Assembly (NCBI RefSeq): GCF_009617575.1
Contig: NZ_WIXJ01000004.1
Span: forward strand, 62,001-126,000
Length of the DNA stretch: 64,000 nt
Reading direction: 5' to 3'
Source: Rhodocyclus gracilis
GTDB lineage: Bacteria > Pseudomonadota > Gammaproteobacteria > Burkholderiales > Rhodocyclaceae
Shown one piece after another: positions 1 through 64,000 of the stretch; positions within the stretch are counted from its first letter, which is position 1; each line of letters opens with the position of its first letter. The notes beneath the pieces are model-generated. The model was not told where the DNA came from, searched no databases, and saw nothing but the letters and a program-made list of their open reading frames with translations. Both the position numbers and the translations under genes were made by a program.

Positions 1-18
1 CCGTGCTCGAGTGAAGAA

Positions 19-1278
19 TCAACGCAGATTGACCAGCGTTTGCATGATCTGGTCCTGCGTCTTGATCGATTGCGCGTTCGCCTGGTAATTGCGCTGCTGC
101 GTGATCATGTTCACCAGCTCTTTGGTCAGATCGACGTTGGACTCTTCGATCTGCGTCGATTGCAGCAAACCGCTGTTGCCGGCGCCCGGCGCCTGTATGT
201 TGGCCTGGCCGGACACGGCTTCGACCGCCTGCCACTGGTTATTGCCCATCGACAGCAAACCATTCGGGTTCTGGAAGGTGGCCAGGGCAACGCGGCCGAT
301 CCCCTTTGTCTGGCTGTTGCTGTAGTTGCCTTGCACGGTGCCGTCGGCAGCGACCGAAACGCCGGTCAGCGAACCGGTGGTATAGCCGCCCTGCGTGACG
401 CGATCGCGGCTGAAGGTCGAACCGAACTGCGTCGTGCCGGCGAAGTCCATCTTCCCCGGTGACCAGGGCGATACGGCGCCCGTCGACAACGTCCAGCTCG
501 GCATGGTCAGCGTCGTCGGCGTCGTCGTCAGCACGCCGGAGGAGTTGAAGGTCAAGGTTCCCACCGCCGTAGGCGGTGTGGTTGCGCTGACGCCGTCGAG
601 GGTCGCGTACACATTCCACGGCCCCCCCGCCGACGCCCGCGCGAAATACATGGTCATCGCGTGCGAGTTACCCAGCGTGTCGTACACCGTAAGCGGCGTC
701 GAATAGTTGTAGCTCTGCGGATTGCTCGGATCGAAGGTCGCCACCGTCGGCACGCCCTGACGCGAATCGAGGTTGAGCACGGCCGTCATGTTGCCGGAGA
801 GGGCGGCATCGGTGGAGCGCGGCGCCATGGTGCCGGGCGGGATGTTCAGCGCCGTCAGCGTGCCGGCGACCGGCACCGTGCCATCGGCAAGGGCAGCAAA
901 GCCCATCAGCTGCTGCTTCTGGTCGTTGATGATGTAGCCCATCTTGTCGACGTGAAACTGGCCGTTTCGCGTATAGCTCGGCAAAGCGCTGTTGGCGGTC
1001 GACATGCAAAAGAAACCGTTGCCGTTGATGGCGATGTCGAGCGGATTGCTGGTCGAGGTGAGATTGCCCTGCGTGAATTGCTGCTGCACGGCGGCGATGG
1101 ACGTCCCGATACCGACCTGCGTCGCGCCAGAGCCGCCGAGCGAATTCGCATAGACGTCGGCAAAGTGTGCGTTCGCTGCCTTGAAGCCGACCGTGCTCGA
1201 GTTGGCGACGTTGTTGCCGATCACGTCGAGCGCCATGGACGAGGCATTGAGCCCACTGAGTCCTTGTTGGAATGCCAT
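19..1278 (-). CDS. flgE: Flagellar hook protein FlgE
   Basis: Structural subunit of the flagellar hook, the extracellular universal joint between rod and filament. The 419-residue product starts with the rod/hook N-terminal motif (GLSGLNASSMALDVIGNNVA, about residues 6-25) and ends with the FlgE/F/G C-terminal coiled coil (ESNVDLTKELVNMITQQRNY, about 379-398). The Ser/Thr/Gly-rich middle is the variable hook D1-D2 region. It is the last gene of the leftward flgB-C-D-E set and lies 14 bp after flgD; flgF would be expected just beyond the left edge. Length and both termini match the family, so the gene looks complete. Confidence 0.96.
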   Translation of the reverse strand: MAFQQGLSGLNASSMALDVIGNNVANSSTVGFKAANAHFADVYANSLGGSGATQVGIGTSIAAVQQQFTQGNLTSTSNPLDIAINGNGFFCMSTANSALPSYTRNGQFHVDKMGYIINDQKQQLMGFAALADGTVPVAGTLTALNIPPGTMAPRSTDAALSGNMTAVLNLDSRQGVPTVATFDPSNPQSYNYSTPLTVYDTLGNSHAMTMYFARASAGGPWNVYATLDGVSATTPPTAVGTLTFNSSGVLTTTPTTLTMPSWTLSTGAVSPWSPGKMDFAGTTQFGSTFSRDRVTQGGYTTGSLTGVSVAADGTVQGNYSNSQTKGIGRVALATFQNPNGLLSMGNNQWQAVEAVSGQANIQAPGAGNSGLLQSTQIEESNVDLTKELVNMITQQRNYQANAQSIKTQDQIMQTLVNLR

Positions 1279-1292
1279 CTTTCGCTCCGCTC

Positions 1293-1973
1293 TTAGAAAA
1301 TTTGCTGCACTTTGGAGAAGTCCACCTTGCCCAGCGTGCCGAGATCGAGCTGGAAGCCGCCGGAGGTGCGCGTCACGGACGACACCGTGCCGATCTGCAT
1401 GGGGGTCGCCGTGACGGCGGTGCCGCCATTGCTCGCCGTCACTGCCAATTTGTACGTACCGGCGGGTTGTGCCGTGCCGTCGGCGCTCTTGCCGTCCCAG
1501 CCGAAGGTGACGGTGCCCGCCGCCTGCGCGCCGAGATCCTGGGTCTGCACGACGGTGCCGTTGGCGTCGGTGATGGTCACCGTCACCTTGTCGGCCGCCG
1601 AAGCGAGCGACACGCAGCCAACCGCCTGCGAGCCTGTCGCCAGCGTCATCTGCGAGCCGGGAACCAGCACCTTGCTACCGATCATGCCGGCGGCCTGCAT
1701 CGCCTGGCCGTCGTTGTAGGTCGACATCAGGGAGGTCAGCGTCGAGTTAAGCTTTTCGATGCCGCTGACGGTGTTGATCTGCGCCAGTTGCGTCGTCACC
1801 TGCGCGTTATCCAGCGGATTGAGCGGGTCCTGATTCTTCAACTGGGTGACCAGCAGGGTCAGGAAGCGGTCCTGCGCGTCCTGCGTCGTGGAGGTCGTCT
1901 TGGTCGAACTGCTCCCCAGCGCGTTGATCGCGGCATACGGATCAGTCTCAGTACTCGATTGCACGGTAGCCAT
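1293..1973 (-). CDS. flgD: Flagellar hook assembly (capping) protein FlgD
   Basis: FlgD caps the growing hook and lets FlgE polymerise; it is exported and later discarded. The 226-residue protein has the conserved N-terminal FlgD block (RFLTLLVTQLKNQDPLNP, about residues 36-53) and a C-terminal FlgD Ig-like/tudor portion with GWDGKSADG and AGTYKL. The ATG is preceded by a clear GAGGAG-type ribosome site. It sits between flgC (23 bp upstream) and flgE, the standard order, so co-transcription from the sigma-54 site upstream of flgB is likely. Confidence 0.95.
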   Translation of the reverse strand: MATVQSSTETDPYAAINALGSSSTKTTSTTQDAQDRFLTLLVTQLKNQDPLNPLDNAQVTTQLAQINTVSGIEKLNSTLTSLMSTYNDGQAMQAAGMIGSKVLVPGSQMTLATGSQAVGCVSLASAADKVTVTITDANGTVVQTQDLGAQAAGTVTFGWDGKSADGTAQPAGTYKLAVTASNGGTAVTATPMQIGTVSSVTRTSGGFQLDLGTLGKVDFSKVQQIF

Positions 1974-1996
1974 GTGTCTCTCCTCGCAAATTCAGC

Positions 1997-2401
1997 TTAT
2001 TGACCAATCGCCAGGGTGCGCAGCAGTAGCTGCTTGGCGGTATTCATCACTTCAACGTTGTTCTGGTACGAGCGCGACGCGGAGATCATGTTGACCATCT
2101 CGTCGACGACACTGACGTTCGGCATGGCCACATAGCCTTGCGCATCGGCCGCCGGGTGGCGCGGGTCGTACACAAGGCGCGGCGGGCTGGCATCCTCGAC
2201 CACCTGCTTGACGCGCACGCCCTGCGACGCCTCGCCCTGAATCGGGGTTGCCTCGAAGACGACCTGCTTGGCGCGGTAGGGTTTGCCGTCCGAGCTGACC
2301 GCGCTGTCGGCGTTGGCGAGGTTGCTGGCGACGGTATTGAGGCGCATCGACTGCGCCGTCAGGGCACTGCCGGCAATGTGAAAGACGCTGAAGACGCTCA
2401 T
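1997..2401 (-). CDS. flgC: Flagellar basal-body rod protein FlgC
   Basis: Proximal rod subunit of the flagellar basal body. The 134-residue product has the rod N-terminal motif ([19 protein letters not shown], about residues 14-32) and the C-terminal helix ([20 protein letters not shown]), both hallmarks of the axial protein family. Length is typical for FlgC. The start lies 3 bp past the flgB stop, so the two are probably translationally coupled. Confidence 0.95.
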
Positions 2402-2404
2402 CGC

Positions 2405-2809
2405 TTATTGCCCCTGAATCGCCGAAATCATCGACTTGACGCGGCCGGTAATGAAGGTGAGCCCGGCTTCGTAATACGTCGAATTCTCGGAAAACTTGCC
2501 GCGCTCGACGTCCATGTCCACCGTGTTGCCATCGACGCTCGATTGCGTTTCCTTGCGGTACATCAGCGACACCGGTTCGGCATTACCACTCGCCGGGATG
2601 TGGCGATCCGAGGTCAGCGTCAGCGACAGCGGTTGCCCTTGCCGGCCGGCAATCGCGTCCTTGAGGGCGCTGCCAAAATCGAAGTCGCGGGCTTTGAACT
2701 GCGGCGTATCGGCATTGGCAATGTTCGCCGCCAGCACTTGCTGGCGGTAGGCGCGAAGGTCGAGCGCCTTTTGTTGAAACGAAAATGCCTGGTCGAGTTT
2801 GCTGGTCAT
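2405..2809 (-). CDS. flgB: Flagellar basal-body rod protein FlgB
   Basis: Most proximal rod subunit. I take the ATG at 2809 (MTSKLDQAFSFQQKALDLRA), giving 134 residues. A longer in-frame start at 2878 would add 23 residues without family character and would lie upstream of the predicted transcription start. The motif RQQVLAANIANADTPQFKARD (the rod-family N-terminal signature) begins near residue 22. First gene of flgBCDE; a sigma-54-type promoter lies about 45 bp upstream. Confidence 0.94.
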   Translation of the reverse strand: MTSKLDQAFSFQQKALDLRAYRQQVLAANIANADTPQFKARDFDFGSALKDAIAGRQGQPLSLTLTSDRHIPASGNAEPVSLMYRKETQSSVDGNTVDMDVERGKFSENSTYYEAGLTFITGRVKSMISAIQGQ

Positions 2810-2854
2810 GGCGAGTGTCCGGTCAGCGGATCGCGGTAGTTGTGCGTCTCCTTG

Positions 2855-2870
2855 TGCAAGACGTGTGCCA
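2855..2870 (-). promoter_or_regulatory. Sigma-54 (-24/-12) promoter for flgBCDE
   Basis: Read on the minus strand the site is TGGCACACGTCTTGCA. It matches the RpoN consensus TGGCAC-N5-TTGCA in all defined positions, with the GG and GC elements correctly spaced. Transcription would start near 2844, leaving about 35 nt before the flgB ATG. This implies that the rod/hook genes belong to an RpoN-dependent, FleR/FlrC-like tier of the flagellar cascade. No such activator gene is in the window. Confidence 0.8.
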
Positions 2871-3470
2871 TGTACCACGGCGCCGGATCAATCATGGGGC
2901 GACGGGCGGCGCGCCGGGGTATCCTCCCCGACTCGACGGCAAGGCAGTCGTCGGCATTGGTCTCTTCGACGACCGGGTGCAACAGGCGCCGTCGCAGGCG
3001 GCGCGGGCACCTGCGCATTGGCGCTCCGGCATTGATTCGGCAGGCTTTGCGCGCATGCTCCACACCGCGACACCGCAGCGAAATGCGCCGGCAATGGCGC
3101 GCAAGACGCCCAAACATCGGCGCCCCCTGCGCTGCCATCAGCACGCAGCGACGAGCCTCCAAATGGTCGACGTATTGGACGCAGCCCCCCCGAACACGCC
3201 TGCCCGGCATCGGCAAGGTCGGCAATAATTGCCGCCGCCTTCGCCTCGCCGCGACCGTCCGCATCGCGCGAAAGGCACAGCAAGGAAGGCCTCACGGCGC
3301 TTCGACTTGCGTGACGATTGGGGCACAATGACGCCATGCCATCGTCTGCCACGCCCCCCCTCGAGACGCTCCCGCCCCGCATCGATGCCAGGGGGGAATC
3401 CTCCCGGCGGCCGCACGCCGAGAGAGGCGCCGGGTTGCCTGCCGCCCCCCACCTGGCGCACTGGCGGCAC
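2871..3470. other. Divergent flgB/flgA intergenic region without a supported gene
   Basis: About 600 bp between the sigma-54 site of flgB and the preferred flgA start. Several GC-rich frames are open on both strands, but none shows a recognisable protein, a ribosome site or plausible composition. A weak sigma-70-like -10 (CACAAT, 3324-3329) could serve flgA. Enhancer sites for the RpoN activator of flgB would be expected here, but I could not pick one out convincingly. Confidence 0.5.
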
Positions 3471-4172
3471 ATGCTGCTAACCCTGCTGGCGACCTTTGCC
3501 ACGACGCTCGCGCACGCGCAGACGACGCCACAGACGGCGCCTAACTCCCAATCGACGCAGCCCGCCCTGACAAGCGCCATCGACGATTACCTGCGCGCGC
3601 AGACGCGCGGCTTGCCGGGCAAGGTCAGTTACCGCATCGGCAGCCTCGACCCCCGCATCCAGCTCGCCGCGTGTAGCGCCTTCGAGCCGTTCCTGCCCGC
3701 TGGCGGACGGCTGTGGGGCAAAGCCACCGTCGGCGTGCGCTGTCTGGGGCCGGCCAGTTGGGTCGTTTACGTGCCGGTGGACGTGAACATCAGTGGCAGC
3801 TACTTCGTCAGTGCCCGCCCCCTGGCCGCCGGCCAGCCGCTCTCCGCCAGCGACATCGTCGAGCGGCAAGGCGATCTGGGAGGCATGCCGGCGACGGTGG
3901 TCACCGACGCCGCGCAAGCCATCGGCAAGACACCGCGCTCCGGCCTCGGCGCCGGGCAACCTTTGCGGAGCGATCTCCTGCTCGCTCCGTGGGCCGTCCA
4001 GCAGGGGCAGAACGTCAAGCTGATTTCGCGGGGCGCGGGCTTCAGCGCCAGCAGCGACGGGCGAGCGCTGAACAATGCAGCCGACGGTCAGGTCGTACAG
4101 GTGCGTGGCGCCTCAGGACAGACGATCACCGGCATCGCACGCACGGGCGGCATTGTCGAGGTAAACTACTGA
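3471..4172 (+). CDS. flgA: Flagellar P-ring assembly chaperone FlgA
   Basis: Periplasmic chaperone needed to assemble the FlgI P ring. From the ATG at 3471 the protein is 233 residues with a short signal peptide (MLLTLLATFATTLAHAQ, Ala-x-Ala cleavage). Then come the SAF/FlgA features: RGLPGKVSYRIGSLDPR, and a C-terminal SAF block with RPLAAGQPLSASDI and the TITGIARTGGIVEV end. An upstream in-frame ATG at 3336 and a TTG at 3318 would add 45-51 residues before the signal sequence. I prefer 3471 because it places the signal peptide at the N-terminus and gives normal family length. It lies upstream of the flgM-flgN pair, the usual neighbourhood. Confidence 0.88.
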   Translation: MLLTLLATFATTLAHAQTTPQTAPNSQSTQPALTSAIDDYLRAQTRGLPGKVSYRIGSLDPRIQLAACSAFEPFLPAGGRLWGKATVGVRCLGPASWVVYVPVDVNISGSYFVSARPLAAGQPLSASDIVERQGDLGGMPATVVTDAAQAIGKTPRSGLGAGQPLRSDLLLAPWAVQQGQNVKLISRGAGFSASSDGRALNNAADGQVVQVRGASGQTITGIARTGGIVEVNY

Positions 4173-4223
4173 CAGGCTAGAAAAATAATCGGCGCACATG
4201 CGCAACTTTTGTGCAATCTGCAC

Positions 4224-4250
4224 TAAAGTTGCTGCACCGAGCGCCGATAT
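4224..4250 (+). promoter_or_regulatory. Sigma-28 (FliA) promoter for flgM-flgN
   Basis: TAAAGTTG, an 11-nt spacer, then GCCGATAT matches the FliA consensus (TAAAGTTT-N11-GCCGATAA) at all but two positions. It lies 34 bp upstream of the flgM GTG. A sigma-28 promoter on the anti-sigma-28 gene gives the classical autoregulatory loop. Confidence 0.85.
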
Positions 4251-4284
4251 AACAGACAGACGAAGTAACGCAGAGAGGTCCACC

Positions 4285-4587
4285 GTGAAAATTGAACGCC
4301 CCGTCACACCTTCGACTGGTTTCAACACCAGCGAAACCCGTGTGCGCACGACGCCGGCTGCTGGCTCCGCCCCCACTCCTGCCAGCGCCGAAGCGACGGC
4401 GGTGCGCCTCAGCGGCTTCGCGGCACAGATCAAGTCGTCCCAAGGCGAAGCGCCGGTCGATACGGCCAAGGTCGCCCAAATCCGACAAGCCATTTCTGAA
4501 GGACGCTTCTCCATCAACGCCGACGCCATCGCCGGTCGCTTGGTCGACAGCGCGCGCGAACTCGTGCAAGCCGGTCGGCGCAATTAA
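4285..4587 (+). CDS. flgM: Anti-sigma-28 factor FlgM
   Basis: FlgM binds FliA and holds it inactive until the hook is complete and FlgM is exported. I start at the GTG at 4285 (MKIERPVTPSTGF), preceded by an AGAGAGG ribosome site. This gives 100 residues, typical of FlgM; the frame is open further upstream but that stretch lies over the promoter. The disordered N-terminal half is Thr/Ala/Pro rich. The C-terminal half carries the sigma-binding helices (VDTAKVAQIRQAISEGRFSI, then INADAIAGRLVDSARELV). Next comes flgN, 14 bp on. Confidence 0.9.
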   Translation: MKIERPVTPSTGFNTSETRVRTTPAAGSAPTPASAEATAVRLSGFAAQIKSSQGEAPVDTAKVAQIRQAISEGRFSINADAIAGRLVDSARELVQAGRRN

Positions 4588-4601
4588 ACGGCGCCTGCTT
4601 C

Positions 4602-5075
4602 ATGAACGGCTGGCGCGAACTGTCGGAAGCCATCGAAGCGGAAAGCTCGGCGATTGTTGAATTCATCGACATTTTGCGCCGGGAGCAAGACGCGCTGACC
4701 GAGGCCAAAGCCGACGAACTGGCGCCACTCATCGCCGAGAAGATCACGGCGGCCAATGCCGTCGCGCAGCGCGCGCAGACACGCAACACCCTCCTCGCCA
4801 GCCGACAACTCCCCGCCGACCGAGACGGAATCGCCGCCTGGCTGGAAACCCATCCAGGCGATTTGGCCGCGCAACGTGGCTGGAACCACCTGCTGGAACT
4901 GGCAACGGAAGCGCGCGAATTAACGCGCGTCAATGGCGACCTCGTACGCCTGCATCTCCAGCACAACGCGCAAGCTCTCGAAGCCCTGCTCGGCTCGACA
5001 CGGCCTCTTCCGCTGTACGGCCCTGATGGCCAGCACTCGCCGTTTGGCAGTGGCAATCTGCGCGGCGCCGTCTGA
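4602..5075 (+). CDS. flgN: Flagellar export chaperone FlgN
   Basis: Cytosolic chaperone for the hook-filament junction proteins FlgK and FlgL. The 157-residue product is almost entirely helical, with heptad-like Leu/Ala/Glu patterning. It has the typical N-terminal ELSEAIEAESSAIVEFIDIL and a central LLASRQLPADRDGIAAWL region. Its place immediately after flgM is diagnostic. It converges on motD with 124 bp between them, in which I see no clear terminator. Confidence 0.88.
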   Translation: MNGWRELSEAIEAESSAIVEFIDILRREQDALTEAKADELAPLIAEKITAANAVAQRAQTRNTLLASRQLPADRDGIAAWLETHPGDLAAQRGWNHLLELATEARELTRVNGDLVRLHLQHNAQALEALLGSTRPLPLYGPDGQHSPFGSGNLRGAV

Positions 5076-5199
5076 TCCACTTCTGAACGTCGGGACGCGC
5101 CACCGCTGCGCCCCTGTGCCGATCCCTGTGCACCTAGGCGCGCTGTACCGCCCCCACCGCTACGGACGCTGTGCCGCTACACCCTTCGAGCGTGATTGC

Positions 5200-6069
5200 T
5201 TAGCGGGCACCACCGGGCGCCGTTTGCGCCCCCCCCTTGCCGCTACCAGAGGAAGCACCACTCGCCGTATTCGGCCCGTCGCTCAGCACTTTGCCCTCAA
5301 GATTGAGTTCGGTGCCTTTTTCGGGAATGGCCGACTCGATGAGGATGGAGACGCGGCGATTTCGTGCCCGCCCATCCGCCAACAGGTTCGGCTCGACCGG
5401 ACGGGTGTCGCCGTAGCCGATAGCCGTCAGCCGATCCGGCGTGACGCCGACATCGGTAAACAGGCGCAGCACCGTCGTCGCACGCACCGCCGAGAGTTCC
5501 CAGTTGGAAGGAAACTGTTGCGTGCTGATCGGCACGTTGTCGGTGTGCCCTTCGATGATGATCGGAAATTCGGTATCGACCAGCACATCGGCAATGGCGC
5601 GCATGGCTTTTACCGAAGCCTGTTGCAACTGAGCCTGTCCGGGCGAAAACAGGATGCTGTCGTTGATCTCGATGGTCACGCCGCGGCTGGTCTCGAGGAC
5701 GCGAACCTTGCCCTGCTGAATCAGCGGCTCCATGACCTTGAGGATGTCGTGTGCGACGTTGCGCATTTTGTCGCGCTGCTTCTCCCGCTGCTTTTCGCGC
5801 ACCTCGTCCGGCGGCGGCCGCTGCGTCGAGGGCGAGGGCGTCGTCTCCGGCGCCGGCACGATGACCATCGTCTGCCCGCTCGGCGTCACGGCAATGTTGC
5901 GGAAGGCGTTAACGATGGAGTCGCTCAATACGCGGTACTTCGCCTCGTTGACCGACGAAATCGCGTACATGACGACGAAAAAGGCGAACAGCAGGGTGAT
6001 GAAGTCGGCGTAGGAGACCAACCAGCGCTCGTGGTTGTCCGGTTCTTCCTCGATCTTGCGCCGTGCCAT
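5200..6069 (-). CDS. motD: Flagellar motor stator protein MotD (MotB paralogue)
   Basis: Peptidoglycan-anchoring half of the second stator, partner of MotC. The 289 residues comprise a single N-terminal TM helix (about 16-38), with the proton-binding Asp at D22 in the SYADFIT motif, a plug/linker of charged Gln/Arg/Lys residues (about 80-110), and an OmpA/MotB peptidoglycan-binding domain (IIEGHTDNVPI, about 173-183; SAVRATTVLR; RLTAIGYGDTRPV). The C-terminus is a Gly/Ser/Ala tail. It starts 2 bp after motC. Distinct from the motB at 22-23 kb, so the organism encodes two stators. Confidence 0.92.
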   Translation of the reverse strand: MARRKIEEEPDNHERWLVSYADFITLLFAFFVVMYAISSVNEAKYRVLSDSIVNAFRNIAVTPSGQTMVIVPAPETTPSPSTQRPPPDEVREKQREKQRDKMRNVAHDILKVMEPLIQQGKVRVLETSRGVTIEINDSILFSPGQAQLQQASVKAMRAIADVLVDTEFPIIIEGHTDNVPISTQQFPSNWELSAVRATTVLRLFTDVGVTPDRLTAIGYGDTRPVEPNLLADGRARNRRVSILIESAIPEKGTELNLEGKVLSDGPNTASGASSGSGKGGAQTAPGGAR

Positions 6070-6071
6070 GA

Positions 6072-6812
6072 TCAGGTGAAGTAACCGCGCAAACGACTCT
6101 CGATGATGCGCGGATTGTCGCCGTTGGCGATCCCGACCAGACCATCGACGATCATCTCGCGCTGCGCGACCAGCCGGCCGATATGCGCCTTGAGCTTCGC
6201 CGCCACCGGCAGATACACCAGATTGGCGAGGCCGACGCCGTAGATCGTCGCGACAAAGGCGACGGCAATCCCCGCCCCCAGCTTCGAGGGATCGGAGAGG
6301 TTTTCCATGACGTGAATGAGGCCCATGACAGCACCGAGAATGCCGATGGTCGGCGAGTAGCCGCCGGCGGCGTCCCAGACGCGCGCCCCCTGACGCAACT
6401 CGTCTTCGTAGGTGTTGATCTCGACTTCCATGACCTCACGCAGGCGCGAGGGCTCCGCGCCATCGACCAACAGTTGCAGTCCTTTGCGCGTGAAGGGGTC
6501 TTTCACCTGTCCGGTCGAATTCTCCAACGCCAGCAGCCCTTCGCGACGCGCCACCTGACTCCAGTTACCGATCTGGCGGATGAGTTGGGCGTGGTCGATG
6601 ACCGGCGGCACCCAGACCCACTTGAGCATGATCAGCCCGCGCTTGAAGACAACGAAGCGGCTTTGCAGCATGACGGCGCCCAGCGTGCCGCCGAGGACGA
6701 TGAGCAGCGCCGTCGGCTGCGCGAGCGAACCGACGTTGCCACCTTCAAGCAGTTGTCCGCCGAAGATGGCGACGATGCCAACGATGATGCCGAGAAAACT
6801 GATCTTATCCAC
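6072..6812 (-). CDS. motC: Flagellar motor stator protein MotC (MotA paralogue)
   Basis: Inner-membrane ion-channel subunit of the second stator. The GTG at 6812 (VDKISFLGIIVGIVAIFGGQ) has AAGGAGC just upstream and gives 246 residues. The longer ORF start adds an Arg-rich run that is the fliA 3-prime end read out of frame. Four TM segments are visible (about 5-22, 32-50, 146-167, 182-202), with the MotA signature GGYSPTIGILGAVMGLIHVM before TM3. The start overlaps the fliA stop by 8 nt, so translation is probably coupled. Confidence 0.93.
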   Translation of the reverse strand: MDKISFLGIIVGIVAIFGGQLLEGGNVGSLAQPTALLIVLGGTLGAVMLQSRFVVFKRGLIMLKWVWVPPVIDHAQLIRQIGNWSQVARREGLLALENSTGQVKDPFTRKGLQLLVDGAEPSRLREVMEVEINTYEDELRQGARVWDAAGGYSPTIGILGAVMGLIHVMENLSDPSKLGAGIAVAFVATIYGVGLANLVYLPVAAKLKAHIGRLVAQREMIVDGLVGIANGDNPRIIESRLRGYFT

Positions 6813-7560
6813 GGCGCGGCTCCTTGCGCGCGCCCTTGCCAGCCGCCGACTTCTCGCCGAACAGGCGCGAGCGCAGGCGGGCAACGGCCTGGGTATGCAG
6901 CTGGCAGACCCGCGATTCGGTCACTCCCATGACTTCTCCGATTTCCCGCAGATTGAGATCCTGCTCGTAGTAGAGCGCCATCATCAGCTTTTCACGCTCA
7001 GGCAAGGCTTCGATGCCCTTCACCAGCGACTCGCGCAATTTGCGATCTTCAAGCTGGTTCAAGGGGTCGGCGGAATCATCGGTGAAATGCCGCTCGAGAA
7101 AGTCCTCGCCCGCCTCGTCGGTCATGTCCTCAAAATAGATGATCTGGTGGCCGCGGGCCTCCTGCAACATCTTTTGATAATCGGCCAGCGACATGTCGAG
7201 CGCGGCAGCAAGCTCCTGCTCGCTCGGGGCGCGTCCGTTTTCCTGTTCCAGCCGGGCAATCGTCGCTTCAACACGGCGAAAGTCGCGGCGCAGGCTGCGC
7301 GGCAGCCAGTCGTTTTCGCGCAGCCCGTCAAGCATGGCGCCGCGAATACGTTGCGCCGCGTAGGTTTCAAACTGCGCGCCCAAGCCGCTCTCAAAGCGGC
7401 TGATGGCGTCGAGAAGACCCAGCATGCCGTTCTGCACCAGATCGTCGACCTGGACGCTGGCGGGAAGGCGGGACATCAGGTGGTAAGCGATCCGCTTCAC
7501 AAGCGGCGTAAATCGCTGTACCAGCTGATCGGTATCGGGTTGACCGGCGGCAGTGTACAT
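6805..7560 (-). CDS. fliA: RNA polymerase sigma factor FliA (sigma-28)
   Basis: Directs transcription of late flagellar and chemotaxis genes such as flgM here. The 251 residues contain sigma regions 2 (RIAYHLMSRLPASVQVDDLV, then GLLDAISRFE and FETYAAQRIRGAMLDGLR), 3 (RAPSEQELAAAL) and 4 (LPEREKLMMALYYEQDLNLR, followed by an EIGEVMGVTESRVCQLHTQA helix-turn-helix). Length is usual for FliA. It sits between flhG (16 bp upstream) and motC (8-nt overlap). The start has only a weak ribosome site, suggesting dependence on upstream translation. Confidence 0.96.
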   Translation of the reverse strand: MYTAAGQPDTDQLVQRFTPLVKRIAYHLMSRLPASVQVDDLVQNGMLGLLDAISRFESGLGAQFETYAAQRIRGAMLDGLRENDWLPRSLRRDFRRVEATIARLEQENGRAPSEQELAAALDMSLADYQKMLQEARGHQIIYFEDMTDEAGEDFLERHFTDDSADPLNQLEDRKLRESLVKGIEALPEREKLMMALYYEQDLNLREIGEVMGVTESRVCQLHTQAVARLRSRLFGEKSAAGKGARKEPRRG

Positions 7561-7576
7561 TCTTGAGCGGAGGACG

Positions 7577-8464
7577 CTATCGGGTGTGAATGACGCAGCG
7601 GTCTATGCGTTGGCTCAAGTGTATCAGTTGCTGCACGAAATGTTCGAAGCCCCCGGTATCGCCGGCGGGGGCCGGCCAATGCAGGAGTTCGCCCGCCAAT
7701 TGCCGGAAGGCAATCGCCGACGGCGCATCGGGAAAGAGCGTCGGCACCGGCTGACAGCGTCGTTCTGCTTGGCAAAGATGCTCGTCAAGCGGCACGTAAC
7801 CGGCGTAATCCGTTTGCGCGACGCCTCGGCTGAACGTGACATGCGCGATATTGGCGTGAATCGCCTCGGCCTCGTCGATACCCCGAGCCTTGTTGATCAG
7901 CAGGCGGAAACGTCGATGCGCGAAGCCCATGCTGACCTTCTTGATCAGCGAATAGGTGCCGGTAATCGCGCTCGACGTCGGCGCAACCACCATCACCGTC
8001 TCGTCCGCCGCCAGCGCCAACGGCGAAAAACCCAGCGGATGTGCCGACGAGGCGTCGACGAGGATGACGTCGGCCGGCCGATCCATGGCGGCGATGTCAT
8101 CGAGCAGGGCGTCACGCTTGGCAGCGCCGAGTTTCGCCAGCCCCTGCACGGCACGCGCTGCGGGCAGGAGACGAACCCCCGTCGCCAGAGGCATCAGCAC
8201 ATCGCCAAGACGCAGCTTGCGGTCGATGACTTCTGCCAGATCGTGACGGGCGACGCAGCCGAACAGGGCAGCGATGCGCGCATCGGCATTCTCGTCGATG
8301 ATCAGAACGTCTTTGCCCTGACGAGCAAGCGCTGCCGCCAGATTGGCGACGACGACGCTACGCCCGACGCCAGCACTGGCCGCCGTGAACGTGACGATGC
8401 GCACCCGCTCCTGGCCGAACAAGCGGCGCAAGCCGGACGCCTGATCGCCCAGCAGATCAGCCAC
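7577..8464 (-). CDS. flhG: MinD/ParA-like flagellar number regulator FlhG (FleN)
   Basis: P-loop ATPase that limits flagellar number, working with FlhF at the pole. The 295 residues carry a deviant Walker A (ASAGVGRSVVVANLAAALA, about 29-47) with Arg-Ser in place of the canonical Lys-Thr, a switch I-like DENADARIAALFG, and a Walker B-like DVILVDASS. The Walker A departure is common in betaproteobacterial FlhG but bears on ATPase activity. The gene overlaps flhF by 8 nt and precedes fliA. Confidence 0.88.
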   Translation of the reverse strand: MADLLGDQASGLRRLFGQERVRIVTFTAASAGVGRSVVVANLAAALARQGKDVLIIDENADARIAALFGCVARHDLAEVIDRKLRLGDVLMPLATGVRLLPAARAVQGLAKLGAAKRDALLDDIAAMDRPADVILVDASSAHPLGFSPLALAADETVMVVAPTSSAITGTYSLIKKVSMGFAHRRFRLLINKARGIDEAEAIHANIAHVTFSRGVAQTDYAGYVPLDEHLCQAERRCQPVPTLFPDAPSAIAFRQLAGELLHWPAPAGDTGGFEHFVQQLIHLSQRIDRCVIHTR

Positions 8465-9809
8465 GCTGTCCCCCTGCGACAGCCGCGTTAGCCATCACCA
8501 GACGCGGCTCGACGCCGTCGAAGCGGTGCGGCGATGCCTCCGGCGCTTCCTTGAAGGCACGATGCAGCAGATAGGTGCGGTTCGGCAGATGAAGGTCCTC
8601 CGGCACGCGCTGGCCATTGGAGATGTAATGCAGGCTCAGACGCTGCCGCATGATGACGTCGAGCGAAGGCGCAAGACTGGCGGCCTCATCGACCTTGGTG
8701 ACGATGCAACCGGCCATATCCGGACCGTTATAAGCACGGACCACGTCGTCGAGCGTGTCTCCGCGGCCGGTTGCCGGCAGCAGCAACAGGCGCTTGACGC
8801 CACTTTCGCCGAACATCGCTACCTGCTCGCTGACCAGCCGATCACGCTGACTCATTCCCATGGTGTCGATCAGCACCATGTGCTTGTGCTGGAGTTCGCC
8901 GAGCGTCTGCCGCAGATCGGCGGCGTCCTTCACGAGATGGACCGGCACGCCAAGAATGCGGCCATAGATGCGCAGTTGTTCGTGGGCGCCAATCCGGTAG
9001 CCGTCGGTCGTCACCAGGGCCACTTTGGCTGCGCCGTGGCGCAGGACGCAACGTGCGGCCAGCTTGGCGGTCGTCGTCGTCTTGCCAACACCCGTCGGGC
9101 CCACCAGCGCGTAGACGCCTCCGCGATCAACGATGTCGCTACCGCCATCCGTCGTCAGCAGGCTGCGATCGGCGGCAGCACGCACCCAGGCCAAGGCTTG
9201 CGCGACCGTGAAGTCATGCGGCAAACCGGCCAGCAGATCACGCGCCAGTTGCGGCGAAAAGCCGGCGTCGAGCAATTGGCGCAACACCTCGGTCTTCACC
9301 GGCTCGGAGCGGGCGGACTCGCCCCAGGCGAAACCGGCCAGATGCTGTTCAACGATACGGCGCAGGGCGCGGATTTCGTCCATGACGACCGCCGGGACGA
9401 CCTCGGCGCTTTGCTCCGCCACGACTGGGCGCGGATCGAGCTTCGGCGGTACGGGGGGAGCCAGTGAGGGCGCCTCGCTGCGGGCGGTGACAGGGCGCGC
9501 CGGTGCAACCGCCGGAGGGGCGGCCGGGGCAACCGCCGGTGCGCTCCGCACCGCCGCCGCTGGACGGCTGAGCGGCGGCTGAGCGCCCGCCGGTGAGAGG
9601 CGCACGGTGTAATCGTCAGCCGACGCGGCGTTGTCACGCCCGCTGCCGGCGGGCGCCAGCATCGAGATGTCGCGGGCGGCGACGGCCATGATCTCGACAC
9701 CGCCGGCAACGCTGCGGTTCGAGAGAATGATGGCATCCGGGCCCAGGGTTTCTTTGACCTTGCGCAGTGCGTCGCGCGCGTTGGGAGCGATATATTTTCT
9801 GACGTTCAT
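8457..9809 (-). CDS. flhF: Flagellar biosynthesis GTPase FlhF
   Basis: SRP-family GTPase that positions the nascent flagellum. The 450 residues show a short N-terminal B domain (MNVRKYIAPNARDALRKVKE), a long Ala/Pro-rich linker (about 85-145), an N domain of helices (about 150-215) and the G domain (from about 228) with GPTGVGKTTTTAKLAAR, DTMGMSQRD and VTKVDEAASLAP. It starts inside the flhA stop codon (ATGA) and overlaps flhG by 8 nt. The linker is hypervariable and probably disordered. Confidence 0.94.
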   Translation of the reverse strand: MNVRKYIAPNARDALRKVKETLGPDAIILSNRSVAGGVEIMAVAARDISMLAPAGSGRDNAASADDYTVRLSPAGAQPPLSRPAAAVRSAPAVAPAAPPAVAPARPVTARSEAPSLAPPVPPKLDPRPVVAEQSAEVVPAVVMDEIRALRRIVEQHLAGFAWGESARSEPVKTEVLRQLLDAGFSPQLARDLLAGLPHDFTVAQALAWVRAAADRSLLTTDGGSDIVDRGGVYALVGPTGVGKTTTTAKLAARCVLRHGAAKVALVTTDGYRIGAHEQLRIYGRILGVPVHLVKDAADLRQTLGELQHKHMVLIDTMGMSQRDRLVSEQVAMFGESGVKRLLLLPATGRGDTLDDVVRAYNGPDMAGCIVTKVDEAASLAPSLDVIMRQRLSLHYISNGQRVPEDLHLPNRTYLLHRAFKEAPEASPHRFDGVEPRLVMANAAVAGGQRG

Positions 9810-11890
9810 ACTCGGCCTCCAATAATAGAGGTGACCTTGATTGTTCTGCTTTCAGGCACTTCGCTGTGCGCAAGTACCTTGAGCTGAGTGACGGCACGCC
9901 GCAAAAACCGCGAGAGCAGCGTGCGTAAATTGGAAGGAACGAGGAGTACCGGCGGCAAGCCGAGCTCCTCCTGACGACGTACCGCAGCCATGGTTTCCCG
10001 CACGAGGGTATCGGCCAGCCCCGGCTCGATGCTGCCGTTTTCGCCGTTACCGGCAACCGCTTGAACGAGTAGCCGTTCAAGCTGTGGATCGAGCGACATC
10101 ACCTGCATTTCGTTACCATCGGGATAGAGCTGCTGAACGATGGCGCGACCAAGGGTGACGCGAACAAGACTGGTGAGCTGCTCGGCATCGGTCGTGCGCG
10201 CGGCGTTCTCGGCCAGCGCTTCGACGATGGTGCGCATGTCGCGGATGTGCACGCCTTCGTCGAGCAGGTTCTGCAAGACCTTCTGCAAGGTGCCGAGCGG
10301 CATCGCTTTCGGCACCAGATCCTCGACCAGCTTCGGCATGTCTTTCGCCAGATGGTCGAGCAGCGCCTGCGTCTCCTGCCGCCCGAGCAACTCGGAAGCG
10401 TGCGAGAGAATCAGGTGATTGAGGTGGGTCGCGACGACCGTACTGGCGTCGACGACCGTGTAGCCGTACGCCTGCGCCTGGTCGCGCAGATTCATTTCGA
10501 TCCAGATCGCCGGCAAGCCGAAGGCGGGGTCGCGCGTTGCGACGCCGGCCAGCGTCCCGGCAACACGACCGGGATTGATCGCCAGCAGATTGCCGGGGAA
10601 GGCCTCGCCCTGACCGATATCGACGCCTTTCAGCAAGATCCGGTAAGCGTTGGGCTTGAGTTCGAGGTTGTCGCGAATGTGCACCGGCGACACGAGATAG
10701 CCGACTTCCTGCGCGAATTTCTTGCGAATGCCGCGAATGCGGCGCAGCAGTTCGCCGTCCTGGGCTTTGTCGACCAGCGGAATGAGGCGATAGCCGACTT
10801 CGAGGCCGAGCACGTCGACCGGCGCCACGTCGGCCCAACTGGCCTCCTGCGTCTCGGGCAGCGGTGCCGGCGCGACGGCAACCACCTCCGCCGACTTGGC
10901 CTCGCGGCGCTTGTTCAGTTGCCAGGCCAGCGTGCCGAGCGCCGACGCCAGCAACAGGAAGGCGAGGTTGGGCATGCCGGGAATCAGGCCAAGGAGGCCG
11001 ACGATGCCGCCAGCCATACCGATCACCAGCGGTTTGGCGAAGAGTTGCGAGATGAACTGTTGCGACAGGTCCTCGTCTTCGCCAACGCGCGTCACCACCA
11101 TACCGGCGGCGATCGAAACAATGAGCGCCGGAATCTGGGCAACCAGTCCGTCACCGATGGTCAGCAGCGTGTAATTGCGCGCGGCCGTGCCGATGTCGAG
11201 GTTGTGTTGCAGAACACCGACGACGAGACCGCCGATGACGTTGATCAGCATGATCATGATGCCGGCGACCGCGTCGCCGCGCACGAACTTCGAGGCGCCG
11301 TCCATGGCGCCATAGAAGTCGGCTTCCTGCGAGATTTCCGAGCGGCGGCGACGCGCCTCGTCTTCACCAATCAGGCCCGCGTTGAGATCGGCGTCAATCG
11401 CCATCTGCTTGCCAGGCATCGCATCGAGGGTGAAGCGCGCACCGACTTCCGCGACACGGCCAGCACCCTTGGTGATGACGACGAAGTTGATGACGACGAG
11501 GATCAGGAAGACGACGATACCGACCGCGTAGTTACCGCCGATCAGGAAGCTGCCGAAGGCCTCGATCACCTTGCCGGCCGCGTCCGGGCCGGTGTGGCCT
11601 TCGAGCAGGACGACGCGCGTGGACGCGACGTTGAGCGACAGGCGCAGCAAGGTCGTGACCAGCAACACTGTCGGAAAGATCGAGAAATCGAGCGGCCGCG
11701 TCACGCTCAACGCGACCAGCATGACGATGATCGAAATGGCGATATTGAAGGTGAACAGCACGTCCAGCGCGAAGGGCGGCAGCGGCAGCACCAGCATCGC
11801 CAGAATTAGCAGGATCAGTACCGGCCCCGCCATCTGGCGCAGGCCGATGCGACCAAAGAGGCTCTGCAGGCGAACGGCGGTCTCAGCCAT
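9806..11890 (-). CDS. flhA: Flagellar export apparatus protein FlhA
   Basis: Largest membrane component of the flagellar type III export gate. The 694 residues comprise about eight TM helices in the N-terminal half, with the FHIPEP cytoplasmic-loop motif (GAGRVAEVGARFTLDAMPGK, then QMAIDADLNAGLI). A cytoplasmic half follows with the substrate-docking platform (RIRGIRKKFAQEVGYLVSPV onwards). Length is normal. The start overlaps the flhB 3-prime end by 8 nt and the stop overlaps the flhF start by 4 nt, so the operon is translationally packed. Confidence 0.97.
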   Translation of the reverse strand: MAETAVRLQSLFGRIGLRQMAGPVLILLILAMLVLPLPPFALDVLFTFNIAISIIVMLVALSVTRPLDFSIFPTVLLVTTLLRLSLNVASTRVVLLEGHTGPDAAGKVIEAFGSFLIGGNYAVGIVVFLILVVINFVVITKGAGRVAEVGARFTLDAMPGKQMAIDADLNAGLIGEDEARRRRSEISQEADFYGAMDGASKFVRGDAVAGIMIMLINVIGGLVVGVLQHNLDIGTAARNYTLLTIGDGLVAQIPALIVSIAAGMVVTRVGEDEDLSQQFISQLFAKPLVIGMAGGIVGLLGLIPGMPNLAFLLLASALGTLAWQLNKRREAKSAEVVAVAPAPLPETQEASWADVAPVDVLGLEVGYRLIPLVDKAQDGELLRRIRGIRKKFAQEVGYLVSPVHIRDNLELKPNAYRILLKGVDIGQGEAFPGNLLAINPGRVAGTLAGVATRDPAFGLPAIWIEMNLRDQAQAYGYTVVDASTVVATHLNHLILSHASELLGRQETQALLDHLAKDMPKLVEDLVPKAMPLGTLQKVLQNLLDEGVHIRDMRTIVEALAENAARTTDAEQLTSLVRVTLGRAIVQQLYPDGNEMQVMSLDPQLERLLVQAVAGNGENGSIEPGLADTLVRETMAAVRRQEELGLPPVLLVPSNLRTLLSRFLRRAVTQLKVLAHSEVPESRTIKVTSIIGGRV

Positions 11891-13022
11891 TCTGTACCTC
11901 CGGCACCAACTCGGCCGGCACCGCTATTTCACGCGGTGGCGCCGGATACTGGCCGCCGGAACGACGCCATTGCGAGAGCTGATGCACGTAAGCGAGCACC
12001 TCGGCGACGGCGGCGTAGAGCGCTACCGCGATTTCCTGATCGAGTTCGACGTGCTTGTAGAGCGCGCGCGCCAGCGGCGGCGCTTCGAGCATCGGGACAC
12101 CGTTGGCCGCACCGATTTCGCGAATCTTCAGCGCGACTTCGCCACGCCCCTTGGCGATGACCTTCGGCGCCTTCATCCCGGCGCTGTAGGCGAGCGCGAC
12201 GGCGAAGTGCGTCGGGTTGGTGACGATCACGTCGGCGTTCGGCACCGCTCCCATCATGCGGCGCCGCGCCGCCTCGCGCTGCATGCTGCGAATGCGTCCC
12301 TTGACCTTCGGGTCGCCTTCCATCTGTTTGAATTCGTCGCGCACTTCCTGGCGCGTCATCTTCAGCTTGTCGTAGTACTGCCAGAGCTGGAACGGCACAT
12401 CGACAGCGACGATCAGCAGCATCGCGGCAACCACCGCGAAGAAGCTGAACACCAGAAGATTGCCGGCACCGGCCATGCCGGTTTGCAGCGACTGGTCGTA
12501 CAAGGAAAAAATCTGGCCACGTTCGCTCCAGATCACCCACGCTGCGATGCCGGCGATCAGGCCAGCCTTGGCCACTGCCTTGAGCAACTCGACGAGCCCG
12601 GACCAGGAAATGAGGCGAGCCAGTCCTTTGATCGGATCAAGACGCGTCAGATCAGGCACCAGCGCTTGCGTCGAGAACACCCACGAGCCGAGGAAGAAGG
12701 GAGAAATCAGAGCGGCCAGAATGAGTGCCAACAAAATCGGGGAAAAAACCAGCAGGGCGTCATACGACACGTCGGTCAGACGCACCAGCATTTGTTGCGG
12801 CTCGTGCAGCAAGGGCGACTCAAGAATCAGGCCGTGCCGCAAGAGTGCCATGGAGCGCTGCACCACCCACGGACCAAGCGCCCACAAGGTCGCCGCACCA
12901 ACGATGAGAACGAGAAAAGCACCGACCTCGCGTGAGCGGGGAACCTGACCCTGTTCACGCGCCTGATCCAGCCGTCGACCTGACGCTGGTTCTGTTCTTT
13001 CAAGGTCGCTATCTTCGGCCAT
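11883..13022 (-). CDS. flhB: Flagellar export apparatus protein FlhB
   Basis: Export-gate component and substrate-specificity switch. The 379 residues have a charged N-terminus (MAEDSDLERTEPASGRRLDQ), four TM helices (about 33-60, 90-115, 140-165, 180-205), and a C-terminal cytoplasmic domain with the autocleavage site NPTH inside DVIVTNPTHFAVALAY (about residues 260-275). First gene of the leftward export operon, with a sigma-70-like promoter 27 bp upstream of its ATG. Confidence 0.96.
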   Translation of the reverse strand: MAEDSDLERTEPASGRRLDQAREQGQVPRSREVGAFLVLIVGAATLWALGPWVVQRSMALLRHGLILESPLLHEPQQMLVRLTDVSYDALLVFSPILLALILAALISPFFLGSWVFSTQALVPDLTRLDPIKGLARLISWSGLVELLKAVAKAGLIAGIAAWVIWSERGQIFSLYDQSLQTGMAGAGNLLVFSFFAVVAAMLLIVAVDVPFQLWQYYDKLKMTRQEVRDEFKQMEGDPKVKGRIRSMQREAARRRMMGAVPNADVIVTNPTHFAVALAYSAGMKAPKVIAKGRGEVALKIREIGAANGVPMLEAPPLARALYKHVELDQEIAVALYAAVAEVLAYVHQLSQWRRSGGQYPAPPREIAVPAELVPEVQNG

Positions 13023-13048
13023 CGAAGGGTTCCGGTGAATTCGGAGCC

Positions 13049-13076
13049 ATTATAGGAAAAATCAATAAAAATTAAA
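13049..13076 (-). promoter_or_regulatory. Sigma-70-type promoter for flhB operon
   Basis: On the minus strand a perfect TATAAT (13049-13054) is preceded by TTTAAT (13071-13076) with a 16-nt spacer, in a conspicuously AT-rich stretch of an otherwise GC-rich region. Initiation would fall near 13042, about 20 nt before the flhB ATG. A housekeeping promoter would place flhBAFG-fliA-motCD early in the cascade. Confidence 0.6.
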
Positions 13077-13145
13077 GGGGTATGCGACATTTTTTAGATC
13101 ATTTCTCGAATAGTAGCAGTAACGCAACAGCTGTCGCAAACGCAC

Positions 13146-13181
13146 AAAAGGGACGGGGAGCCGAAGCTCCCCGTCCCTTTT
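13146..13181 (-). terminator. Intrinsic terminator after cheA
   Basis: A perfect 16-bp stem (AAAAGGGACGGGGAGC and its complement) with a 4-nt CGAA loop, bounded by A4 and T4. It lies 23 bp downstream of the cheA stop and 124 bp upstream of the flhB start. It separates the chemotaxis and export operons and is symmetrical enough to work in both directions. Confidence 0.85.
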
Positions 13182-13204
13182 GCCGTCCTGCTGAGTGATT
13201 TATT

Positions 13205-15118
13205 TCAAACGGCTAATTCCAGCGCCCTCCCGATTCCCGCGCGCACATCGGAATCGATGTGCGAACCGAGGTCAGACAGCAACTCCTTCATGTCGAGAAT
13301 CAGCACAATCTGCCCGTTGGAGAGCGTCGTCACGCCAGCCACCCCACGCGGCCTGAAGTCGTCGAGTGACTTGATCACTGCGTCATCGCGCCCGGCAAAA
13401 CTGTCGACCGAGAGGATGAAGCTGCGCTCGGAAGTCTGCATGAGCACGCCGAACTCGGGCGGCTCGTCCTGCGGCCAGCCCAAGAGGTGCGACAGAGCCA
13501 CCACCGGCAGGATTTCGCCACGGAGAACAAGCGTATGTTTGCCGCCAACCTCCTGCATCTTGTCGCGCTCGATCGGCAGGATCTCGCGCACCATCGACAA
13601 GGGCAGCGCGAACGGCTGATCGCCCAGCAAGACCAGCAGCACCGGCAGAATAGCCAGCGTCAGCGGCAGCGAGATGACGAAGACCGACCCCTTGCCCTGC
13701 TCGGAGCGAATCTCGATTGAGCCGTTGAGCTTCTGGATGTTCGTCTTGACGACGTCCATACCGACGCCCCGGCCCGACACATCGGAGACTTGGGTTTTCG
13801 TCGAGAAGCCCGGCAGGAAAATCAGGTTGAGACTTTGCCGCTCGTCGAGCGTGCTGGCCTCCTCTTCGGTGAGCAGGCGCTTTTCCACGGCCTTGGCGCG
13901 GATGCGCTCGGCGCTCATCCCTCGGCCATCGTCGGCAACGATGAGGACGATGTGATCGCCTTCCTGCCGCGCTTCGAGGCGGACGACACTCTTGGCTGGC
14001 TTGCCCGCTGCCTGACGTTCCAGCGGCGATTCGACGCCGTGGTCGACCGCGTTTCGGATCAAGTGGATGAGCGGATCGGCGAGATCCTCGACCATGGTCT
14101 TATCGACTTCGGTTTCTTCACCCGACAGCACCAGTTCGACATCCTTGCCCAACTGCCGGGCCAGATCGCGGGCGATGCGCGGATATTTCTGGAAGAGGCG
14201 GCCAATCGGCTGCATCCGCGTCTTCATCACCGAATTTTGCAGATCGGAGACTAGGAGATCGAGTTGGCTCACCGCCTGATCGAGCGCATGCAAGGTATCC
14301 GCGTCGGTCTTGCCGGCGAGGATGTCGGCACGCAGACTGGTCAGGCGATTCTTCGTCAGGCCGATTTCACCTGACAGGTTCAATACCTGATCAAGCCGCG
14401 CGGTATCGACGCGGATCGTGTTTTCACGCGTCGCAGCACGTTCTTCGGTGCGCCGCCCACCCGCCGCCCCGGTAACAGCCGCCGCCCCCGGCTTGTCGGT
14501 CGCGCGACGCCCTTCCGGCGGAAAATGCGGCGCCATCTGATTCGCCACCTCGGCGGCCGTAATCACATCCTCGGCCGGCGCCGCCGCATTGCCGGTGACG
14601 GCATTGAGCAGCTGCTGCCAGGGCGGCTCGCCCGATGCCGCGGCAGCGCCTGGCGCTGCGACAGGGGCAGCCACGGCGGCAGGCGCCGCCGCCGGCGCAG
14701 CGGCCTGAGCAGGTGCCGGGGCGTGCCCGGTCTCCAGCGCCGTACGCAAGCCTTCGATGACCTCCGGCGCGGCGGGGTGCGGCTGCACGCCTTGACCCAG
14801 CTCACCGAACATGTCGCGTACGCCCTTGGTCGCCGCCATGATGATGTCCATCAGATCGAAAGTCAGCGTCATTTCGCCGTTACGCAGTCGATCGAACAGA
14901 TTCTCGGTCAGGTGACACAAGGTCACCAATTCGGTGGCGCTGAGAAAGCCGGCGCCGCCCTTGATGGTATGAAAACCGCGGAAGATGTCGTTGAGCAAGC
15001 GCCGATCATCCGGCGTTCGCTCCAGATCGACCAGTTTGTTGTCGACATCGGACAGCAGGTCGTGCGCCTCTTGCAGGAAATCCTGCAAGAGATCTTCCAT
15101 TCCGGCGAAATCACTCAT
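13205..15118 (-). CDS. cheA: Chemotaxis histidine kinase CheA
   Basis: Autophosphorylating kinase of the chemotaxis array that passes phosphate to CheY. I start at the ATG at 15118 (MSDFAGMEDLLQDFLQEAHD), preceded by AGGAGG, giving 637 residues. Order: P1/Hpt with the phosphorylatable His50 (FHTIKGGAG), an Ala/Pro-rich linker (about 130-240) where a P2 domain would be expected, P3 dimerisation (about 265-330), the P4 ATPase (HLIRNAVDHG, DDGRGM, GRGVGMDVV) and a P5 CheW-like domain to the end. The missing P2 is notable. It closes the chemotaxis run, 13 bp after cheZ. Confidence 0.95.
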   Translation of the reverse strand: MSDFAGMEDLLQDFLQEAHDLLSDVDNKLVDLERTPDDRRLLNDIFRGFHTIKGGAGFLSATELVTLCHLTENLFDRLRNGEMTLTFDLMDIIMAATKGVRDMFGELGQGVQPHPAAPEVIEGLRTALETGHAPAPAQAAAPAAAPAAVAAPVAAPGAAAASGEPPWQQLLNAVTGNAAAPAEDVITAAEVANQMAPHFPPEGRRATDKPGAAAVTGAAGGRRTEERAATRENTIRVDTARLDQVLNLSGEIGLTKNRLTSLRADILAGKTDADTLHALDQAVSQLDLLVSDLQNSVMKTRMQPIGRLFQKYPRIARDLARQLGKDVELVLSGEETEVDKTMVEDLADPLIHLIRNAVDHGVESPLERQAAGKPAKSVVRLEARQEGDHIVLIVADDGRGMSAERIRAKAVEKRLLTEEEASTLDERQSLNLIFLPGFSTKTQVSDVSGRGVGMDVVKTNIQKLNGSIEIRSEQGKGSVFVISLPLTLAILPVLLVLLGDQPFALPLSMVREILPIERDKMQEVGGKHTLVLRGEILPVVALSHLLGWPQDEPPEFGVLMQTSERSFILSVDSFAGRDDAVIKSLDDFRPRGVAGVTTLSNGQIVLILDMKELLSDLGSHIDSDVRAGIGRALELAV

Positions 15119-15131
15119 TCCGGCCTCCTGC

Positions 15132-16076
15132 CTAGAAACCCAAACTATCGAGCAGGTCGTCGACCTGCTGCTGACTACCGACGACATCGGTACGGCCACT
15201 GGCGTTGATCACCGGGCCGTTCATCAGTCCTGTCGGCGACTCCTTGCGCCGCGCCTCCGGCATTGTTTCGATCAGCACGTTCATCAGCTGCGCCTCGAGA
15301 TCCTGCGCCAGCGCGATGATCTTCTTGATCACCTGCCCGGTGAGATCCTGGAAGTCCTGCGCCATCATGATCTCGAGCAACTGTGCGCGCGTCGCACCGG
15401 TGCGCTGGGGAACGCCACGATTGAGGAATTCCCGTGTTTCAATCGCCAGGGCGCGAAAATCTTCCACGCTGACCTGATTGGCGAACACTGCGTCCCAACG
15501 CTTGCCAAGTGCCTGCGAGGACGACTCCAGCTCCTCCTGAATCGGGTTGGCCACGTCGGTCGCGTTGAGCACGCGGCACGCCGCCTGTTCGGTCAGGTTC
15601 GCAATGTAAGCGAGGCGATCCTTGGCGTCCGGCAACACATTGACTGTTTTTTCGAGCAGTTTGTCGTAGCCAAGTTCCACGAGGGAGTCATGCAACTGGC
15701 GCGCCATCTGCCCGACGCGGTTGAAAACCTTCTCCTGTGCCGTCCATTCAGCGGACTCGGCGTTCTCGGACGCCGCAGCAGGTGCCGTCTCCTGTCCCGC
15801 CTCCTGCCCCTGCCGTTGACTGGCGACGGAATCGAAGAGTGCCTGGAGTTCATCAGAGTCGTCACCGCCACCTTCGCGCACCTGCTGCAGGACGGAAGCT
15901 GCAGGAGCTTTTGCCGGCGCGGGTGTCGGAGCGGCGGCAGCCGCTACGGGGGCTGCCGGCGACGGAACAGGAGCAGGAGCGGCCGCGGGATTCGGCGTCG
16001 ATACGCCACCGAACGCGATACTGTCGAAGAGCGCCTCTAGATCGTTCGAATCACCAGACATCTTCGGGTCGCTCAT
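15132..16076 (-). CDS. cheZ: Protein phosphatase CheZ
   Basis: Dephosphorylates CheY-P. From the ATG at 16076 (MSDPKMSGDSNDLEALFDSI) the protein has 314 residues, longer than E. coli CheZ because of a Pro/Ala-rich N-terminal stretch (about 28-65). The long four-helix-bundle region follows, with the active-site motif MMAQDFQDLTGQVIKKII (Asp and Gln of the catalytic pair). The C-terminal peptide VDDLLDSLGF is the CheY-binding tail. It starts 1 bp past the cheY stop. Confidence 0.93.
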   Translation of the reverse strand: MSDPKMSGDSNDLEALFDSIAFGGVSTPNPAAAPAPVPSPAAPVAAAAAPTPAPAKAPAASVLQQVREGGGDDSDELQALFDSVASQRQGQEAGQETAPAAASENAESAEWTAQEKVFNRVGQMARQLHDSLVELGYDKLLEKTVNVLPDAKDRLAYIANLTEQAACRVLNATDVANPIQEELESSSQALGKRWDAVFANQVSVEDFRALAIETREFLNRGVPQRTGATRAQLLEIMMAQDFQDLTGQVIKKIIALAQDLEAQLMNVLIETMPEARRKESPTGLMNGPVINASGRTDVVGSQQQVDDLLDSLGF

Positions 16077-16077
16077 T

Positions 16078-16467
16078 TCAGCCACCCATCCTTTCAAAGA
16101 TCTTTTGCAGCTTCTCTGCCAACGTGGCGGCGGTGAACGGTTTGACGATGTAGCCGTTGGCCCCGGCCTGCGCCGCCGCGATGATGTTTTCCTTTTTGGC
16201 CTCGGCGGTGATCATCAGCACCGGCAGATGCTTGAGCGTCGGCGTCGCGCGGATTTTCTGCAGCATCGTCAGACCGTCCATGTTCGGCATGTTCCAGTCC
16301 GTGACGACAAATTCATAACCGCCGTTGAGGAGCTTTTGCAGCGCGATAGCGCCGTCTTCGGCCTCATCAACATTGGTATAACCGAGCTCTTTCAACAGGT
16401 TGCGGACGATTCGACGCATCGTCGAGAAGTCGTCGACCACCAGAAATCTCGTTTTCGGATCAGACAT
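16078..16467 (-). CDS. cheY: Chemotaxis response regulator CheY
   Basis: Single-domain receiver that, when phosphorylated, binds the flagellar switch. The 129 residues include the acidic pair (VVDDFSTM, D12-D13), phospho-acceptor Asp in [12 protein letters not shown] (D57), the Thr in LMITAEA and Lys in YIVKPF. Very close to enteric CheY over its whole length. Adjacent to cheZ and cheA, as expected for a core chemotaxis operon. Confidence 0.97.
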
Positions 16468-16547
16468 TCTTTACCCCAATTGTTACCTACAGATTCCAAA
16501 GCCCGGCGCAGATCCGCCGGCGTCGGGCATACCCCCCCAAACCTCGC

Positions 16548-17489
16548 CTACCGCTCCAACATCGGGCGCAAGGTATCGGCAAGCACCTCGGCATCGAACT
16601 TGGCGACGTAGGCATCGACGCCTACCGCCTTACCCATCGCGCGATTGGCTTCCGACGACAGCGAGGAATGCATCACCACCGGCACCCCCTCGAAGCGCGA
16701 ATCGCCCTTGATGTTCTTGGTCAGCACATAGCCGTCCATTTCCGGCATTTCGGCATCGACGAGGATCAGTCGGATTTCATCGCGCAGGGCGATTCCCGCC
16801 TGCTGCGTGTGTGCCGCAATCGCCTGCAGACGCGCCCAAGCTTCCGCGCCGTTATTGGCATGCTTGTGCTTGACGCCCAGACGGTCGAGCACCTCGGCAA
16901 TTTTGCGCCGGGCAACCACCGAGTCATCGACGAAGAAAATGCTGGTCTCCTCGGCGATGCGCGCCGGCGCGATATCGATGATCACGGCCTCGCCAAACGC
17001 ATTGGCGAGCACCTGCTCGACGTCGAGGATCGACACCAGCCGCCCCCCTTCGAGCTCAATCACGGCCGTGATGAGCCCTTGGTTCGCCGACAGCAGCGCT
17101 TCGGGCGCACGCACCTTCTCCCAATCGACGCGGATGATCCGGTCAACTTCGTGGACGAGGAAGCCAAGCGTGCGCTTCGAGTACTCGGCCACCATCATCG
17201 TGTTGCCCAAGCCCGAGGGCACGCCGTCGAGTTCGAGGAAAGACGCCAGCGAGAGCACCGGGATGACGTTACCGCGCAGCGAGATAAGTCCCTCAACGCC
17301 GCGCGGCATGTTCGGGGTGCGCGTGATGCGCGGCGTGCGCCCCACCTCGCGCACCTTGAAAACGTTGATACCGAAGGTCTCGCGCGTACCCAGCGAGAAC
17401 AGCAGAATCTCCATTTTGTTGGAGCCTGCCAGCCCGGTGCGCGCATCGACGCTTTCGAGCAGGTTTTTCTTTTCAGCCATATCCATCAT
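16548..17489 (-). CDS. Chemotaxis coupling protein CheV (copy 1)
   Basis: Scaffold that links receptors to CheA and can be phosphorylated. I start at the ATG at 17489, which has GGAG just upstream; an in-frame TTG at 17513 is possible but would overlap the neighbouring cheV end. The 313 residues comprise a CheW-like domain (GINVFKVREVGRTPRITRTP, VEGLISLRGNVIPVLSL) followed by a receiver with FFVDDSVV, phospho-acceptor Asp in LILVDAEMPEMDG and a late Lys in YVAKFD. It is one of two tandem cheV genes, with no cheW nearby. Confidence 0.92.
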   Translation of the reverse strand: MMDMAEKKNLLESVDARTGLAGSNKMEILLFSLGTRETFGINVFKVREVGRTPRITRTPNMPRGVEGLISLRGNVIPVLSLASFLELDGVPSGLGNTMMVAEYSKRTLGFLVHEVDRIIRVDWEKVRAPEALLSANQGLITAVIELEGGRLVSILDVEQVLANAFGEAVIIDIAPARIAEETSIFFVDDSVVARRKIAEVLDRLGVKHKHANNGAEAWARLQAIAAHTQQAGIALRDEIRLILVDAEMPEMDGYVLTKNIKGDSRFEGVPVVMHSSLSSEANRAMGKAVGVDAYVAKFDAEVLADTLRPMLER

Positions 17490-17509
17490 TGACTCCGCAG
17501 GTATCCCGC

Positions 17510-18478
17510 TCAATCGGCTTTAGCGACGACGCCGGCCGCCACAAGACGACGAGCCAAGGTCTCGGAAAGACGCTGTGGCTCGAACTTGGCGACGTATTCG
17601 TCGACACCCACCGATTTGCCAAGTTGCTGATTCGACATGCCCGACAAGGACGAGTGCATGATCACCGGGATGCCGGCAAAACGCGGATCGCTCTTGATTT
17701 TCTTGGTCAGCATGTAGCCGTCCATTTCCGGCATTTCGATATCGGTGAGGACGAGCGTTACAAGATCGGAAGCCTTGCGCCCGGAGGCGGCGGCCAGTGC
17801 CGCAAGCTTCTGCATTTCTTCCCAGGCCTGACGGCCGTTGATTGCCGCCACCGAGGGCACCCCCATCGCCTGCAAGGTGCGTTCGATCTGTTTGCGCGCA
17901 ACCACCGAATCGTCGGCGAAGACGACCATGACGTCCGGCTTGTTGAGCGGCGCAATCGTCCGATAAACGAAGTCGTCGTCGTAGCTCGTCGTCTCGGAAA
18001 GAACCTTTTCGACGTCCATCATCATGACCAGACGCCCATCCGGCAATTCGGTCACGGCGGTGACGAGACCGCCCATTTCGGCAATCAGCATTTCGGGCGG
18101 CACACGCATCTGGCTCCAGTCGAGACGCAGAATGGTATCGACCCCCTCGACCAGAAAACCCTGGGTGTGGCCCGCGTATTCAGTAACGATCATGATGTCG
18201 CGCGGGGTTTCGGTCTGCACGCGCGCATAGCGGGCGAGGTCGACCACCGGCACCAGCGAGCCGCGCAGACTGACCATTCCCTCGACAGCATTCGGCATTT
18301 CGGGCGCCGCCGTAATCGCCGGCGTCCGCATGACCTCGCGCACCTTGAACACATTGATACCGAACGTCTCTCGACGCCCGGTTCGCGCATCCACACCGAG
18401 CGAGAAAAGCAGAATCTCAAGCTTGTTGGTACCCGCAAGCTTGGTTCTGGCATCGATATTCTTGAGCAACTCCGACAT
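17510..18478 (-). CDS. Chemotaxis coupling protein CheV (copy 2)
   Basis: Second CheW-REC fusion, 322 residues. The CheW-like part (NKLEILLFSLGVDARTGRRE) carries a short insertion relative to copy 1, then GINVFKVREVMRTPAITAAP and VEGMVSLRGSLVPVVDL. The receiver has VVFADDSVVAR, phospho-acceptor Asp in LVLTDIEMPEMDG, and YVAKFEP. It sits 20 bp before copy 1 and about 116 bp after the MCP gene. The two copies have diverged across their length, so this is an old duplication rather than a recent repeat. Confidence 0.92.
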   Translation of the reverse strand: MSELLKNIDARTKLAGTNKLEILLFSLGVDARTGRRETFGINVFKVREVMRTPAITAAPEMPNAVEGMVSLRGSLVPVVDLARYARVQTETPRDIMIVTEYAGHTQGFLVEGVDTILRLDWSQMRVPPEMLIAEMGGLVTAVTELPDGRLVMMMDVEKVLSETTSYDDDFVYRTIAPLNKPDVMVVFADDSVVARKQIERTLQAMGVPSVAAINGRQAWEEMQKLAALAAASGRKASDLVTLVLTDIEMPEMDGYMLTKKIKSDPRFAGIPVIMHSSLSGMSNQQLGKSVGVDEYVAKFEPQRLSETLARRLVAAGVVAKAD

Positions 18479-18594
18479 TCCTGACTTCTCCCTCGGAACA
18501 CAGTCCGGCGCAAATGAAACCCTGCGTCAGTATATTAAGCCATCACCCCTGCACGCGCCACGCCCTACCCCGGCGGCAGGCCCGACCGGACGAA

Positions 18595-20292
18595 TCAGAA
18601 GCCTGTTCGGTAACCAATACGGAAACCACCCCACTGCTTGCCTTTGACGTAAATGGGAGCGGAAATATCATGCATGATTTCCCCGGTGTCGCGCCGATAC
18701 GTCTGCAGCAAAAACGGTAATGCATGCGCGCCGCAGCGGCGACCTACCGGATCGTCAAACCGGCGCTTGGTACGGTTATTCACAAAATCGACTTTTTCGT
18801 CGCCCGTAAGGGGCTGCGAAAAACGGCGGTTATGGGTCGGGACATATCCCCGCACATCGCAACAAATGGCATAAACCACCCACGCAGCATCTTCGACCAC
18901 CTTTTCTTGCAAAGGTGTCACCGCCTGATCCGTAAAGTCATCGAAACGCGTTTTGAATTTCGGCGGACGCGTATTGGCGATGGGTTGATAGTGGTCATCA
19001 AAGAGCGCATCGAGAGTGATCTTGCCGCTATCGACGGCCTGATCGAAGAGACGGCCAACCTCTTTGGCCGCCGCCTGCACGATCGCCGGCATGCGCGCGT
19101 GCGTTGCCACGGCCTCGTCGCCCGCCGGGCCGAGGCAAAAGACGTCGCCGATTTCCTTCAGGTTGGCGGCCAGCGACTCCAGTTGTGCTGCCTCGCCGAG
19201 CGTCTTGCTGGCCGCGGACTGGTTGTCTTCCGCCATGCGCATGATGTCGCGCACGTGCTCGGAAATGCCCTCGCCGGCGCGACTCTGCTCCTCGACCGCC
19301 ACGGCAATTGCGCTGACTTTCTCCATGGTTTCGCGCGCCCCGTCATTGATACGCTCAAGGGCCGCTGCGGCCTGCTGCGCCAGTTCAGCCCCCGTCGCCG
19401 CCTGTCCGCTGCCTTCGCTGATACTGGCGATGGCGCTATCGGTCTCGCCGCGTATCGAGGCGATCATCTCGCTGATTTCGCTCGTCGCGCGCGCGGTGCG
19501 TTCGGCGAGTTTGCGCACCTCGTCGGCAACGACGGCAAAGCCACGTCCCGACTCGCCGGCACGCGCGGCCTCAATGGCCGCGTTGAGCGCCAACAGATTG
19601 GTCTGGTCGGCAATCTCGCGGATCGTCTGTACGATTCCGCCAATCGCCTTCGAGCGCTCGCCGAGTACGCCAACGACGTTCGCCGACGCTGTCACCGAGC
19701 CGGCGATCTTGTCCATCTCGGCTGCCGCCTCGTGCACAACCCGCATGCCGTCGTTCGACAGGGCGCTGGAAGACTCGGCAATAGAAGCTGTCTCGGAGGT
19801 GTTCTCGGCCACCTGATGCAGCGCGCCGGTCAGCTCGCCGACGGCCTCGGCCGTCGACTGCGCCGCCGTGTACTGCTGCAACGACCCACTGGCAACACGA
19901 TTGGCCTCGCCGATCAGCTCGTGCGCCGCACGGGCAAACTCCAGCGAGTTGAAAAACACCTTGCCGATAATCGTCTGGAACGACTCGATCAGGGCGTTGA
20001 ATTCGCGCGCCGTAACGGCGAACTCGTCCTTGCCGCTGACCGGCACTCGCTGCGTCAGATCACCCGACAGGCGCATGTGTCCGATAACGGTGCCAAGCGC
20101 CCGCAAACGCGTGGCGACAACACGATCGAGCACGAGGGAAAAAACCACGACGCCAACGAGAGCGGAACCCGCCAACGCCGCCCACGCCCACGGCGAATCT
20201 CCGGCAAAGCGCCACGCCCCCCAGACCGCAAGACCGACCAGCAGGGCCTGCGCGGCAAGCGCCGCCCGGATCATCCACGCAACACTTCCCAT
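18595..20292 (-). CDS. Methyl-accepting chemotaxis protein with C-terminal Cache-like domain
   Basis: Chemoreceptor-type signalling protein, 565 residues. Two closely spaced N-terminal TM helices (about 7-28 and 35-57) leave only a tiny periplasmic loop. A HAMP-like segment follows ([20 protein letters not shown]), then the signalling hairpin with its tip ([20 protein letters not shown]). Instead of ending there, about 160 further residues form a folded domain rich in aromatic residues ([30 protein letters not shown]; ending [12 protein letters not shown]). This resembles Cache-type sensor ends seen in betaproteobacterial receptors. The topology puts that sensor in the cytoplasm. It lies within the che operon. 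Confidence 0.88.
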
Positions 20293-20423
20293 ACCTACTC
20301 CTCTCCCCCTGGCGGCGCACCGTTAGTCGACGCGTCACTCGGAGTGGTGACTGTTATCTTGTTTTCCCGAACCAGCCGCCGGTGCACGACGCACCGGCCA
20401 CTACAACGGCGCCCTCTGTGGGG

Positions 20424-20729
20424 CTAAACGAATGCAAACAGCTTACGAAAATTGGCGATATCGAGGACTTGTTTGACGCTACCGCGCGCATTGGCAATCG
20501 CCACGGTCTTGCCGGTCAGACCGGCCTTGTCGCGCAACATCAGCAGCATGCCAAGCGCCGAACTGTCGAGGTAATCGACACCGCCCAGATCGACGATCAC
20601 CGATTGCACCTGCGCATCTTCCATGAGCGTGTCGTACGCGGCACGAAAGTCGCGGTGCGAATTGAAGTCGAAGCGACCGGCCAGTTTGACCACTCCCTGA
20701 CCATTATCGACACTTGTTTGGGTCTGCAT
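20424..20729 (-). CDS. STAS-domain protein (anti-sigma-factor antagonist type)
   Basis: A 101-residue single STAS domain from the ATG at 20729 (preceded by GAGAG). It shows VVKLAGRFDFNSHRDFRAAY, VIVDLGGVDYLDSSALGMLL with the phosphorylatable Ser of the DSSALG motif, and a final helix. Such proteins are usually controlled by a partner kinase and phosphatase. None is encoded here, so the partner must be elsewhere. Its position between cheB and the MCP gene suggests a role in chemotaxis or in polar signalling. Confidence 0.85.
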   Translation of the reverse strand: MQTQTSVDNGQGVVKLAGRFDFNSHRDFRAAYDTLMEDAQVQSVIVDLGGVDYLDSSALGMLLMLRDKAGLTGKTVAIANARGSVKQVLDIANFRKLFAFV

Positions 20730-20762
20730 GGTTTCTCTCTGTCCCGTAAGGCCTGACGCCAC

Positions 20763-21407
20763 TCAGACAAGCACCCGGCCGAAAACCCCCAAGACGCGGC
20801 GTGCCATCTCATCAAGACGCACCACCTCGTCGACGCCACCAATCAAGGCCGCTTCGCGCGGCATACCATACACGACACAACTGGCCTCATCCTGCCCGAA
20901 GGTATAGCCACCGGCCTGGCGCATGCGCAACATGCCCTGCGCTCCGTCCTTGCCCATGCCGGTAAGGATGACGCCCACCGCATGCTTTCCCACCACCTGC
21001 GCCGCCGAATCGAAGAGCACATCGACCGACGGCCTATGGCGATTGACCGGCGGCGACTGCAACAGTTCGGTCTGCAGCACGCCGCCCGAGCGGCGGATCT
21101 GCAGATGCGAGTGTCCCGGCGCAATATAGATCGTCCCGGCCTCGACACGTTCGCCGCCCTGCGCCTCGAGCACCCTCGCCTTGCAGAGGCCGTCGAGGCG
21201 GCGCGCGAAGGACGCCGTGAAACTCTCCGGCATGTGTTGCACCACCAGAGTCGGCGGGCACTCGGCCGGGAATCCCTGCAAAAAGAGCTTGATCGCCTCG
21301 GTTCCTCCGGTCGACGCCCCGACAAAAAGAATGCGCTGCACGCCTGCGGCCGGCACCACGGCAAGCGATTCCCCGGGCGCGACACGACTGGTTTTTACTA
21401 CCACCAC
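20763..21407 (-). CDS. cheB: Chemoreceptor glutamate methylesterase CheB, receiver-less
   Basis: Removes methyl groups from receptor glutamates. The 214 residues contain only the methylesterase domain: Ser of [11 protein letters not shown], His of VVQHMPESF and Asp of [12 protein letters not shown] form the catalytic triad. The usual N-terminal receiver is absent; cheR ends 24 bp upstream, so there is no room for it and no sign of a frameshifted remnant. Start is GTG at 21407 or the adjacent GTG at 21404; AGGAGG lies just upstream and fits the second better. Activity must be set by something other than CheA phosphorylation. Confidence 0.9.
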
Positions 21408-21431
21408 AGCCTCCTGCCCGAACCAGTCGCG

Positions 21432-22295
21432 CTAGCGCGGGCGGCGGATCGGGGCATACAGGGTTTTCCCCAAAGATTGAAAGAGATCGGCCGCATGCAG
21501 GAAGCTCTCCGAGTGGCCGGCGAACAGCAAACCGCCATCTTTCAACAAGGGGGCAAAGCGCGACAAAATCCGATATTGCGTCGGCTTATCAAAATAAATC
21601 ATGACGTTGCGACAAAAAATCGCATCCAGCGGCGCCCGCACCGGCCAATTGGGGTCAAGGAGATTGATGCGCTGAAAGCTGATCAGCCGGCGCAACTCAG
21701 GTCGCACGCAGAAGCAGCCTTCATCGCTGCCGGTGCCTTTGACGAAAAATCGCTTGATGCGCTCAGGCGACATCCGATCGACACGGTCGGCCGGATAAAC
21801 GCCCTTTTCCGCCGTCGCCAGCACGTTGGTATCGAGGTCAGACGCAAGGATCGTCACCGGCACGTTGAAGCTGCCGAAGGTCTCGACTACCGTCATGGCC
21901 ATGCTGTACGGCTCTTCTCCCGTTGACGAGGCTGAGCACCACAGGCGCTGCGGCGCACTGCCGGCCTTCTGCAGATGTTCGGCCAGCAAAGGAAAGTGGT
22001 GCGGTTCGCGAAAGAACGAGGTGAGATTGGTCGTCAGCGAATTGACGAATTTCTCCCACTCGGCGCGATCCCCCTTTTCCAGCAGGGCGAGATAATCCGC
22101 GAAGGTTTTCAGACCGGTGGCACGCAGGCGCCGCGCCAGGCGGCTGTACACCATGTCCTGCTTGGCGGGCGACAGAGAAATCCCGGCATGCTGATAGATC
22201 AGCTTGCGCACGCGCTCAAAGTCGCCCGAGGTAAAGGAAAATTCGCGCTGCCCCAGTGGCGCCGGCGAATCAAACGGCGGGAAGCGTTCGCTCAT
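21432..22295 (-). CDS. cheR: Chemoreceptor methyltransferase CheR
   Basis: S-adenosylmethionine-dependent methylation of receptor glutamates. I take the ATG at 22295 (MSERFPPFDSPAPLGQREFS), giving 287 residues. It has the N-terminal helical CheR domain (FERVRKLIYQHAGISLSPAK), the TTNLTSFFREPHHFPLL signature, the SAM-binding region (LWCSASSTGEEPYSMAM), and the beta-subdomain and C-terminal IFCRNVMIYFDKPTQ. It opens the leftward che run, 140 bp downstream of motB. Confidence 0.95.
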   Translation of the reverse strand: MSERFPPFDSPAPLGQREFSFTSGDFERVRKLIYQHAGISLSPAKQDMVYSRLARRLRATGLKTFADYLALLEKGDRAEWEKFVNSLTTNLTSFFREPHHFPLLAEHLQKAGSAPQRLWCSASSTGEEPYSMAMTVVETFGSFNVPVTILASDLDTNVLATAEKGVYPADRVDRMSPERIKRFFVKGTGSDEGCFCVRPELRRLISFQRINLLDPNWPVRAPLDAIFCRNVMIYFDKPTQYRILSRFAPLLKDGGLLFAGHSESFLHAADLFQSLGKTLYAPIRRPR

Positions 22296-22435
22296 GCTTC
22301 CCCCTGTGTGGTATGAAACCATGTAGTCATGGCGTTTCCTTGGTCATCAAGACGACGAGAGCCCCCTTGATCGGCGCCCCATGTTGGCACGAAAGGCGCG
22401 GGCATGACTCGGGCGCCGAATCCCCGCACCAGCAA

Positions 22436-23395
22436 TCAGTTGCGTCGTCCAGGCGCAGACGAAGATAGCGCTTCCAGACCATTGCCGTTAGTACCGACTT
22501 CGACTGAGCTTGACGGGCCGTCTTCCTGCAACAGACTGTCTTCCGTGCGCTTGTTGAGGACAACGATGGCGATGCGGCGATTGACGGCATTGAGCGGGTC
22601 ATTGCGGTCGAACAATGCCGTCGACGCCAAGCCCACCACGCGCAAAATCTTGAAATCTTCGATGCCGCCGGCAATCAGCTCGCGGCGCGACGCGTTCGCC
22701 CGGTTGGAAGACAGCTCCCAGTTGGAGAACCCCTTATCGCCACCCGCGTACTGCGACGCGTCGGTGTGTCCGGAGAGACTCAGCTTGTTCGGTACCTCAT
22801 TCAGCGCACGACCGATCTCGCGCAAAATCACGCGCGTGTAAGGCTTCAGTTCGGCGCTCCCCGAATCGAACATCGGCCGGTTCTTCTCGTCGACGATCTG
22901 GATGCGCAAGCCTTCGCTGGTGATGTCGAGCAACAACTGGTTCTTGAACTGACGCAGCGTCGGGTTGCTTTCGATCATCTTCTCGATCTTCTGCTTGAGC
23001 TCCTCAAGCCGTGTCCGCTCGCGCTCCTCGAATTCCCGGCGCAGCTTTTCGCTGCTGGTGTCCTTCAGATTATCGGCTTTCTCTTTGCGCTCGACCTCGC
23101 CCTGCTTGAGCTGACCGGAGGTCTTGGTCAAATCGCGGCCGCCGCCATTGAGCACGCTCGTCGCGTTACCCGAGCCACTCCCACCGTTCAGGGCGATTTT
23201 CGTCGGATTGCGGAAGTAGTCGGCAATACCTTTCAGATCGCCAGTGGCAATGGTGCCCAGCAGCCACATGAGGAGGAAGAACGCCATCATTGCCGTGACG
23301 AAGTCGGCATAAGCGATCTTCCACGCGCCACCGTGGCCGCCTCCGACCACTTTCTTGACACGCTTGATGACTATCGGACGGACGTCGTCGCTCAT
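22436..23395 (-). CDS. motB: Flagellar motor stator protein MotB
   Basis: Peptidoglycan-anchoring half of the main stator. The 319 residues have an N-terminal basic tail (PIVIKRVKKVVGGGHGGAWK), one TM helix (about 28-48) with the proton-binding Asp31 in AYADFVTAMM, and a long charged coiled-coil linker (about 95-145). The OmpA-like peptidoglycan domain follows (LSLSGHTDASQYAGGDKGFS, NWELSSNRANASRRELI) with a Ser/Gly-rich tail. It lies 28 bp after motA. The sequence is clearly different from MotD at 5-6 kb. Confidence 0.95.
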   Translation of the reverse strand: MSDDVRPIVIKRVKKVVGGGHGGAWKIAYADFVTAMMAFFLLMWLLGTIATGDLKGIADYFRNPTKIALNGGSGSGNATSVLNGGGRDLTKTSGQLKQGEVERKEKADNLKDTSSEKLRREFEERERTRLEELKQKIEKMIESNPTLRQFKNQLLLDITSEGLRIQIVDEKNRPMFDSGSAELKPYTRVILREIGRALNEVPNKLSLSGHTDASQYAGGDKGFSNWELSSNRANASRRELIAGGIEDFKILRVVGLASTALFDRNDPLNAVNRRIAIVVLNKRTEDSLLQEDGPSSSVEVGTNGNGLEALSSSAPGRRN

Positions 23396-23423
23396 TCAGA
23401 TTCCCTGGCAATCGGCGCGCGGC

Positions 23424-24281
23424 CTACTTGCCCTTGCGTGCCTTGAGTTCTTCTTCAAGCTCGCGGAAGCTGGGGCGATCCGTCGAGAACAAGACCTTGC
23501 GACCGAATTCGACGGCCACCTGCGGCGCGTAGCCCGACATCGACGCCAGCAGGACGACCTTGATGCACTGATAAATCTTGGTGCCCTCTTCGGCCTTTTG
23601 CGCCAGCTGGCTGGCAATCGGCGCCAGAAAACCGTACGAAACGAGAATCCCGAGGAAGGTACCGACCAGCGCGCCGCCGATCATCTTGCCCAGCACCGCC
23701 GGCGGTTCGCCGACCGAGCCCATCACGTTCACGACGCCCATGACGGCAACGACGATACCGAAAGCCGGCAGGCCGTCAGACATCTTGCTCATGACGTGCG
23801 CCGGCTCTTCCGCCTCATGGTGGTGCGTCTCGATTTCGATATCCATCAGGTTTTCGATTTCGAGCGCATTGAGATTGCCGCCGACCATCATGCGCAGATA
23901 GTCGGTAATGAATTCCATCAAATGGTGGTCGCTGGCCAGCGAGGGGTATTTCGAAAAAACGGGACTTTGCTCGGGGTTTTCGACGTCGCCTTCAATCGAC
24001 ATCAAGCCTTCCTTACGCACCTTGGCGAGTATTTCAAACAGCAAGGCCAGCAAATCGACGTAGACCGCCTTCGAATACTTGGCGCCTTTAAGGACGCTCG
24101 GCAGAGCCTTTACCGTCGCCTTGACGACTTTCATGCTGTTGCCGGCGACGAAGCCGCCAATCGCCAGACCGACAATGGCGATATATTCGAACGGCATCCA
24201 GAGCGCCGCCAAACTCCCGTGCACCGCATACGTCCCAACCGCTGATGCGAGGATGACGATATACCCAACAATCAACAGCAT
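23424..24281 (-). CDS. motA: Flagellar motor stator protein MotA
   Basis: Ion-channel subunit of the main stator. The 285 residues have four TM helices (about 1-20, 31-49, 172-193, 204-224), a large cytoplasmic loop with KGAKYSKAVYVDLLALLFEI, and the Pro-containing region before TM3 (GLPAFGIVVAVMGVVNVMGS). The C-terminal cytoplasmic tail is highly charged. It precedes motB with a 28-bp gap. A sigma-70-like promoter and a short hairpin lie upstream. Confidence 0.95.
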   Translation of the reverse strand: MLLIVGYIVILASAVGTYAVHGSLAALWMPFEYIAIVGLAIGGFVAGNSMKVVKATVKALPSVLKGAKYSKAVYVDLLALLFEILAKVRKEGLMSIEGDVENPEQSPVFSKYPSLASDHHLMEFITDYLRMMVGGNLNALEIENLMDIEIETHHHEAEEPAHVMSKMSDGLPAFGIVVAVMGVVNVMGSVGEPPAVLGKMIGGALVGTFLGILVSYGFLAPIASQLAQKAEEGTKIYQCIKVVLLASMSGYAPQVAVEFGRKVLFSTDRPSFRELEEELKARKGK

Positions 24282-24342
24282 CCCGATCCCCCGTAATGCG
24301 GCGGTGCCAGCACCGCGTCGCTCGGTTTAATTACCGCTGCGT

Positions 24343-24372
24343 ATTGTAGCGGGATGCCGGTAGGCACGGCAA
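24343..24372 (-). promoter_or_regulatory. Putative sigma-70 promoter for motAB
   Basis: Minus-strand TTGCCG (24367-24372), an 18-nt spacer and TACAAT (24343-24348) lie about 60 bp upstream of the motA ATG. A 6-bp hairpin (GCGGTG-CCAG-CACCGC, 24301-24316) falls inside the predicted leader. No sigma-28 match is visible here, unlike in many bacteria where motAB are late genes. Confidence 0.4.
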
Positions 24373-24398
24373 AAAATGCGTGAATCGTATTTTCGCAA

Positions 24399-26330
24399 TC
24401 ATGCATACGGCAAATCAGCGGGACGACGACCACCGGGTTTAGCTCGATACATGTCATCGTCCGCCGCTTTCACCAAAGCGGCGGTATCGCTCATCGTCTC
24501 GCCGCGCGTCGCGACGCCAATGCTCACGGAGCAGGGAACGATGCCGCGCCCCGAATCAATCTTGAGCGCCGCGACGGCCACCATGAGACGACGGGCGCAG
24601 GCAGCAATGGCCGTCGCGTCGCTGTCCGGACTGATGACGAGAAACTCGTCACCGCCGACCCGGCAAATCGTATCGTTCGAGCGCAAGGCATTGCGCAAAA
24701 CCCCGGCAATCGCCACCAGCGCTTTGTCGCCAATCGCATGACCAAAGCGGTCGTTGATTCCTTTGAAATCATCGAGATCGATCATCATGCACGAGAGGGG
24801 GCGCGCGCTGCGGGTGCTCGCCGCCCAATCGCTTTCGAGGCGCTCCATGGCATAACGACGGTTATGAAAGCCGGTCAGCGCATCGGTCACGGAGGCCTCG
24901 TGCAATCGCCGGTTGCTGACGGCGAGTTCGGCGGCGAAATGCTGCAATTCTTCGTGATCGCGCCGCACTTCCTCATGCAGGCCAACGACGCGCGCACCGG
25001 CACGCAGACGAGCGAGGAAGGCGCGCTCGTTGATCGGATGCACGAGGTAATCGTCGGCACCGGCGTCGAAGACCTCGACGAAACGCTCTTCCTCAACCGG
25101 CGCGGTGACGATCAGGACATACATGCCGCGACCGAGCCGGGTATTGCGCAGGATGCGCGTCAGGCGCAAGCCGTCGATCACGGGCAACTGCCAGTCGGCG
25201 ATCAAGACCTGCGGCTGAACGTCCAGAGCGCGTTCGAGTGCCGCCTCGCCATCGCCGACGACAAAGACCTGTTCGCCACTCTCGATGAGGAGCCGCTCCA
25301 GACTGGCGCGCAGCGTCGCATCAGCGGCCGCGACGAGAACACGCAGGGGCGCCTGCGCGGCGGAGGCTTCCGCCGCCGGTGGCTCGCTCACCACGTCCTT
25401 CTCCGCCAACATGGCGCCGAAGGAAGGCAAGACCGGCGGACTATCGAGCGAGAGCATCGGCGCCCAGTCGTGCCAGTCGCGAACGATGGCGTCGACCATG
25501 CCCTCCAGCATGTCGAGATCGATGCGCAGAGCGATGCTACGCCCCGTCAGACGCGCCATCGCCGGCGCACGGTCGGACGGTGCTGCGAGGCACAGCCCCG
25601 CGATCCCGTCGGCCAGACGCAAGGCCGCCAGCAAATGCTCCGACCGTGAGTCTGCGGCAAACGAGGCGCTTTCAGGCCGATGGCGAAAACGAATGGGCTC
25701 GATCAGCGTCTGCGGAAAGCCCCAGTCAGCCAGCATCGCCACGGTGAGTTCATCGTGGTTAAGCGCAAAACGTTCGGCCTCGCGCGCAAGGATCATCCGC
25801 TCGGCATCGTCGCCAGCGGTTGGCGGCAGATCGAGCGACTCCAGCAACCGGGAGTATTCCGTCGCGTGTACAGTCGCGAAGGCGAGCCGGCCGATGTCAG
25901 CCAGCAGGCCGCAGCAAAACGCTTCGTCTGGGCTCGCCTGCCGCGTCTGCCGCAAAATCGCCTGCATGGCGAGCGCCGTCACAATCGCCCGCGACCAGAA
26001 GGCGCCGTAGTCGAAATTGGGACAGGCACCGACACGGTAGCCAGAGACCAGCGAAAATCCCAGGGCGAGATTGCGCACGACGGTGATGCCCAGCACCTTG
26101 ATCGCATCGGGCACGGAAACGACCGGGCGACCGCGCTCGCGAGCCGCAATATTGGCCGTCTTGAGCAAGCGGCCAACGAAAGCCGGATCGGACTTGATCG
26201 CCCGCTCGATATCGATGAAGCCAACGTCGTCGCGCGAGGTGAGGCGCATGATGGTCAGGGCAACGCCGCGCGGGGAAGGCAGATCCCCGGAAGCCTTTAT
26301 TTTTTCGAATTTTTCCAGTTCGGAGTTCAT
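24399..26330 (-). CDS. HDOD - receiver - GGDEF signalling protein
   Basis: Three-part regulator of 643 residues from the ATG at 26330 (MNSELEKFEKIKASGDLPSP); the longer open frame upstream covers the divergent NUDIX gene and is rejected. The N-terminal HDOD domain (about 20-290) includes DVGFIDIERAIKSDPAFVGR. A receiver (about 320-440) keeps its phospho-acceptor Asp in LIADWQLPVIDG. A coiled linker leads to a GGDEF domain (about 480-640) with an intact VGGDEF motif and FGHAIGDKA, so diguanylate cyclase activity is plausible. It lies just upstream of motAB on the same strand, suggesting a c-di-GMP link to motility. Confidence 0.88.
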   Translation of the reverse strand: MNSELEKFEKIKASGDLPSPRGVALTIMRLTSRDDVGFIDIERAIKSDPAFVGRLLKTANIAARERGRPVVSVPDAIKVLGITVVRNLALGFSLVSGYRVGACPNFDYGAFWSRAIVTALAMQAILRQTRQASPDEAFCCGLLADIGRLAFATVHATEYSRLLESLDLPPTAGDDAERMILAREAERFALNHDELTVAMLADWGFPQTLIEPIRFRHRPESASFAADSRSEHLLAALRLADGIAGLCLAAPSDRAPAMARLTGRSIALRIDLDMLEGMVDAIVRDWHDWAPMLSLDSPPVLPSFGAMLAEKDVVSEPPAAEASAAQAPLRVLVAAADATLRASLERLLIESGEQVFVVGDGEAALERALDVQPQVLIADWQLPVIDGLRLTRILRNTRLGRGMYVLIVTAPVEEERFVEVFDAGADDYLVHPINERAFLARLRAGARVVGLHEEVRRDHEELQHFAAELAVSNRRLHEASVTDALTGFHNRRYAMERLESDWAASTRSARPLSCMMIDLDDFKGINDRFGHAIGDKALVAIAGVLRNALRSNDTICRVGGDEFLVISPDSDATAIAACARRLMVAVAALKIDSGRGIVPCSVSIGVATRGETMSDTAALVKAADDDMYRAKPGGRRPADLPYA

Positions 26331-26444
26331 AGGTCTGACCAGTGGCGTTGCCCAATTATGGGCGTGCCGGCGGGGGCTGACAATCATCGAAAAGCCATGT
26401 AAATCACTGGCACGCCGATGGCTTATACCGTTATGCTTGAGACC

Positions 26445-26987
26445 ATGAAATTCTGTAGCCAATGCGGCGGTTTGCTGACGATCCAGGTGCCTGCAGGCGA
26501 TTCGCGGCCGCGCCATGTCTGTGCGCATTGCGGCGAGATTCATTACCGCAATCCGAAGCTCGTGGTCGGCTGCGTGGCCACGTGGGAAGAACGGATCCTG
26601 CTGTGCCGGCGCGCCATCGAGCCGCGTCACGGTTTCTGGACGCTCCCCGCCGGGTTTATGGAAAACGGCGAATCCACCGCCGAGGCCGCCACGCGCGAAA
26701 CGCTTGAAGAAGCCTGCGCACGCATCGAGATCGAGGCGCTGTCGTCCTTGATCAGTGTGCCGCATTACGATCAGGTCCATCTGTTTTATCGCGCCCGCCT
26801 GCTTGACCCGCACATTGGCGCCGGGCCGGAAAGCCTAGAAAGCGTCCTGATCCGCGAAGAAGACATTCCCTGGTCGGAGATCGCCTTCCAGAGCGTCAGC
26901 TTCGCCCTGCGCGCCTTCCTCGCCGATCGCGCGGCCGGAAGCTTCAGGCTGCACGAACATTCGCTGCCGCCGCCGGCGACGACCTAG
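26445..26987 (+). CDS. NUDIX hydrolase with N-terminal zinc ribbon
   Basis: Pyrophosphohydrolase of about 180 residues from the ATG at 26445 (MKFCSQCGG). A four-Cys zinc ribbon (CSQC and CAHC, about residues 4-32) precedes the NUDIX fold. The NUDIX box runs from GFMENGESTAEAATRETLEE to its conserved Glu residues. This arrangement resembles the NudC/ADP-ribose branch of NUDIX enzymes, but I cannot fix the substrate. The gene is divergent from the HDOD-GGDEF gene and its stop overlaps that of tonB tail to tail by 4 bp. Confidence 0.87.
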   Translation: MKFCSQCGGLLTIQVPAGDSRPRHVCAHCGEIHYRNPKLVVGCVATWEERILLCRRAIEPRHGFWTLPAGFMENGESTAEAATRETLEEACARIEIEALSSLISVPHYDQVHLFYRARLLDPHIGAGPESLESVLIREEDIPWSEIAFQSVSFALRAFLADRAAGSFRLHEHSLPPPATT

Positions 26988-27778
26988 TCGCTGTCGAGGC
27001 TGAAGCGCACCGGCACGACGAGGCGAAATTCCCGACCGCGCAAGGCATCGGGGAGGGGCGTCGCCTGAGCAGCGCGCCCCAGCATGTCCAGCGCCTGCTC
27101 ATCCAGCACACGATAGCCGCTCGAACGCGCCAGACTGACGAGCGGCACGCCCGCCAGTCCGCCCGCGACGGCGATTTCCGCCACGCCCTCCCAGACGCGT
27201 TCACGCGCCAGCGCCGGATAGCGTTTGAAACGACGGGCCTGTATCGCCAGGGCGAGACGATATTCACGCATCGCGTCGGCAGAAACGCCCTCGCGCGCGG
27301 CGGACGGCGCACTGGCCGGCGCTGCGTCGGCAACAGCCGCTTCGCTGGCGGTGGCGCGTGCCGCCGTTGGCGGCGTACTGGCTGGCGCTACCTCTACCAC
27401 GCGCTGACTGGCGTGCGGGTCACCGGCCATGGCCAGAATGGTTGGTGCATCATGCGGCGTTTTCGCTTCGCGCATATGAGATGGCGGCAGCGGCGGCACG
27501 GCCGGATGCAATGGAGGGGCGGCGGGGTTTGCTGATGTTTCCGGAACGGAGGCAGGAGCGACATGCGGCGACGCATTCCCCGGCATGACGACCACGCGCA
27601 GTGCGGCGCTCGGCACATGCACCGGCGTCGGCAGGCTGAAGAAGCCGCCGAGAAGTACGAGGCCATGCAACACAAGCGAGGCTGCCAGCGCCTGCAACAA
27701 AGGGCGGAAAGCGCGGTCAAACCCAAGTGTCTGCTGGCGGGCGCCTGAGAGCGATGGAGCTAGCAAAAGTTTCCACAC
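26984..27778 (-). CDS. tonB: TonB-family energy transducer
   Basis: Couples the inner-membrane proton gradient to outer-membrane receptors. The 264 residues, from a GTG start, have an N-terminal TM helix (about 28-50), a long Pro/Ala-rich periplasmic spacer (about 55-165) and a C-terminal TonB domain (RRFKRYPALARERVWEGVAE, then GLAGVPLVSLARSSGYRVLD). No exbB or exbD lies beside it, so it must borrow a partner from elsewhere. The role is assigned by architecture only. Confidence 0.85.
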   Translation of the reverse strand: MWKLLLAPSLSGARQQTLGFDRAFRPLLQALAASLVLHGLVLLGGFFSLPTPVHVPSAALRVVVMPGNASPHVAPASVPETSANPAAPPLHPAVPPLPPSHMREAKTPHDAPTILAMAGDPHASQRVVEVAPASTPPTAARATASEAAVADAAPASAPSAAREGVSADAMREYRLALAIQARRFKRYPALARERVWEGVAEIAVAGGLAGVPLVSLARSSGYRVLDEQALDMLGRAAQATPLPDALRGREFRLVVPVRFSLDSD

Positions 27779-27840
27779 CCTGAAAAAGGAAAACGGAAGC
27801 CATGCGTCAGCCCAGTCGCTGACCGTGTAAGTGAAGCATA

Positions 27841-27866
27841 CCGCAGACGCTCTTCACGCTCTGCGG
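27841..27866. repeat. Inverted repeat upstream of the HNH gene
   Basis: CCGCAGA and TCTGCGG, 7-bp perfect arms around a 12-nt loop, in the 215-bp gap between the divergent tonB and HNH genes. No T-run follows, so it is not a clear terminator. It may be an operator or simply a hairpin in a tonB or HNH leader. Confidence 0.35.
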
Positions 27867-27993
27867 CGCGTTGCCGGCAATTGGCAAGCGAGCGGCCCGT
27901 CGCACATGTAAGATGCTGTCGTCTTAGCCGATTCATGACCCACACGAAGGACTGCCGAAGCGCAGGCCCGAACCGAGGTTCAAGGATGCGCCA

Positions 27994-28593
27994 ATGAACA
28001 TGACCGATCTTGGCAAGGCCACCACCGAGCGACCACTGATCCTTGCGGTCGACGTGACCGGCGCCCCGCGTGGCTGGATTTCCTGGCAGCACGCACTGGG
28101 ATGCCAGGTCGCCGGACGCGTTGACCGCGATCTTGGCGACAACGCCTTCACCTTCTACGGCGGGCTGTCGCGCCTGACCGGCGAGCGTTCCCGCATCACC
28201 ATCAGCAGCATCGTCGCCTTGCGCGGGCGCAATCCGCGCGGCTGGCAGCCCTCACCGCCGAGTCTCGACAACAGCCTCCTCTTCTTGCGCGACCGCCACG
28301 TCTGCTGCTACTGCGGCACCCGCAAATCGCCTTCAGCCATGACGCGCGATCACATCAAGCCTCTCTCTCGCGGCGGCAACGATCACTGGACCAACGTCGT
28401 CACGGCCTGCCGTTCCTGCAACCAGCGCAAGGACGCCCGGACGCCGGAAGAAGCCGGCATGCTGATGCTCTACGTTCCCTACGTGCCGTCGCGCTACGAG
28501 GGCATGATCCTGCGTAATCGGCGCATTCTCGCCGACCAGATGGAGTTCCTCGTCAGCCTCTTGCCGGAAGACTCGCGGCTGCTGACGGACTGA
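27994..28593 (+). CDS. HNH endonuclease-domain protein
   Basis: 199 residues with a C-terminal HNH nuclease fold. A Cys pair (CCYCGTRKS, about 104-112), the catalytic His region (AMTRDHIKPLSRGGNDHWTN) and a second Cys pair (ACRSCNQRK) together form the zinc-supported beta-beta-alpha metal motif. The N-terminal half (about 15-90) has no recognised domain. Similar stand-alone proteins occur in many proteobacteria with no assigned role. It is not flanked by restriction or phage genes, so a defence function is not indicated. Confidence 0.85.
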   Translation: MNMTDLGKATTERPLILAVDVTGAPRGWISWQHALGCQVAGRVDRDLGDNAFTFYGGLSRLTGERSRITISSIVALRGRNPRGWQPSPPSLDNSLLFLRDRHVCCYCGTRKSPSAMTRDHIKPLSRGGNDHWTNVVTACRSCNQRKDARTPEEAGMLMLYVPYVPSRYEGMILRNRRILADQMEFLVSLLPEDSRLLTD

Positions 28594-28687
28594 GCTTCGC
28601 CGGGGTGCGTGGGGGGCGTGGTGCGCGAGGCGGCAAGACGCCCTATGTACATGCCAAAGGAAACCGCTGTGACGCGACCCTTGCCGG

Positions 28688-29287
28688 CTACTTGCCGTGG
28701 TAGGTGATCGGCTGCCGTGCCTCTTCCGGTGGCGGCGGCAGGCTGACCGAGTTGTGCGTGTCGAGGCGCCACTCGCCGACCAGACGCCAATCCTGGGACG
28801 CGTTTTCGAGAGCGACGTGCCAACGCCCGCTGATCGGTGCCGTCAGGCGGCCACCGTAAAGACCGTTACCGAGGGAACGCAGTGCGACGCTCTGATCGAT
28901 GCCGCTACGCGTCGGGTGCGTTACGCGCAAAGTGAGTGTATCCGGGAAGACGAAGCCGGGGCGTCCGCGCATGTAGGCCCGTACTTCCGGCGCCACGCCA
29001 CCGTTCGCAGGTTGCAGGAATACGTCGGCGGCGAGCGATAACTCCTGCGCGCGCTGATCACGGGCGACACGCTGATTAACGGCGAGCCCCTGCTTGTAGT
29101 AATCGTCATCGACCAGCCCGTCGTTGCTGCGCACGGCAAGCCACGCGGTCGTCAGACCGGCCACGACGACAATCGCCGGGCCGGCCATCAGGAACCAAGG
29201 CCAGCGCTCGCGATACCAAGGCTGCGCGCTGGGCGCCCCCGGGGTGGCGGGGGAGGCACTCCCGGCAGAACTCGTCGGAGAACTCAT
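28688..29287 (-). CDS. ccoH: FixH/CcoH-family protein of the cbb3 locus
   Basis: Single-pass membrane protein needed for cbb3 oxidase assembly or stability. The 199 residues begin with a Ser/Ala/Pro-rich tail, then PWYRERWPWFLMAGPAIVVV entering a TM helix (about 30-50), and a DDDYYKQGLAVNQ motif typical of FixH. The rest is a periplasmic beta-rich region. The start overlaps the ccoG stop by 4 nt. Last gene of the cco run. Confidence 0.88.
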   Translation of the reverse strand: MSSPTSSAGSASPATPGAPSAQPWYRERWPWFLMAGPAIVVVAGLTTAWLAVRSNDGLVDDDYYKQGLAVNQRVARDQRAQELSLAADVFLQPANGGVAPEVRAYMRGRPGFVFPDTLTLRVTHPTRSGIDQSVALRSLGNGLYGGRLTAPISGRWHVALENASQDWRLVGEWRLDTHNSVSLPPPPEEARQPITYHGK

Positions 29288-30735
29288 GGCAGGTAGAAGC
29301 TCGCTTTTTCGCGCACGGCGATGTCAGGCTGATTCTGCGCGCTGAGGGTGAAGTAAATCGTCTGTCCGCCCTGACGTCCCGGCGGCGCTTCGACGCGCAC
29401 GACGACTGGCACGGTCTGCGACGAGGCAGCGGGTACATTGACCACGTGTTCGCCGACGACATCGATACCGTCGATGCCCTCGACGCCGAGCGCGTAGGTG
29501 TGCGGCGCCTCGTCGGTGTTCATGATCTGCAACGTGTAGACGTTCTCGATACGCCCGTCTTCGGATTCGCGCGCGAGACTTGAACGGTCACGCAGCACGT
29601 CGACCTTGAGCGGGATGCGCGTCGCCAGACTCCAGACGGTGACACCCAGAATGGCCAGCAGAATCACGCTGTAGAGCAGCGTGCGCGGACGCAGCAGGTG
29701 AGCGAGGATCTGCTTTGGCCCGTAATGCTGCGCCAGCGCATTCTCGGTCGAGTAGCGGATCAGCCCGCGCGGCGAACCGATCTTGTCCATCACCTCGTCA
29801 CAGGCGTCGATGCACTTGGCGCAGGCGATGCACTCGTACTGCAGGCCGTTGCGGATATCGATGCCGGTCGGACAGACCTGCACACACAAGCCGCAGTCAA
29901 TACAGTCACCGGTCGTCTTCGCCGCAAGCTCGACGTTTTTGCGCCGCGGACCGCGCGGCTCGCCGCGTTCCGGGTCGTAGCCGATGATCAGGGTATCGGG
30001 ATCGAACATCACCCCCTGAAAACGGGCGTACGGGCACATGTACTTGCACACCTGCTCGCGCATGAAACCGGCTTGCAGATAGAAGAAGCCGGCGTAGAAC
30101 AAGGTCCAGAACCACTCCCACGGTCCCAGCTCGAGATGCGCGACGCCGTGGGCAAGCTCCTTGATCGGCGTGAAATAGCCGACGAAGGTAAAGCCCGTCC
30201 ACGCCGCCAGCAGCAACCAGAGGAAGTGCTTGCTGGCGCGCAGCCGCAGCTTGTGTGCATTCATCGGCTGCGCATCGAGCTTGAGACGCGCACTGCGGTC
30301 GCCTTCGATGCGCCGCTCGATCCACATGAAGATTTCTGTATAGACCGTCTGCGGGCAGGCGTAACCGCAAAAGAGTCGCCCACCGAAAGCCGTCGCCAGA
30401 AAGAGTCCGTAAGCCGACAAGACGAGCAGGACGGCGAGGTAGATCACATCCTGCGGCCACAGCGAGAGACCGAAGATGTAGAACTTGCGTTCAACGAGAT
30501 GGAACAGCACCGCCTGCCGGCCGTTCCAGTCCACCCAGCAAAGGCCGTAAAAAATCGCCTGGGTCAGGAAGAAGATCGCCCATCGCCAGCGATTGAAACG
30601 ACCGCGCACTTCGCGCACCTGAATTTTCTGTTGCTTCTGATACAGCGCTCCGGTGTCAATCGGCACCGCGGCAATGGTCGCCGCACGCGCCGGCACGTCG
30701 TGGCCGGCCGTGGCGTCTTGCGACAGGGGTTTCAT
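29284..30735 (-). CDS. ccoG: Cytochrome c oxidase accessory protein CcoG
   Basis: Membrane iron-sulfur protein that supports copper handling and maturation of cbb3 oxidase. The 483 residues have several TM helices, a conserved membrane motif (GRLFCGYACPQTVYTEIFMW), two 4Fe-4S ferredoxin clusters (CIDCGLCVQVCP and CIACAKCIDACD) and a C-terminal Ig-like FixG domain from about residue 370. The start codon abuts the ccoP stop (1-nt overlap) and the stop overlaps the ccoH start. Confidence 0.96.
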   Translation of the reverse strand: MKPLSQDATAGHDVPARAATIAAVPIDTGALYQKQQKIQVREVRGRFNRWRWAIFFLTQAIFYGLCWVDWNGRQAVLFHLVERKFYIFGLSLWPQDVIYLAVLLVLSAYGLFLATAFGGRLFCGYACPQTVYTEIFMWIERRIEGDRSARLKLDAQPMNAHKLRLRASKHFLWLLLAAWTGFTFVGYFTPIKELAHGVAHLELGPWEWFWTLFYAGFFYLQAGFMREQVCKYMCPYARFQGVMFDPDTLIIGYDPERGEPRGPRRKNVELAAKTTGDCIDCGLCVQVCPTGIDIRNGLQYECIACAKCIDACDEVMDKIGSPRGLIRYSTENALAQHYGPKQILAHLLRPRTLLYSVILLAILGVTVWSLATRIPLKVDVLRDRSSLARESEDGRIENVYTLQIMNTDEAPHTYALGVEGIDGIDVVGEHVVNVPAASSQTVPVVVRVEAPPGRQGGQTIYFTLSAQNQPDIAVREKASFYLP

Positions 30736-31643
30736 CAGTGTGTGCTCGGCGGGTTACTCAGGCTATAGACGTAGGCGGCCAACAGGTGGACCTTGCCTTC
30801 GCCAAGAAAATCCTTCCATGCCGGCATCTGGTTGTTGCGCCCCTTGGTGATCGTCTCGATCACCGTCGCTTCGGAGCCGCCATGCAGCCAGACCTTGTCC
30901 GTCAGGTTCGGCGCACCCAGTGCCGGGTTGCCCTTGGCCTCAGGGCCATGGCAGGCGACGCAGTCCGACGCCTTGTAGGTTTCGCGTCCCTTGGCAATAC
31001 GCACCGGGTCGCCGGGAAGGCCCGACAGCGAGCGCACATAGTTGGCCAGATTGCGGATGGTGTCTTCGCCCATGTAGGCGTGCGCAGGCATGACGCCGTA
31101 ACGGCCGCCAAGAATGGTTTCCTTGATCCGCTCCGGCTCGCCGCCCCACAACCAGTCCTTGTCGGTCAGGTTGGGGAAGCCCTTGGCGCCGTGCGCGTCA
31201 GCGCCGTGGCACTGCATGCAGTAGGTCAGGTACAGGCGCTTGCCCATTTCGTGCGCTTCCGGGTCCGCGGCGACATCGCGCAGATCCATCTTCAGGTACT
31301 TGTCGAAGAGCGGCTTGACCTGCGCGTCGACCTTGGCAACCTCGGCTTCGTACTGGCCAACCGCCGTCCAGCCCAGGACGCCACGGAAGCTGCCAAGACC
31401 GGGGTAAAGCACCAGATAGACGAGGGCAAACACCACCGTCAGGTAGAACATCCACATCCACCAGCGCGGCAGCGGATTGTTGTACTCCTGCAAGGTCTCG
31501 TCCCAGACGTGGCCGGTCGGCTGCACGGCCCCGGCAGGACGATGCAGGCTTTGCGACCAGAGAAACACGGCGCAACCGATAACGCTGACCAGCACCACGG
31601 CAATGATCAGCCAGCTCCAGAATTCGCTAACAAAGTCGCTCAT
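30735..31643 (-). CDS. ccoP: Cytochrome cbb3 oxidase diheme subunit CcoP
   Basis: Electron-entry subunit carrying two c-type hemes. The 302 residues have two N-terminal TM helices (about 8-30 and 60-81), then two cytochrome c domains with CMQCH (142-146) and CVACH (228-232), and distal Met ligands in VMPAHAY and QMPAWKD. Length and arrangement are standard. It overlaps the ccoQ stop by 4 nt. Confidence 0.97.
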   Translation of the reverse strand: MSDFVSEFWSWLIIAVVLVSVIGCAVFLWSQSLHRPAGAVQPTGHVWDETLQEYNNPLPRWWMWMFYLTVVFALVYLVLYPGLGSFRGVLGWTAVGQYEAEVAKVDAQVKPLFDKYLKMDLRDVAADPEAHEMGKRLYLTYCMQCHGADAHGAKGFPNLTDKDWLWGGEPERIKETILGGRYGVMPAHAYMGEDTIRNLANYVRSLSGLPGDPVRIAKGRETYKASDCVACHGPEAKGNPALGAPNLTDKVWLHGGSEATVIETITKGRNNQMPAWKDFLGEGKVHLLAAYVYSLSNPPSTH

Positions 31644-31852
31644 GGCGCCTTTCCTTCCTTTGCGCGTGCCGCGTCAGCGAGGCCACTCAGGCCAAGCTCG
31701 GCGCGGTCTGCCGCCTCATCCGAAAATGGCAGTTGCGCTGCCTCGTCAAAGCGTGCCTTGTTGGCTTTGACGCCGAACGCCCACCAGATAATGCCGAGGA
31801 AGGTCACAAACGACACGACCGTCATCAGCGCACGCAGATCGTTGATGTCCAT
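31640..31852 (-). CDS. ccoQ: Cytochrome cbb3 oxidase small subunit CcoQ/FixQ
   Basis: Small single-pass subunit that stabilises the oxidase. From the ATG at 31852 (MDINDLRALMTVVSFVTFLG) there are 70 residues with one TM helix (about 8-27, ending WWAF) and a charged C-terminal tail, slightly longer than many CcoQ proteins. It lies 4 bp after ccoO. Confidence 0.9.
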   Translation of the reverse strand: MDINDLRALMTVVSFVTFLGIIWWAFGVKANKARFDEAAQLPFSDEAADRAELGLSGLADAARAKEGKAP

Positions 31853-31856
31853 GGCC

Positions 31857-32471
31857 TTATTGCGTGTCCTTGAGTTGCACGCCGAGCCCTTGCAGGTAGG
31901 CAATCAGCGTGTCGAGTTCGGTCTTGCCGGCCAGCTGTTCGCGGGCGCCGGCAATATCCTCGTCGGTATAGGGCACGCCAACGCGGCGCAGGGCGCGCAT
32001 CTTGGCTTCGATGTCCGTCGCGTCCGCCGGCGTCTTGGCGAGGAAGGCAAAGGCCGGCATGTTCGATTCGGGAACGAGGTCGCGCGGATTGTTCAAGTGC
32101 GCGCGGTGCCATTCGTCCGAATAACGGCCGCCGACGCGCGCCAGATCAGGACCGGTGCGCTTGGAGCCCCACTGGAAGGGGTGGTCATAGACGAACTCGC
32201 CGGCCACCGAATACCGACCATAACGCTCGGTTTCGGCGCGGAAGGGACGAATCATCTGCGAATGGCAGTTGTAGCAGCCCTCGCGCAGGTAGATATCGCG
32301 ACCGGTAAGACGAACAGCGTCGTACGGCTTGAGCCCGGCGACCGGCGTCGTCGTGGAGTTCTGGAAGAAGAGCGGGACGATTTCGAGCAGGCCGCCGACA
32401 CAGAGCACCAACAATGTCAGCACAAACAGCAGCCCGACGTTCCGTTCAATGGCGTCGTGCGTGAATTTCAT
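31857..32471 (-). CDS. ccoO: Cytochrome cbb3 oxidase monoheme subunit CcoO
   Basis: Membrane-anchored cytochrome c subunit passing electrons to CcoN. From the ATG at 32471 ([20 protein letters not shown]) there are 204 residues: one TM helix (about 13-33), the heme motif CYNCH (66-70) followed by [15 protein letters not shown], and a distal Met region (NMPAFAFL). It starts 13 bp after ccoN. Confidence 0.96.
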
Positions 32472-32484
32472 TTTCAATCCCCTT

Positions 32485-33912
32485 TCAGGCGTGCTGGGCG
32501 GCCGGCAACAGCACCGGCGCATCGACGCGCTGACCGCCGCGGATCGTGCGCACCATGTTGTAGGCCATGATCAACATGCCGCTGAGGAAGAGCACACCAC
32601 CGAGGAAGCGGATCGCCCAGAAGGGATACGATCCTTTGACGGCCTCTACGAAGCTGTAGGTCAGCGTGCCATCCGGATTGACCGCGCGCCACATCAGCCC
32701 CTGCATCACGCCGGCAATCCACATCGAGGCGATATAGAGCACGACACCGATGGTGGCCACCCAGAAATGCACGGTGATGAGCTTGACGCTGTACATCTCC
32801 GGCTTGCCGAAGAGGCGAGGCAGCATGTAATAGAGCGAGCCGATCGACACCATCGCCACCCAGCCCAGCGCACCGGAGTGCACGTGACCGACCGTCCAGT
32901 CGGTGTAGTGCGAAAGCGCGTTGACCGTCTTGATCGCCATCATCGGCCCTTCGAAGGTCGACATGCCGTAGAAGGAGAGCGAGGTAATCAGGAACTTGAG
33001 GATCGGGTCGTCACGCAGCTTGTGCCAGGCACCGGAGAGGGTCATGACGCCGTTGATCATGCCGCCCCAGGACGGTGCCAGGAGGATCAGCGAGAAGACC
33101 ATGCCGATCGACTGCGTCCACTCCGGCAGCGCCGTGTAATGCAGGTGATGCGGACCCGCCCACATGTAGGTGAAGATCAGCGCCCAGAAGTGCACCACCG
33201 ACAGCCGGTAGGAATACACCGGCCTCCCGGCCTGTTTCGGCACGAAGTAGTACATCATCCCGAGGAAGCCAGCCGTGAGGAAGAAGCCCACCGCGTTGTG
33301 GCCGTACCACCACTGCACCATCGCATCCTGAACGCCGGCGTAAGCGGAATACGACTTGAAGAGCGTCACCGGTACAGCGGCACTATTGAAGATATGCAGC
33401 AGGGCAACGGCGATGATGAAGGCGCCGTAGAACCAGTTGGCGACGTAGATGTGGCTGACCGTTCGCTTGGCGATGGTGCCGAAGAAAACGACGGCGTACG
33501 CGATCCAGACGATGGCGATCAGGATGTCGATCGGCCATTCCAGCTCGGCGTATTCCTTGCCTTGGGTCATCCCCATCGGCAGGGTAATCGCCGCCAGCAC
33601 GATCACCAGTTGCCAACCCCAGAAGGTGAAGGCGGCGAGCGGCCCGGCGAAGAGCCGGGCGTGACAGGTGCGCTGCACGACGTAGTAGGACGTCGCGAAA
33701 AGCGCACTGCCGCCAAAGGCAAAGATGACGGCATTGGTGTGTAAAGGTCGCAATCGACCAAAGGTGAAATACGGAGAGAAGTTCAGCTCCGGCCATACCA
33801 GCTGGGCGGCAATCACCACCCCCACCAGCATGCCGACGATCCCCCAGACTACCGCCATCACGGAAAACTGCCTGATCACCGTGTAGTTGTAAGTCGCTTG
33901 CATTTCCGGCAT
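32485..33912 (-). CDS. ccoN: Cytochrome cbb3 oxidase catalytic subunit CcoN
   Basis: Heme-copper oxidase subunit I of the C family, the oxygen-reducing and proton-pumping core. I prefer the ATG at 33912 ([20 protein letters not shown]), which has AGGTG just upstream, giving 475 residues with about 12 TM helices. Metal-ligand motifs include [33 protein letters not shown] with the Cu-B His and the cross-linked Tyr region, and [14 protein letters not shown]-like [14 protein letters not shown]. First gene of ccoNOQPGH, with an FNR-type site about 115 bp upstream. Confidence 0.96.
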
Positions 33913-34026
33913 CACACACCTCATTTCCCGGGCGAGACACTGACTGAGGATTCTCTATCAGTGCTTTTCGCCTGTCATTCTTTGTCTCATCGTTAGCGGA
34001 ATAAGTTTACCAGAAGCTTACAAAAT

Positions 34027-34040
34027 TTGACATCGATCAA
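34027..34040 (-). promoter_or_regulatory. FNR/ANR-type binding site upstream of ccoN
   Basis: On the plus strand the site reads TTGACATCGATCAA, one mismatch from the FNR/ANR consensus TTGAT-N4-ATCAA. It lies 115 bp upstream of the ccoN ATG. On the minus strand, AT-rich sequence about 22 nt downstream of the box fits the -10 region of a class II promoter. Low-oxygen activation of cbb3 genes by this family is well established; the activator gene itself is not in the window. Confidence 0.7.
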
Positions 34041-34101
34041 GTTTACTATTGCACACATCAAGTTTCAAAAGATACACAAAAAAGGAACGCGGCCAACACA
34101 A

Positions 34102-34344
34102 TCAGTGCGATTTTTTATCAGGCTCAGCCTCCCCGCCCAGCACGCCCGCAGCCTCAGTGGGTTCAGCCGGCACAACGGAAGTCGGTGACGGTTTCTGTTG
34201 CGGCGTGTCGTCGTCCATCAACACGCGGTACGCCGGGCCTTCGAGATCATCGAACTGCCCCCCGCGCAGCGACCACCAGAAGGCGATGCCGATCAGGAAG
34301 ACCAGCACCACCGACACCGGAATCAACAGATAGAGCGTTTCCAT
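34102..34344 (-). CDS. ccoS: cbb3 oxidase maturation protein CcoS
   Basis: Small membrane protein needed for insertion of cofactors into cbb3 oxidase. From the ATG at 34344 (METLYLLIPVSVVLVFLIGI) there are 80 residues. A TM helix at 4-24 is followed by the CcoS motif AFWWSLRGGQFDDLEGPAYR, with an extended acidic/Pro tail. It is 48 bp after ccoI. Confidence 0.92.
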   Translation of the reverse strand: METLYLLIPVSVVLVFLIGIAFWWSLRGGQFDDLEGPAYRVLMDDDTPQQKPSPTSVVPAEPTEAAGVLGGEAEPDKKSH

Positions 34345-34392
34345 CAGACAGAACCTATCAACAAGTGCGGGCAACGGCCCACGAAATCAGCA

Positions 34393-37017
34393 TCAGCGCG
34401 GCGAAGGCGTCTGCAAGCGTAGCGAATTGAGCGCCACCAGTAACGAACTGGCCGACATGCCGATGCCCGCCAGCCAGGGTGAAATCAGCCCCGCCATCGC
34501 CAAAGGCAGGGCCAGGGCGTTGTAGAGCACGGCCCACGCGAGGTTCTGGCGGATCACCCGCCAGGTCCGCCCGGCCAGCACGACCCCGCGACGCAAGGGG
34601 TCAAGCGAAGCCGCCAGGAGGAGAACGTCCGCCTGCGCCCGCGCCAGCGGCGCCCCTTCACCCATGGCGACCGACACCTGGGCCTGCGCGAGCACCGGTG
34701 CGTCATTGACGCCATCGCCAAGCATCGCCACCACCTCGCCCCGCGCCTGCAAGGCCCGCACGAAATCGCGCTTGTCCGACGGCGACATCGCCGCCTGCAC
34801 ATCGTCGATGCCAACCGCCGCCGCCACGGTGCGCGCCGCCGGCCACGCATCCCCCGTCGCCAGCGTCACGCGCTTGCCTGCCGCACGCAGAGCCGCGACC
34901 AGCGCCGCCGCCTCCGGGCGCAAGGCATCGCCAATGCGAAAGAGCGCCAGCCAGCCCTGCGCGTCGCCCAGCGCAATGAGCGTATCGACGCGCGCCGACG
35001 AGGCATCGTCCGAGGCGTCGGACACCGCGCTCTCATTCGCCGTCGGCCGCGATGCCGCGACGCTCTCCGGCAAGGCCAGTCCGTGCAACTGCGCAACAAA
35101 CTCCGGCCGACCGAGACGAATCGCGCCCGTCGTCGTCTGCGCCTCGATCCCGCTACCGGGCGTATTGCGCACATCAAAAAACTCCGGCACGCCAGCGGCG
35201 CGGCGCGGCGCGGCGCCCTCGCCGGCCGGGGGCGGAGCCCCCTCTGTCGCCCCGGTCCCTACCACTTTCTCGGCTGCCGCCCCCGCCACCTTCGCCGCGT
35301 CGCGCAAGGCGGCGCCCAGCGGATGCTCGGAATCGCGTTCGAGGGCCGCCGCCCAAGCGAGCGCCGTAGACGCATCGAGGCGCCCCATGGGCTCAACCTC
35401 CCGCACACGCATGCGGCCGAAGGTCAGCGTGCCGGTTTTATCGAAGACAAAATGGGTCGCCTGTGCCAGCGTTTCGATGGCATGCGCCCGCGTCACCAAC
35501 AGGCCATCGCGCGCCAGCGCGCCACTCGCCGCCGTCAGCGCCAGCGGCGTCGCCAGCGATAGCGCACACGGGCAGGTCACCACCAGCATCGACACCGTTA
35601 CCCAGAGGGCGCGGTCGGAGTCGATGATCGTCCACGCAATCGCCGTCGCCACTGCCAGCAGCAACACCACGCCGATAAAGCGCGAGGCAACGCGATCAGC
35701 GAGTTCGACAAGACGCGGTTTCTCCGCCGCCGCGCGTTCCATCAGGCGCACGATGGCCGACAGACGCGTCGCCTCGCCGACCGCCTCGACGCACATGACG
35801 AGCGGACTATCGACGTTCTGTGCGCCGCCCATCAGCGCGCTGCCGGGCGACTTGTGCGCCGGCGTGCTTTCGCCCGTCAGCAAGGATTCATTGACGGAAC
35901 TCACGCCATCGAGCACCCGCCCGTCGGCCGGAATCGTCTCGCCGGCACGAACGAGCACAGCGTCGCCAGCGACGAGGTCACCAACCAGCACACGCTCGCT
36001 GTCGCGCCCGCCGGGGAATCCCGACAGCCGCTCGGCAAACGACGGCAAAAGCCGCGCCAGGGCTTCGGCAACGCCGACCGCCTTCTGGCGCGCACTCATT
36101 TCGAGGAAACGCCCGCCCAGCAGGAAGAAGACGAACATCGTCACCGAGTCGAAGTACACCTGCCCCGAAGCCGTCAGCGTGGCCCAGACGCTGGCCGCGA
36201 ACGCCGCGCCGACGCCAATGGCCACCGGCGTATCCATGCCGGCTCGCCCCAGCCGCAGATCGCGCCAGGCGCCGCGAAAGAAAGGAGCCGCCGAATAAAA
36301 GACCACCGGCAGCGTCAGCACCAGGCTGGCCCAGCGCATCAACTGCTCGATCTCGGGCGACATATCGCCTTCGCCAGCGAAATACACCGGCACGGCGTAC
36401 ATCATCACCTGCATCATGCCGAAGCCGGCGACGAACACCCGCCACAGGGCGGCCCGCCGCTCTTCGCGTGCCAGCGTCTCGCTGCGCGCCGGATCGTAGG
36501 GATAGGCGCGATAACCGATGGCCGCGACAGCGGCGAGAATCTCCGAAAGATGGATGCGCCGCTCATCCCAGCGCACGCGAGCGCGGCGTGTCGCGTAATT
36601 GATCTCGGCCGCCAGCACACCCGGCTGCCGCGCCAGATGCTGCTCGTTCAGCCAGATGCAGGCGCTACAGGTGATCCCTTCGAGCAGCAGCGACGCCTCG
36701 CGCTCGTCGGGGCCCAGCGCGCGGACAAAACTCTTCTGGAAATCGGCGTGATCGAAAAGCCCCAGATCGGCGAGCGCCGAAGGCAAAGCCTCGCGCCCAC
36801 CGCTGGCCGGCGATTGCGGCAGGGCATCGCGGTTACGGTAGTAATCCGCCAGCCCGTTGCCAACAATCGCCTGCGCCACGGCCTGACAGCCGGCGCAGCA
36901 CATCGTCCGCGGCTCACCATCGATATCCACCGCAAAATCCGTCTGCGGCGGCACCGGCAAGCCACAGTGGTAACACGCCTGCGGCGTCACCGCCCTATCT
37001 TCAAGACCCGCCGCCAC
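34393..37017 (-). CDS. ccoI: Copper-exporting P-type ATPase CcoI/FixI
   Basis: P1B-type ATPase supplying copper for cbb3 oxidase assembly. The 874 residues start at a GTG with AGGAGG 8 nt upstream. Features in order: an N-terminal Cys pair (CYHC, 15-18) and CCAGC (40-44), an HMA domain with ITCSAC (115-120), TM helices, the CPC motif in TCPCALSLATPLAL, the phosphorylation loop DKTGTLT, SEHPL, and the hinge GDGVNDAP. A Gly/Ala/Pro-rich insertion lies in the nucleotide-binding region (about 610-640). It sits between an SDR gene and ccoS. Confidence 0.95.
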   Translation of the reverse strand: MAAGLEDRAVTPQACYHCGLPVPPQTDFAVDIDGEPRTMCCAGCQAVAQAIVGNGLADYYRNRDALPQSPASGGREALPSALADLGLFDHADFQKSFVRALGPDEREASLLLEGITCSACIWLNEQHLARQPGVLAAEINYATRRARVRWDERRIHLSEILAAVAAIGYRAYPYDPARSETLAREERRAALWRVFVAGFGMMQVMMYAVPVYFAGEGDMSPEIEQLMRWASLVLTLPVVFYSAAPFFRGAWRDLRLGRAGMDTPVAIGVGAAFAASVWATLTASGQVYFDSVTMFVFFLLGGRFLEMSARQKAVGVAEALARLLPSFAERLSGFPGGRDSERVLVGDLVAGDAVLVRAGETIPADGRVLDGVSSVNESLLTGESTPAHKSPGSALMGGAQNVDSPLVMCVEAVGEATRLSAIVRLMERAAAEKPRLVELADRVASRFIGVVLLLAVATAIAWTIIDSDRALWVTVSMLVVTCPCALSLATPLALTAASGALARDGLLVTRAHAIETLAQATHFVFDKTGTLTFGRMRVREVEPMGRLDASTALAWAAALERDSEHPLGAALRDAAKVAGAAAEKVVGTGATEGAPPPAGEGAAPRRAAGVPEFFDVRNTPGSGIEAQTTTGAIRLGRPEFVAQLHGLALPESVAASRPTANESAVSDASDDASSARVDTLIALGDAQGWLALFRIGDALRPEAAALVAALRAAGKRVTLATGDAWPAARTVAAAVGIDDVQAAMSPSDKRDFVRALQARGEVVAMLGDGVNDAPVLAQAQVSVAMGEGAPLARAQADVLLLAASLDPLRRGVVLAGRTWRVIRQNLAWAVLYNALALPLAMAGLISPWLAGIGMSASSLLVALNSLRLQTPSPR

Positions 37018-37037
37018 GCCGGAACCTCCTCACACAG

Positions 37038-37805
37038 TCAACGCGGCGCCATCCGTATGGCGCCATCCAGACGGATGACCTCGCCGTTGAGCATGGCGTT
37101 CTCGACAATGTGCTGAACGAGCGCGGCGTATTCGTCCGGTTTGCCCAGACGCGAGGGGAAGGGAACCATGTTGCCAAGCGCCTGCTGTACCTCTTCCGGC
37201 ATGCCGAGCAACATCGGCGTCTCGAAAATCCCCGGCGCAATCGTCATGACGCGAATCCCCGAGCGCGCCAGCTCGCGGGCCGCCGGCAGCGTCAACGCGA
37301 CGATGCCGCCCTTCGACGCGGCATAGGCGGCTTGGCCGATCTGCCCGTCGTAGGCGGCGACCGAAGCCGTATTGATGATGACGCCGCGCTCACCGCCGGC
37401 ATTCGGCTGATTGCGCCCCATCGCCACGGCGGCGAGACGCAGCATGTTGAAAGAGCCGACGAGGTTGACGTTGATCACCCGTGCGAAGCTCTCCAAGCGA
37501 TGCGCGCCCTCGCGGCCGACGATCTTTTCCGCGGGCGCGATGCCGGCGCAATTGACCAACCCATCGAGACGACCGAAGCGCGAACACGCCGCATCGACAG
37601 CCGCCGCCGCGCTCGCCTCATCGGCAACGTTGGCGTGCACGAACGCGGCGTTCGCTCCCAGTTCCTCCGCCAGGGCCGTGCCGGCCTCGCTATTCACATC
37701 GGCCAACAGCACGCGGGCGCCACCGGCCACCAAACGTCGCGCCGTCGCCGCACCCAGACCGGAACCGCCGCCGGTCACCAGAAACACCGAATCTTCGATA
37801 CGCAT
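37038..37805 (-). CDS. Short-chain dehydrogenase, 3-hydroxyacyl-CoA dehydrogenase type
   Basis: NAD(P)-dependent oxidoreductase, 255 residues from the ATG at 37805 ([20 protein letters not shown]). The glycine-rich TGGGSGLG cofactor loop, NCAG region, catalytic Ser ([10 protein letters not shown]) and YAASK (Tyr/Lys) are all intact. The overall pattern ([20 protein letters not shown] and [10 protein letters not shown]) resembles human HSD17B10-like type II 3-hydroxyacyl-CoA dehydrogenases, so a fatty acid or isoleucine breakdown role is likely. It is 20 bp upstream of ccoI on the same strand, without an obvious functional link. Confidence 0.88.
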
Positions 37806-37875
37806 GCACGCTTCTCCATCGGGTTGATTGTTGCGCCAGATGGTACCGCGAAACCCGCGAGCGAACCGTCGCCGA

Positions 37876-37926
37876 GCGGGGGCGGCGTCAAAGGGAAATG
37901 GGCGCCACGGCGGGGGCGGCGTCAAA
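37876..37926. repeat. Direct repeat upstream of ribF
   Basis: GCGGGGGCGGCGTCAAA occurs at 37876-37892 and again at 37910-37926, a 34-bp offset, between the divergent SDR and ribF starts. The second copy directly precedes the ribF -10 element. It could be a tandem regulatory site or slipped duplication. Confidence 0.55.
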
Positions 37927-37930
37927 ACGC

Positions 37931-37936
37931 TATAAT
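37931..37936 (+). promoter_or_regulatory. -10 element for ribF-ileS-lspA operon
   Basis: A perfect TATAAT lies 30 bp upstream of the ribF ATG. No good -35 hexamer is present at 16-18 nt, where the sequence is the G-rich direct repeat, so an activator or weak promoter is possible. No FMN riboswitch-like structure is visible in the short leader. Confidence 0.5.
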
Positions 37937-37966
37937 CTGGCGTTTTGTCGAGGCGACACTCGCCCA

Positions 37967-38950
37967 ATGCTCGTCCAACGCGGTTTTTCGCGCCCGGCGC
38001 CCGCCGACACGGCGCTGACCATCGGCAACTTCGACGGCGTCCATCTCGGCCACCGTGCGCTGCTCAGCCGCCTCGGCGAGGTGGCGCAGGGGCGCGGACT
38101 GCTGCCGGCCGCGCTCACCTTCGAGCCGCATCCGCGCGAGTTTTTCACGCCCGAAGCAACCCCGGCGCGCCTGTCGACGCTGCGCGAGAAGCTCGAATTA
38201 CTCGACGCCGACGGTGTACGTCACTGCTGCGTCGGCCGCTTCAACGCCCGGTTCGCCGCGCTGTCCGCCGAGCAATTCATCGACGACGTGCTGGTCAGAT
38301 GCCTGCGCGTGCGCCATCTGATCATCGGCGACGACTTCCACTTTGGCGCCGGCCGCACGGGCGACTTTGCGCAACTGCGCGCCGCTGGCGAACGCCACGG
38401 CTTTGCAGTCGAGTCGATGCGCAGCGTCCTGCTCGACGGCGAACGCATTTCCAGCTCCGCCGTCCGCGACGCGCTTGCCAAGGGCCAGCTGCAACACGCC
38501 GAACGCCTGCTCGGCCGCCCGTACGCCATCGACGGTCGCATCGTCCGTGGGCAGCAACTCGGCCGCCGCCTCGGCTTCGCCACGGCCAACATCCGCATCC
38601 GGCACGACCGGCCGCCGCTCAGCGGCGTCTTTGCCGTCGAAGTCAGCGGTCTCAGTGGTCTCAATGGCCTCGACAGTCGCCGCGATGCGCCGCCGCTCGC
38701 TGGCATCGCCAACCTCGGCGTGCGTCCGAGCATCGACGCCAATGCGCGCCCACTGCTCGAAGTTCACCTGTTCGACTTTGATCGCGACATCTACGGCGCC
38801 CACCTGTCGGTGCGTTTCCTGTCCAAACTGCGCGATGAAATGAGTTTTCCCAACCTTGACGCCTTGCGCGCGCAGATTGCCCGCGATGCCGCCATCGCCC
38901 ACGAATTTTTCGCGCAACGGGCGGCAGCAACGCCGACGCCCGCCTCCTGA
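37967..38950 (+). CDS. ribF: Bifunctional riboflavin kinase / FAD synthetase RibF
   Basis: Makes FMN from riboflavin and FAD from FMN. From the ATG at 37967 ([20 protein letters not shown]) there are 327 residues. The N-terminal FAD synthetase half has [14 protein letters not shown] and [16 protein letters not shown]. The C-terminal kinase half has [27 protein letters not shown] and the ANLGVRPSI motif, with [13 protein letters not shown] near the end. It precedes ileS in the usual order. Confidence 0.96.
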
Positions 38951-38987
38951 CCTCCCCATTTCGTCCGCACCCTTTCTGAAGATCGCC

Positions 38988-41799
<2,812 letters not shown>

Positions 41800-41807
<8 letters not shown>

Positions 41808-42288
41808 GCTGCGCTCCGGTCACTGGCTGGCCCTGGCCACCGCGCTGATCGCCCTCGATCAGGTGACCAAGTGGGTAGTGCTCTCGCATATCCAGCTCGG
41901 TGAGACCATCGTCGTCGCGCCCTTCTGGAACTGGGTCTTGGCCTTCAACACCGGCGCCGCCTTCAGCTTCCTGTCCGATGCCGGCGGCTGGCAGCGCTGG
42001 TTCTTCACCGGGCTCGCCTTCGCCATTGCCGGCTGGATCGTCGTCATGCTGCGGCGCCATGCCAGCGACCTGCATCTCTCGCTGGCGCTATCGCTGATCC
42101 TCGCCGGTGCGCTCGGCAATGTCATCGACCGCATCCGCTTCGGCGCCGTCGTCGACTTCATCCAGTGGCACGTCGCCGGTTACTACTGGCCGGCTTTCAA
42201 CGTCGCCGATTCGGCCATCGTCGGCGGCGCCATCCTGCTCGCCCTCACCCAGCTACGCCCACGCCCCGCGTCCGGAGATCACGCATGA
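41800..42288 (+). CDS. lspA: Lipoprotein signal peptidase LspA
   Basis: Inner-membrane aspartyl protease that cleaves prolipoprotein signal peptides. From the ATG at 41800 ([20 protein letters not shown]) there are 162 residues with four TM helices. Conserved motifs are [18 protein letters not shown], and the catalytic Asp pair in [19 protein letters not shown] and [11 protein letters not shown]. The start overlaps the ileS stop by 8 nt, and the TGA overlaps the fkpB ATG. Confidence 0.97.
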
Positions 42289-42716
42289 GCGCCACGGTAT
42301 TGCCCGACAGCTTTCTCACCCTGCACTACCGGCTCGCCTCCGCCGACGGCGAAGAATTCGTCAGCACCTTCGGCCTGTCGCCGGCGACGCTGCAAATGGG
42401 CAGCGGCCAGCTTGCCGCACCGCTCGAAGCCCGCCTGCTCGGCCTGGCGGAGGGCACCCGCACCTGCTTCGAACTGGCACCGGCAGACGCCTTCGGCGAA
42501 CGCAATCCGCTGCTCGTCGAACGCATCGCCCGCAGCGCACTGCCGGCGGAAATCGAACTCGTCCCCAATACGCTCGTCGAATTCGGCACGCCGGACGGCG
42601 GCAACTTCGCCGGTTTCCTGCGCGAACTCGACGCCGAAACGGCGCTGTTCGACTTCAACCATCCGCTCGCCGGACGCGCCATCCAGTTTGAAGTGCAGCT
42701 GATCGGCATTCTCTGA
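42285..42716 (+). CDS. fkpB: FKBP-type peptidyl-prolyl isomerase SlpA/FkpB
   Basis: SlyD-like prolyl isomerase, 143 residues from the ATG at 42285, which overlaps the lspA stop (ATGA). FKBP signatures include LTLHYRLASADGEEFVSTFG, the GSGQLAAPLEARLLGLAEGT core, the insert-in-flap region with PADAFGERNP, and DFNHPLAGRAIQFEVQLIGI near the C-terminus. The lspA-fkpB-ispH order is conserved in proteobacteria. Confidence 0.93.
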   Translation: MSATVLPDSFLTLHYRLASADGEEFVSTFGLSPATLQMGSGQLAAPLEARLLGLAEGTRTCFELAPADAFGERNPLLVERIARSALPAEIELVPNTLVEFGTPDGGNFAGFLRELDAETALFDFNHPLAGRAIQFEVQLIGIL

Positions 42717-42771
42717 GCGCTGCCGGGCACCGCGCCAAGCTCCCTGATCCACGATTCACAGGACGACCACC

Positions 42772-43701
42772 ATGAACATCATCCTCGCCAACCCTCGCGG
42801 CTTCTGCGCCGGCGTCGAACGCGCCATCGCCATCGTCGAACGCGCGCTGGAAAAATTCGGCGCGCCGATCTACGTCCGCCACGAGGTCGTGCACAACAAA
42901 TTCGTCTGCGACAGCCTGCGCGAAAAAGGCGCCGTCTTCATCGACGAACTGGCCGACGTGCCCGCCAACGCGACGGTGATCTTCAGCGCCCACGGCGTCT
43001 CGCAGACGGTGCGCGAGGAAGCGCAGGCGCGCGGCCTGCGCATTTTTGACGCGACCTGCCCGCTCGTCACCAAGGTGCATATGGAAGTCGCGCGCATGCG
43101 GCGCGAAGGGCGCGAGATCGTCATGATCGGCCACCGCGGCCACCCGGAAGTCGAAGGCACCATGGGGCAGGCCACCGAAGGCATGTACCTCGTGGAAAAC
43201 GCCGCTGACGTGGCGACGCTCGCCGTCAGCCAGCCCGAGGCACTCGCTTACGTCACGCAGACGACGCTGTCGGTCGACGATGCGGAAGTCGTCGTCGGCG
43301 CCCTGAAGCAACGCTTCCCGACGATCATCGGCCCGAAAAAGGACGACATCTGCTACGCCACGCAAAACCGGCAGGACGCCGTGCGCGCGCTGGCCGAAGG
43401 CTGCGATCTCGTGCTCGTCGTCGGTTCGCCGAGCAGCTCCAACTCCAACCGGCTGCGCGAAGTCGCCGCCGGGCGCGGCGTGCGAGCCCACCTTGTCGAC
43501 CGTGCCGACGACATCCGCCCCGAATGGCTCGAAGGCGTGCGCCAGATCGGCGTCACCGCCGGCGCTTCCGCCCCCGAGAAGCTGGTGCGGGAAGTCGTCG
43601 AACACCTCAGCGCGCTGGGCGCCGGCTCGGTCAAGGACATTCCGGGCATCATCGAAGGCGTGAATTTTCCGCTGCCGCGCGACCTCGTCGAAGCCACCTG
43701 A
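42772..43701 (+). CDS. ispH: 4-Hydroxy-3-methylbut-2-enyl diphosphate reductase IspH
   Basis: Last step of the non-mevalonate isoprenoid pathway, an iron-sulfur enzyme. The 309 residues contain the three cluster Cys in NPRGFCAGV (C12), FDATCPLV and [13 protein letters not shown], and the active-site region [12 protein letters not shown]. The C-terminal half has SSNSNRL. AGGA precedes the ATG. Length is normal. Confidence 0.97.
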
Positions 43702-43766
43702 AGCAAGGTTTGGCGCAGCAAACGGCCGCCGTCGCCCCGCTCGCGCCATTTTCCCTGCCGTTACGC

Positions 43767-43796
43767 TTGTTTCCGGCGCAGATTTCAGCCTATAAT
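43767..43796 (+). promoter_or_regulatory. Promoter of tRNA-Thr
   Basis: TTGTTT (43767-43772), an 18-nt spacer and a perfect TATAAT (43791-43796) end 11 nt before the mature tRNA 5-prime end, a typical stable-RNA promoter arrangement. Confidence 0.75.
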
Positions 43797-43807
43797 CCGC
43801 GCCCTGC

Positions 43808-43883
<76 letters not shown>

Positions 43884-43888
43884 AACAT

Positions 43889-43923
43889 AAGGGCTTACCT
43901 TCGGGTAGGCCCTTTCTCTTTTG
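43889..43923 (+). terminator. Intrinsic terminator of tRNA-Thr
   Basis: AAGGGCTTACC pairs with GGTAGGCCCTT (one T-G wobble) around a stable TTCG tetraloop, followed by the T-rich TTCTCTTTT. It lies 5 nt after the encoded CCA. Confidence 0.9.
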
Positions 43924-44061
43924 TGCTCCGGGCAGCACAGGGGCCGCCGGCGGCGCAGCGTGCGCCACCCATCAATCCGCCGCCACGCTCAGCGCGTCGC
44001 CGCTGGAGGCTCCCTGCCCCACTCCCTGCTCCACTCTCTGCTCCACTCCCCGTCCCGCCCT

Positions 44062-44081
44062 GCGTTCGGTTTCCCGAACGC
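44062..44081. promoter_or_regulatory. Candidate DctD enhancer site (palindrome)
   Basis: GCGTTCGG-TTTC-CCGAACGC is a perfect 8-bp inverted repeat about 125 bp upstream of the predicted sigma-54 transcription start. That is the position expected for an NtrC-family activator. The link to DctD rests on position and gene context only. Confidence 0.5.
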
Positions 44082-44170
44082 CAACCGCCGCCCGCGTCCG
44101 GATTTCCGACCAGTGCCCGGCGGCGCGGGCAAAAACCCCTTTGAAACCATGGCTTAAGAAGCGGCGTTGC

Positions 44171-44186
44171 TGGCACGGCCTGTGCA
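44171..44186 (+). promoter_or_regulatory. Sigma-54 (-24/-12) promoter upstream of dctA
   Basis: TGGCACGGCCTGTGCA matches TGGCACG-N4-TTGCA with one mismatch (G for the first T of the -12 element) and correct GG to GC spacing. Transcription would start near 44197. The DctB/DctD pair 2 kb downstream includes a GAYTGA-bearing sigma-54 activator. Confidence 0.72.
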
Positions 44187-44406
44187 AACAACAAGCAAGC
44201 GACCGCGATCCGGCGCCCCCTCCCGCATCACCAGGAGACAGGCAGAGCACGCATTCCCCGTCCGTCACCCGGACGAAACCGCCGACCCGAGCACATTCGA
44301 CGTCGGCGCCTGCCATGGCATCTGCCGGCGGAGCCGACACGCTCCGCCTACGCGTGCCACCTGACTCGGCCCCTCGCACCATCCGCTCAGTTCAAAGGAA
44401 ATTCCC

Positions 44407-45711
44407 ATGAAAATGAATCGGCTGACCTCCTGGATCGGCATCGCCATGGTCCTCGGCATCGTCGTCGGCTATATCTGCAACACGCAGGCCGGCAGCCCCG
44501 ACGCCGCGAAGGAAATTGCCAGCTATTTCAGCATCCTGACCGACATCTTCCTGCGTCTCATCAAGATGATCATCGCGCCGCTGATTCTGGCGACGCTGGT
44601 CTCCGGCCTCGCCGGCATGGGTGACTCGAAGACGGTCGGCCGCATCGGCGCGCGTGCGCTCGGCTGGTTTGTATGTGCCTCCTTCTGTTCGCTGCTGCTC
44701 GGTCTGATTTTCGCCAACCTGCTGCAACCGGGCGCCGCGCTGAGCGTGCCGCTGCCGGATTCGGGCGCGGCGCTGAATCTGAAAACCAGCGCGCTCAACC
44801 TGAAGGACTTCATCACCCACGTCTTCCCGAAGAACATCGTCGAGGCGATGGCGGCCAACGAAATCCTGCAGATTCTCGTCTTCTCCGTCTTCTTCGGTCT
44901 GGCGCTCGGCCATCTGCATAATCAGGCGGCGCGCAGCCTGGTGAACACGATGGAAGAAATCGTGCACGTGATGCTCAAGGTCACCGACTACGTGATGCGC
45001 TTCGCGCCGGTCGGCGTCTTCGGCGCAGTGGCGAGCGTCATCACCACGCAGGGCGTCGGCATGCTGGTCGTCTTCGGCAAGCTGCTGTTCGGCTTCTGTG
45101 TCGCGCTCGGCGCCCTGTGGCTGGTGCTCATCGCCGCCGGCTACTTCGTCCTCGGCAAGGAAGTCTTCCGCCTGCTGAAGATGGTGCGCGGCCCGATGCT
45201 GGTCGGCTTTTCGACGGCGAGCAGCGAGTCGGCGTATCCGAAGCTGATGGAGCAGCTCGAAAAATTCGGTGTCAGCAGCCGCGTCACCGGCTTTGTGCTG
45301 CCGCTCGGCTACTCGTTCAACCTCGACGGCTCGATGATCTACACGACCTTCGCGGCGCTCTTCATCGCGCAGGCCTACGGCATCGAAATGAGCCTGACGA
45401 CGCAGTTCACCATGCTGCTGGTGCTGATGGTGTCGTCCAAGGGGATTGCCGGTGTGCCGCGTGCCTCGCTGGTCGTCGTCGCTGCCGTGCTGCCGATGTT
45501 CGGCATCCCGGAAGCCGGCCTCGTGCTGGTGCTCGGTATCGAACACTTCCTCGACATGGGCCGCACCGTCACCAACGTGCTCGGCAACGCCATCGCCACT
45601 GCCGTCGTCGCCAAGTGGGAAGGCGCCATCGCGCCGGTTGATCCGGCGCTGGCCGACGCCGACGACGCGTTGGTGCCAGAATCGGAACTGGCACCCGCGC
45701 AGGCGGCCTGA
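44407..45711 (+). CDS. dctA: C4-dicarboxylate/cation symporter of the DctA/GltP family
   Basis: Inner-membrane symporter of the DAACS family, 434 residues, with 8 TM helices and two re-entrant loops. Typical motifs are LIKMIIAPLILATLVSGLAG near the N-terminus, the serine-rich loop GFSTASSESAYPKLMEQLEK, and GYSFNLDGSMIYTT. The substrate-binding end contains MVSSKGIAGVPRASLVVVAA and EHFLDMGRTVTNVLGNAIAT. AAGGAA precedes the ATG. The gene context (sigma-54 promoter, DctBD) favours C4-dicarboxylates over glutamate, so the symbol is context-based. Confidence 0.85.
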   Translation: MKMNRLTSWIGIAMVLGIVVGYICNTQAGSPDAAKEIASYFSILTDIFLRLIKMIIAPLILATLVSGLAGMGDSKTVGRIGARALGWFVCASFCSLLLGLIFANLLQPGAALSVPLPDSGAALNLKTSALNLKDFITHVFPKNIVEAMAANEILQILVFSVFFGLALGHLHNQAARSLVNTMEEIVHVMLKVTDYVMRFAPVGVFGAVASVITTQGVGMLVVFGKLLFGFCVALGALWLVLIAAGYFVLGKEVFRLLKMVRGPMLVGFSTASSESAYPKLMEQLEKFGVSSRVTGFVLPLGYSFNLDGSMIYTTFAALFIAQAYGIEMSLTTQFTMLLVLMVSSKGIAGVPRASLVVVAAVLPMFGIPEAGLVLVLGIEHFLDMGRTVTNVLGNAIATAVVAKWEGAIAPVDPALADADDALVPESELAPAQAA

Positions 45712-45773
45712 TCGATTTGACAACGCATGCAACTCCCGCAGGCGTGGATCTCGCAGGCCACGCCCGCTTTCTG

Positions 45774-45801
45774 GCCCGGTGCAGTGCACCGGGCTTTTTT
45801 T
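45774..45801 (+). terminator. Intrinsic terminator after dctA
   Basis: GCCCGGTG and CACCGGGC form an 8-bp stem with a 5-nt CAGTG loop followed by seven T residues, 62 bp past the dctA stop. It separates dctA from the TauE gene and dctBD. Confidence 0.92.
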
Positions 45802-45840
45802 CCTGCACGAATGAGCGAATGAGCGAATTGGCAATAACGC

Positions 45841-46596
45841 ATGATTGACTGGCCCATCCTGGCAGCGGCGGCCTTCTTTGCCGGCATGGTCGACGCCGTC
45901 GTCGGTGGCGGCGGACTGATCCAGATTCCGGTGCTGCTGGCGCAGTTTCCGCAAACGGCGATCCCGACGCTGTTCGGCACCAACAAGGTCTCAAGCATCG
46001 CCGGCACCGGCGCCGCACTGTGGCGCTACTCGCGCAGCGTGCGCATTCCATGGGCGGTGGTGCTGCCGGCGACGCTGGCGGCGCTGGTCGGCGCCTGGGG
46101 CGGCGCCGCGCTGGTTGCCTGGCTGCCGCGCGAGACGATGCGGCCGCTGGTCGTCGTGCTGATGATCGTGGTCGCGCTCTATACCTTCCTGCGCAAGGAC
46201 CTCGGCCAGCAGGCAACGCGCGAGCTGAACGCCGCCGACCGCTGGAAGGGCGCGCTCTTCGGCGGCGTCATCGGCCTCTACGACGGCTTCTTCGGGCCGG
46301 GCACCGGCAGCTTCCTGATCTTCGGCTGCGTGCGCCTGTTCGGCATGGACTTCGTGCAAGGCTCGGCCAGCGCCAAGATGATCAACTTCGCCACCAACCT
46401 CTCGGCGATTGCCTTCTTTGCCGGCCACGGCCCGATCCTGTGGCAGATCGGCCTGATCATGGCGGTGTGCAACCTCGCCGGCTCCTACCTCGGCACGCGG
46501 CTGGCGCTCAAGCACGGCGCCGGTTTCATCCGCAAGGCTTTCCTCGGCGTGGTGGTGGTACTCATCGCCAAGCAGATCGCCGACCTTGTCGCCTAG
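45841..46596 (+). CDS. TauE/SafE-family sulfite or anion exporter-like permease
   Basis: 251 residues, about seven or eight TM helices, with the TauE/SafE signatures AGMVDAVVGGGGLIQIPVLL near the N-terminus and GLYDGFFGPGTGSFLIFGCV midway. The family (formerly DUF81) moves organic sulfur compounds, sulfite or C2-type anions; the substrate cannot be told from sequence. It sits between the dctA terminator and dctB, 42 bp before dctB, so it may be co-expressed with the sensor pair. Confidence 0.88.
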   Translation: MIDWPILAAAAFFAGMVDAVVGGGGLIQIPVLLAQFPQTAIPTLFGTNKVSSIAGTGAALWRYSRSVRIPWAVVLPATLAALVGAWGGAALVAWLPRETMRPLVVVLMIVVALYTFLRKDLGQQATRELNAADRWKGALFGGVIGLYDGFFGPGTGSFLIFGCVRLFGMDFVQGSASAKMINFATNLSAIAFFAGHGPILWQIGLIMAVCNLAGSYLGTRLALKHGAGFIRKAFLGVVVVLIAKQIADLVA

Positions 46597-46638
46597 CGCG
46601 GCTGCTACCATAAGCCCACCCTCCGCGATCCGCCGCCG

Positions 46639-48492
46639 ATGCCCCGAATCCGCTCCCTGCCCCTGCTGCTGCTCTGCTTGCTGCTGATTGGGCTGAGCGG
46701 CGTCTCGGCGTACCGTATCGCGCAGCGCATCGGTATCGCCGAGCTACAGGCCACCGGCCTGCACCGGCTGGATATCTACGCCGGCAGTCTGGAGCGCGAG
46801 ATCAGCAAGTACGCCTTCCTGCCCGGCACCCTGAGCCTCGAACAGGACGTGCTCGACGTCCTCGGCGGCCACGCCGACGAGCGCACCCGGCAGCGCGTAA
46901 ACAACTATCTGGAAAAGCTCAACGACCGCGCCGGCACGCTTTCGATCTACGTCATGGACACGCAAGGCCGCGTACTCGCCACCAGCAATTGGCGGCGGCC
47001 GGACAGTTTCCTCGGCGAAGACCTCTCCTTCCGCCCCTATTTCAAGGACGCGCTCGCCAGCGGCAGCGGGCGTTTCTTCGGCATCGGCACGACGCGCAGC
47101 GAACCGGGCTACTACCTCGCCTCGGCGCTCACCGGTGAGAAGGGAACGCTCGGCGTGGCGGTGACCAAAGTCAGCCTCGAACAGCTGGAAAAATCCTGGG
47201 CGACGGTCGAAGCGCCCGTACTCGTCGCCGACGAGAACGGCGTCGTCATCCTCTCCGCCGTCCCCAGCTGGAAGTTCACCACGCTGCGCGGACTCGACGA
47301 CAACACGCGCGCCACCTTCGAACTGACCCAGCAATACAACCGGCGTCCGCTGCCGACGCTCGGCATCCACGAGATCGACGCCTTCGAGCACGGCACGCGT
47401 CTCGTGCGCATCGCCGCCACGCACCCCGAGACGGTCTCGGTCTACCCCGTCGCTGGCCGCTTCTTAGAACAATCGCGGGCGCTGCCGGGAACGCCGTGGA
47501 CGCTCACCGTGCTCTCGCATCTCGAGCAGGTCGACGACCTCGCGCAAAGCCGCGCCGCGCTCGCCGCCATTGCCGCCGCCTGCCTGTGCATGCTCGGCAT
47601 CATCGTCAATGAGCGCCGCCGCCACCTGCGCGACCGGCTGGCGGCGCGCGAGGAACTGCAGCGCGCGCACGACCAGCTCGAACGCAAGGTCGAGGAGCGC
47701 ACCGCCGACCTGTCGACGGCCAACCAGCAGCTGCAGGACGAGATCGGCGAGCGCATCCGCGCCGAACGCACGCTGCGCGCGGCGCAGGACGAGCTGGTGC
47801 AGGCCGGCAAGCTGGCGGTGATCGGCCAGCTCTCCGCCGGCATCGCGCACGAACTCAACCAGCCGCTGGCGGCGCTGCGCACGCTCTCGGCCAACGCCGG
47901 CAAGTTCCTCGAACGCGGCGACGTCGACACCACACGCACCAACCTCGGCCGCATCGCCGAGATGGTCGACCGCATGGGGCGCATCAGCGGCCAGCTGCGC
48001 ACCTTCGCGCGCAAATCGAGCGGGCAGAGCGCCGCCGTGCCGCTCTGCCGCGCGCTCGACAACGCGCTGGCGCTGCTCGAATCGCGGCTGCGCCGCGCCG
48101 GCGCCGTGGTCGAACGCAGCTGCCCGAGCGAAGACCCGGTGGCCCTGTGCGACGCCAACCGGCTCGAACAGGTGCTGGTCAACCTGATCGGCAACGCGCT
48201 CGACGCCATGGCCGGCCAGCCGCAGCCGCGCCTCGAAGTGGGCTGGGAGTGCAGCGAAACACAGGTGCGCCTGCATGTGCGCGACCACGGGCCGGGCCTT
48301 TCCGACGAGGCGGCGGCGCACCTCTTCGAGCCCTTCTTCACCACCAAAGCCGCCGGCGACGGACTCGGCCTCGGGCTGGCGATTTCCGCCGGCATCGTGC
48401 GCGATTTCGGCGGCCACCTGCACGGCGCCAACCATCCCGACGGCGGCGCCGTGTTCACCCTCGAACTTCCTCTCGCGGCGCGCCATGACTGA
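46639..48492 (+). CDS. dctB: C4-dicarboxylate sensor histidine kinase DctB
   Basis: Membrane sensor kinase, 617 residues. TM1 (about 7-26), a periplasmic double-Cache sensor (about 40-300: FLGEDLSFRPYFKDALASGS, FFGIGTTRSEPGYYLASAL), TM2 (about 304-323), a coiled coil, the phospho-acceptor His404 in AGIAHELNQPLAAL, and the ATPase boxes (LVNLIGNALDAM, DHGPGL, GDGLGLGLAI). The sensor matches DctB rather than generic NtrB. The stop overlaps the dctD start by 8 nt. Confidence 0.93.
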   Translation: MPRIRSLPLLLLCLLLIGLSGVSAYRIAQRIGIAELQATGLHRLDIYAGSLEREISKYAFLPGTLSLEQDVLDVLGGHADERTRQRVNNYLEKLNDRAGTLSIYVMDTQGRVLATSNWRRPDSFLGEDLSFRPYFKDALASGSGRFFGIGTTRSEPGYYLASALTGEKGTLGVAVTKVSLEQLEKSWATVEAPVLVADENGVVILSAVPSWKFTTLRGLDDNTRATFELTQQYNRRPLPTLGIHEIDAFEHGTRLVRIAATHPETVSVYPVAGRFLEQSRALPGTPWTLTVLSHLEQVDDLAQSRAALAAIAAACLCMLGIIVNERRRHLRDRLAAREELQRAHDQLERKVEERTADLSTANQQLQDEIGERIRAERTLRAAQDELVQAGKLAVIGQLSAGIAHELNQPLAALRTLSANAGKFLERGDVDTTRTNLGRIAEMVDRMGRISGQLRTFARKSSGQSAAVPLCRALDNALALLESRLRRAGAVVERSCPSEDPVALCDANRLEQVLVNLIGNALDAMAGQPQPRLEVGWECSETQVRLHVRDHGPGLSDEAAAHLFEPFFTTKAAGDGLGLGLAISAGIVRDFGGHLHGANHPDGGAVFTLELPLAARHD

Positions 48493-49834
48493 CCACCCGA
48501 CCCCGCTGCTCACGCTGATCATCGAAGACGCCCCCGACGTCGCGCTCGGCTGCGCGCAGGCGCTGCAGCTCGAAGGCCTCGCCGCCGAATGCGTCGGCAG
48601 CGCCGAGCTGGCGCGGCGGCGGCTTTCCGCCGACTTTCGCGGCATCGTCGTCAGCGACGTCCGCCTGCCCGGGCAGGACGGCATGAGCCTTCTGCGCGAG
48701 CTGCAGTCGCTCGACGCCGAGCTGCCGGTGGTGCTGATCACCGGCCACGGCGACGTGACGATGGCGGTGCAGGCGATGAAGGACGGCGCCTACGACTTCC
48801 TGCAGAAGCCCTTCGCGCCCGAACAGCTGGTCGACGTGGTGCGCCGCGCCATCGAGAAGCGCCGCCTCGTGCTCGAAGTGCGCGATCTGCGCCGGCAGCT
48901 GGAGCAGCGCGAGCATCTGGCAGCGCGGCTGATCGGCGATTCGAGCGGCATGGCGCGCGTGCGCGAGCTGATCGGCGCGCTCGCCAGCAGCGCCGCCGAC
49001 GTGCTGATCCACGGCGAAACCGGCACCGGCAAGGAACTCGTCGCGCGCTGCCTGCACGACGCCAGCCCGCGCCGGCGCGGCAACTTCGTCGCCATCAACT
49101 GCGGCGGCCTGCCGGAAACGCTGTTCGAGAGCGAAATCTTCGGCCACGAAGCCGGCGCCTACACCGGTGCCGGCAAGCGGCGCATCGGCAAGATCGAGCA
49201 CGCCAACGGCGGCACGCTCTTCCTCGACGAAATCGAGAGCATGCCGCTGGCGATGCAGATCAAGCTCCTGCGCGTGCTGCAGGAGCGCACGCTCGAGCGC
49301 CTCGGCTCGAACACGCCGATCGCCATCGACTGCCGCGTGATCGCCGCGACCAAGGAAGACCTGCTGGCGCTCGCCGGCCAGGGGCGCTTTCGCGCCGACC
49401 TCTATTACCGGCTGTCGGTAGCGACGCTGCCGCTGCCGCCGCTGCGCGAACGGCGCGAAGACATTCCGCTGCTCTTCGAGCATTTCATGCTGCAGGCCGC
49501 GGCGCGCCACCAGCGCCCGCTGACGCCGCCGCAGTCCGGCCGCATCCGCCGACTGATGGGCTACCCGTGGCCGGGCAACGTGCGCGAACTGCGCAACGTC
49601 GCCGACCGCTGCGTGCTCGGCATCGAGGGCGGCTCACCGCCCTTCGGCGAAGCCACCGGCGACACGGCCGGCAACACCGCGCGCCCGCTGGCCGAGACGG
49701 TGGAAGCCTTCGAGCGCGCGCTGATCGCCGACGCGCTGCGCCGGCATGGATCGCTGGCGCGCACCGCCGAAGCGCTGGCCATCGCCAAGACGACGCTGCA
49801 CGACAAGGTGAGGAAGTACGGGCTGGGGGAGTGA
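48485..49834 (+). CDS. dctD: Sigma-54 dependent response regulator DctD
   Basis: NtrC-family transcription activator, 449 residues from the ATG at 48485. A receiver (phospho-acceptor D58 in [12 protein letters not shown]) is followed by an AAA+ domain with Walker A GETGTGKE and the sigma-54 contact loop GAYTGA in the [17 protein letters not shown] stretch. Tyr replaces the usual Phe there, as in some DctD proteins. The C-terminal Fis-type helix-turn-helix is seen in [20 protein letters not shown]. Likely target: the dctA promoter at 44.2 kb. Confidence 0.94.
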
Positions 49835-49982
49835 GCGGCGGCTCAAATCGGCCATCCTGGCCGATGGAACGGCACTTTGGGATTGGCGGCTTTCGACCCA
49901 ATGCAGAAGCAGGCGGCTTGGAGAAGCGGACGTTCAACGTTTGAAGCGAGGGGCCGCCGCAGCGGCGACGCCGCGAAAGGAA

Positions 49983-50040
49983 CCCACAAGCGTAGTTTGT
50001 GGGCGATCCCTCGCGACGGGATAGTTAGATATCAACTATC
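49983..50040. repeat. Pair of hairpins at the dctD / TIR-gene boundary
   Basis: Two perfect 7-bp inverted repeats: CCCACAA...TTGTGGG (49983-50003) and GATAGTT...AACTATC (50020-50040). The second overlaps the TIR-gene stop codon. On the minus strand the outer one is followed by TTCCTTTC, so it may end the TIR transcript. They mark the switch from GC-rich to AT-rich sequence. Confidence 0.45.
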
Positions 50041-51136
50041 GGAACTCGTTAAAGGTTTTAAGTAGCTTCATTGTCGCAGCGTAGTCAAGTTGATCGCCCT
50101 CGTACTCGCAACGATAAAGCCCTTGCAAATTGGATGGTAGTTTTACGCCCGTCTCAACTAGAAGGATAAATCTCTTTCTGTAAAGAGCAATAGCCGCACC
50201 GATTTCAATCAGTACGTTCTCGTTAAGGCGAGTATGAGTGTTTCCATCGGCATCGAGAAACTCCCCTTCTTTGTCGACATGAATTACCGCCGCATAACAA
50301 AGCCGCATGTCTTCAAATACTTTTTCTGGGACGGGTATTGACGCAGCATCTTTCTCAACAGAAACAATTGGCGTGAACTTCCCGAAGGTAAGAAGCTCCT
50401 TTAATTGGTCAACTATTTTTCTGTTTTTTCCATGACTGATGAAGACATTAGTGTTTTTCTCTTCTAGGGCCGCCTGGGTTTTTGTCTCGACCACTCCAGA
50501 AACTTTCTTTGCGAATTCTTCAAGCTCGAATGCATCAGGTTGCACGGAGGGTACGTCTTCTTCGTCGGACGAAGATTCTTTTGTTTGGACGTGTGGCGAG
50601 GGTGACCCAAGCGCAACGAATAGACCGGTCTTCGTGTCTCTGAGTACACCAGAAAATAATCCATTCTCCCGAACCAAACCAACCGCCTCTGCAGCCCTTT
50701 CTTTTGGAACACCAAGCGACACGAGTACGTTTTCAGCAATATTTTCCTTCGGAAACTTTGCCTTATCGTACTTCTTATAGAACTCCCCCATTACTCTTGG
50801 TTTTAGAATCGCCTGTACCTTAGCTGCAATATCTTCACCTTCGGAAGTTGGTGCAACAATGGCTCGCCCGAGAGCAGTAAGTTCAATGGTATTCGCGTTA
50901 TACCCCCCCTCTGTTAGCCCGTATGCAATGGAAGTCCCACAGAGATTCCTCCAGTGCCCGCTTGTAGGGCTTAAGTCAAGAGCTAAAGCAACATCGTGAG
51001 GCGCTGCTCCTTTGCCTGCGAAGTTCTCCCAGATTGCTTCGGCAATTGATAATGCCTTGGCGAGACTCTCTCTTGGTATTTCCGTTTGACTGACCTTTAT
51101 TCTTTTCTCAACCGAGACTTGAGGCTTCGCAATCAC
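50036..51136 (-). CDS. Winged-helix-like plus TIR-like (CAP12/PycTIR-type) protein
   Basis: 366 residues from a GTG with AAGGAG 7 nt upstream. N-terminal helical part (about 20-175) resembles a winged-helix/DUF5343-like fold (GLTEGGYNANTIELTALGRA, KFPKENIAENVLVSLGVP), then an acidic linker (about 185-210). The C-terminal TIR-like domain (229-366) has NVFISHGKNRKIVDQLKELL, a NENVLIEIGAAIALY helix with a candidate catalytic Glu (E311), and KLPSNLQGLYR, matching the predicted nucleotide-binding TIR family (PF10137). Base composition is much more AT-rich than the neighbours, suggesting transfer. NAD cleavage is a family inference. No partner gene or CRISPR lies nearby. Confidence 0.75.
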   Translation of the reverse strand: MIAKPQVSVEKRIKVSQTEIPRESLAKALSIAEAIWENFAGKGAAPHDVALALDLSPTSGHWRNLCGTSIAYGLTEGGYNANTIELTALGRAIVAPTSEGEDIAAKVQAILKPRVMGEFYKKYDKAKFPKENIAENVLVSLGVPKERAAEAVGLVRENGLFSGVLRDTKTGLFVALGSPSPHVQTKESSSDEEDVPSVQPDAFELEEFAKKVSGVVETKTQAALEEKNTNVFISHGKNRKIVDQLKELLTFGKFTPIVSVEKDAASIPVPEKVFEDMRLCYAAVIHVDKEGEFLDADGNTHTRLNENVLIEIGAAIALYRKRFILLVETGVKLPSNLQGLYRCEYEGDQLDYAATMKLLKTFNEFR

Positions 51137-51482
51137 GGAATTCTCCTTGGATATCGAACAGTGTTTTGACAGACACTCGGGTACGCATACAAAAATGATG
51201 CTGATGACGCTAAAGATGAGGCTTTAACTTCATACCATTCACTCATCTGGAGTTCGTGCTATCAGGATAAAAACTACAATATGCCAGACAGCTCCCATGT
51301 TCGTGCGAGAAATATTATGATGAGCGACTGCTTTCAGGGGGCGTGACCGACAGGCCGCTTCTAGCCGGCACCGGTCATTCTAGCCTGCTGGCATCACTAG
51401 CCGCAAAGGCCGGACACGAGCCAATCACCTCACTTCAGCAAGGCTTCCTTCCCCGTCCGAGTAGCCCCATTCAAACCCCGCC
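51137..51482. other. AT-rich gap upstream of the TIR gene
   Basis: About 345 bp with no supported gene. The first 200 bp share the AT-rich character of the TIR gene and presumably hold its leftward promoter, although no strong hexamer pair is visible. The composition returns to GC-rich around 51340. Flanking direct repeats or an integrase gene were not seen. Confidence 0.5.
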
Positions 51483-51644
51483 TCAACGACAGCACATACA
51501 CAAACAAATACCAGACCGCAAACACCCTTTCTGTGGCGCCGTATGCCAAGGCGGAGTCCGATACAACGACACAAGCGCCGCCTTCTTTTTCTGCCTCGGG
51601 CAATCCTTGCACGGCGGATTGCGTTTGCAGCATTTCTTCGCCAT
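51483..51644 (-). CDS. Small Cys-rich basic protein
   Basis: 53 residues from the ATG at 51644, with GGGGAAAGAGAG just upstream. The N-terminus MAKKCCKRNPPCKDCPRQKK has four Cys in a compact basic stretch. A Cys-rich end (CLRSGICLCMCCR) follows. Compact Cys/Lys motifs like this recur in small proteobacterial proteins of unknown role, probably metal or nucleic-acid binding. It lies 16 bp past the katA terminator on the same strand. The C-terminal half may be less constrained; I cannot judge conservation. Confidence 0.5.
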   Translation of the reverse strand: MAKKCCKRNPPCKDCPRQKKKAALVSLYRTPPWHTAPQKGCLRSGICLCMCCR

Positions 51645-51660
51645 CTCTCTTTCCCCGCTG

Positions 51661-51688
51661 AAAAAAGGCCCGGGTCGCCCCGGGCCTT
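51661..51688 (-). terminator. Intrinsic terminator after katA
   Basis: On the minus strand AAGGCCCGGG and CCCGGGCCTT form a perfect 10-bp stem with a 4-nt GCGA loop, followed by a T-run (the complement of 51661-51666). It lies 50 bp after the katA stop and just before the small Cys-rich gene. Confidence 0.9.
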
Positions 51689-51738
51689 GATTCGCAAGCA
51701 AGCGTAGCCACCAGGCTCGCTTACACCGCCTGCCTCGC

Positions 51739-53181
51739 CTACGCTTCGATTCCCAGTGCCTTCGCCACGCCGGCGCCGTAGGCCGGGTCGGCCTTGCTGC
51801 AGTTGGCGATGTGGCGGCGCTTGATCGCCTCGGGCGCGTCGCCCATGGCACGGGCGGTGTTGTCGAAGAGCACCTGCTGCTGCGCCGGGCTCATCAGGCG
51901 GAAGAGCGCGCCGGGCTGCGAGTAGTAGTCCTCGTCCTCGCGGTGGTTCCAGTGGTCGGCGGCGCCTTCGATGGAGAGCGGCGGTTCGCGGTAGTCGGGC
52001 TGTTCCTGCCACTGGCCGTAGCTGTTTGGCTCGTAGCCGAGGCGGCTGCCAAAGTTGCCATCGACCCGCATGGCGCCGTCGCGGTGGTAGCTATGCACCG
52101 GGCAGCGCGGCGCGTTCACCGGAATCTGATGGTGATTGACACCAAGCCGGTAGCGCTGCGCGTCGCCATAGGAGAAGAGCCGCGCCTGCAACATCTTGTC
52201 GGGCGAGAAGCCGATGCCGGGGACGACCGCCGCCGGGTTGAAGGCCGATTGCTCGACTTCGGCGAAGAAGTTCTCCGGGTTGCGGTTGAGCTCGAACTCG
52301 CCGACCTCGATCAGCGGATAGTCCTTGTGCGGCCAGACCTTGGTGAGGTCGAATGGGTTGTACGGCACCTGCGCGGCCTCCTTCTCGGGCATCACCTGCA
52401 CGTAGAGCGTCCACTTCGGGAAGTCGCCGCGTTCGATGGCATCAAAAAGGTCGCGCTGGTGACTTTCGCGGTCGCGGCCAATGATTGCCTCGGCCTCGGC
52501 GTCAGTGAGGTTGCGGATGCCCTGCTGGCATTTGAAGTGGAACTTCACCCAGTGGCGCTCGTTTTGCGCGTTGATGAAGCTGTAGGTGTGCGAGCCGAAG
52601 CCGTGCATGTGCCGGTAGCTCGCCGGGATGCCGCGCTCGGACATGACGATGGTCACCTGATGCAGCGCCTCGGGCAGCGAGGTCCAGAAGTCCCAGTTGT
52701 TCGTCGCCGAGCGCAGGTTGGTGCGCGGGTCGCGTTTGACGGCGTGGTTGAGATCGGGGAATTTCAGCGGGTCGCGCAAGAAGAACACCGGCGTGTTGTT
52801 GCCGACCATGTCCCAGTTGCCTTCCTCGGTATAGAACTTGAGCGCGAAGCCGCGAATGTCGCGTTCGGCATCGGCTGCGCCGCGCTCGCCGGCGACGGTG
52901 GTGAAGCGCGCGAAAAGCTCGGTCTTCTTGCCGATCTGGCTGAAGAGCTTAGCGCGTGTGTAGCGCGTGATGTCGTGCGTGACGGTAAAGCTGCCGTAGG
53001 CGCCGGAACCCTTGGCGTGCATGCGCCGCTCGGGGATCACCTCGCGGTCGAAGTGGGCGAGCTTCTCCAGCAGCCACACGTCTTGCAACAACACCGGGCC
53101 GCGCGGGCCAGCGGTCAGGGTGTTCTGGTTATCGACCACCGGGCAACCGGCGGCGGTGGTGAGTTTCTTCTCTTCGCTCAT
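51739..53181 (-). CDS. katA: Monofunctional heme catalase (clade 3)
   Basis: Breaks down hydrogen peroxide. The 480 residues match small-subunit catalases: catalytic His in [20 protein letters not shown] (about residues 53-72), the distal Asn in [18 protein letters not shown], and the proximal heme Tyr region [16 protein letters not shown] (about residues 333-348). NADPH-binding residues of clade 3 are also plausible. A GAGGAG-type ribosome site precedes the ATG. A 22-codon ORF lies 36 bp upstream on the same strand, with an OxyR-like site beyond. Confidence 0.96.
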
Positions 53182-53217
53182 GGCGTTTCTCCTCGTGTTG
53201 AAAATTAGCTCTGAAAA

Positions 53218-53286
53218 TCAATGGCCCAGTGCCATATCGGCCAGCAGGCCGATCAGTACATGTGCGTCGAAAAACGGGCGGCTCAT
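53218..53286 (-). CDS. Small ORF (22 codons) in the katA leader
   Basis: A 22-residue ORF starting MSRPFFDAHVLIGLLADMA, preceded by a strong AAGGAG at 7 nt spacing and ending 36 bp before the katA ATG. It is hydrophobic/amphipathic without charge runs. It could be a leader peptide coupling translation to katA, or a small membrane peptide. No known family is recognised. Confidence 0.45.
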   Translation of the reverse strand: MSRPFFDAHVLIGLLADMALGH

Positions 53287-53370
53287 CGCGTTCTCCTTCG
53301 TTTTCTGTGGCGTGAATGCAGTCTAGGAAAACGAGAATCATTCTTCCAATCAATTGATTGAAAAGCAGCG

Positions 53371-53385
53371 ATAGCGCAGAGCTAT
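53371..53385 (-). promoter_or_regulatory. OxyR-like half-site upstream of katA
   Basis: ATAG-N7-CTAT is a perfect match to one dimer half of the OxyR consensus (ATAG-N7-CTAT-N7-ATAG-N7-CTAT); the second half is not well conserved. It lies about 190 bp upstream of katA and 85 bp upstream of the small ORF. Peroxide control of a catalase by OxyR is well established as a pattern. Confidence 0.5.
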
Positions 53386-53512
53386 ATTCAGGGAAAGGCC
53401 TAGCTGGCGGCGAAGGCTCCATGACGATGAACTTCCGATCCGCCTAGTCATCCAATCCGGCGCGAGAACAAAAACACTAATAAATCAAAAGCTTTAACCA
53501 AAGGAGCCGCTC

Positions 53513-55144
53513 GTGCTTAATGGACTGAAGATTCAGGAAAAGCTGGCCTTGGGGTTTGGATTTGTTCTACTGCTGATGCTCGCCATGATGGCGGTCAGCC
53601 TCTTCGAAGCCGAGCGGGTGAAAGCGAACATCGAAGACATGATCGATGACCGCTATCCCAAGATCGTCCTCAGCAATGAGATCATCAAACGCACGCTCGA
53701 CAACGGCCGCGTGATTCGTAACGCGATCCTCGTGCGCGACCGCGCGGCGGCGGAAAAAGCCATCGCGCAATCCGAGCAAAACCGCAAGGCAAACAGCGAG
53801 TCGCTGGCGAAGATGGAGAAGTTGCTCTCGACGCCCAGAGGCCGCGAGCTGTTTGCGACCATCATGGAGCGGCGCAGCAAGGTGTCGGCCAATTACGAGA
53901 AGATGTATGCCCTCATCCGCGCCGACAACATCAACGACAGCACGGCCTTCCTCCTGGAAGAATTCGCGCCGGCCAACAACGCGCTGATTGCTGCGCTGGA
54001 AGAGATGGCGAGCTTCCAGTCCGGGCTGATGGACAAATCCCGCCAGAAGGCGCTCGACACCTTCGACGAACTGCACTGGGCGATGATCGCCAGCGTGATC
54101 GTCGGCCTGATTCTCGGCTCCCTCGTCGCGCTGACGCTCTCGCGCTCGCTGGCGCGGCAGATCGAGTCGGTCGTCCGGCAAAGCGAGAAGATCGCCAAAG
54201 GCGATTTCAGCCCGTCCAGCGAAGGGGCGCCGCCGCCCCGGCGCACGGAAATCGGTCGTCTGCTAGCCGCGCAAGAGAGCATGCGCACCGGGCTGATTCA
54301 GGTCCTGGAAGAAGTGCGCACCAACGCCACGCAGGTGAACGACTCGGCGCGGGAGCTGTCGAGCTTCTCCGAGCAGGTCGCCATCAGTGTGCAGCGGCAG
54401 GCTGACTCGACCTCATCGGCCTCGGCCACACTGGAAGAGCTGTCGGTGAGTATCGACCACGTCTCCGACAACGCCAGCGATGCGTCGACCCAGGCCTCGC
54501 AGGCCGGCACGCTCGCCGAGGAAGGCGCCGCCAGCGTGCGTGATGCGGCGCAGCGCATTCAGGGGGTCAGCGAATCGGCGCGCTCGACGTATCAGGAGAT
54601 GGACAAGCTCAAGCACGATGTCGTCGCCATCGGCGAGATCGTCACAGTCATCCGCGAGGTGGCCGACCAGACCAACCTGCTGGCGCTCAATGCCGCTATC
54701 GAGGCGGCGCGCGCCGGCGAGCAGGGGCGCGGCTTCGCGGTGGTCGCCGACGAGGTGCGCAAGCTCGCCGAGCGCACGACCAGCTCGGCACAGGAAATCA
54801 CCGGCATGATCGATTCGGTGCAGAGTGGCGCCGAACGTGTGGTGGAGAGCATGACGAAAAACCAGGAGGGCGTCGCCAGCATGACCGAGAGCGCCGAGAA
54901 GACGAGCTCCACCATTCACAGCGTGCAGCAAAGCGCCGGCCAGGTACTGGCCTCCATCGGCAACATCAACATGGCGCTTGGTGAACAGCGTGTCGCCAGT
55001 CAGGAACTCGCCAAGACCATGGAAACCGTCGCCCGCATGGCCGAAGAAAACAGCGCCACCGCCGAAGAACTGGCGACCACCTCGCAAGTGCTGATGAACC
55101 TCTCCGGCGATCTGCGCCAGGTGGTGAGCCGCTTCCACTGGTAG
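53513..55144 (+). CDS. Methyl-accepting chemotaxis protein (4HB type)
   Basis: Transmembrane chemoreceptor, 543 residues, GTG start with AAAGGAG upstream. TM1 (about 10-30), a periplasmic four-helix-bundle ligand domain (about 32-185), TM2 (about 189-210), HAMP, and a signalling domain with the tip [20 protein letters not shown] and conserved [20 protein letters not shown]. No C-terminal CheR-docking pentapeptide is seen (it ends VVSRFHW). It converges on the next MCP gene; a 7-bp hairpin without T-run lies between them (55208-55226). Confidence 0.94.
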
Positions 55145-55280
55145 GGCGAGACGACGGCGCCGTGGCCGCCGTTGCTACGGGAAGTCACCTCGCCGCCGCC
55201 GCGGACGCCGCCCGCCCACCGGGCGGAGGATGAAGGCGAAAGGCGGCGCAACGAGAGGTGGCGAAAAGCGGAATCGCCCC

Positions 55281-56906
55281 TCAGGTCTTGAAGCGGGAGA
55301 CGGTCTGCATCAAGGAGCGGCCGAGTTCGTTGAGGTTTTGCGAGGACTCGGCGGTCGCGGTGATGGCAGCGCTGTTCTCCTCGGTGGCCTGGGCGATCCG
55401 CTCGACCTGCTTGGCAATGTCGGTACTGGCCTGACTTTGCTCGCTCAACGCCTCGGCGATCTCGCTGACGGCCGCGAGCACTTCGCCTTCCTTGTGCTTG
55501 ATCTGCGAGATTGCCGACCCCGAGGCCTCGGAGAGCGACACCCCGGTAGCGACCTGTTCGACGCTCTGCCCCATGCTGCGCACCGAGACGCTCGCCGCCG
55601 CGAGAATCTCGTCGATGACGGTGCGGATTTCCTGTGTCGACTGCGTCGTACGCTCGGCGAGCTTGCGCACCTCGTCGGCGACGACGGCAAAGCCGCGCCC
55701 CTGTTCGCCCGCCCGCGCCGCCTCGATAGCGGCATTGAGCGCCAGCAGATTGGTCTGCTCGGCAATGTCGTTGATCACGCCGACGGTGCCGGCCACCTGA
55801 TCGATCTTCTTGCTCAGGGCGTCGATCTGTGTCGAGGCCTGATTCACGGAGCTGGCGATGGTGCGCACGCCCTCGGTCGTCTTCTCGGTCGTCCGCATGC
55901 CGCTCTCGGAGAGATCGCCGACCTGCTGCGTCAGATCGCGGGTATCGGTCGTACGCGCGCTGATGTGGTTGATGCTGACCGTCATTTCCTCCACCGACGC
56001 CGCAATCGCCGACGACGCTTCGCTCTGCATGCCTGAGGCTTTCGCGACCTCGCTCGACGAGTCGGCGAGGCGATCGGCGGTTTCGGCGAGCTGGTTGGCA
56101 TCGCGCTTGATGGCGCCGACGACGTCTTTGAGCGCCACCTGCATCTCGCTCATGGCCTTGAGCAGCTGGCCGAGTTCAGCCTTGGCGCCGGTCGGCACCG
56201 GTTGACTCAGATCGCCCTGCGCGATCAGATGCGCCGATTTCAGCGCCTCGCCGAGCGGCACGGTGATCGAGCGGATGATCGACCACGCCAGCCCGATGCC
56301 CAGCAGCAAACCGACGACGATCAGGGAAATCGATATCGTCTGCGCACGCGTGTAGTCGGCGATCCCCGCCTCGTATTCCGACTTGGCGACGTCCGCCTGA
56401 TACTTCATCAGCTCATCGAGCTTCTCGCGCGAGTCGTTGAATATCTTCCGGAAATTCGACGCTGCCATGGCGTCTTGCGCTTTCGCGCGATCACCCTTAG
56501 CCGCGATCACGGCGAGTGGCTCGATGGCGGCAAGATACTGCTTGTAGTTCTTTTCAAAGTCGGCGGCAATAACCTTTTCTTCCGGCGTCAGATACGTCGC
56601 CAGATAATCGGCCCACTCCTTGTTGGCCGTGGCGAGAAATCCGCTAATACCGTCGGTCTCCTTCGCCGCCTTGGCCGGATCATCCTCCAGCGCGGCGGAC
56701 CAGATGCGCCCGCGCGAGCGATGCAGGTTATCGAGCAAGATGGAGAGCTGCACGAGAGCGACGGTTCGATCCTCGTAGACGGTCTTGAGCCGATCCTTGA
56801 CCTTTTCCGTACTTAACAAGCCCACGCCGCCAACGACGATCATGATGACCGATAGCAGGGCCACCAAAAAGGCCAGGCGCGTCTTTACCGAGAATTTATA
56901 CAGCAT
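55281..56906 (-). CDS. Methyl-accepting chemotaxis protein (4HB type)
   Basis: Second chemoreceptor of the same overall design, 541 residues. TM1 (about 10-31), a periplasmic four-helix bundle (about 33-190, with [15 protein letters not shown]), TM2 (about 192-212), HAMP ([20 protein letters not shown]) and a signalling domain with [20 protein letters not shown]. It faces the previous MCP and shares the signalling core, but the ligand domains differ, so the two probably sense different compounds. Confidence 0.94.
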
Positions 56907-57051
56907 AATCGTTCCTCAGCGCATCAAGAAAATAATCACGGCGGCGATTGTACACGGATTACAAACGAATACCCCGTACGGATAACTTATAACCATTGAA
57001 CATCACTTCACCACCGCACCATAAACCCGGAAACCTTTACCCGAAACGGGT

Positions 57052-57078
57052 AAAAAAAACCCAATTGCGAAAATTGGG
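57052..57078 (-). terminator. Intrinsic terminator after the 41-residue gene
   Basis: On the minus strand CCCAATT and AATTGGG form a 7-bp stem followed by eight T residues (complement of 57052-57059). It lies 31 bp after the small gene at 57110-57235. A second hairpin (57036-57054) shares the A-run. Confidence 0.88.
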
Positions 57079-57109
57079 TTTTTGTTTCGAGCATCATGCC
57101 GAGATTGCG

Positions 57110-57235
57110 TCAGTGGGATATGAGCGGCGGCGTGTCCAGCGCGTGTTTCCTGGCCTGCTTGGCGGCTTTCTTTTCCTTCGGACTCAATAGCGGCTGCTTT
57201 TTGTCCTCTTTTTTGCTTTGTCGTTCCTTGCTCAT
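57110..57235 (-). CDS. Small Lys-rich protein
   Basis: 41 residues from the ATG at 57235, with GAGGAG at 8 nt spacing, starting MSKERQSKKEDKKQPLLSPK. More than a quarter of the residues are Lys or Arg, and the C-terminus is DTPPLISH. A strong terminator follows. Similar very short Lys-rich proteins are annotated as hypothetical in betaproteobacteria; the role is unknown (RNA or DNA binding is plausible). Confidence 0.6.
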   Translation of the reverse strand: MSKERQSKKEDKKQPLLSPKEKKAAKQARKHALDTPPLISH

Positions 57236-57448
57236 GGTCATCACTCCTCGTGAGCACCGGCGAGCGCCGATGACGATTCAGTATAGGCGCCTCGCGGCAA
57301 AGAAACAGGAAGGAATCGGTAAAGAAAGGAAACAGCGGCGACGAAGCGCCATACCGCTGCTAAAACAGCGCGTTGAATTGCGCGCATCGACAGGGGGGCG
57401 CCGCTCAACACCGTGCCGTGCCGGCAGCGCGACACTGCCTGCCAGCGA

Positions 57449-58792
57449 TCAGGCCTGTTTCGACTTGGCGAGCGGCGGATTGCGCGAGAAGTACTTGCGC
57501 ACGCCGGAGACAATCGCGTCGGCGAGCTTGTCCTGATAGGTGTCGTCGTTGAGGCGCTTCTCTTCTTCCGGATTGGAGATGAAGGCGGTTTCGACAAGGA
57601 TGGACGGGATGTCCGGCGCCTTGAGTACGGCAAAACCCGCCTGTTCGACGCTGTCCTTGTGCAGACGGTTGATCGTTCCAAGTTCGCCAAGCACGGCGCG
57701 ACCGAGCTTGAGGCTGTCGTTGATCGTCGCGGTCTGCGACAGATCGAGGAGCGTGCGCGCCAGCACCGGGTCTTTGACGTCGATATTCACTCCACCGATG
57801 AGGTCGGCCTCGTTTTCCTTCTGCGCCAAATAGCGGGCGGCGGAACTCGTCGCGCCGCTCTCCGAAAGGACGAAAACCGACGAGCCGCGCGCATCCGGCT
57901 TGATGAAGCCATCGGCGTGGATCGAGACGAAGAGGTCGGACTGTATGCGCCGCGCTTTCTGCACACGCATGTGCAGCGGCACGAAGAAATCCGAATCGCG
58001 GGTGAGCACGGCCCGCATGTTCGGCTCGGCGTCGATCCGCGCTTTCAGGCGCTGCGCTACGGCGAGCGCAACATGCTTCTCGTAGCTGCCGCCCCGGCCG
58101 ATGGCACCGGGGTCTTCGCCGCCGTGCCCAGGATCGAGGGTGATCGTCACCAGGCGGTCGACCACCGGCTTGCCGCCGCGCTTGCGCGTTTCGGCCGGCG
58201 TCTCGGGACGCATCTCGATACGGTTGTCGACGCGCAACTCGGGCGGCGCGTCCTGCGCGCTGTCGTTGCGCGCGACACGCCGGTCGCCCGCCGGGGCGTT
58301 GCCATCCTTGCCATCGAGCAAGGAGAGCAGGGGATCGGGCGGATTCAGCGGGTAGACATCGATCACCAGCCGATGCCCGTAGCCGCCGACCGGCGGCAGG
58401 ACGAACACCTGCGGCTTGACCTCATTCTTCAGATCCATCACCAGACGTACGACGCCCGGCTTGTAACGGCCGGCGCGCAGCAGGCGGATATTGGGATCGT
58501 CGGCGGAAATCTTGCTGGCCAGCCCATCGAGAACGCCGTTGAACTCGACGCCTTCGAGGTCGACGACAAGGCGATCCGGGTTCTTGACGAGGAACTGCGT
58601 GTATTTGAGCGGCGCGTCGTACTCGATGGCCACGCGCGTGTAGTCAGGCGCCGGCCAGACACGAACGGCCAGCACGCTCGGCAGGCGCACCGCCGCACGC
58701 AAGGTCGGCGTTGCCAGCAGCAGGAGCGTGGCACCGGCCGCCTGGATCAGGCGGCGGCGGCTGGCAAGCGGGCGCTCACCGTGTTCAGACAT
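57449..58792 (-). CDS. amiC: N-acetylmuramoyl-L-alanine amidase AmiC
   Basis: Cell-division amidase that cleaves septal peptidoglycan. The 447 residues start with a twin-arginine signal (SRRRLIQAAGATLLLLA, about 11-27), followed by an AMIN domain (about 35-145) and an Amidase_3 domain (about 215-435). The zinc ligands and catalytic residues lie in DPGHGGEDPGAIG, SYEKH, SIHADG and VETAFISNPEEE. Its start overlaps the tsaE 3-prime end by 46 nt. Confidence 0.94.
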   Translation of the reverse strand: MSEHGERPLASRRRLIQAAGATLLLLATPTLRAAVRLPSVLAVRVWPAPDYTRVAIEYDAPLKYTQFLVKNPDRLVVDLEGVEFNGVLDGLASKISADDPNIRLLRAGRYKPGVVRLVMDLKNEVKPQVFVLPPVGGYGHRLVIDVYPLNPPDPLLSLLDGKDGNAPAGDRRVARNDSAQDAPPELRVDNRIEMRPETPAETRKRGGKPVVDRLVTITLDPGHGGEDPGAIGRGGSYEKHVALAVAQRLKARIDAEPNMRAVLTRDSDFFVPLHMRVQKARRIQSDLFVSIHADGFIKPDARGSSVFVLSESGATSSAARYLAQKENEADLIGGVNIDVKDPVLARTLLDLSQTATINDSLKLGRAVLGELGTINRLHKDSVEQAGFAVLKAPDIPSILVETAFISNPEEEKRLNDDTYQDKLADAIVSGVRKYFSRNPPLAKSKQA

Positions 58793-59250
58793 TGCAATCC
58801 CGCCACGCTGGCGGCCTCCAGTTCGAGCGCACGGCCCGCCCCCTCATTGCGCAGACGAACGACAAGATCAGCGGGCGGCAGAAAGCCGGCCGCTTTGTCA
58901 GGCCATTCGATGAGGCACACCGCTGTTTCGGTGAAGTATTCGTCCAATCCGGCATCGACGAATTCCTCCGGGTGGTTGAGCCGATAAAAATCAAAGTGAT
59001 ACAAGTATAAGCTCGAAACTTTATAAAGTTCAACCAAGGCGTAGGTCGGACTCTTCACCGGCCCGGTGTGGCCGAGGACGCGCAACATCGCCCGCGCCAG
59101 CGTCGTCTTGCCGGCGCCCAGATCGCCTTCCAGCCAGATGACAAGACCGGGCTGCACGCCGTTCGCCAGCGCCGCGCCAAAGCGCTCGGTCGCCGCTTCG
59201 TCGGGCAAGTGCACGCGCCGGGTGGACTGGTTATGATCCGTGCCATGCAC
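58747..59250 (-). CDS. tsaE: tRNA threonylcarbamoyladenosine ATPase TsaE
   Basis: P-loop ATPase required for t6A modification of ANN-decoding tRNAs. From the GTG at 59250 (AGGAG 10 nt upstream) there are 167 residues. Walker A is seen in GDLGAGKTTLARAMLR, with the TsaE signature SPTYALVELY and the DFYRL, IEWPDKA motifs. A shorter GTG at 59214 would lack a ribosome site. Divergent from queG with overlapping 5-prime ends. The tsaE-amiC order matches many proteobacteria. Confidence 0.92.
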   Translation of the reverse strand: MHGTDHNQSTRRVHLPDEAATERFGAALANGVQPGLVIWLEGDLGAGKTTLARAMLRVLGHTGPVKSPTYALVELYKVSSLYLYHFDFYRLNHPEEFVDAGLDEYFTETAVCLIEWPDKAAGFLPPADLVVRLRNEGAGRALELEAASVAGLQCLNTVSARLPAAAA

Positions 59251-60444
59251 GATGAAGACTCTCCTACGGAAATGCCCTCCGACGCACATGCGCCGCAGCA
59301 GCAACGGAACTGGGCCGAACTCGCACGCAAGATCAAGGCGTGGGGTCAGGAACTGGGCTTTGCCGACGTCGGCATCGCCGGCCTCGACGTGTCGGCGGCA
59401 ACGCCGGGCTTCCTGCGCTGGCTGGAGCTTGGGCGCCACGGCGGCATGGATTATATGGCGAGAAACGTCGACCTGCGCTGTCGCCCGGAGTTGCTGCTCA
59501 CGGGCGTGCGCTCGGTCATCTCGGTGAGTCTTCCCTACTGGCAGCAGGAGCGCGAGGCCGAGCGGGCACTCACCGACCGCGAGACCACGGCGCTGCCCAC
59601 CCCCGGCAGCGTCGCCACGATTTCGCGTTACGCGCGGGGTCGTGATTATCACAAGAGCCTGCGCCGCCGCCTGCAAAAGCTCGCCGAGTGTCTGCTCGCC
59701 GAGATCGAGCAGGACGCCAGCGGCAGCGACGCCGAGGTAATTCGTCGCACGTTCGCGGCACGCGCCTTCGCCGACTCGGCACCCGTGCTCGAAGTCGAGT
59801 TTTCGCGCCTTGCCGGTATCGGCTGGCGCGGTAAGCACACGCTCTCGCTGACCAGGCAGGGGTCCTGGCGCTTTCTGGGCGAGTTGTACACCACCTTGCC
59901 GCTGCCACAGGACGCGCCCGTCGCCGAGCATTGCGGCCGCTGCCAACGTTGCCTCGACGGCTGCCCGACCGGCGCCATCGTCGCCCCCTACGAGGTCGAT
60001 GCCCGGCGCTGCATTTCCTATCTCACCATCGAACTGCACGGGCCGATTCCGCCCGAATTCCGACCGCTCGTCGGCTCGCGCATCTACGGCTGCGACGACT
60101 GTCAGGCGGTCTGTCCGTGGAACCGCTTTGCGCGTATTGGCGACGCCGATTTCGCCGTCCGCCACGACCTCGACGCGGCGCCGCTGAGCGCGCTGTTTGC
60201 GTGGAGCGCCGATGATTTCGAGACGCGACTGGCCGGCAGCCCGATCCGGCGCATCGGCCACGAGCGCTGGCTGCGCAATATCGCCGTCGCGCTCGGCAAC
60301 GCTGAAAGCACACCAGACATCCTCGCCGCACTCGCCAGCCGCGCCAACGACGACTCCGCGCTGGTGCGAGAACACGTCGCCTGGGCGCAGGCGCAGCACG
60401 CTGCCCGACGGGCGCCTTGCCGCCTATCGGGCGAGCAGCAATAA
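59233..60444 (+). CDS. queG: Epoxyqueuosine reductase QueG
   Basis: Cobalamin- and iron-sulfur-dependent last step of queuosine tRNA modification. About 403 residues from the ATG at 59233; starts at 59245 or 59272 are also possible. The first two overlap the divergent tsaE start. Features: the N-terminal DVGIAGLDVSAATPGFLRWL region, GHGGMDYMARNVDLRC-like RHGGMDYMARNVDLRCRPEL, the double 4Fe-4S cluster (CGRCQRCLDGCP, CDDCQAVCPWN) and a C-terminal HEAT-like extension. Confidence 0.93.
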   Translation: MIRAMHDEDSPTEMPSDAHAPQQQRNWAELARKIKAWGQELGFADVGIAGLDVSAATPGFLRWLELGRHGGMDYMARNVDLRCRPELLLTGVRSVISVSLPYWQQEREAERALTDRETTALPTPGSVATISRYARGRDYHKSLRRRLQKLAECLLAEIEQDASGSDAEVIRRTFAARAFADSAPVLEVEFSRLAGIGWRGKHTLSLTRQGSWRFLGELYTTLPLPQDAPVAEHCGRCQRCLDGCPTGAIVAPYEVDARRCISYLTIELHGPIPPEFRPLVGSRIYGCDDCQAVCPWNRFARIGDADFAVRHDLDAAPLSALFAWSADDFETRLAGSPIRRIGHERWLRNIAVALGNAESTPDILAALASRANDDSALVREHVAWAQAQHAARRAPCRLSGEQQ

Positions 60445-60535
60445 TCCGGACGCATGCGACGAGGCACCGTCTGCGACAATGACCACCGACGCCCGCCCGC
60501 AAAAACCCAAATAAAATCAATACCCGGAGACATGA

Positions 60536-62596
<2,061 letters not shown>

Positions 62597-62623
62597 CCGC
62601 GAACTGAACCGGGGCCGAGGGGC

Positions 62624-62667
62624 GCCGGGGCGTCGTTGCCGGACATCGGGCGCCCCGGCCTTTCTCT
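62624..62667 (+). terminator. Probable terminator after fadH
   Basis: GCCGGGGCG and CGCCCCGGC form a 9-bp stem with an 18-nt loop, followed by CTTTCTCTATT. It lies 28 bp past the fadH stop. The T-run is imperfect, so efficiency is uncertain. Confidence 0.55.
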
Positions 62668-62734
62668 ATTCACCCGGTGCGGTGCAAAGGGCGAAAGCCA
62701 GCTACCGGCGGCAGCCGTCGAAATCAGTCACCCT

Positions 62735-63658
62735 TCAGCGGGCGATGGGCCGTCGCGGCAAGCCGTCGTCGCCGGGCGTACACCATTCGCTCCACGAGCC
62801 CGGATAGAGCCGGGCGCCGGCGAGGCCGGCGATTTCCAGCGCGAGCAGGTTGTGGCAGGCGGAAACGCCCGATCCGCAGTAACACACCACCTGCGACGGC
62901 GGGACGCCGTCGAGCACGTCCAGCCACTCGCGGCGCAGCTCGTCCGCCGGACGGAACGTCCCCTCAGGCGTGAGGTTGCCGCCGAAGAAGCGATTCCGTG
63001 CCCCAGGAATATGGCCGCCAACCGGATCGATCGTCTCGTTCTCGCCACGAAAGCGATCGGCGCCACGCGCGTCGATCAGGCAGTGTTGATCGCTGCCGAG
63101 CGCCGCGACAATCGTTGGCGCATCGACCACTGCCGCCTGCAAATCCTGCGCCGACGGTAGCGGCAAGAGCGCGCGTGCGCTGGCGCCGGGCAATTCGCTG
63201 GTCAGCGGCAACCCCGCCCGCAACCAGGCGGCGACGCCGCCATCAAGCACCGCCACCCGACGGTGCCCCAGCCAGCGCAACAACCACCACAGGCGCCCGG
63301 CCATCATGCCGCCTGCGTCGTCATAGGCGATAACCTGCGTCGATTCGCCGACACCGGCAGCGGCCAGACGCTCCGCCAGCACGGCGGGATCGGGGAGTGG
63401 GTGGCGGCCATTGCGGCCAGTCTTGACTGACGAGAGATCGCGGTCGAGATGCAGGAAATGCGCGCCAGGCAGATGCCCTTCGGCGTACGCCCGCTCGCCG
63501 TACGAGGTGTCCGCGAGCTGGTGACGGCAATCAAAAATCCGCCAGTCAGCATCGCCCGCGTGCGCCGCCAGAGTCGCCGCGTCGATCAGGGTGGAAAAAC
63601 CGTTCCCCCTGCCGAAACCCGCGCCTACCTGAACATCTGCCTGCACATTTGCAACCAT
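62735..63658 (-). CDS. Sulfurtransferase (tandem rhodanese, SseA-like)
   Basis: Two rhodanese domains, 307 residues from the ATG at 63658. The N-terminal domain is inactive-looking (IFDCRHQLADTSYGERAYAE, about residues 40-60). The C-terminal domain has the active-site Cys in CYCGSGVSACHN (about residues 260-271), the loop typical of thiosulfate or 3-mercaptopyruvate sulfurtransferases. Which substrate is used cannot be settled from sequence. It starts 8 bp after the SpoIIAA-like gene. Confidence 0.88.
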   Translation of the reverse strand: MVANVQADVQVGAGFGRGNGFSTLIDAATLAAHAGDADWRIFDCRHQLADTSYGERAYAEGHLPGAHFLHLDRDLSSVKTGRNGRHPLPDPAVLAERLAAAGVGESTQVIAYDDAGGMMAGRLWWLLRWLGHRRVAVLDGGVAAWLRAGLPLTSELPGASARALLPLPSAQDLQAAVVDAPTIVAALGSDQHCLIDARGADRFRGENETIDPVGGHIPGARNRFFGGNLTPEGTFRPADELRREWLDVLDGVPPSQVVCYCGSGVSACHNLLALEIAGLAGARLYPGSWSEWCTPGDDGLPRRPIAR

Positions 63659-63666
63659 CGTCTGCC

Positions 63667-64000
63667 TCACGCCGCCAGCCACGCCTGCGCGTGCTGCGCA
63701 TCGGCAAAGACCCGGAACTCAGCGGCGGCCGACAGCTTGGTCAGCCAGACCGCCCAAGCCTCCCAGCGGTGTTCCGCCACGACGGCGATGCGACGCAAAT
63801 CCTTGCCGTGCGCCCGCGAGAACACCACTTCTTCCCACGCCACATCGACCGTCACGCCAGCCATTTCCCGCACGTCGAAGTAGAGGTCGAGCGGCTGATC
63901 CTGTGCCGCCGACGCCTTCAGTGCGGCATCGAACACGCCTTCGAATTCCTTGAAATCAGCGAGCGTGAATTCGCCCAGCACCGTGATTTCAACGCGTTGA
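63667..64000 (-). CDS. SpoIIAA-like STAS protein, partial at the right edge
   Basis: Only the C-terminal 110 or so residues lie in the window; the reading frame stays open to the edge (ITVLGEFTLADFKEFEGVFD), so the 5-prime end is missing. The pattern matches the SpoIIAA-like STAS family (formerly DUF3478), small proteins with a lipocalin/STAS-like fold. The motif WEEVVFSRAHGKDLRRIAVV is typical. It ends 8 bp before the rhodanese gene, so the two probably form an operon. Confidence 0.8.
   Translation of the reverse strand, partial: QRVEITVLGEFTLADFKEFEGVFDAALKASAAQDQPLDLYFDVREMAGVTVDVAWEEVVFSRAHGKDLRRIAVVAEHRWEAWAVWLTKLSAAAEFRVFADAQHAQAWLAA

Follow-up and report, generated by a model that had tools for sequence, protein, structure and literature searches.

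The gene at positions 50036 to 51136 (minus strand) of the window, i.e. the whole 64,000-nucleotide stretch of Rhodocyclus gracilis DNA analysed here, encodes a protein of 366 amino acids with a basic N-terminal tail, a two-lobed winged-helix module, an acidic linker and a TIR domain. Our analysis suggests that it could be a mobile single-gene sensor-effector, in which a nucleic-acid-triggered winged-helix half drives an NAD(+)-hydrolysing, anti-virus TIR; we give this full reading about even credence. The protein most likely works like the known TIR effectors. Since close relatives turn up here and there in bacteria, archaea and their viruses, we see in it a probable anti-virus alarm made by one gene. 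Computation gives the two-domain anatomy, the ancestry and the mobility, whereas the enzyme activity, the clustering, the DNA trigger and the defence role are our proposals. In the mechanism we propose, the winged-helix half (residues 20-178) and the lysine/arginine tail would recognise a trigger of foreign origin, most probably a nucleic acid, and the binding would cluster the protein. The clustered C-terminal TIRs would then pack together and thereby complete their active site, in which NAD(+) or a related nucleotide would be hydrolysed, and the infected cell would be arrested or killed.

The AT-rich island and its neighbours

The gene starts with GTG in the open reading frame listing, and a Shine-Dalgarno sequence, AAGGAG, can be read directly at 51143 to 51148 (minus strand), 6 nt 5' of this codon. 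The AT-rich island with a single gene, as originally predicted, is clearly seen in our data. The G+C content of 50036-51136 is 0.465 (46.5%), about 5 standard deviations under the window mean, while the 1207 equal-sized stretches outside the gene have a mean of 0.641 with standard deviation 0.034 and a minimum of 0.548, so that all of them hold at least 54.8% and none (0/1207) is as low as the TIR gene. The low-G+C tract runs from about 50001 to 51300 and takes in about 200 bp 5' of the gene at 43%. This upstream DNA (51137 to 51340, minus strand) belongs by its composition to the same island and presumably contains the promoter; we found no match to a sigma-70 promoter in the DNA upstream of the gene, and no convincing flanking repeats or target duplication around the window copy. 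Further upstream, a hairpin at 51660-51693 (GAAAAAAGGCCCGGG / CCCGGGCCTTGATTC), with a T-run on the minus strand, is likely the catalase terminator. A small Cys/Lys-rich open reading frame at 51486-51644 (minus strand), 3' of the catalase gene and starting with MAKKCCKRNPPCKDCPRQKKKAAL, is a putative gene with no match in Pfam or PADLOC.

The neighbours in the window are a dicarboxylate symporter, a TauE/SafE protein, a DctB/DctD-like two-component pair, a catalase and two chemotaxis receptors (MCPs). These identities agree with the prediction that the TIR gene has neither a cyclase nor an Argonaute nor any other defence gene next to it; the PADLOC matches on the DctD-like regulator were read as non-specific matches to its sigma-54 activator region. 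The whole genome encodes no other PF10137 protein and no SMODS cyclase, the control genomes being positive in the same cyclase search. No recurrent partner was found within 6 kb of 17 homologues, where the sole similar neighbour pair consists of peptidase-like genes, not adjacent to the homologue, at two loci (L005 and L013). With no linked partner, no second PF10137 protein and no SMODS cyclase, the gene would act alone or with host-encoded factors. A check for clustering of the homologues in defence islands had been proposed, and its outcome speaks in part against a defence role: most of them lie outside recognisable islands, the PADLOC matches among 84 neighbours are few, several of these being probably housekeeping genes, and clear defence genes are found near only a few homologues, e.g. 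a methyltransferase at L014.

The N-terminal winged-helix module

The N-terminal half was predicted to be winged-helix-like, and the model of this half alone confirms and extends this: AlphaFold2 gives a tandem, two-lobed winged-helix module at residues 20-178 (50603 to 51079, minus strand) with pLDDT 94. No Pfam family matches the module, even at E up to 10. A conserved stretch at residues 57-74 would be the recognition helix. When the two halves were searched separately, as had been proposed, the N-terminal one came out as a winged helix with moderate similarity to FokI and BrxA and the C-terminal one as an SfSTING-like TIR. Using VIA-align, the module is matched over its whole length by the recognition part of FokI (Z 8.0, 162 aligned, rmsd 4.4), Nt.BspD6I (Z 7.8) and BrxA 3bhw (Z 7.8, 139 residues). 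Such Z values of about 8 are moderate, and a common arrangement could account for them. The protein may share with FokI and BrxA (DUF1819) the two-lobed winged-helix arrangement across the whole module but differs from them in its effector, and homology to BrxA is undetectable in the sequence and was rejected (comparison with two BrxA sequences gave an hhalign probability of 0.3%). DUF5343 as the family of the module was also dropped, with no DUF5343 match in Pfam at E up to 10. BrxA of the BREX system is reported to have a two-HTH DNA-binding arrangement like that of FokI, and its DNA binding was tested by EMSA (PMC9240713).

The module could instead be a protein-binding or dimerisation unit, which would sense a phage protein or keep the TIRs apart until triggered, with the same NAD-depleting TIR. 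We consider this unlikely, though not far-fetched. It would fit the Foldseek search, in which the top matches are the winged helices used for dimerisation by O-methyltransferases, which do not bind DNA, and it would fit lobe 1, which is acidic rather than basic (pI 5.1). Three observations point the other way, namely that the whole-module matches in VIA-align are the DNA readers FokI, Nt.BspD6I and BrxA, that the methyltransferase matches there span at most about 86 residues, and that basic N-terminal tails occur in many family members, e.g. L006 and L010. In the window protein, the disordered tail N-terminal to the module contains lysine and arginine.

A sensor role of this half is consistent with the way the module evolves. 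Purifying selection acts on the module and on the TIR alike (pN 0.07-0.18, pS saturated), whereas the acidic, low-confidence linker between them (residues 179-227, 50456 to 50602, minus strand; pI 4.4) is unconstrained, with a nonsynonymous divergence pN of about 0.48. Measured against the window copy, the TIR changes at about half the rate of the module, which one would expect if the former is an enzyme and the latter its sensor.

Searched for with a profile, the module also turns up in proteins that have no TIR and end in other C-termini. Two of them (L020 and L025) have a C-terminus weakly like nucleoside 2-deoxyribosyltransferases, under the Pfam cutoff, and one genome (G082) has a protein of this kind as well as a TIR-bearing one. 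The L020 homologue lies near GajA-like ATPase and methyltransferase-like genes. Seven further proteins (L022, L051 and L056-L060) join the module to other or short C-termini, a KGPxGPxE-like motif being common to several of them, and in two more (L027 and L050) it is followed by yet another tail. The proteins of L051 and L056-L060 have about 240-355 amino acids, with a short C-terminal stretch after the module and in some a KGPxGPxEIxxLIKLLE-like motif. Our data thus support the module as a separate, conserved and exchangeable unit of sensor-like character. The stand-alone sensor-effector of the original prediction gains from this and from the lack of linked neighbours at the 17 loci, while its effector side is weakened by the family-wide replacement of two SfSTING active-site positions, described below.

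The TIR domain and its active site

The TIR domain at residues 228-366 (50039 to 50455, minus strand) was assigned to the CAP12/Pycsar family PF10137 by Pfam. It is the sole domain that Pfam finds in the protein, with E=5.7e-17 and 62.3 bits at residues 230-346 against a curated cutoff of 24.7. The model of the full protein, built by AlphaFold2 on a 15-sequence alignment, has two confident domains with the low-confidence linker between them. The top structural match of the modelled TIR half is the TIR of SfSTING, 7un8 (Z 13.9, rmsd 2.5, 121 aligned), followed by nucleotide N-hydrolases (DNPH1, MilB) and the TIRs of SPARTA (TIR-APAZ) and SARM1. Ahead of its catalytic helix the model has two paired strands, which resemble the CC-loop insertion of SfSTING. 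Both the TIR-like domain and its kinship to the CAP12/Pycsar TIRs were hence called correctly from the sequence.

We mapped the active site by HMM alignment to SfSTING, whose numbering was counted from E84 along the printed sequence, with E95 landing on a Glu as control. The predicted catalytic residue E311 (50204 to 50206, minus strand) aligns with E84 of SfSTING, and N307 with its N80; neither residue varies among the 19 full-length members, and further TIR positions are invariant too. The positions of SfSTING R78 and D110 are occupied by N305 (50222 to 50224, minus strand) and N336 (50129 to 50131, minus strand), each Asn in 19/19. In SfSTING, D110 is supplied by the dimer mate, and the D110A substitution abolishes the NADase activity (PMC9402430). 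NADase activity of the TIR is plausible from its sequence, and we can only infer it because both of these positions are Asn in all 19 members; with D110A abolishing the activity in SfSTING, the family-wide replacement means that the activity or the substrate may differ.

Since two substrate-contacting charged positions are Asn throughout the family, the TIR might not be an NAD hydrolase at all; it might use another nucleotide, synthesise a signal or only bind nucleotides. The closeness of the fold to the N-hydrolases DNPH1 and MilB would suit such a role, as would the two proteins that carry the same module and end in weakly deoxyribosyltransferase-like C-termini instead. We find it improbable all the same, as the family shows no variation at the catalytic Glu, at N307 (which corresponds to N80) and at further positions, and no signal receptor is encoded nearby.

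Spread of the family and relation to known systems

The NAD(+)-hydrolysing sensor-effector that we propose would be a mobile one. The 19 full-length members, including the window copy, come from eight phyla, one of them archaeal, and from virus contigs; the relatives are 37-75% identical to the window protein and several are from metagenome bins. Their hosts are Deferrisomatales, Halomonas, Stenotrophomonas, Lysobacter, Rhodanobacter and Ideonella, with further copies from Nitrospirae, Acidobacteria, Woesebacteria, Verrucomicrobia, Chloroflexi and Thaumarchaeota. The closest relatives are those of Deferrisomatales (75%) and Halomonas (71%), which form one clade with the window copy in the tree (98/98), and the copies from the same order or family (G082, G571 and G497) form another (100/99). 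TIR-bearing copies were found in 4/200 relatives, and a search of two genomes of the same genus gave none. Synteny with the sister genome G002 reaches the end of the DctD-like gene (49839) and then stops, which places the end of the shared sequence, a variable site, at 49840, just past the stop codon of that gene. As its nearest copies are those of Deferrisomatales and Halomonas, and not those from its own family or order, the gene spreads by horizontal transfer; descent as a vertical core gene, under which the idea of a defence gene was to be given up, is rejected on the strength of this clade and of the sparse occurrence among the relatives.

Homologues are also carried by IMG/VR virus contigs, one with genes for terminase and portal at a distance of a few kb from the homologue (L028) and one with phage-type SSB and Sak4-like recombination genes (L017). 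On these two contigs and on a third (L029) the homologue lies about 0.5-3.5 kb from the contig end. A tblastn search of plasmid and phage collections with the TIR protein gave no match. The Tardiphaga copy at L015:1421-2592 is split across two overlapping frames and is a broken or mis-assembled gene. That the gene is a virus- or transposon-borne accessory, mainly for superinfection exclusion or element control, with the chromosomal copies as remnants, is very unlikely: three virus contigs do carry a copy close to an end and one locus is near a TniQ-type transposon gene set, but the copies on chromosomes are intact genes kept by purifying selection, most copies lie outside recognisable elements, and the window copy is not bounded by repeats.

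The proposed anti-virus sensor-effector resembles several known systems in part. It has in common with SfSTING, the TIR-STING or Cap12 effector of CBASS, the PF10137 TIR and the catalytic Glu besides being closest to it in structure, but it has a winged-helix module in place of the STING domain, its TIR is C-terminal and there is no cyclase. No CD-NTase gene adjoins it, and the effector has no STING or SAVED domain in Pfam or in the model, unlike in CBASS. The PycTIR of Pycsar has the same kind of C-terminal TIR and is the best single-sequence match in the PDB (8jsj, E 0.016), a profile of the whole protein having no match among the PDB sequences; here there is no adjacent PycC cyclase and the N-terminal half is without a Pfam sensor domain. 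SPARTA couples a TIR (Z about 12) to nucleic-acid sensing by an analogous logic, while our protein is encoded by one gene with no Argonaute and no APAZ. With these partner genes absent, the protein belongs to none of CBASS, Pycsar and SPARTA. The best PADLOC match is PDC-S35, by its name presumably a candidate system, and is confined to the TIR part (E 6e-13); it runs over about positions 60-250 of the profile and residues 197-362 of the protein, leaving the module outside. The amoeba TirBCD proteins, of which TirC is an NADase (PMC13142454), likewise have a stand-alone C-terminal TIR of CAP12/Pycsar type and no operon partners, but they are eukaryotic and their N-termini differ. Our literature search, made largely among openly accessible papers, turned up no account of a single-gene family that joins a winged helix to a TIR.

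Prokaryotic TIR effectors known so far mostly rely on a partner, such as a cyclase or an Argonaute, or on a large sensor. We speculate, tentatively and against the more probable outcome, that the N-terminal module is an undescribed, exchangeable nucleic-acid sensor placed on varied nucleotide-destroying effectors (the TIR, and the deoxyribosyltransferase-like C-termini of L020 and L025), which would make a one-gene, DNA-triggered immune class in bacteria, archaea and viruses with a TIR site unlike that of TIR-STING. As the module has no catalogue entry and occurs with several C-termini, it offers a handle to find more such proteins. If the protein works as proposed, its 366 residues of sensor plus enzyme, encoded by one gene that can pass from one domain of life to another, would amount to a minimal immune receptor and provide a simple system in which to ask what switches a TIR on.
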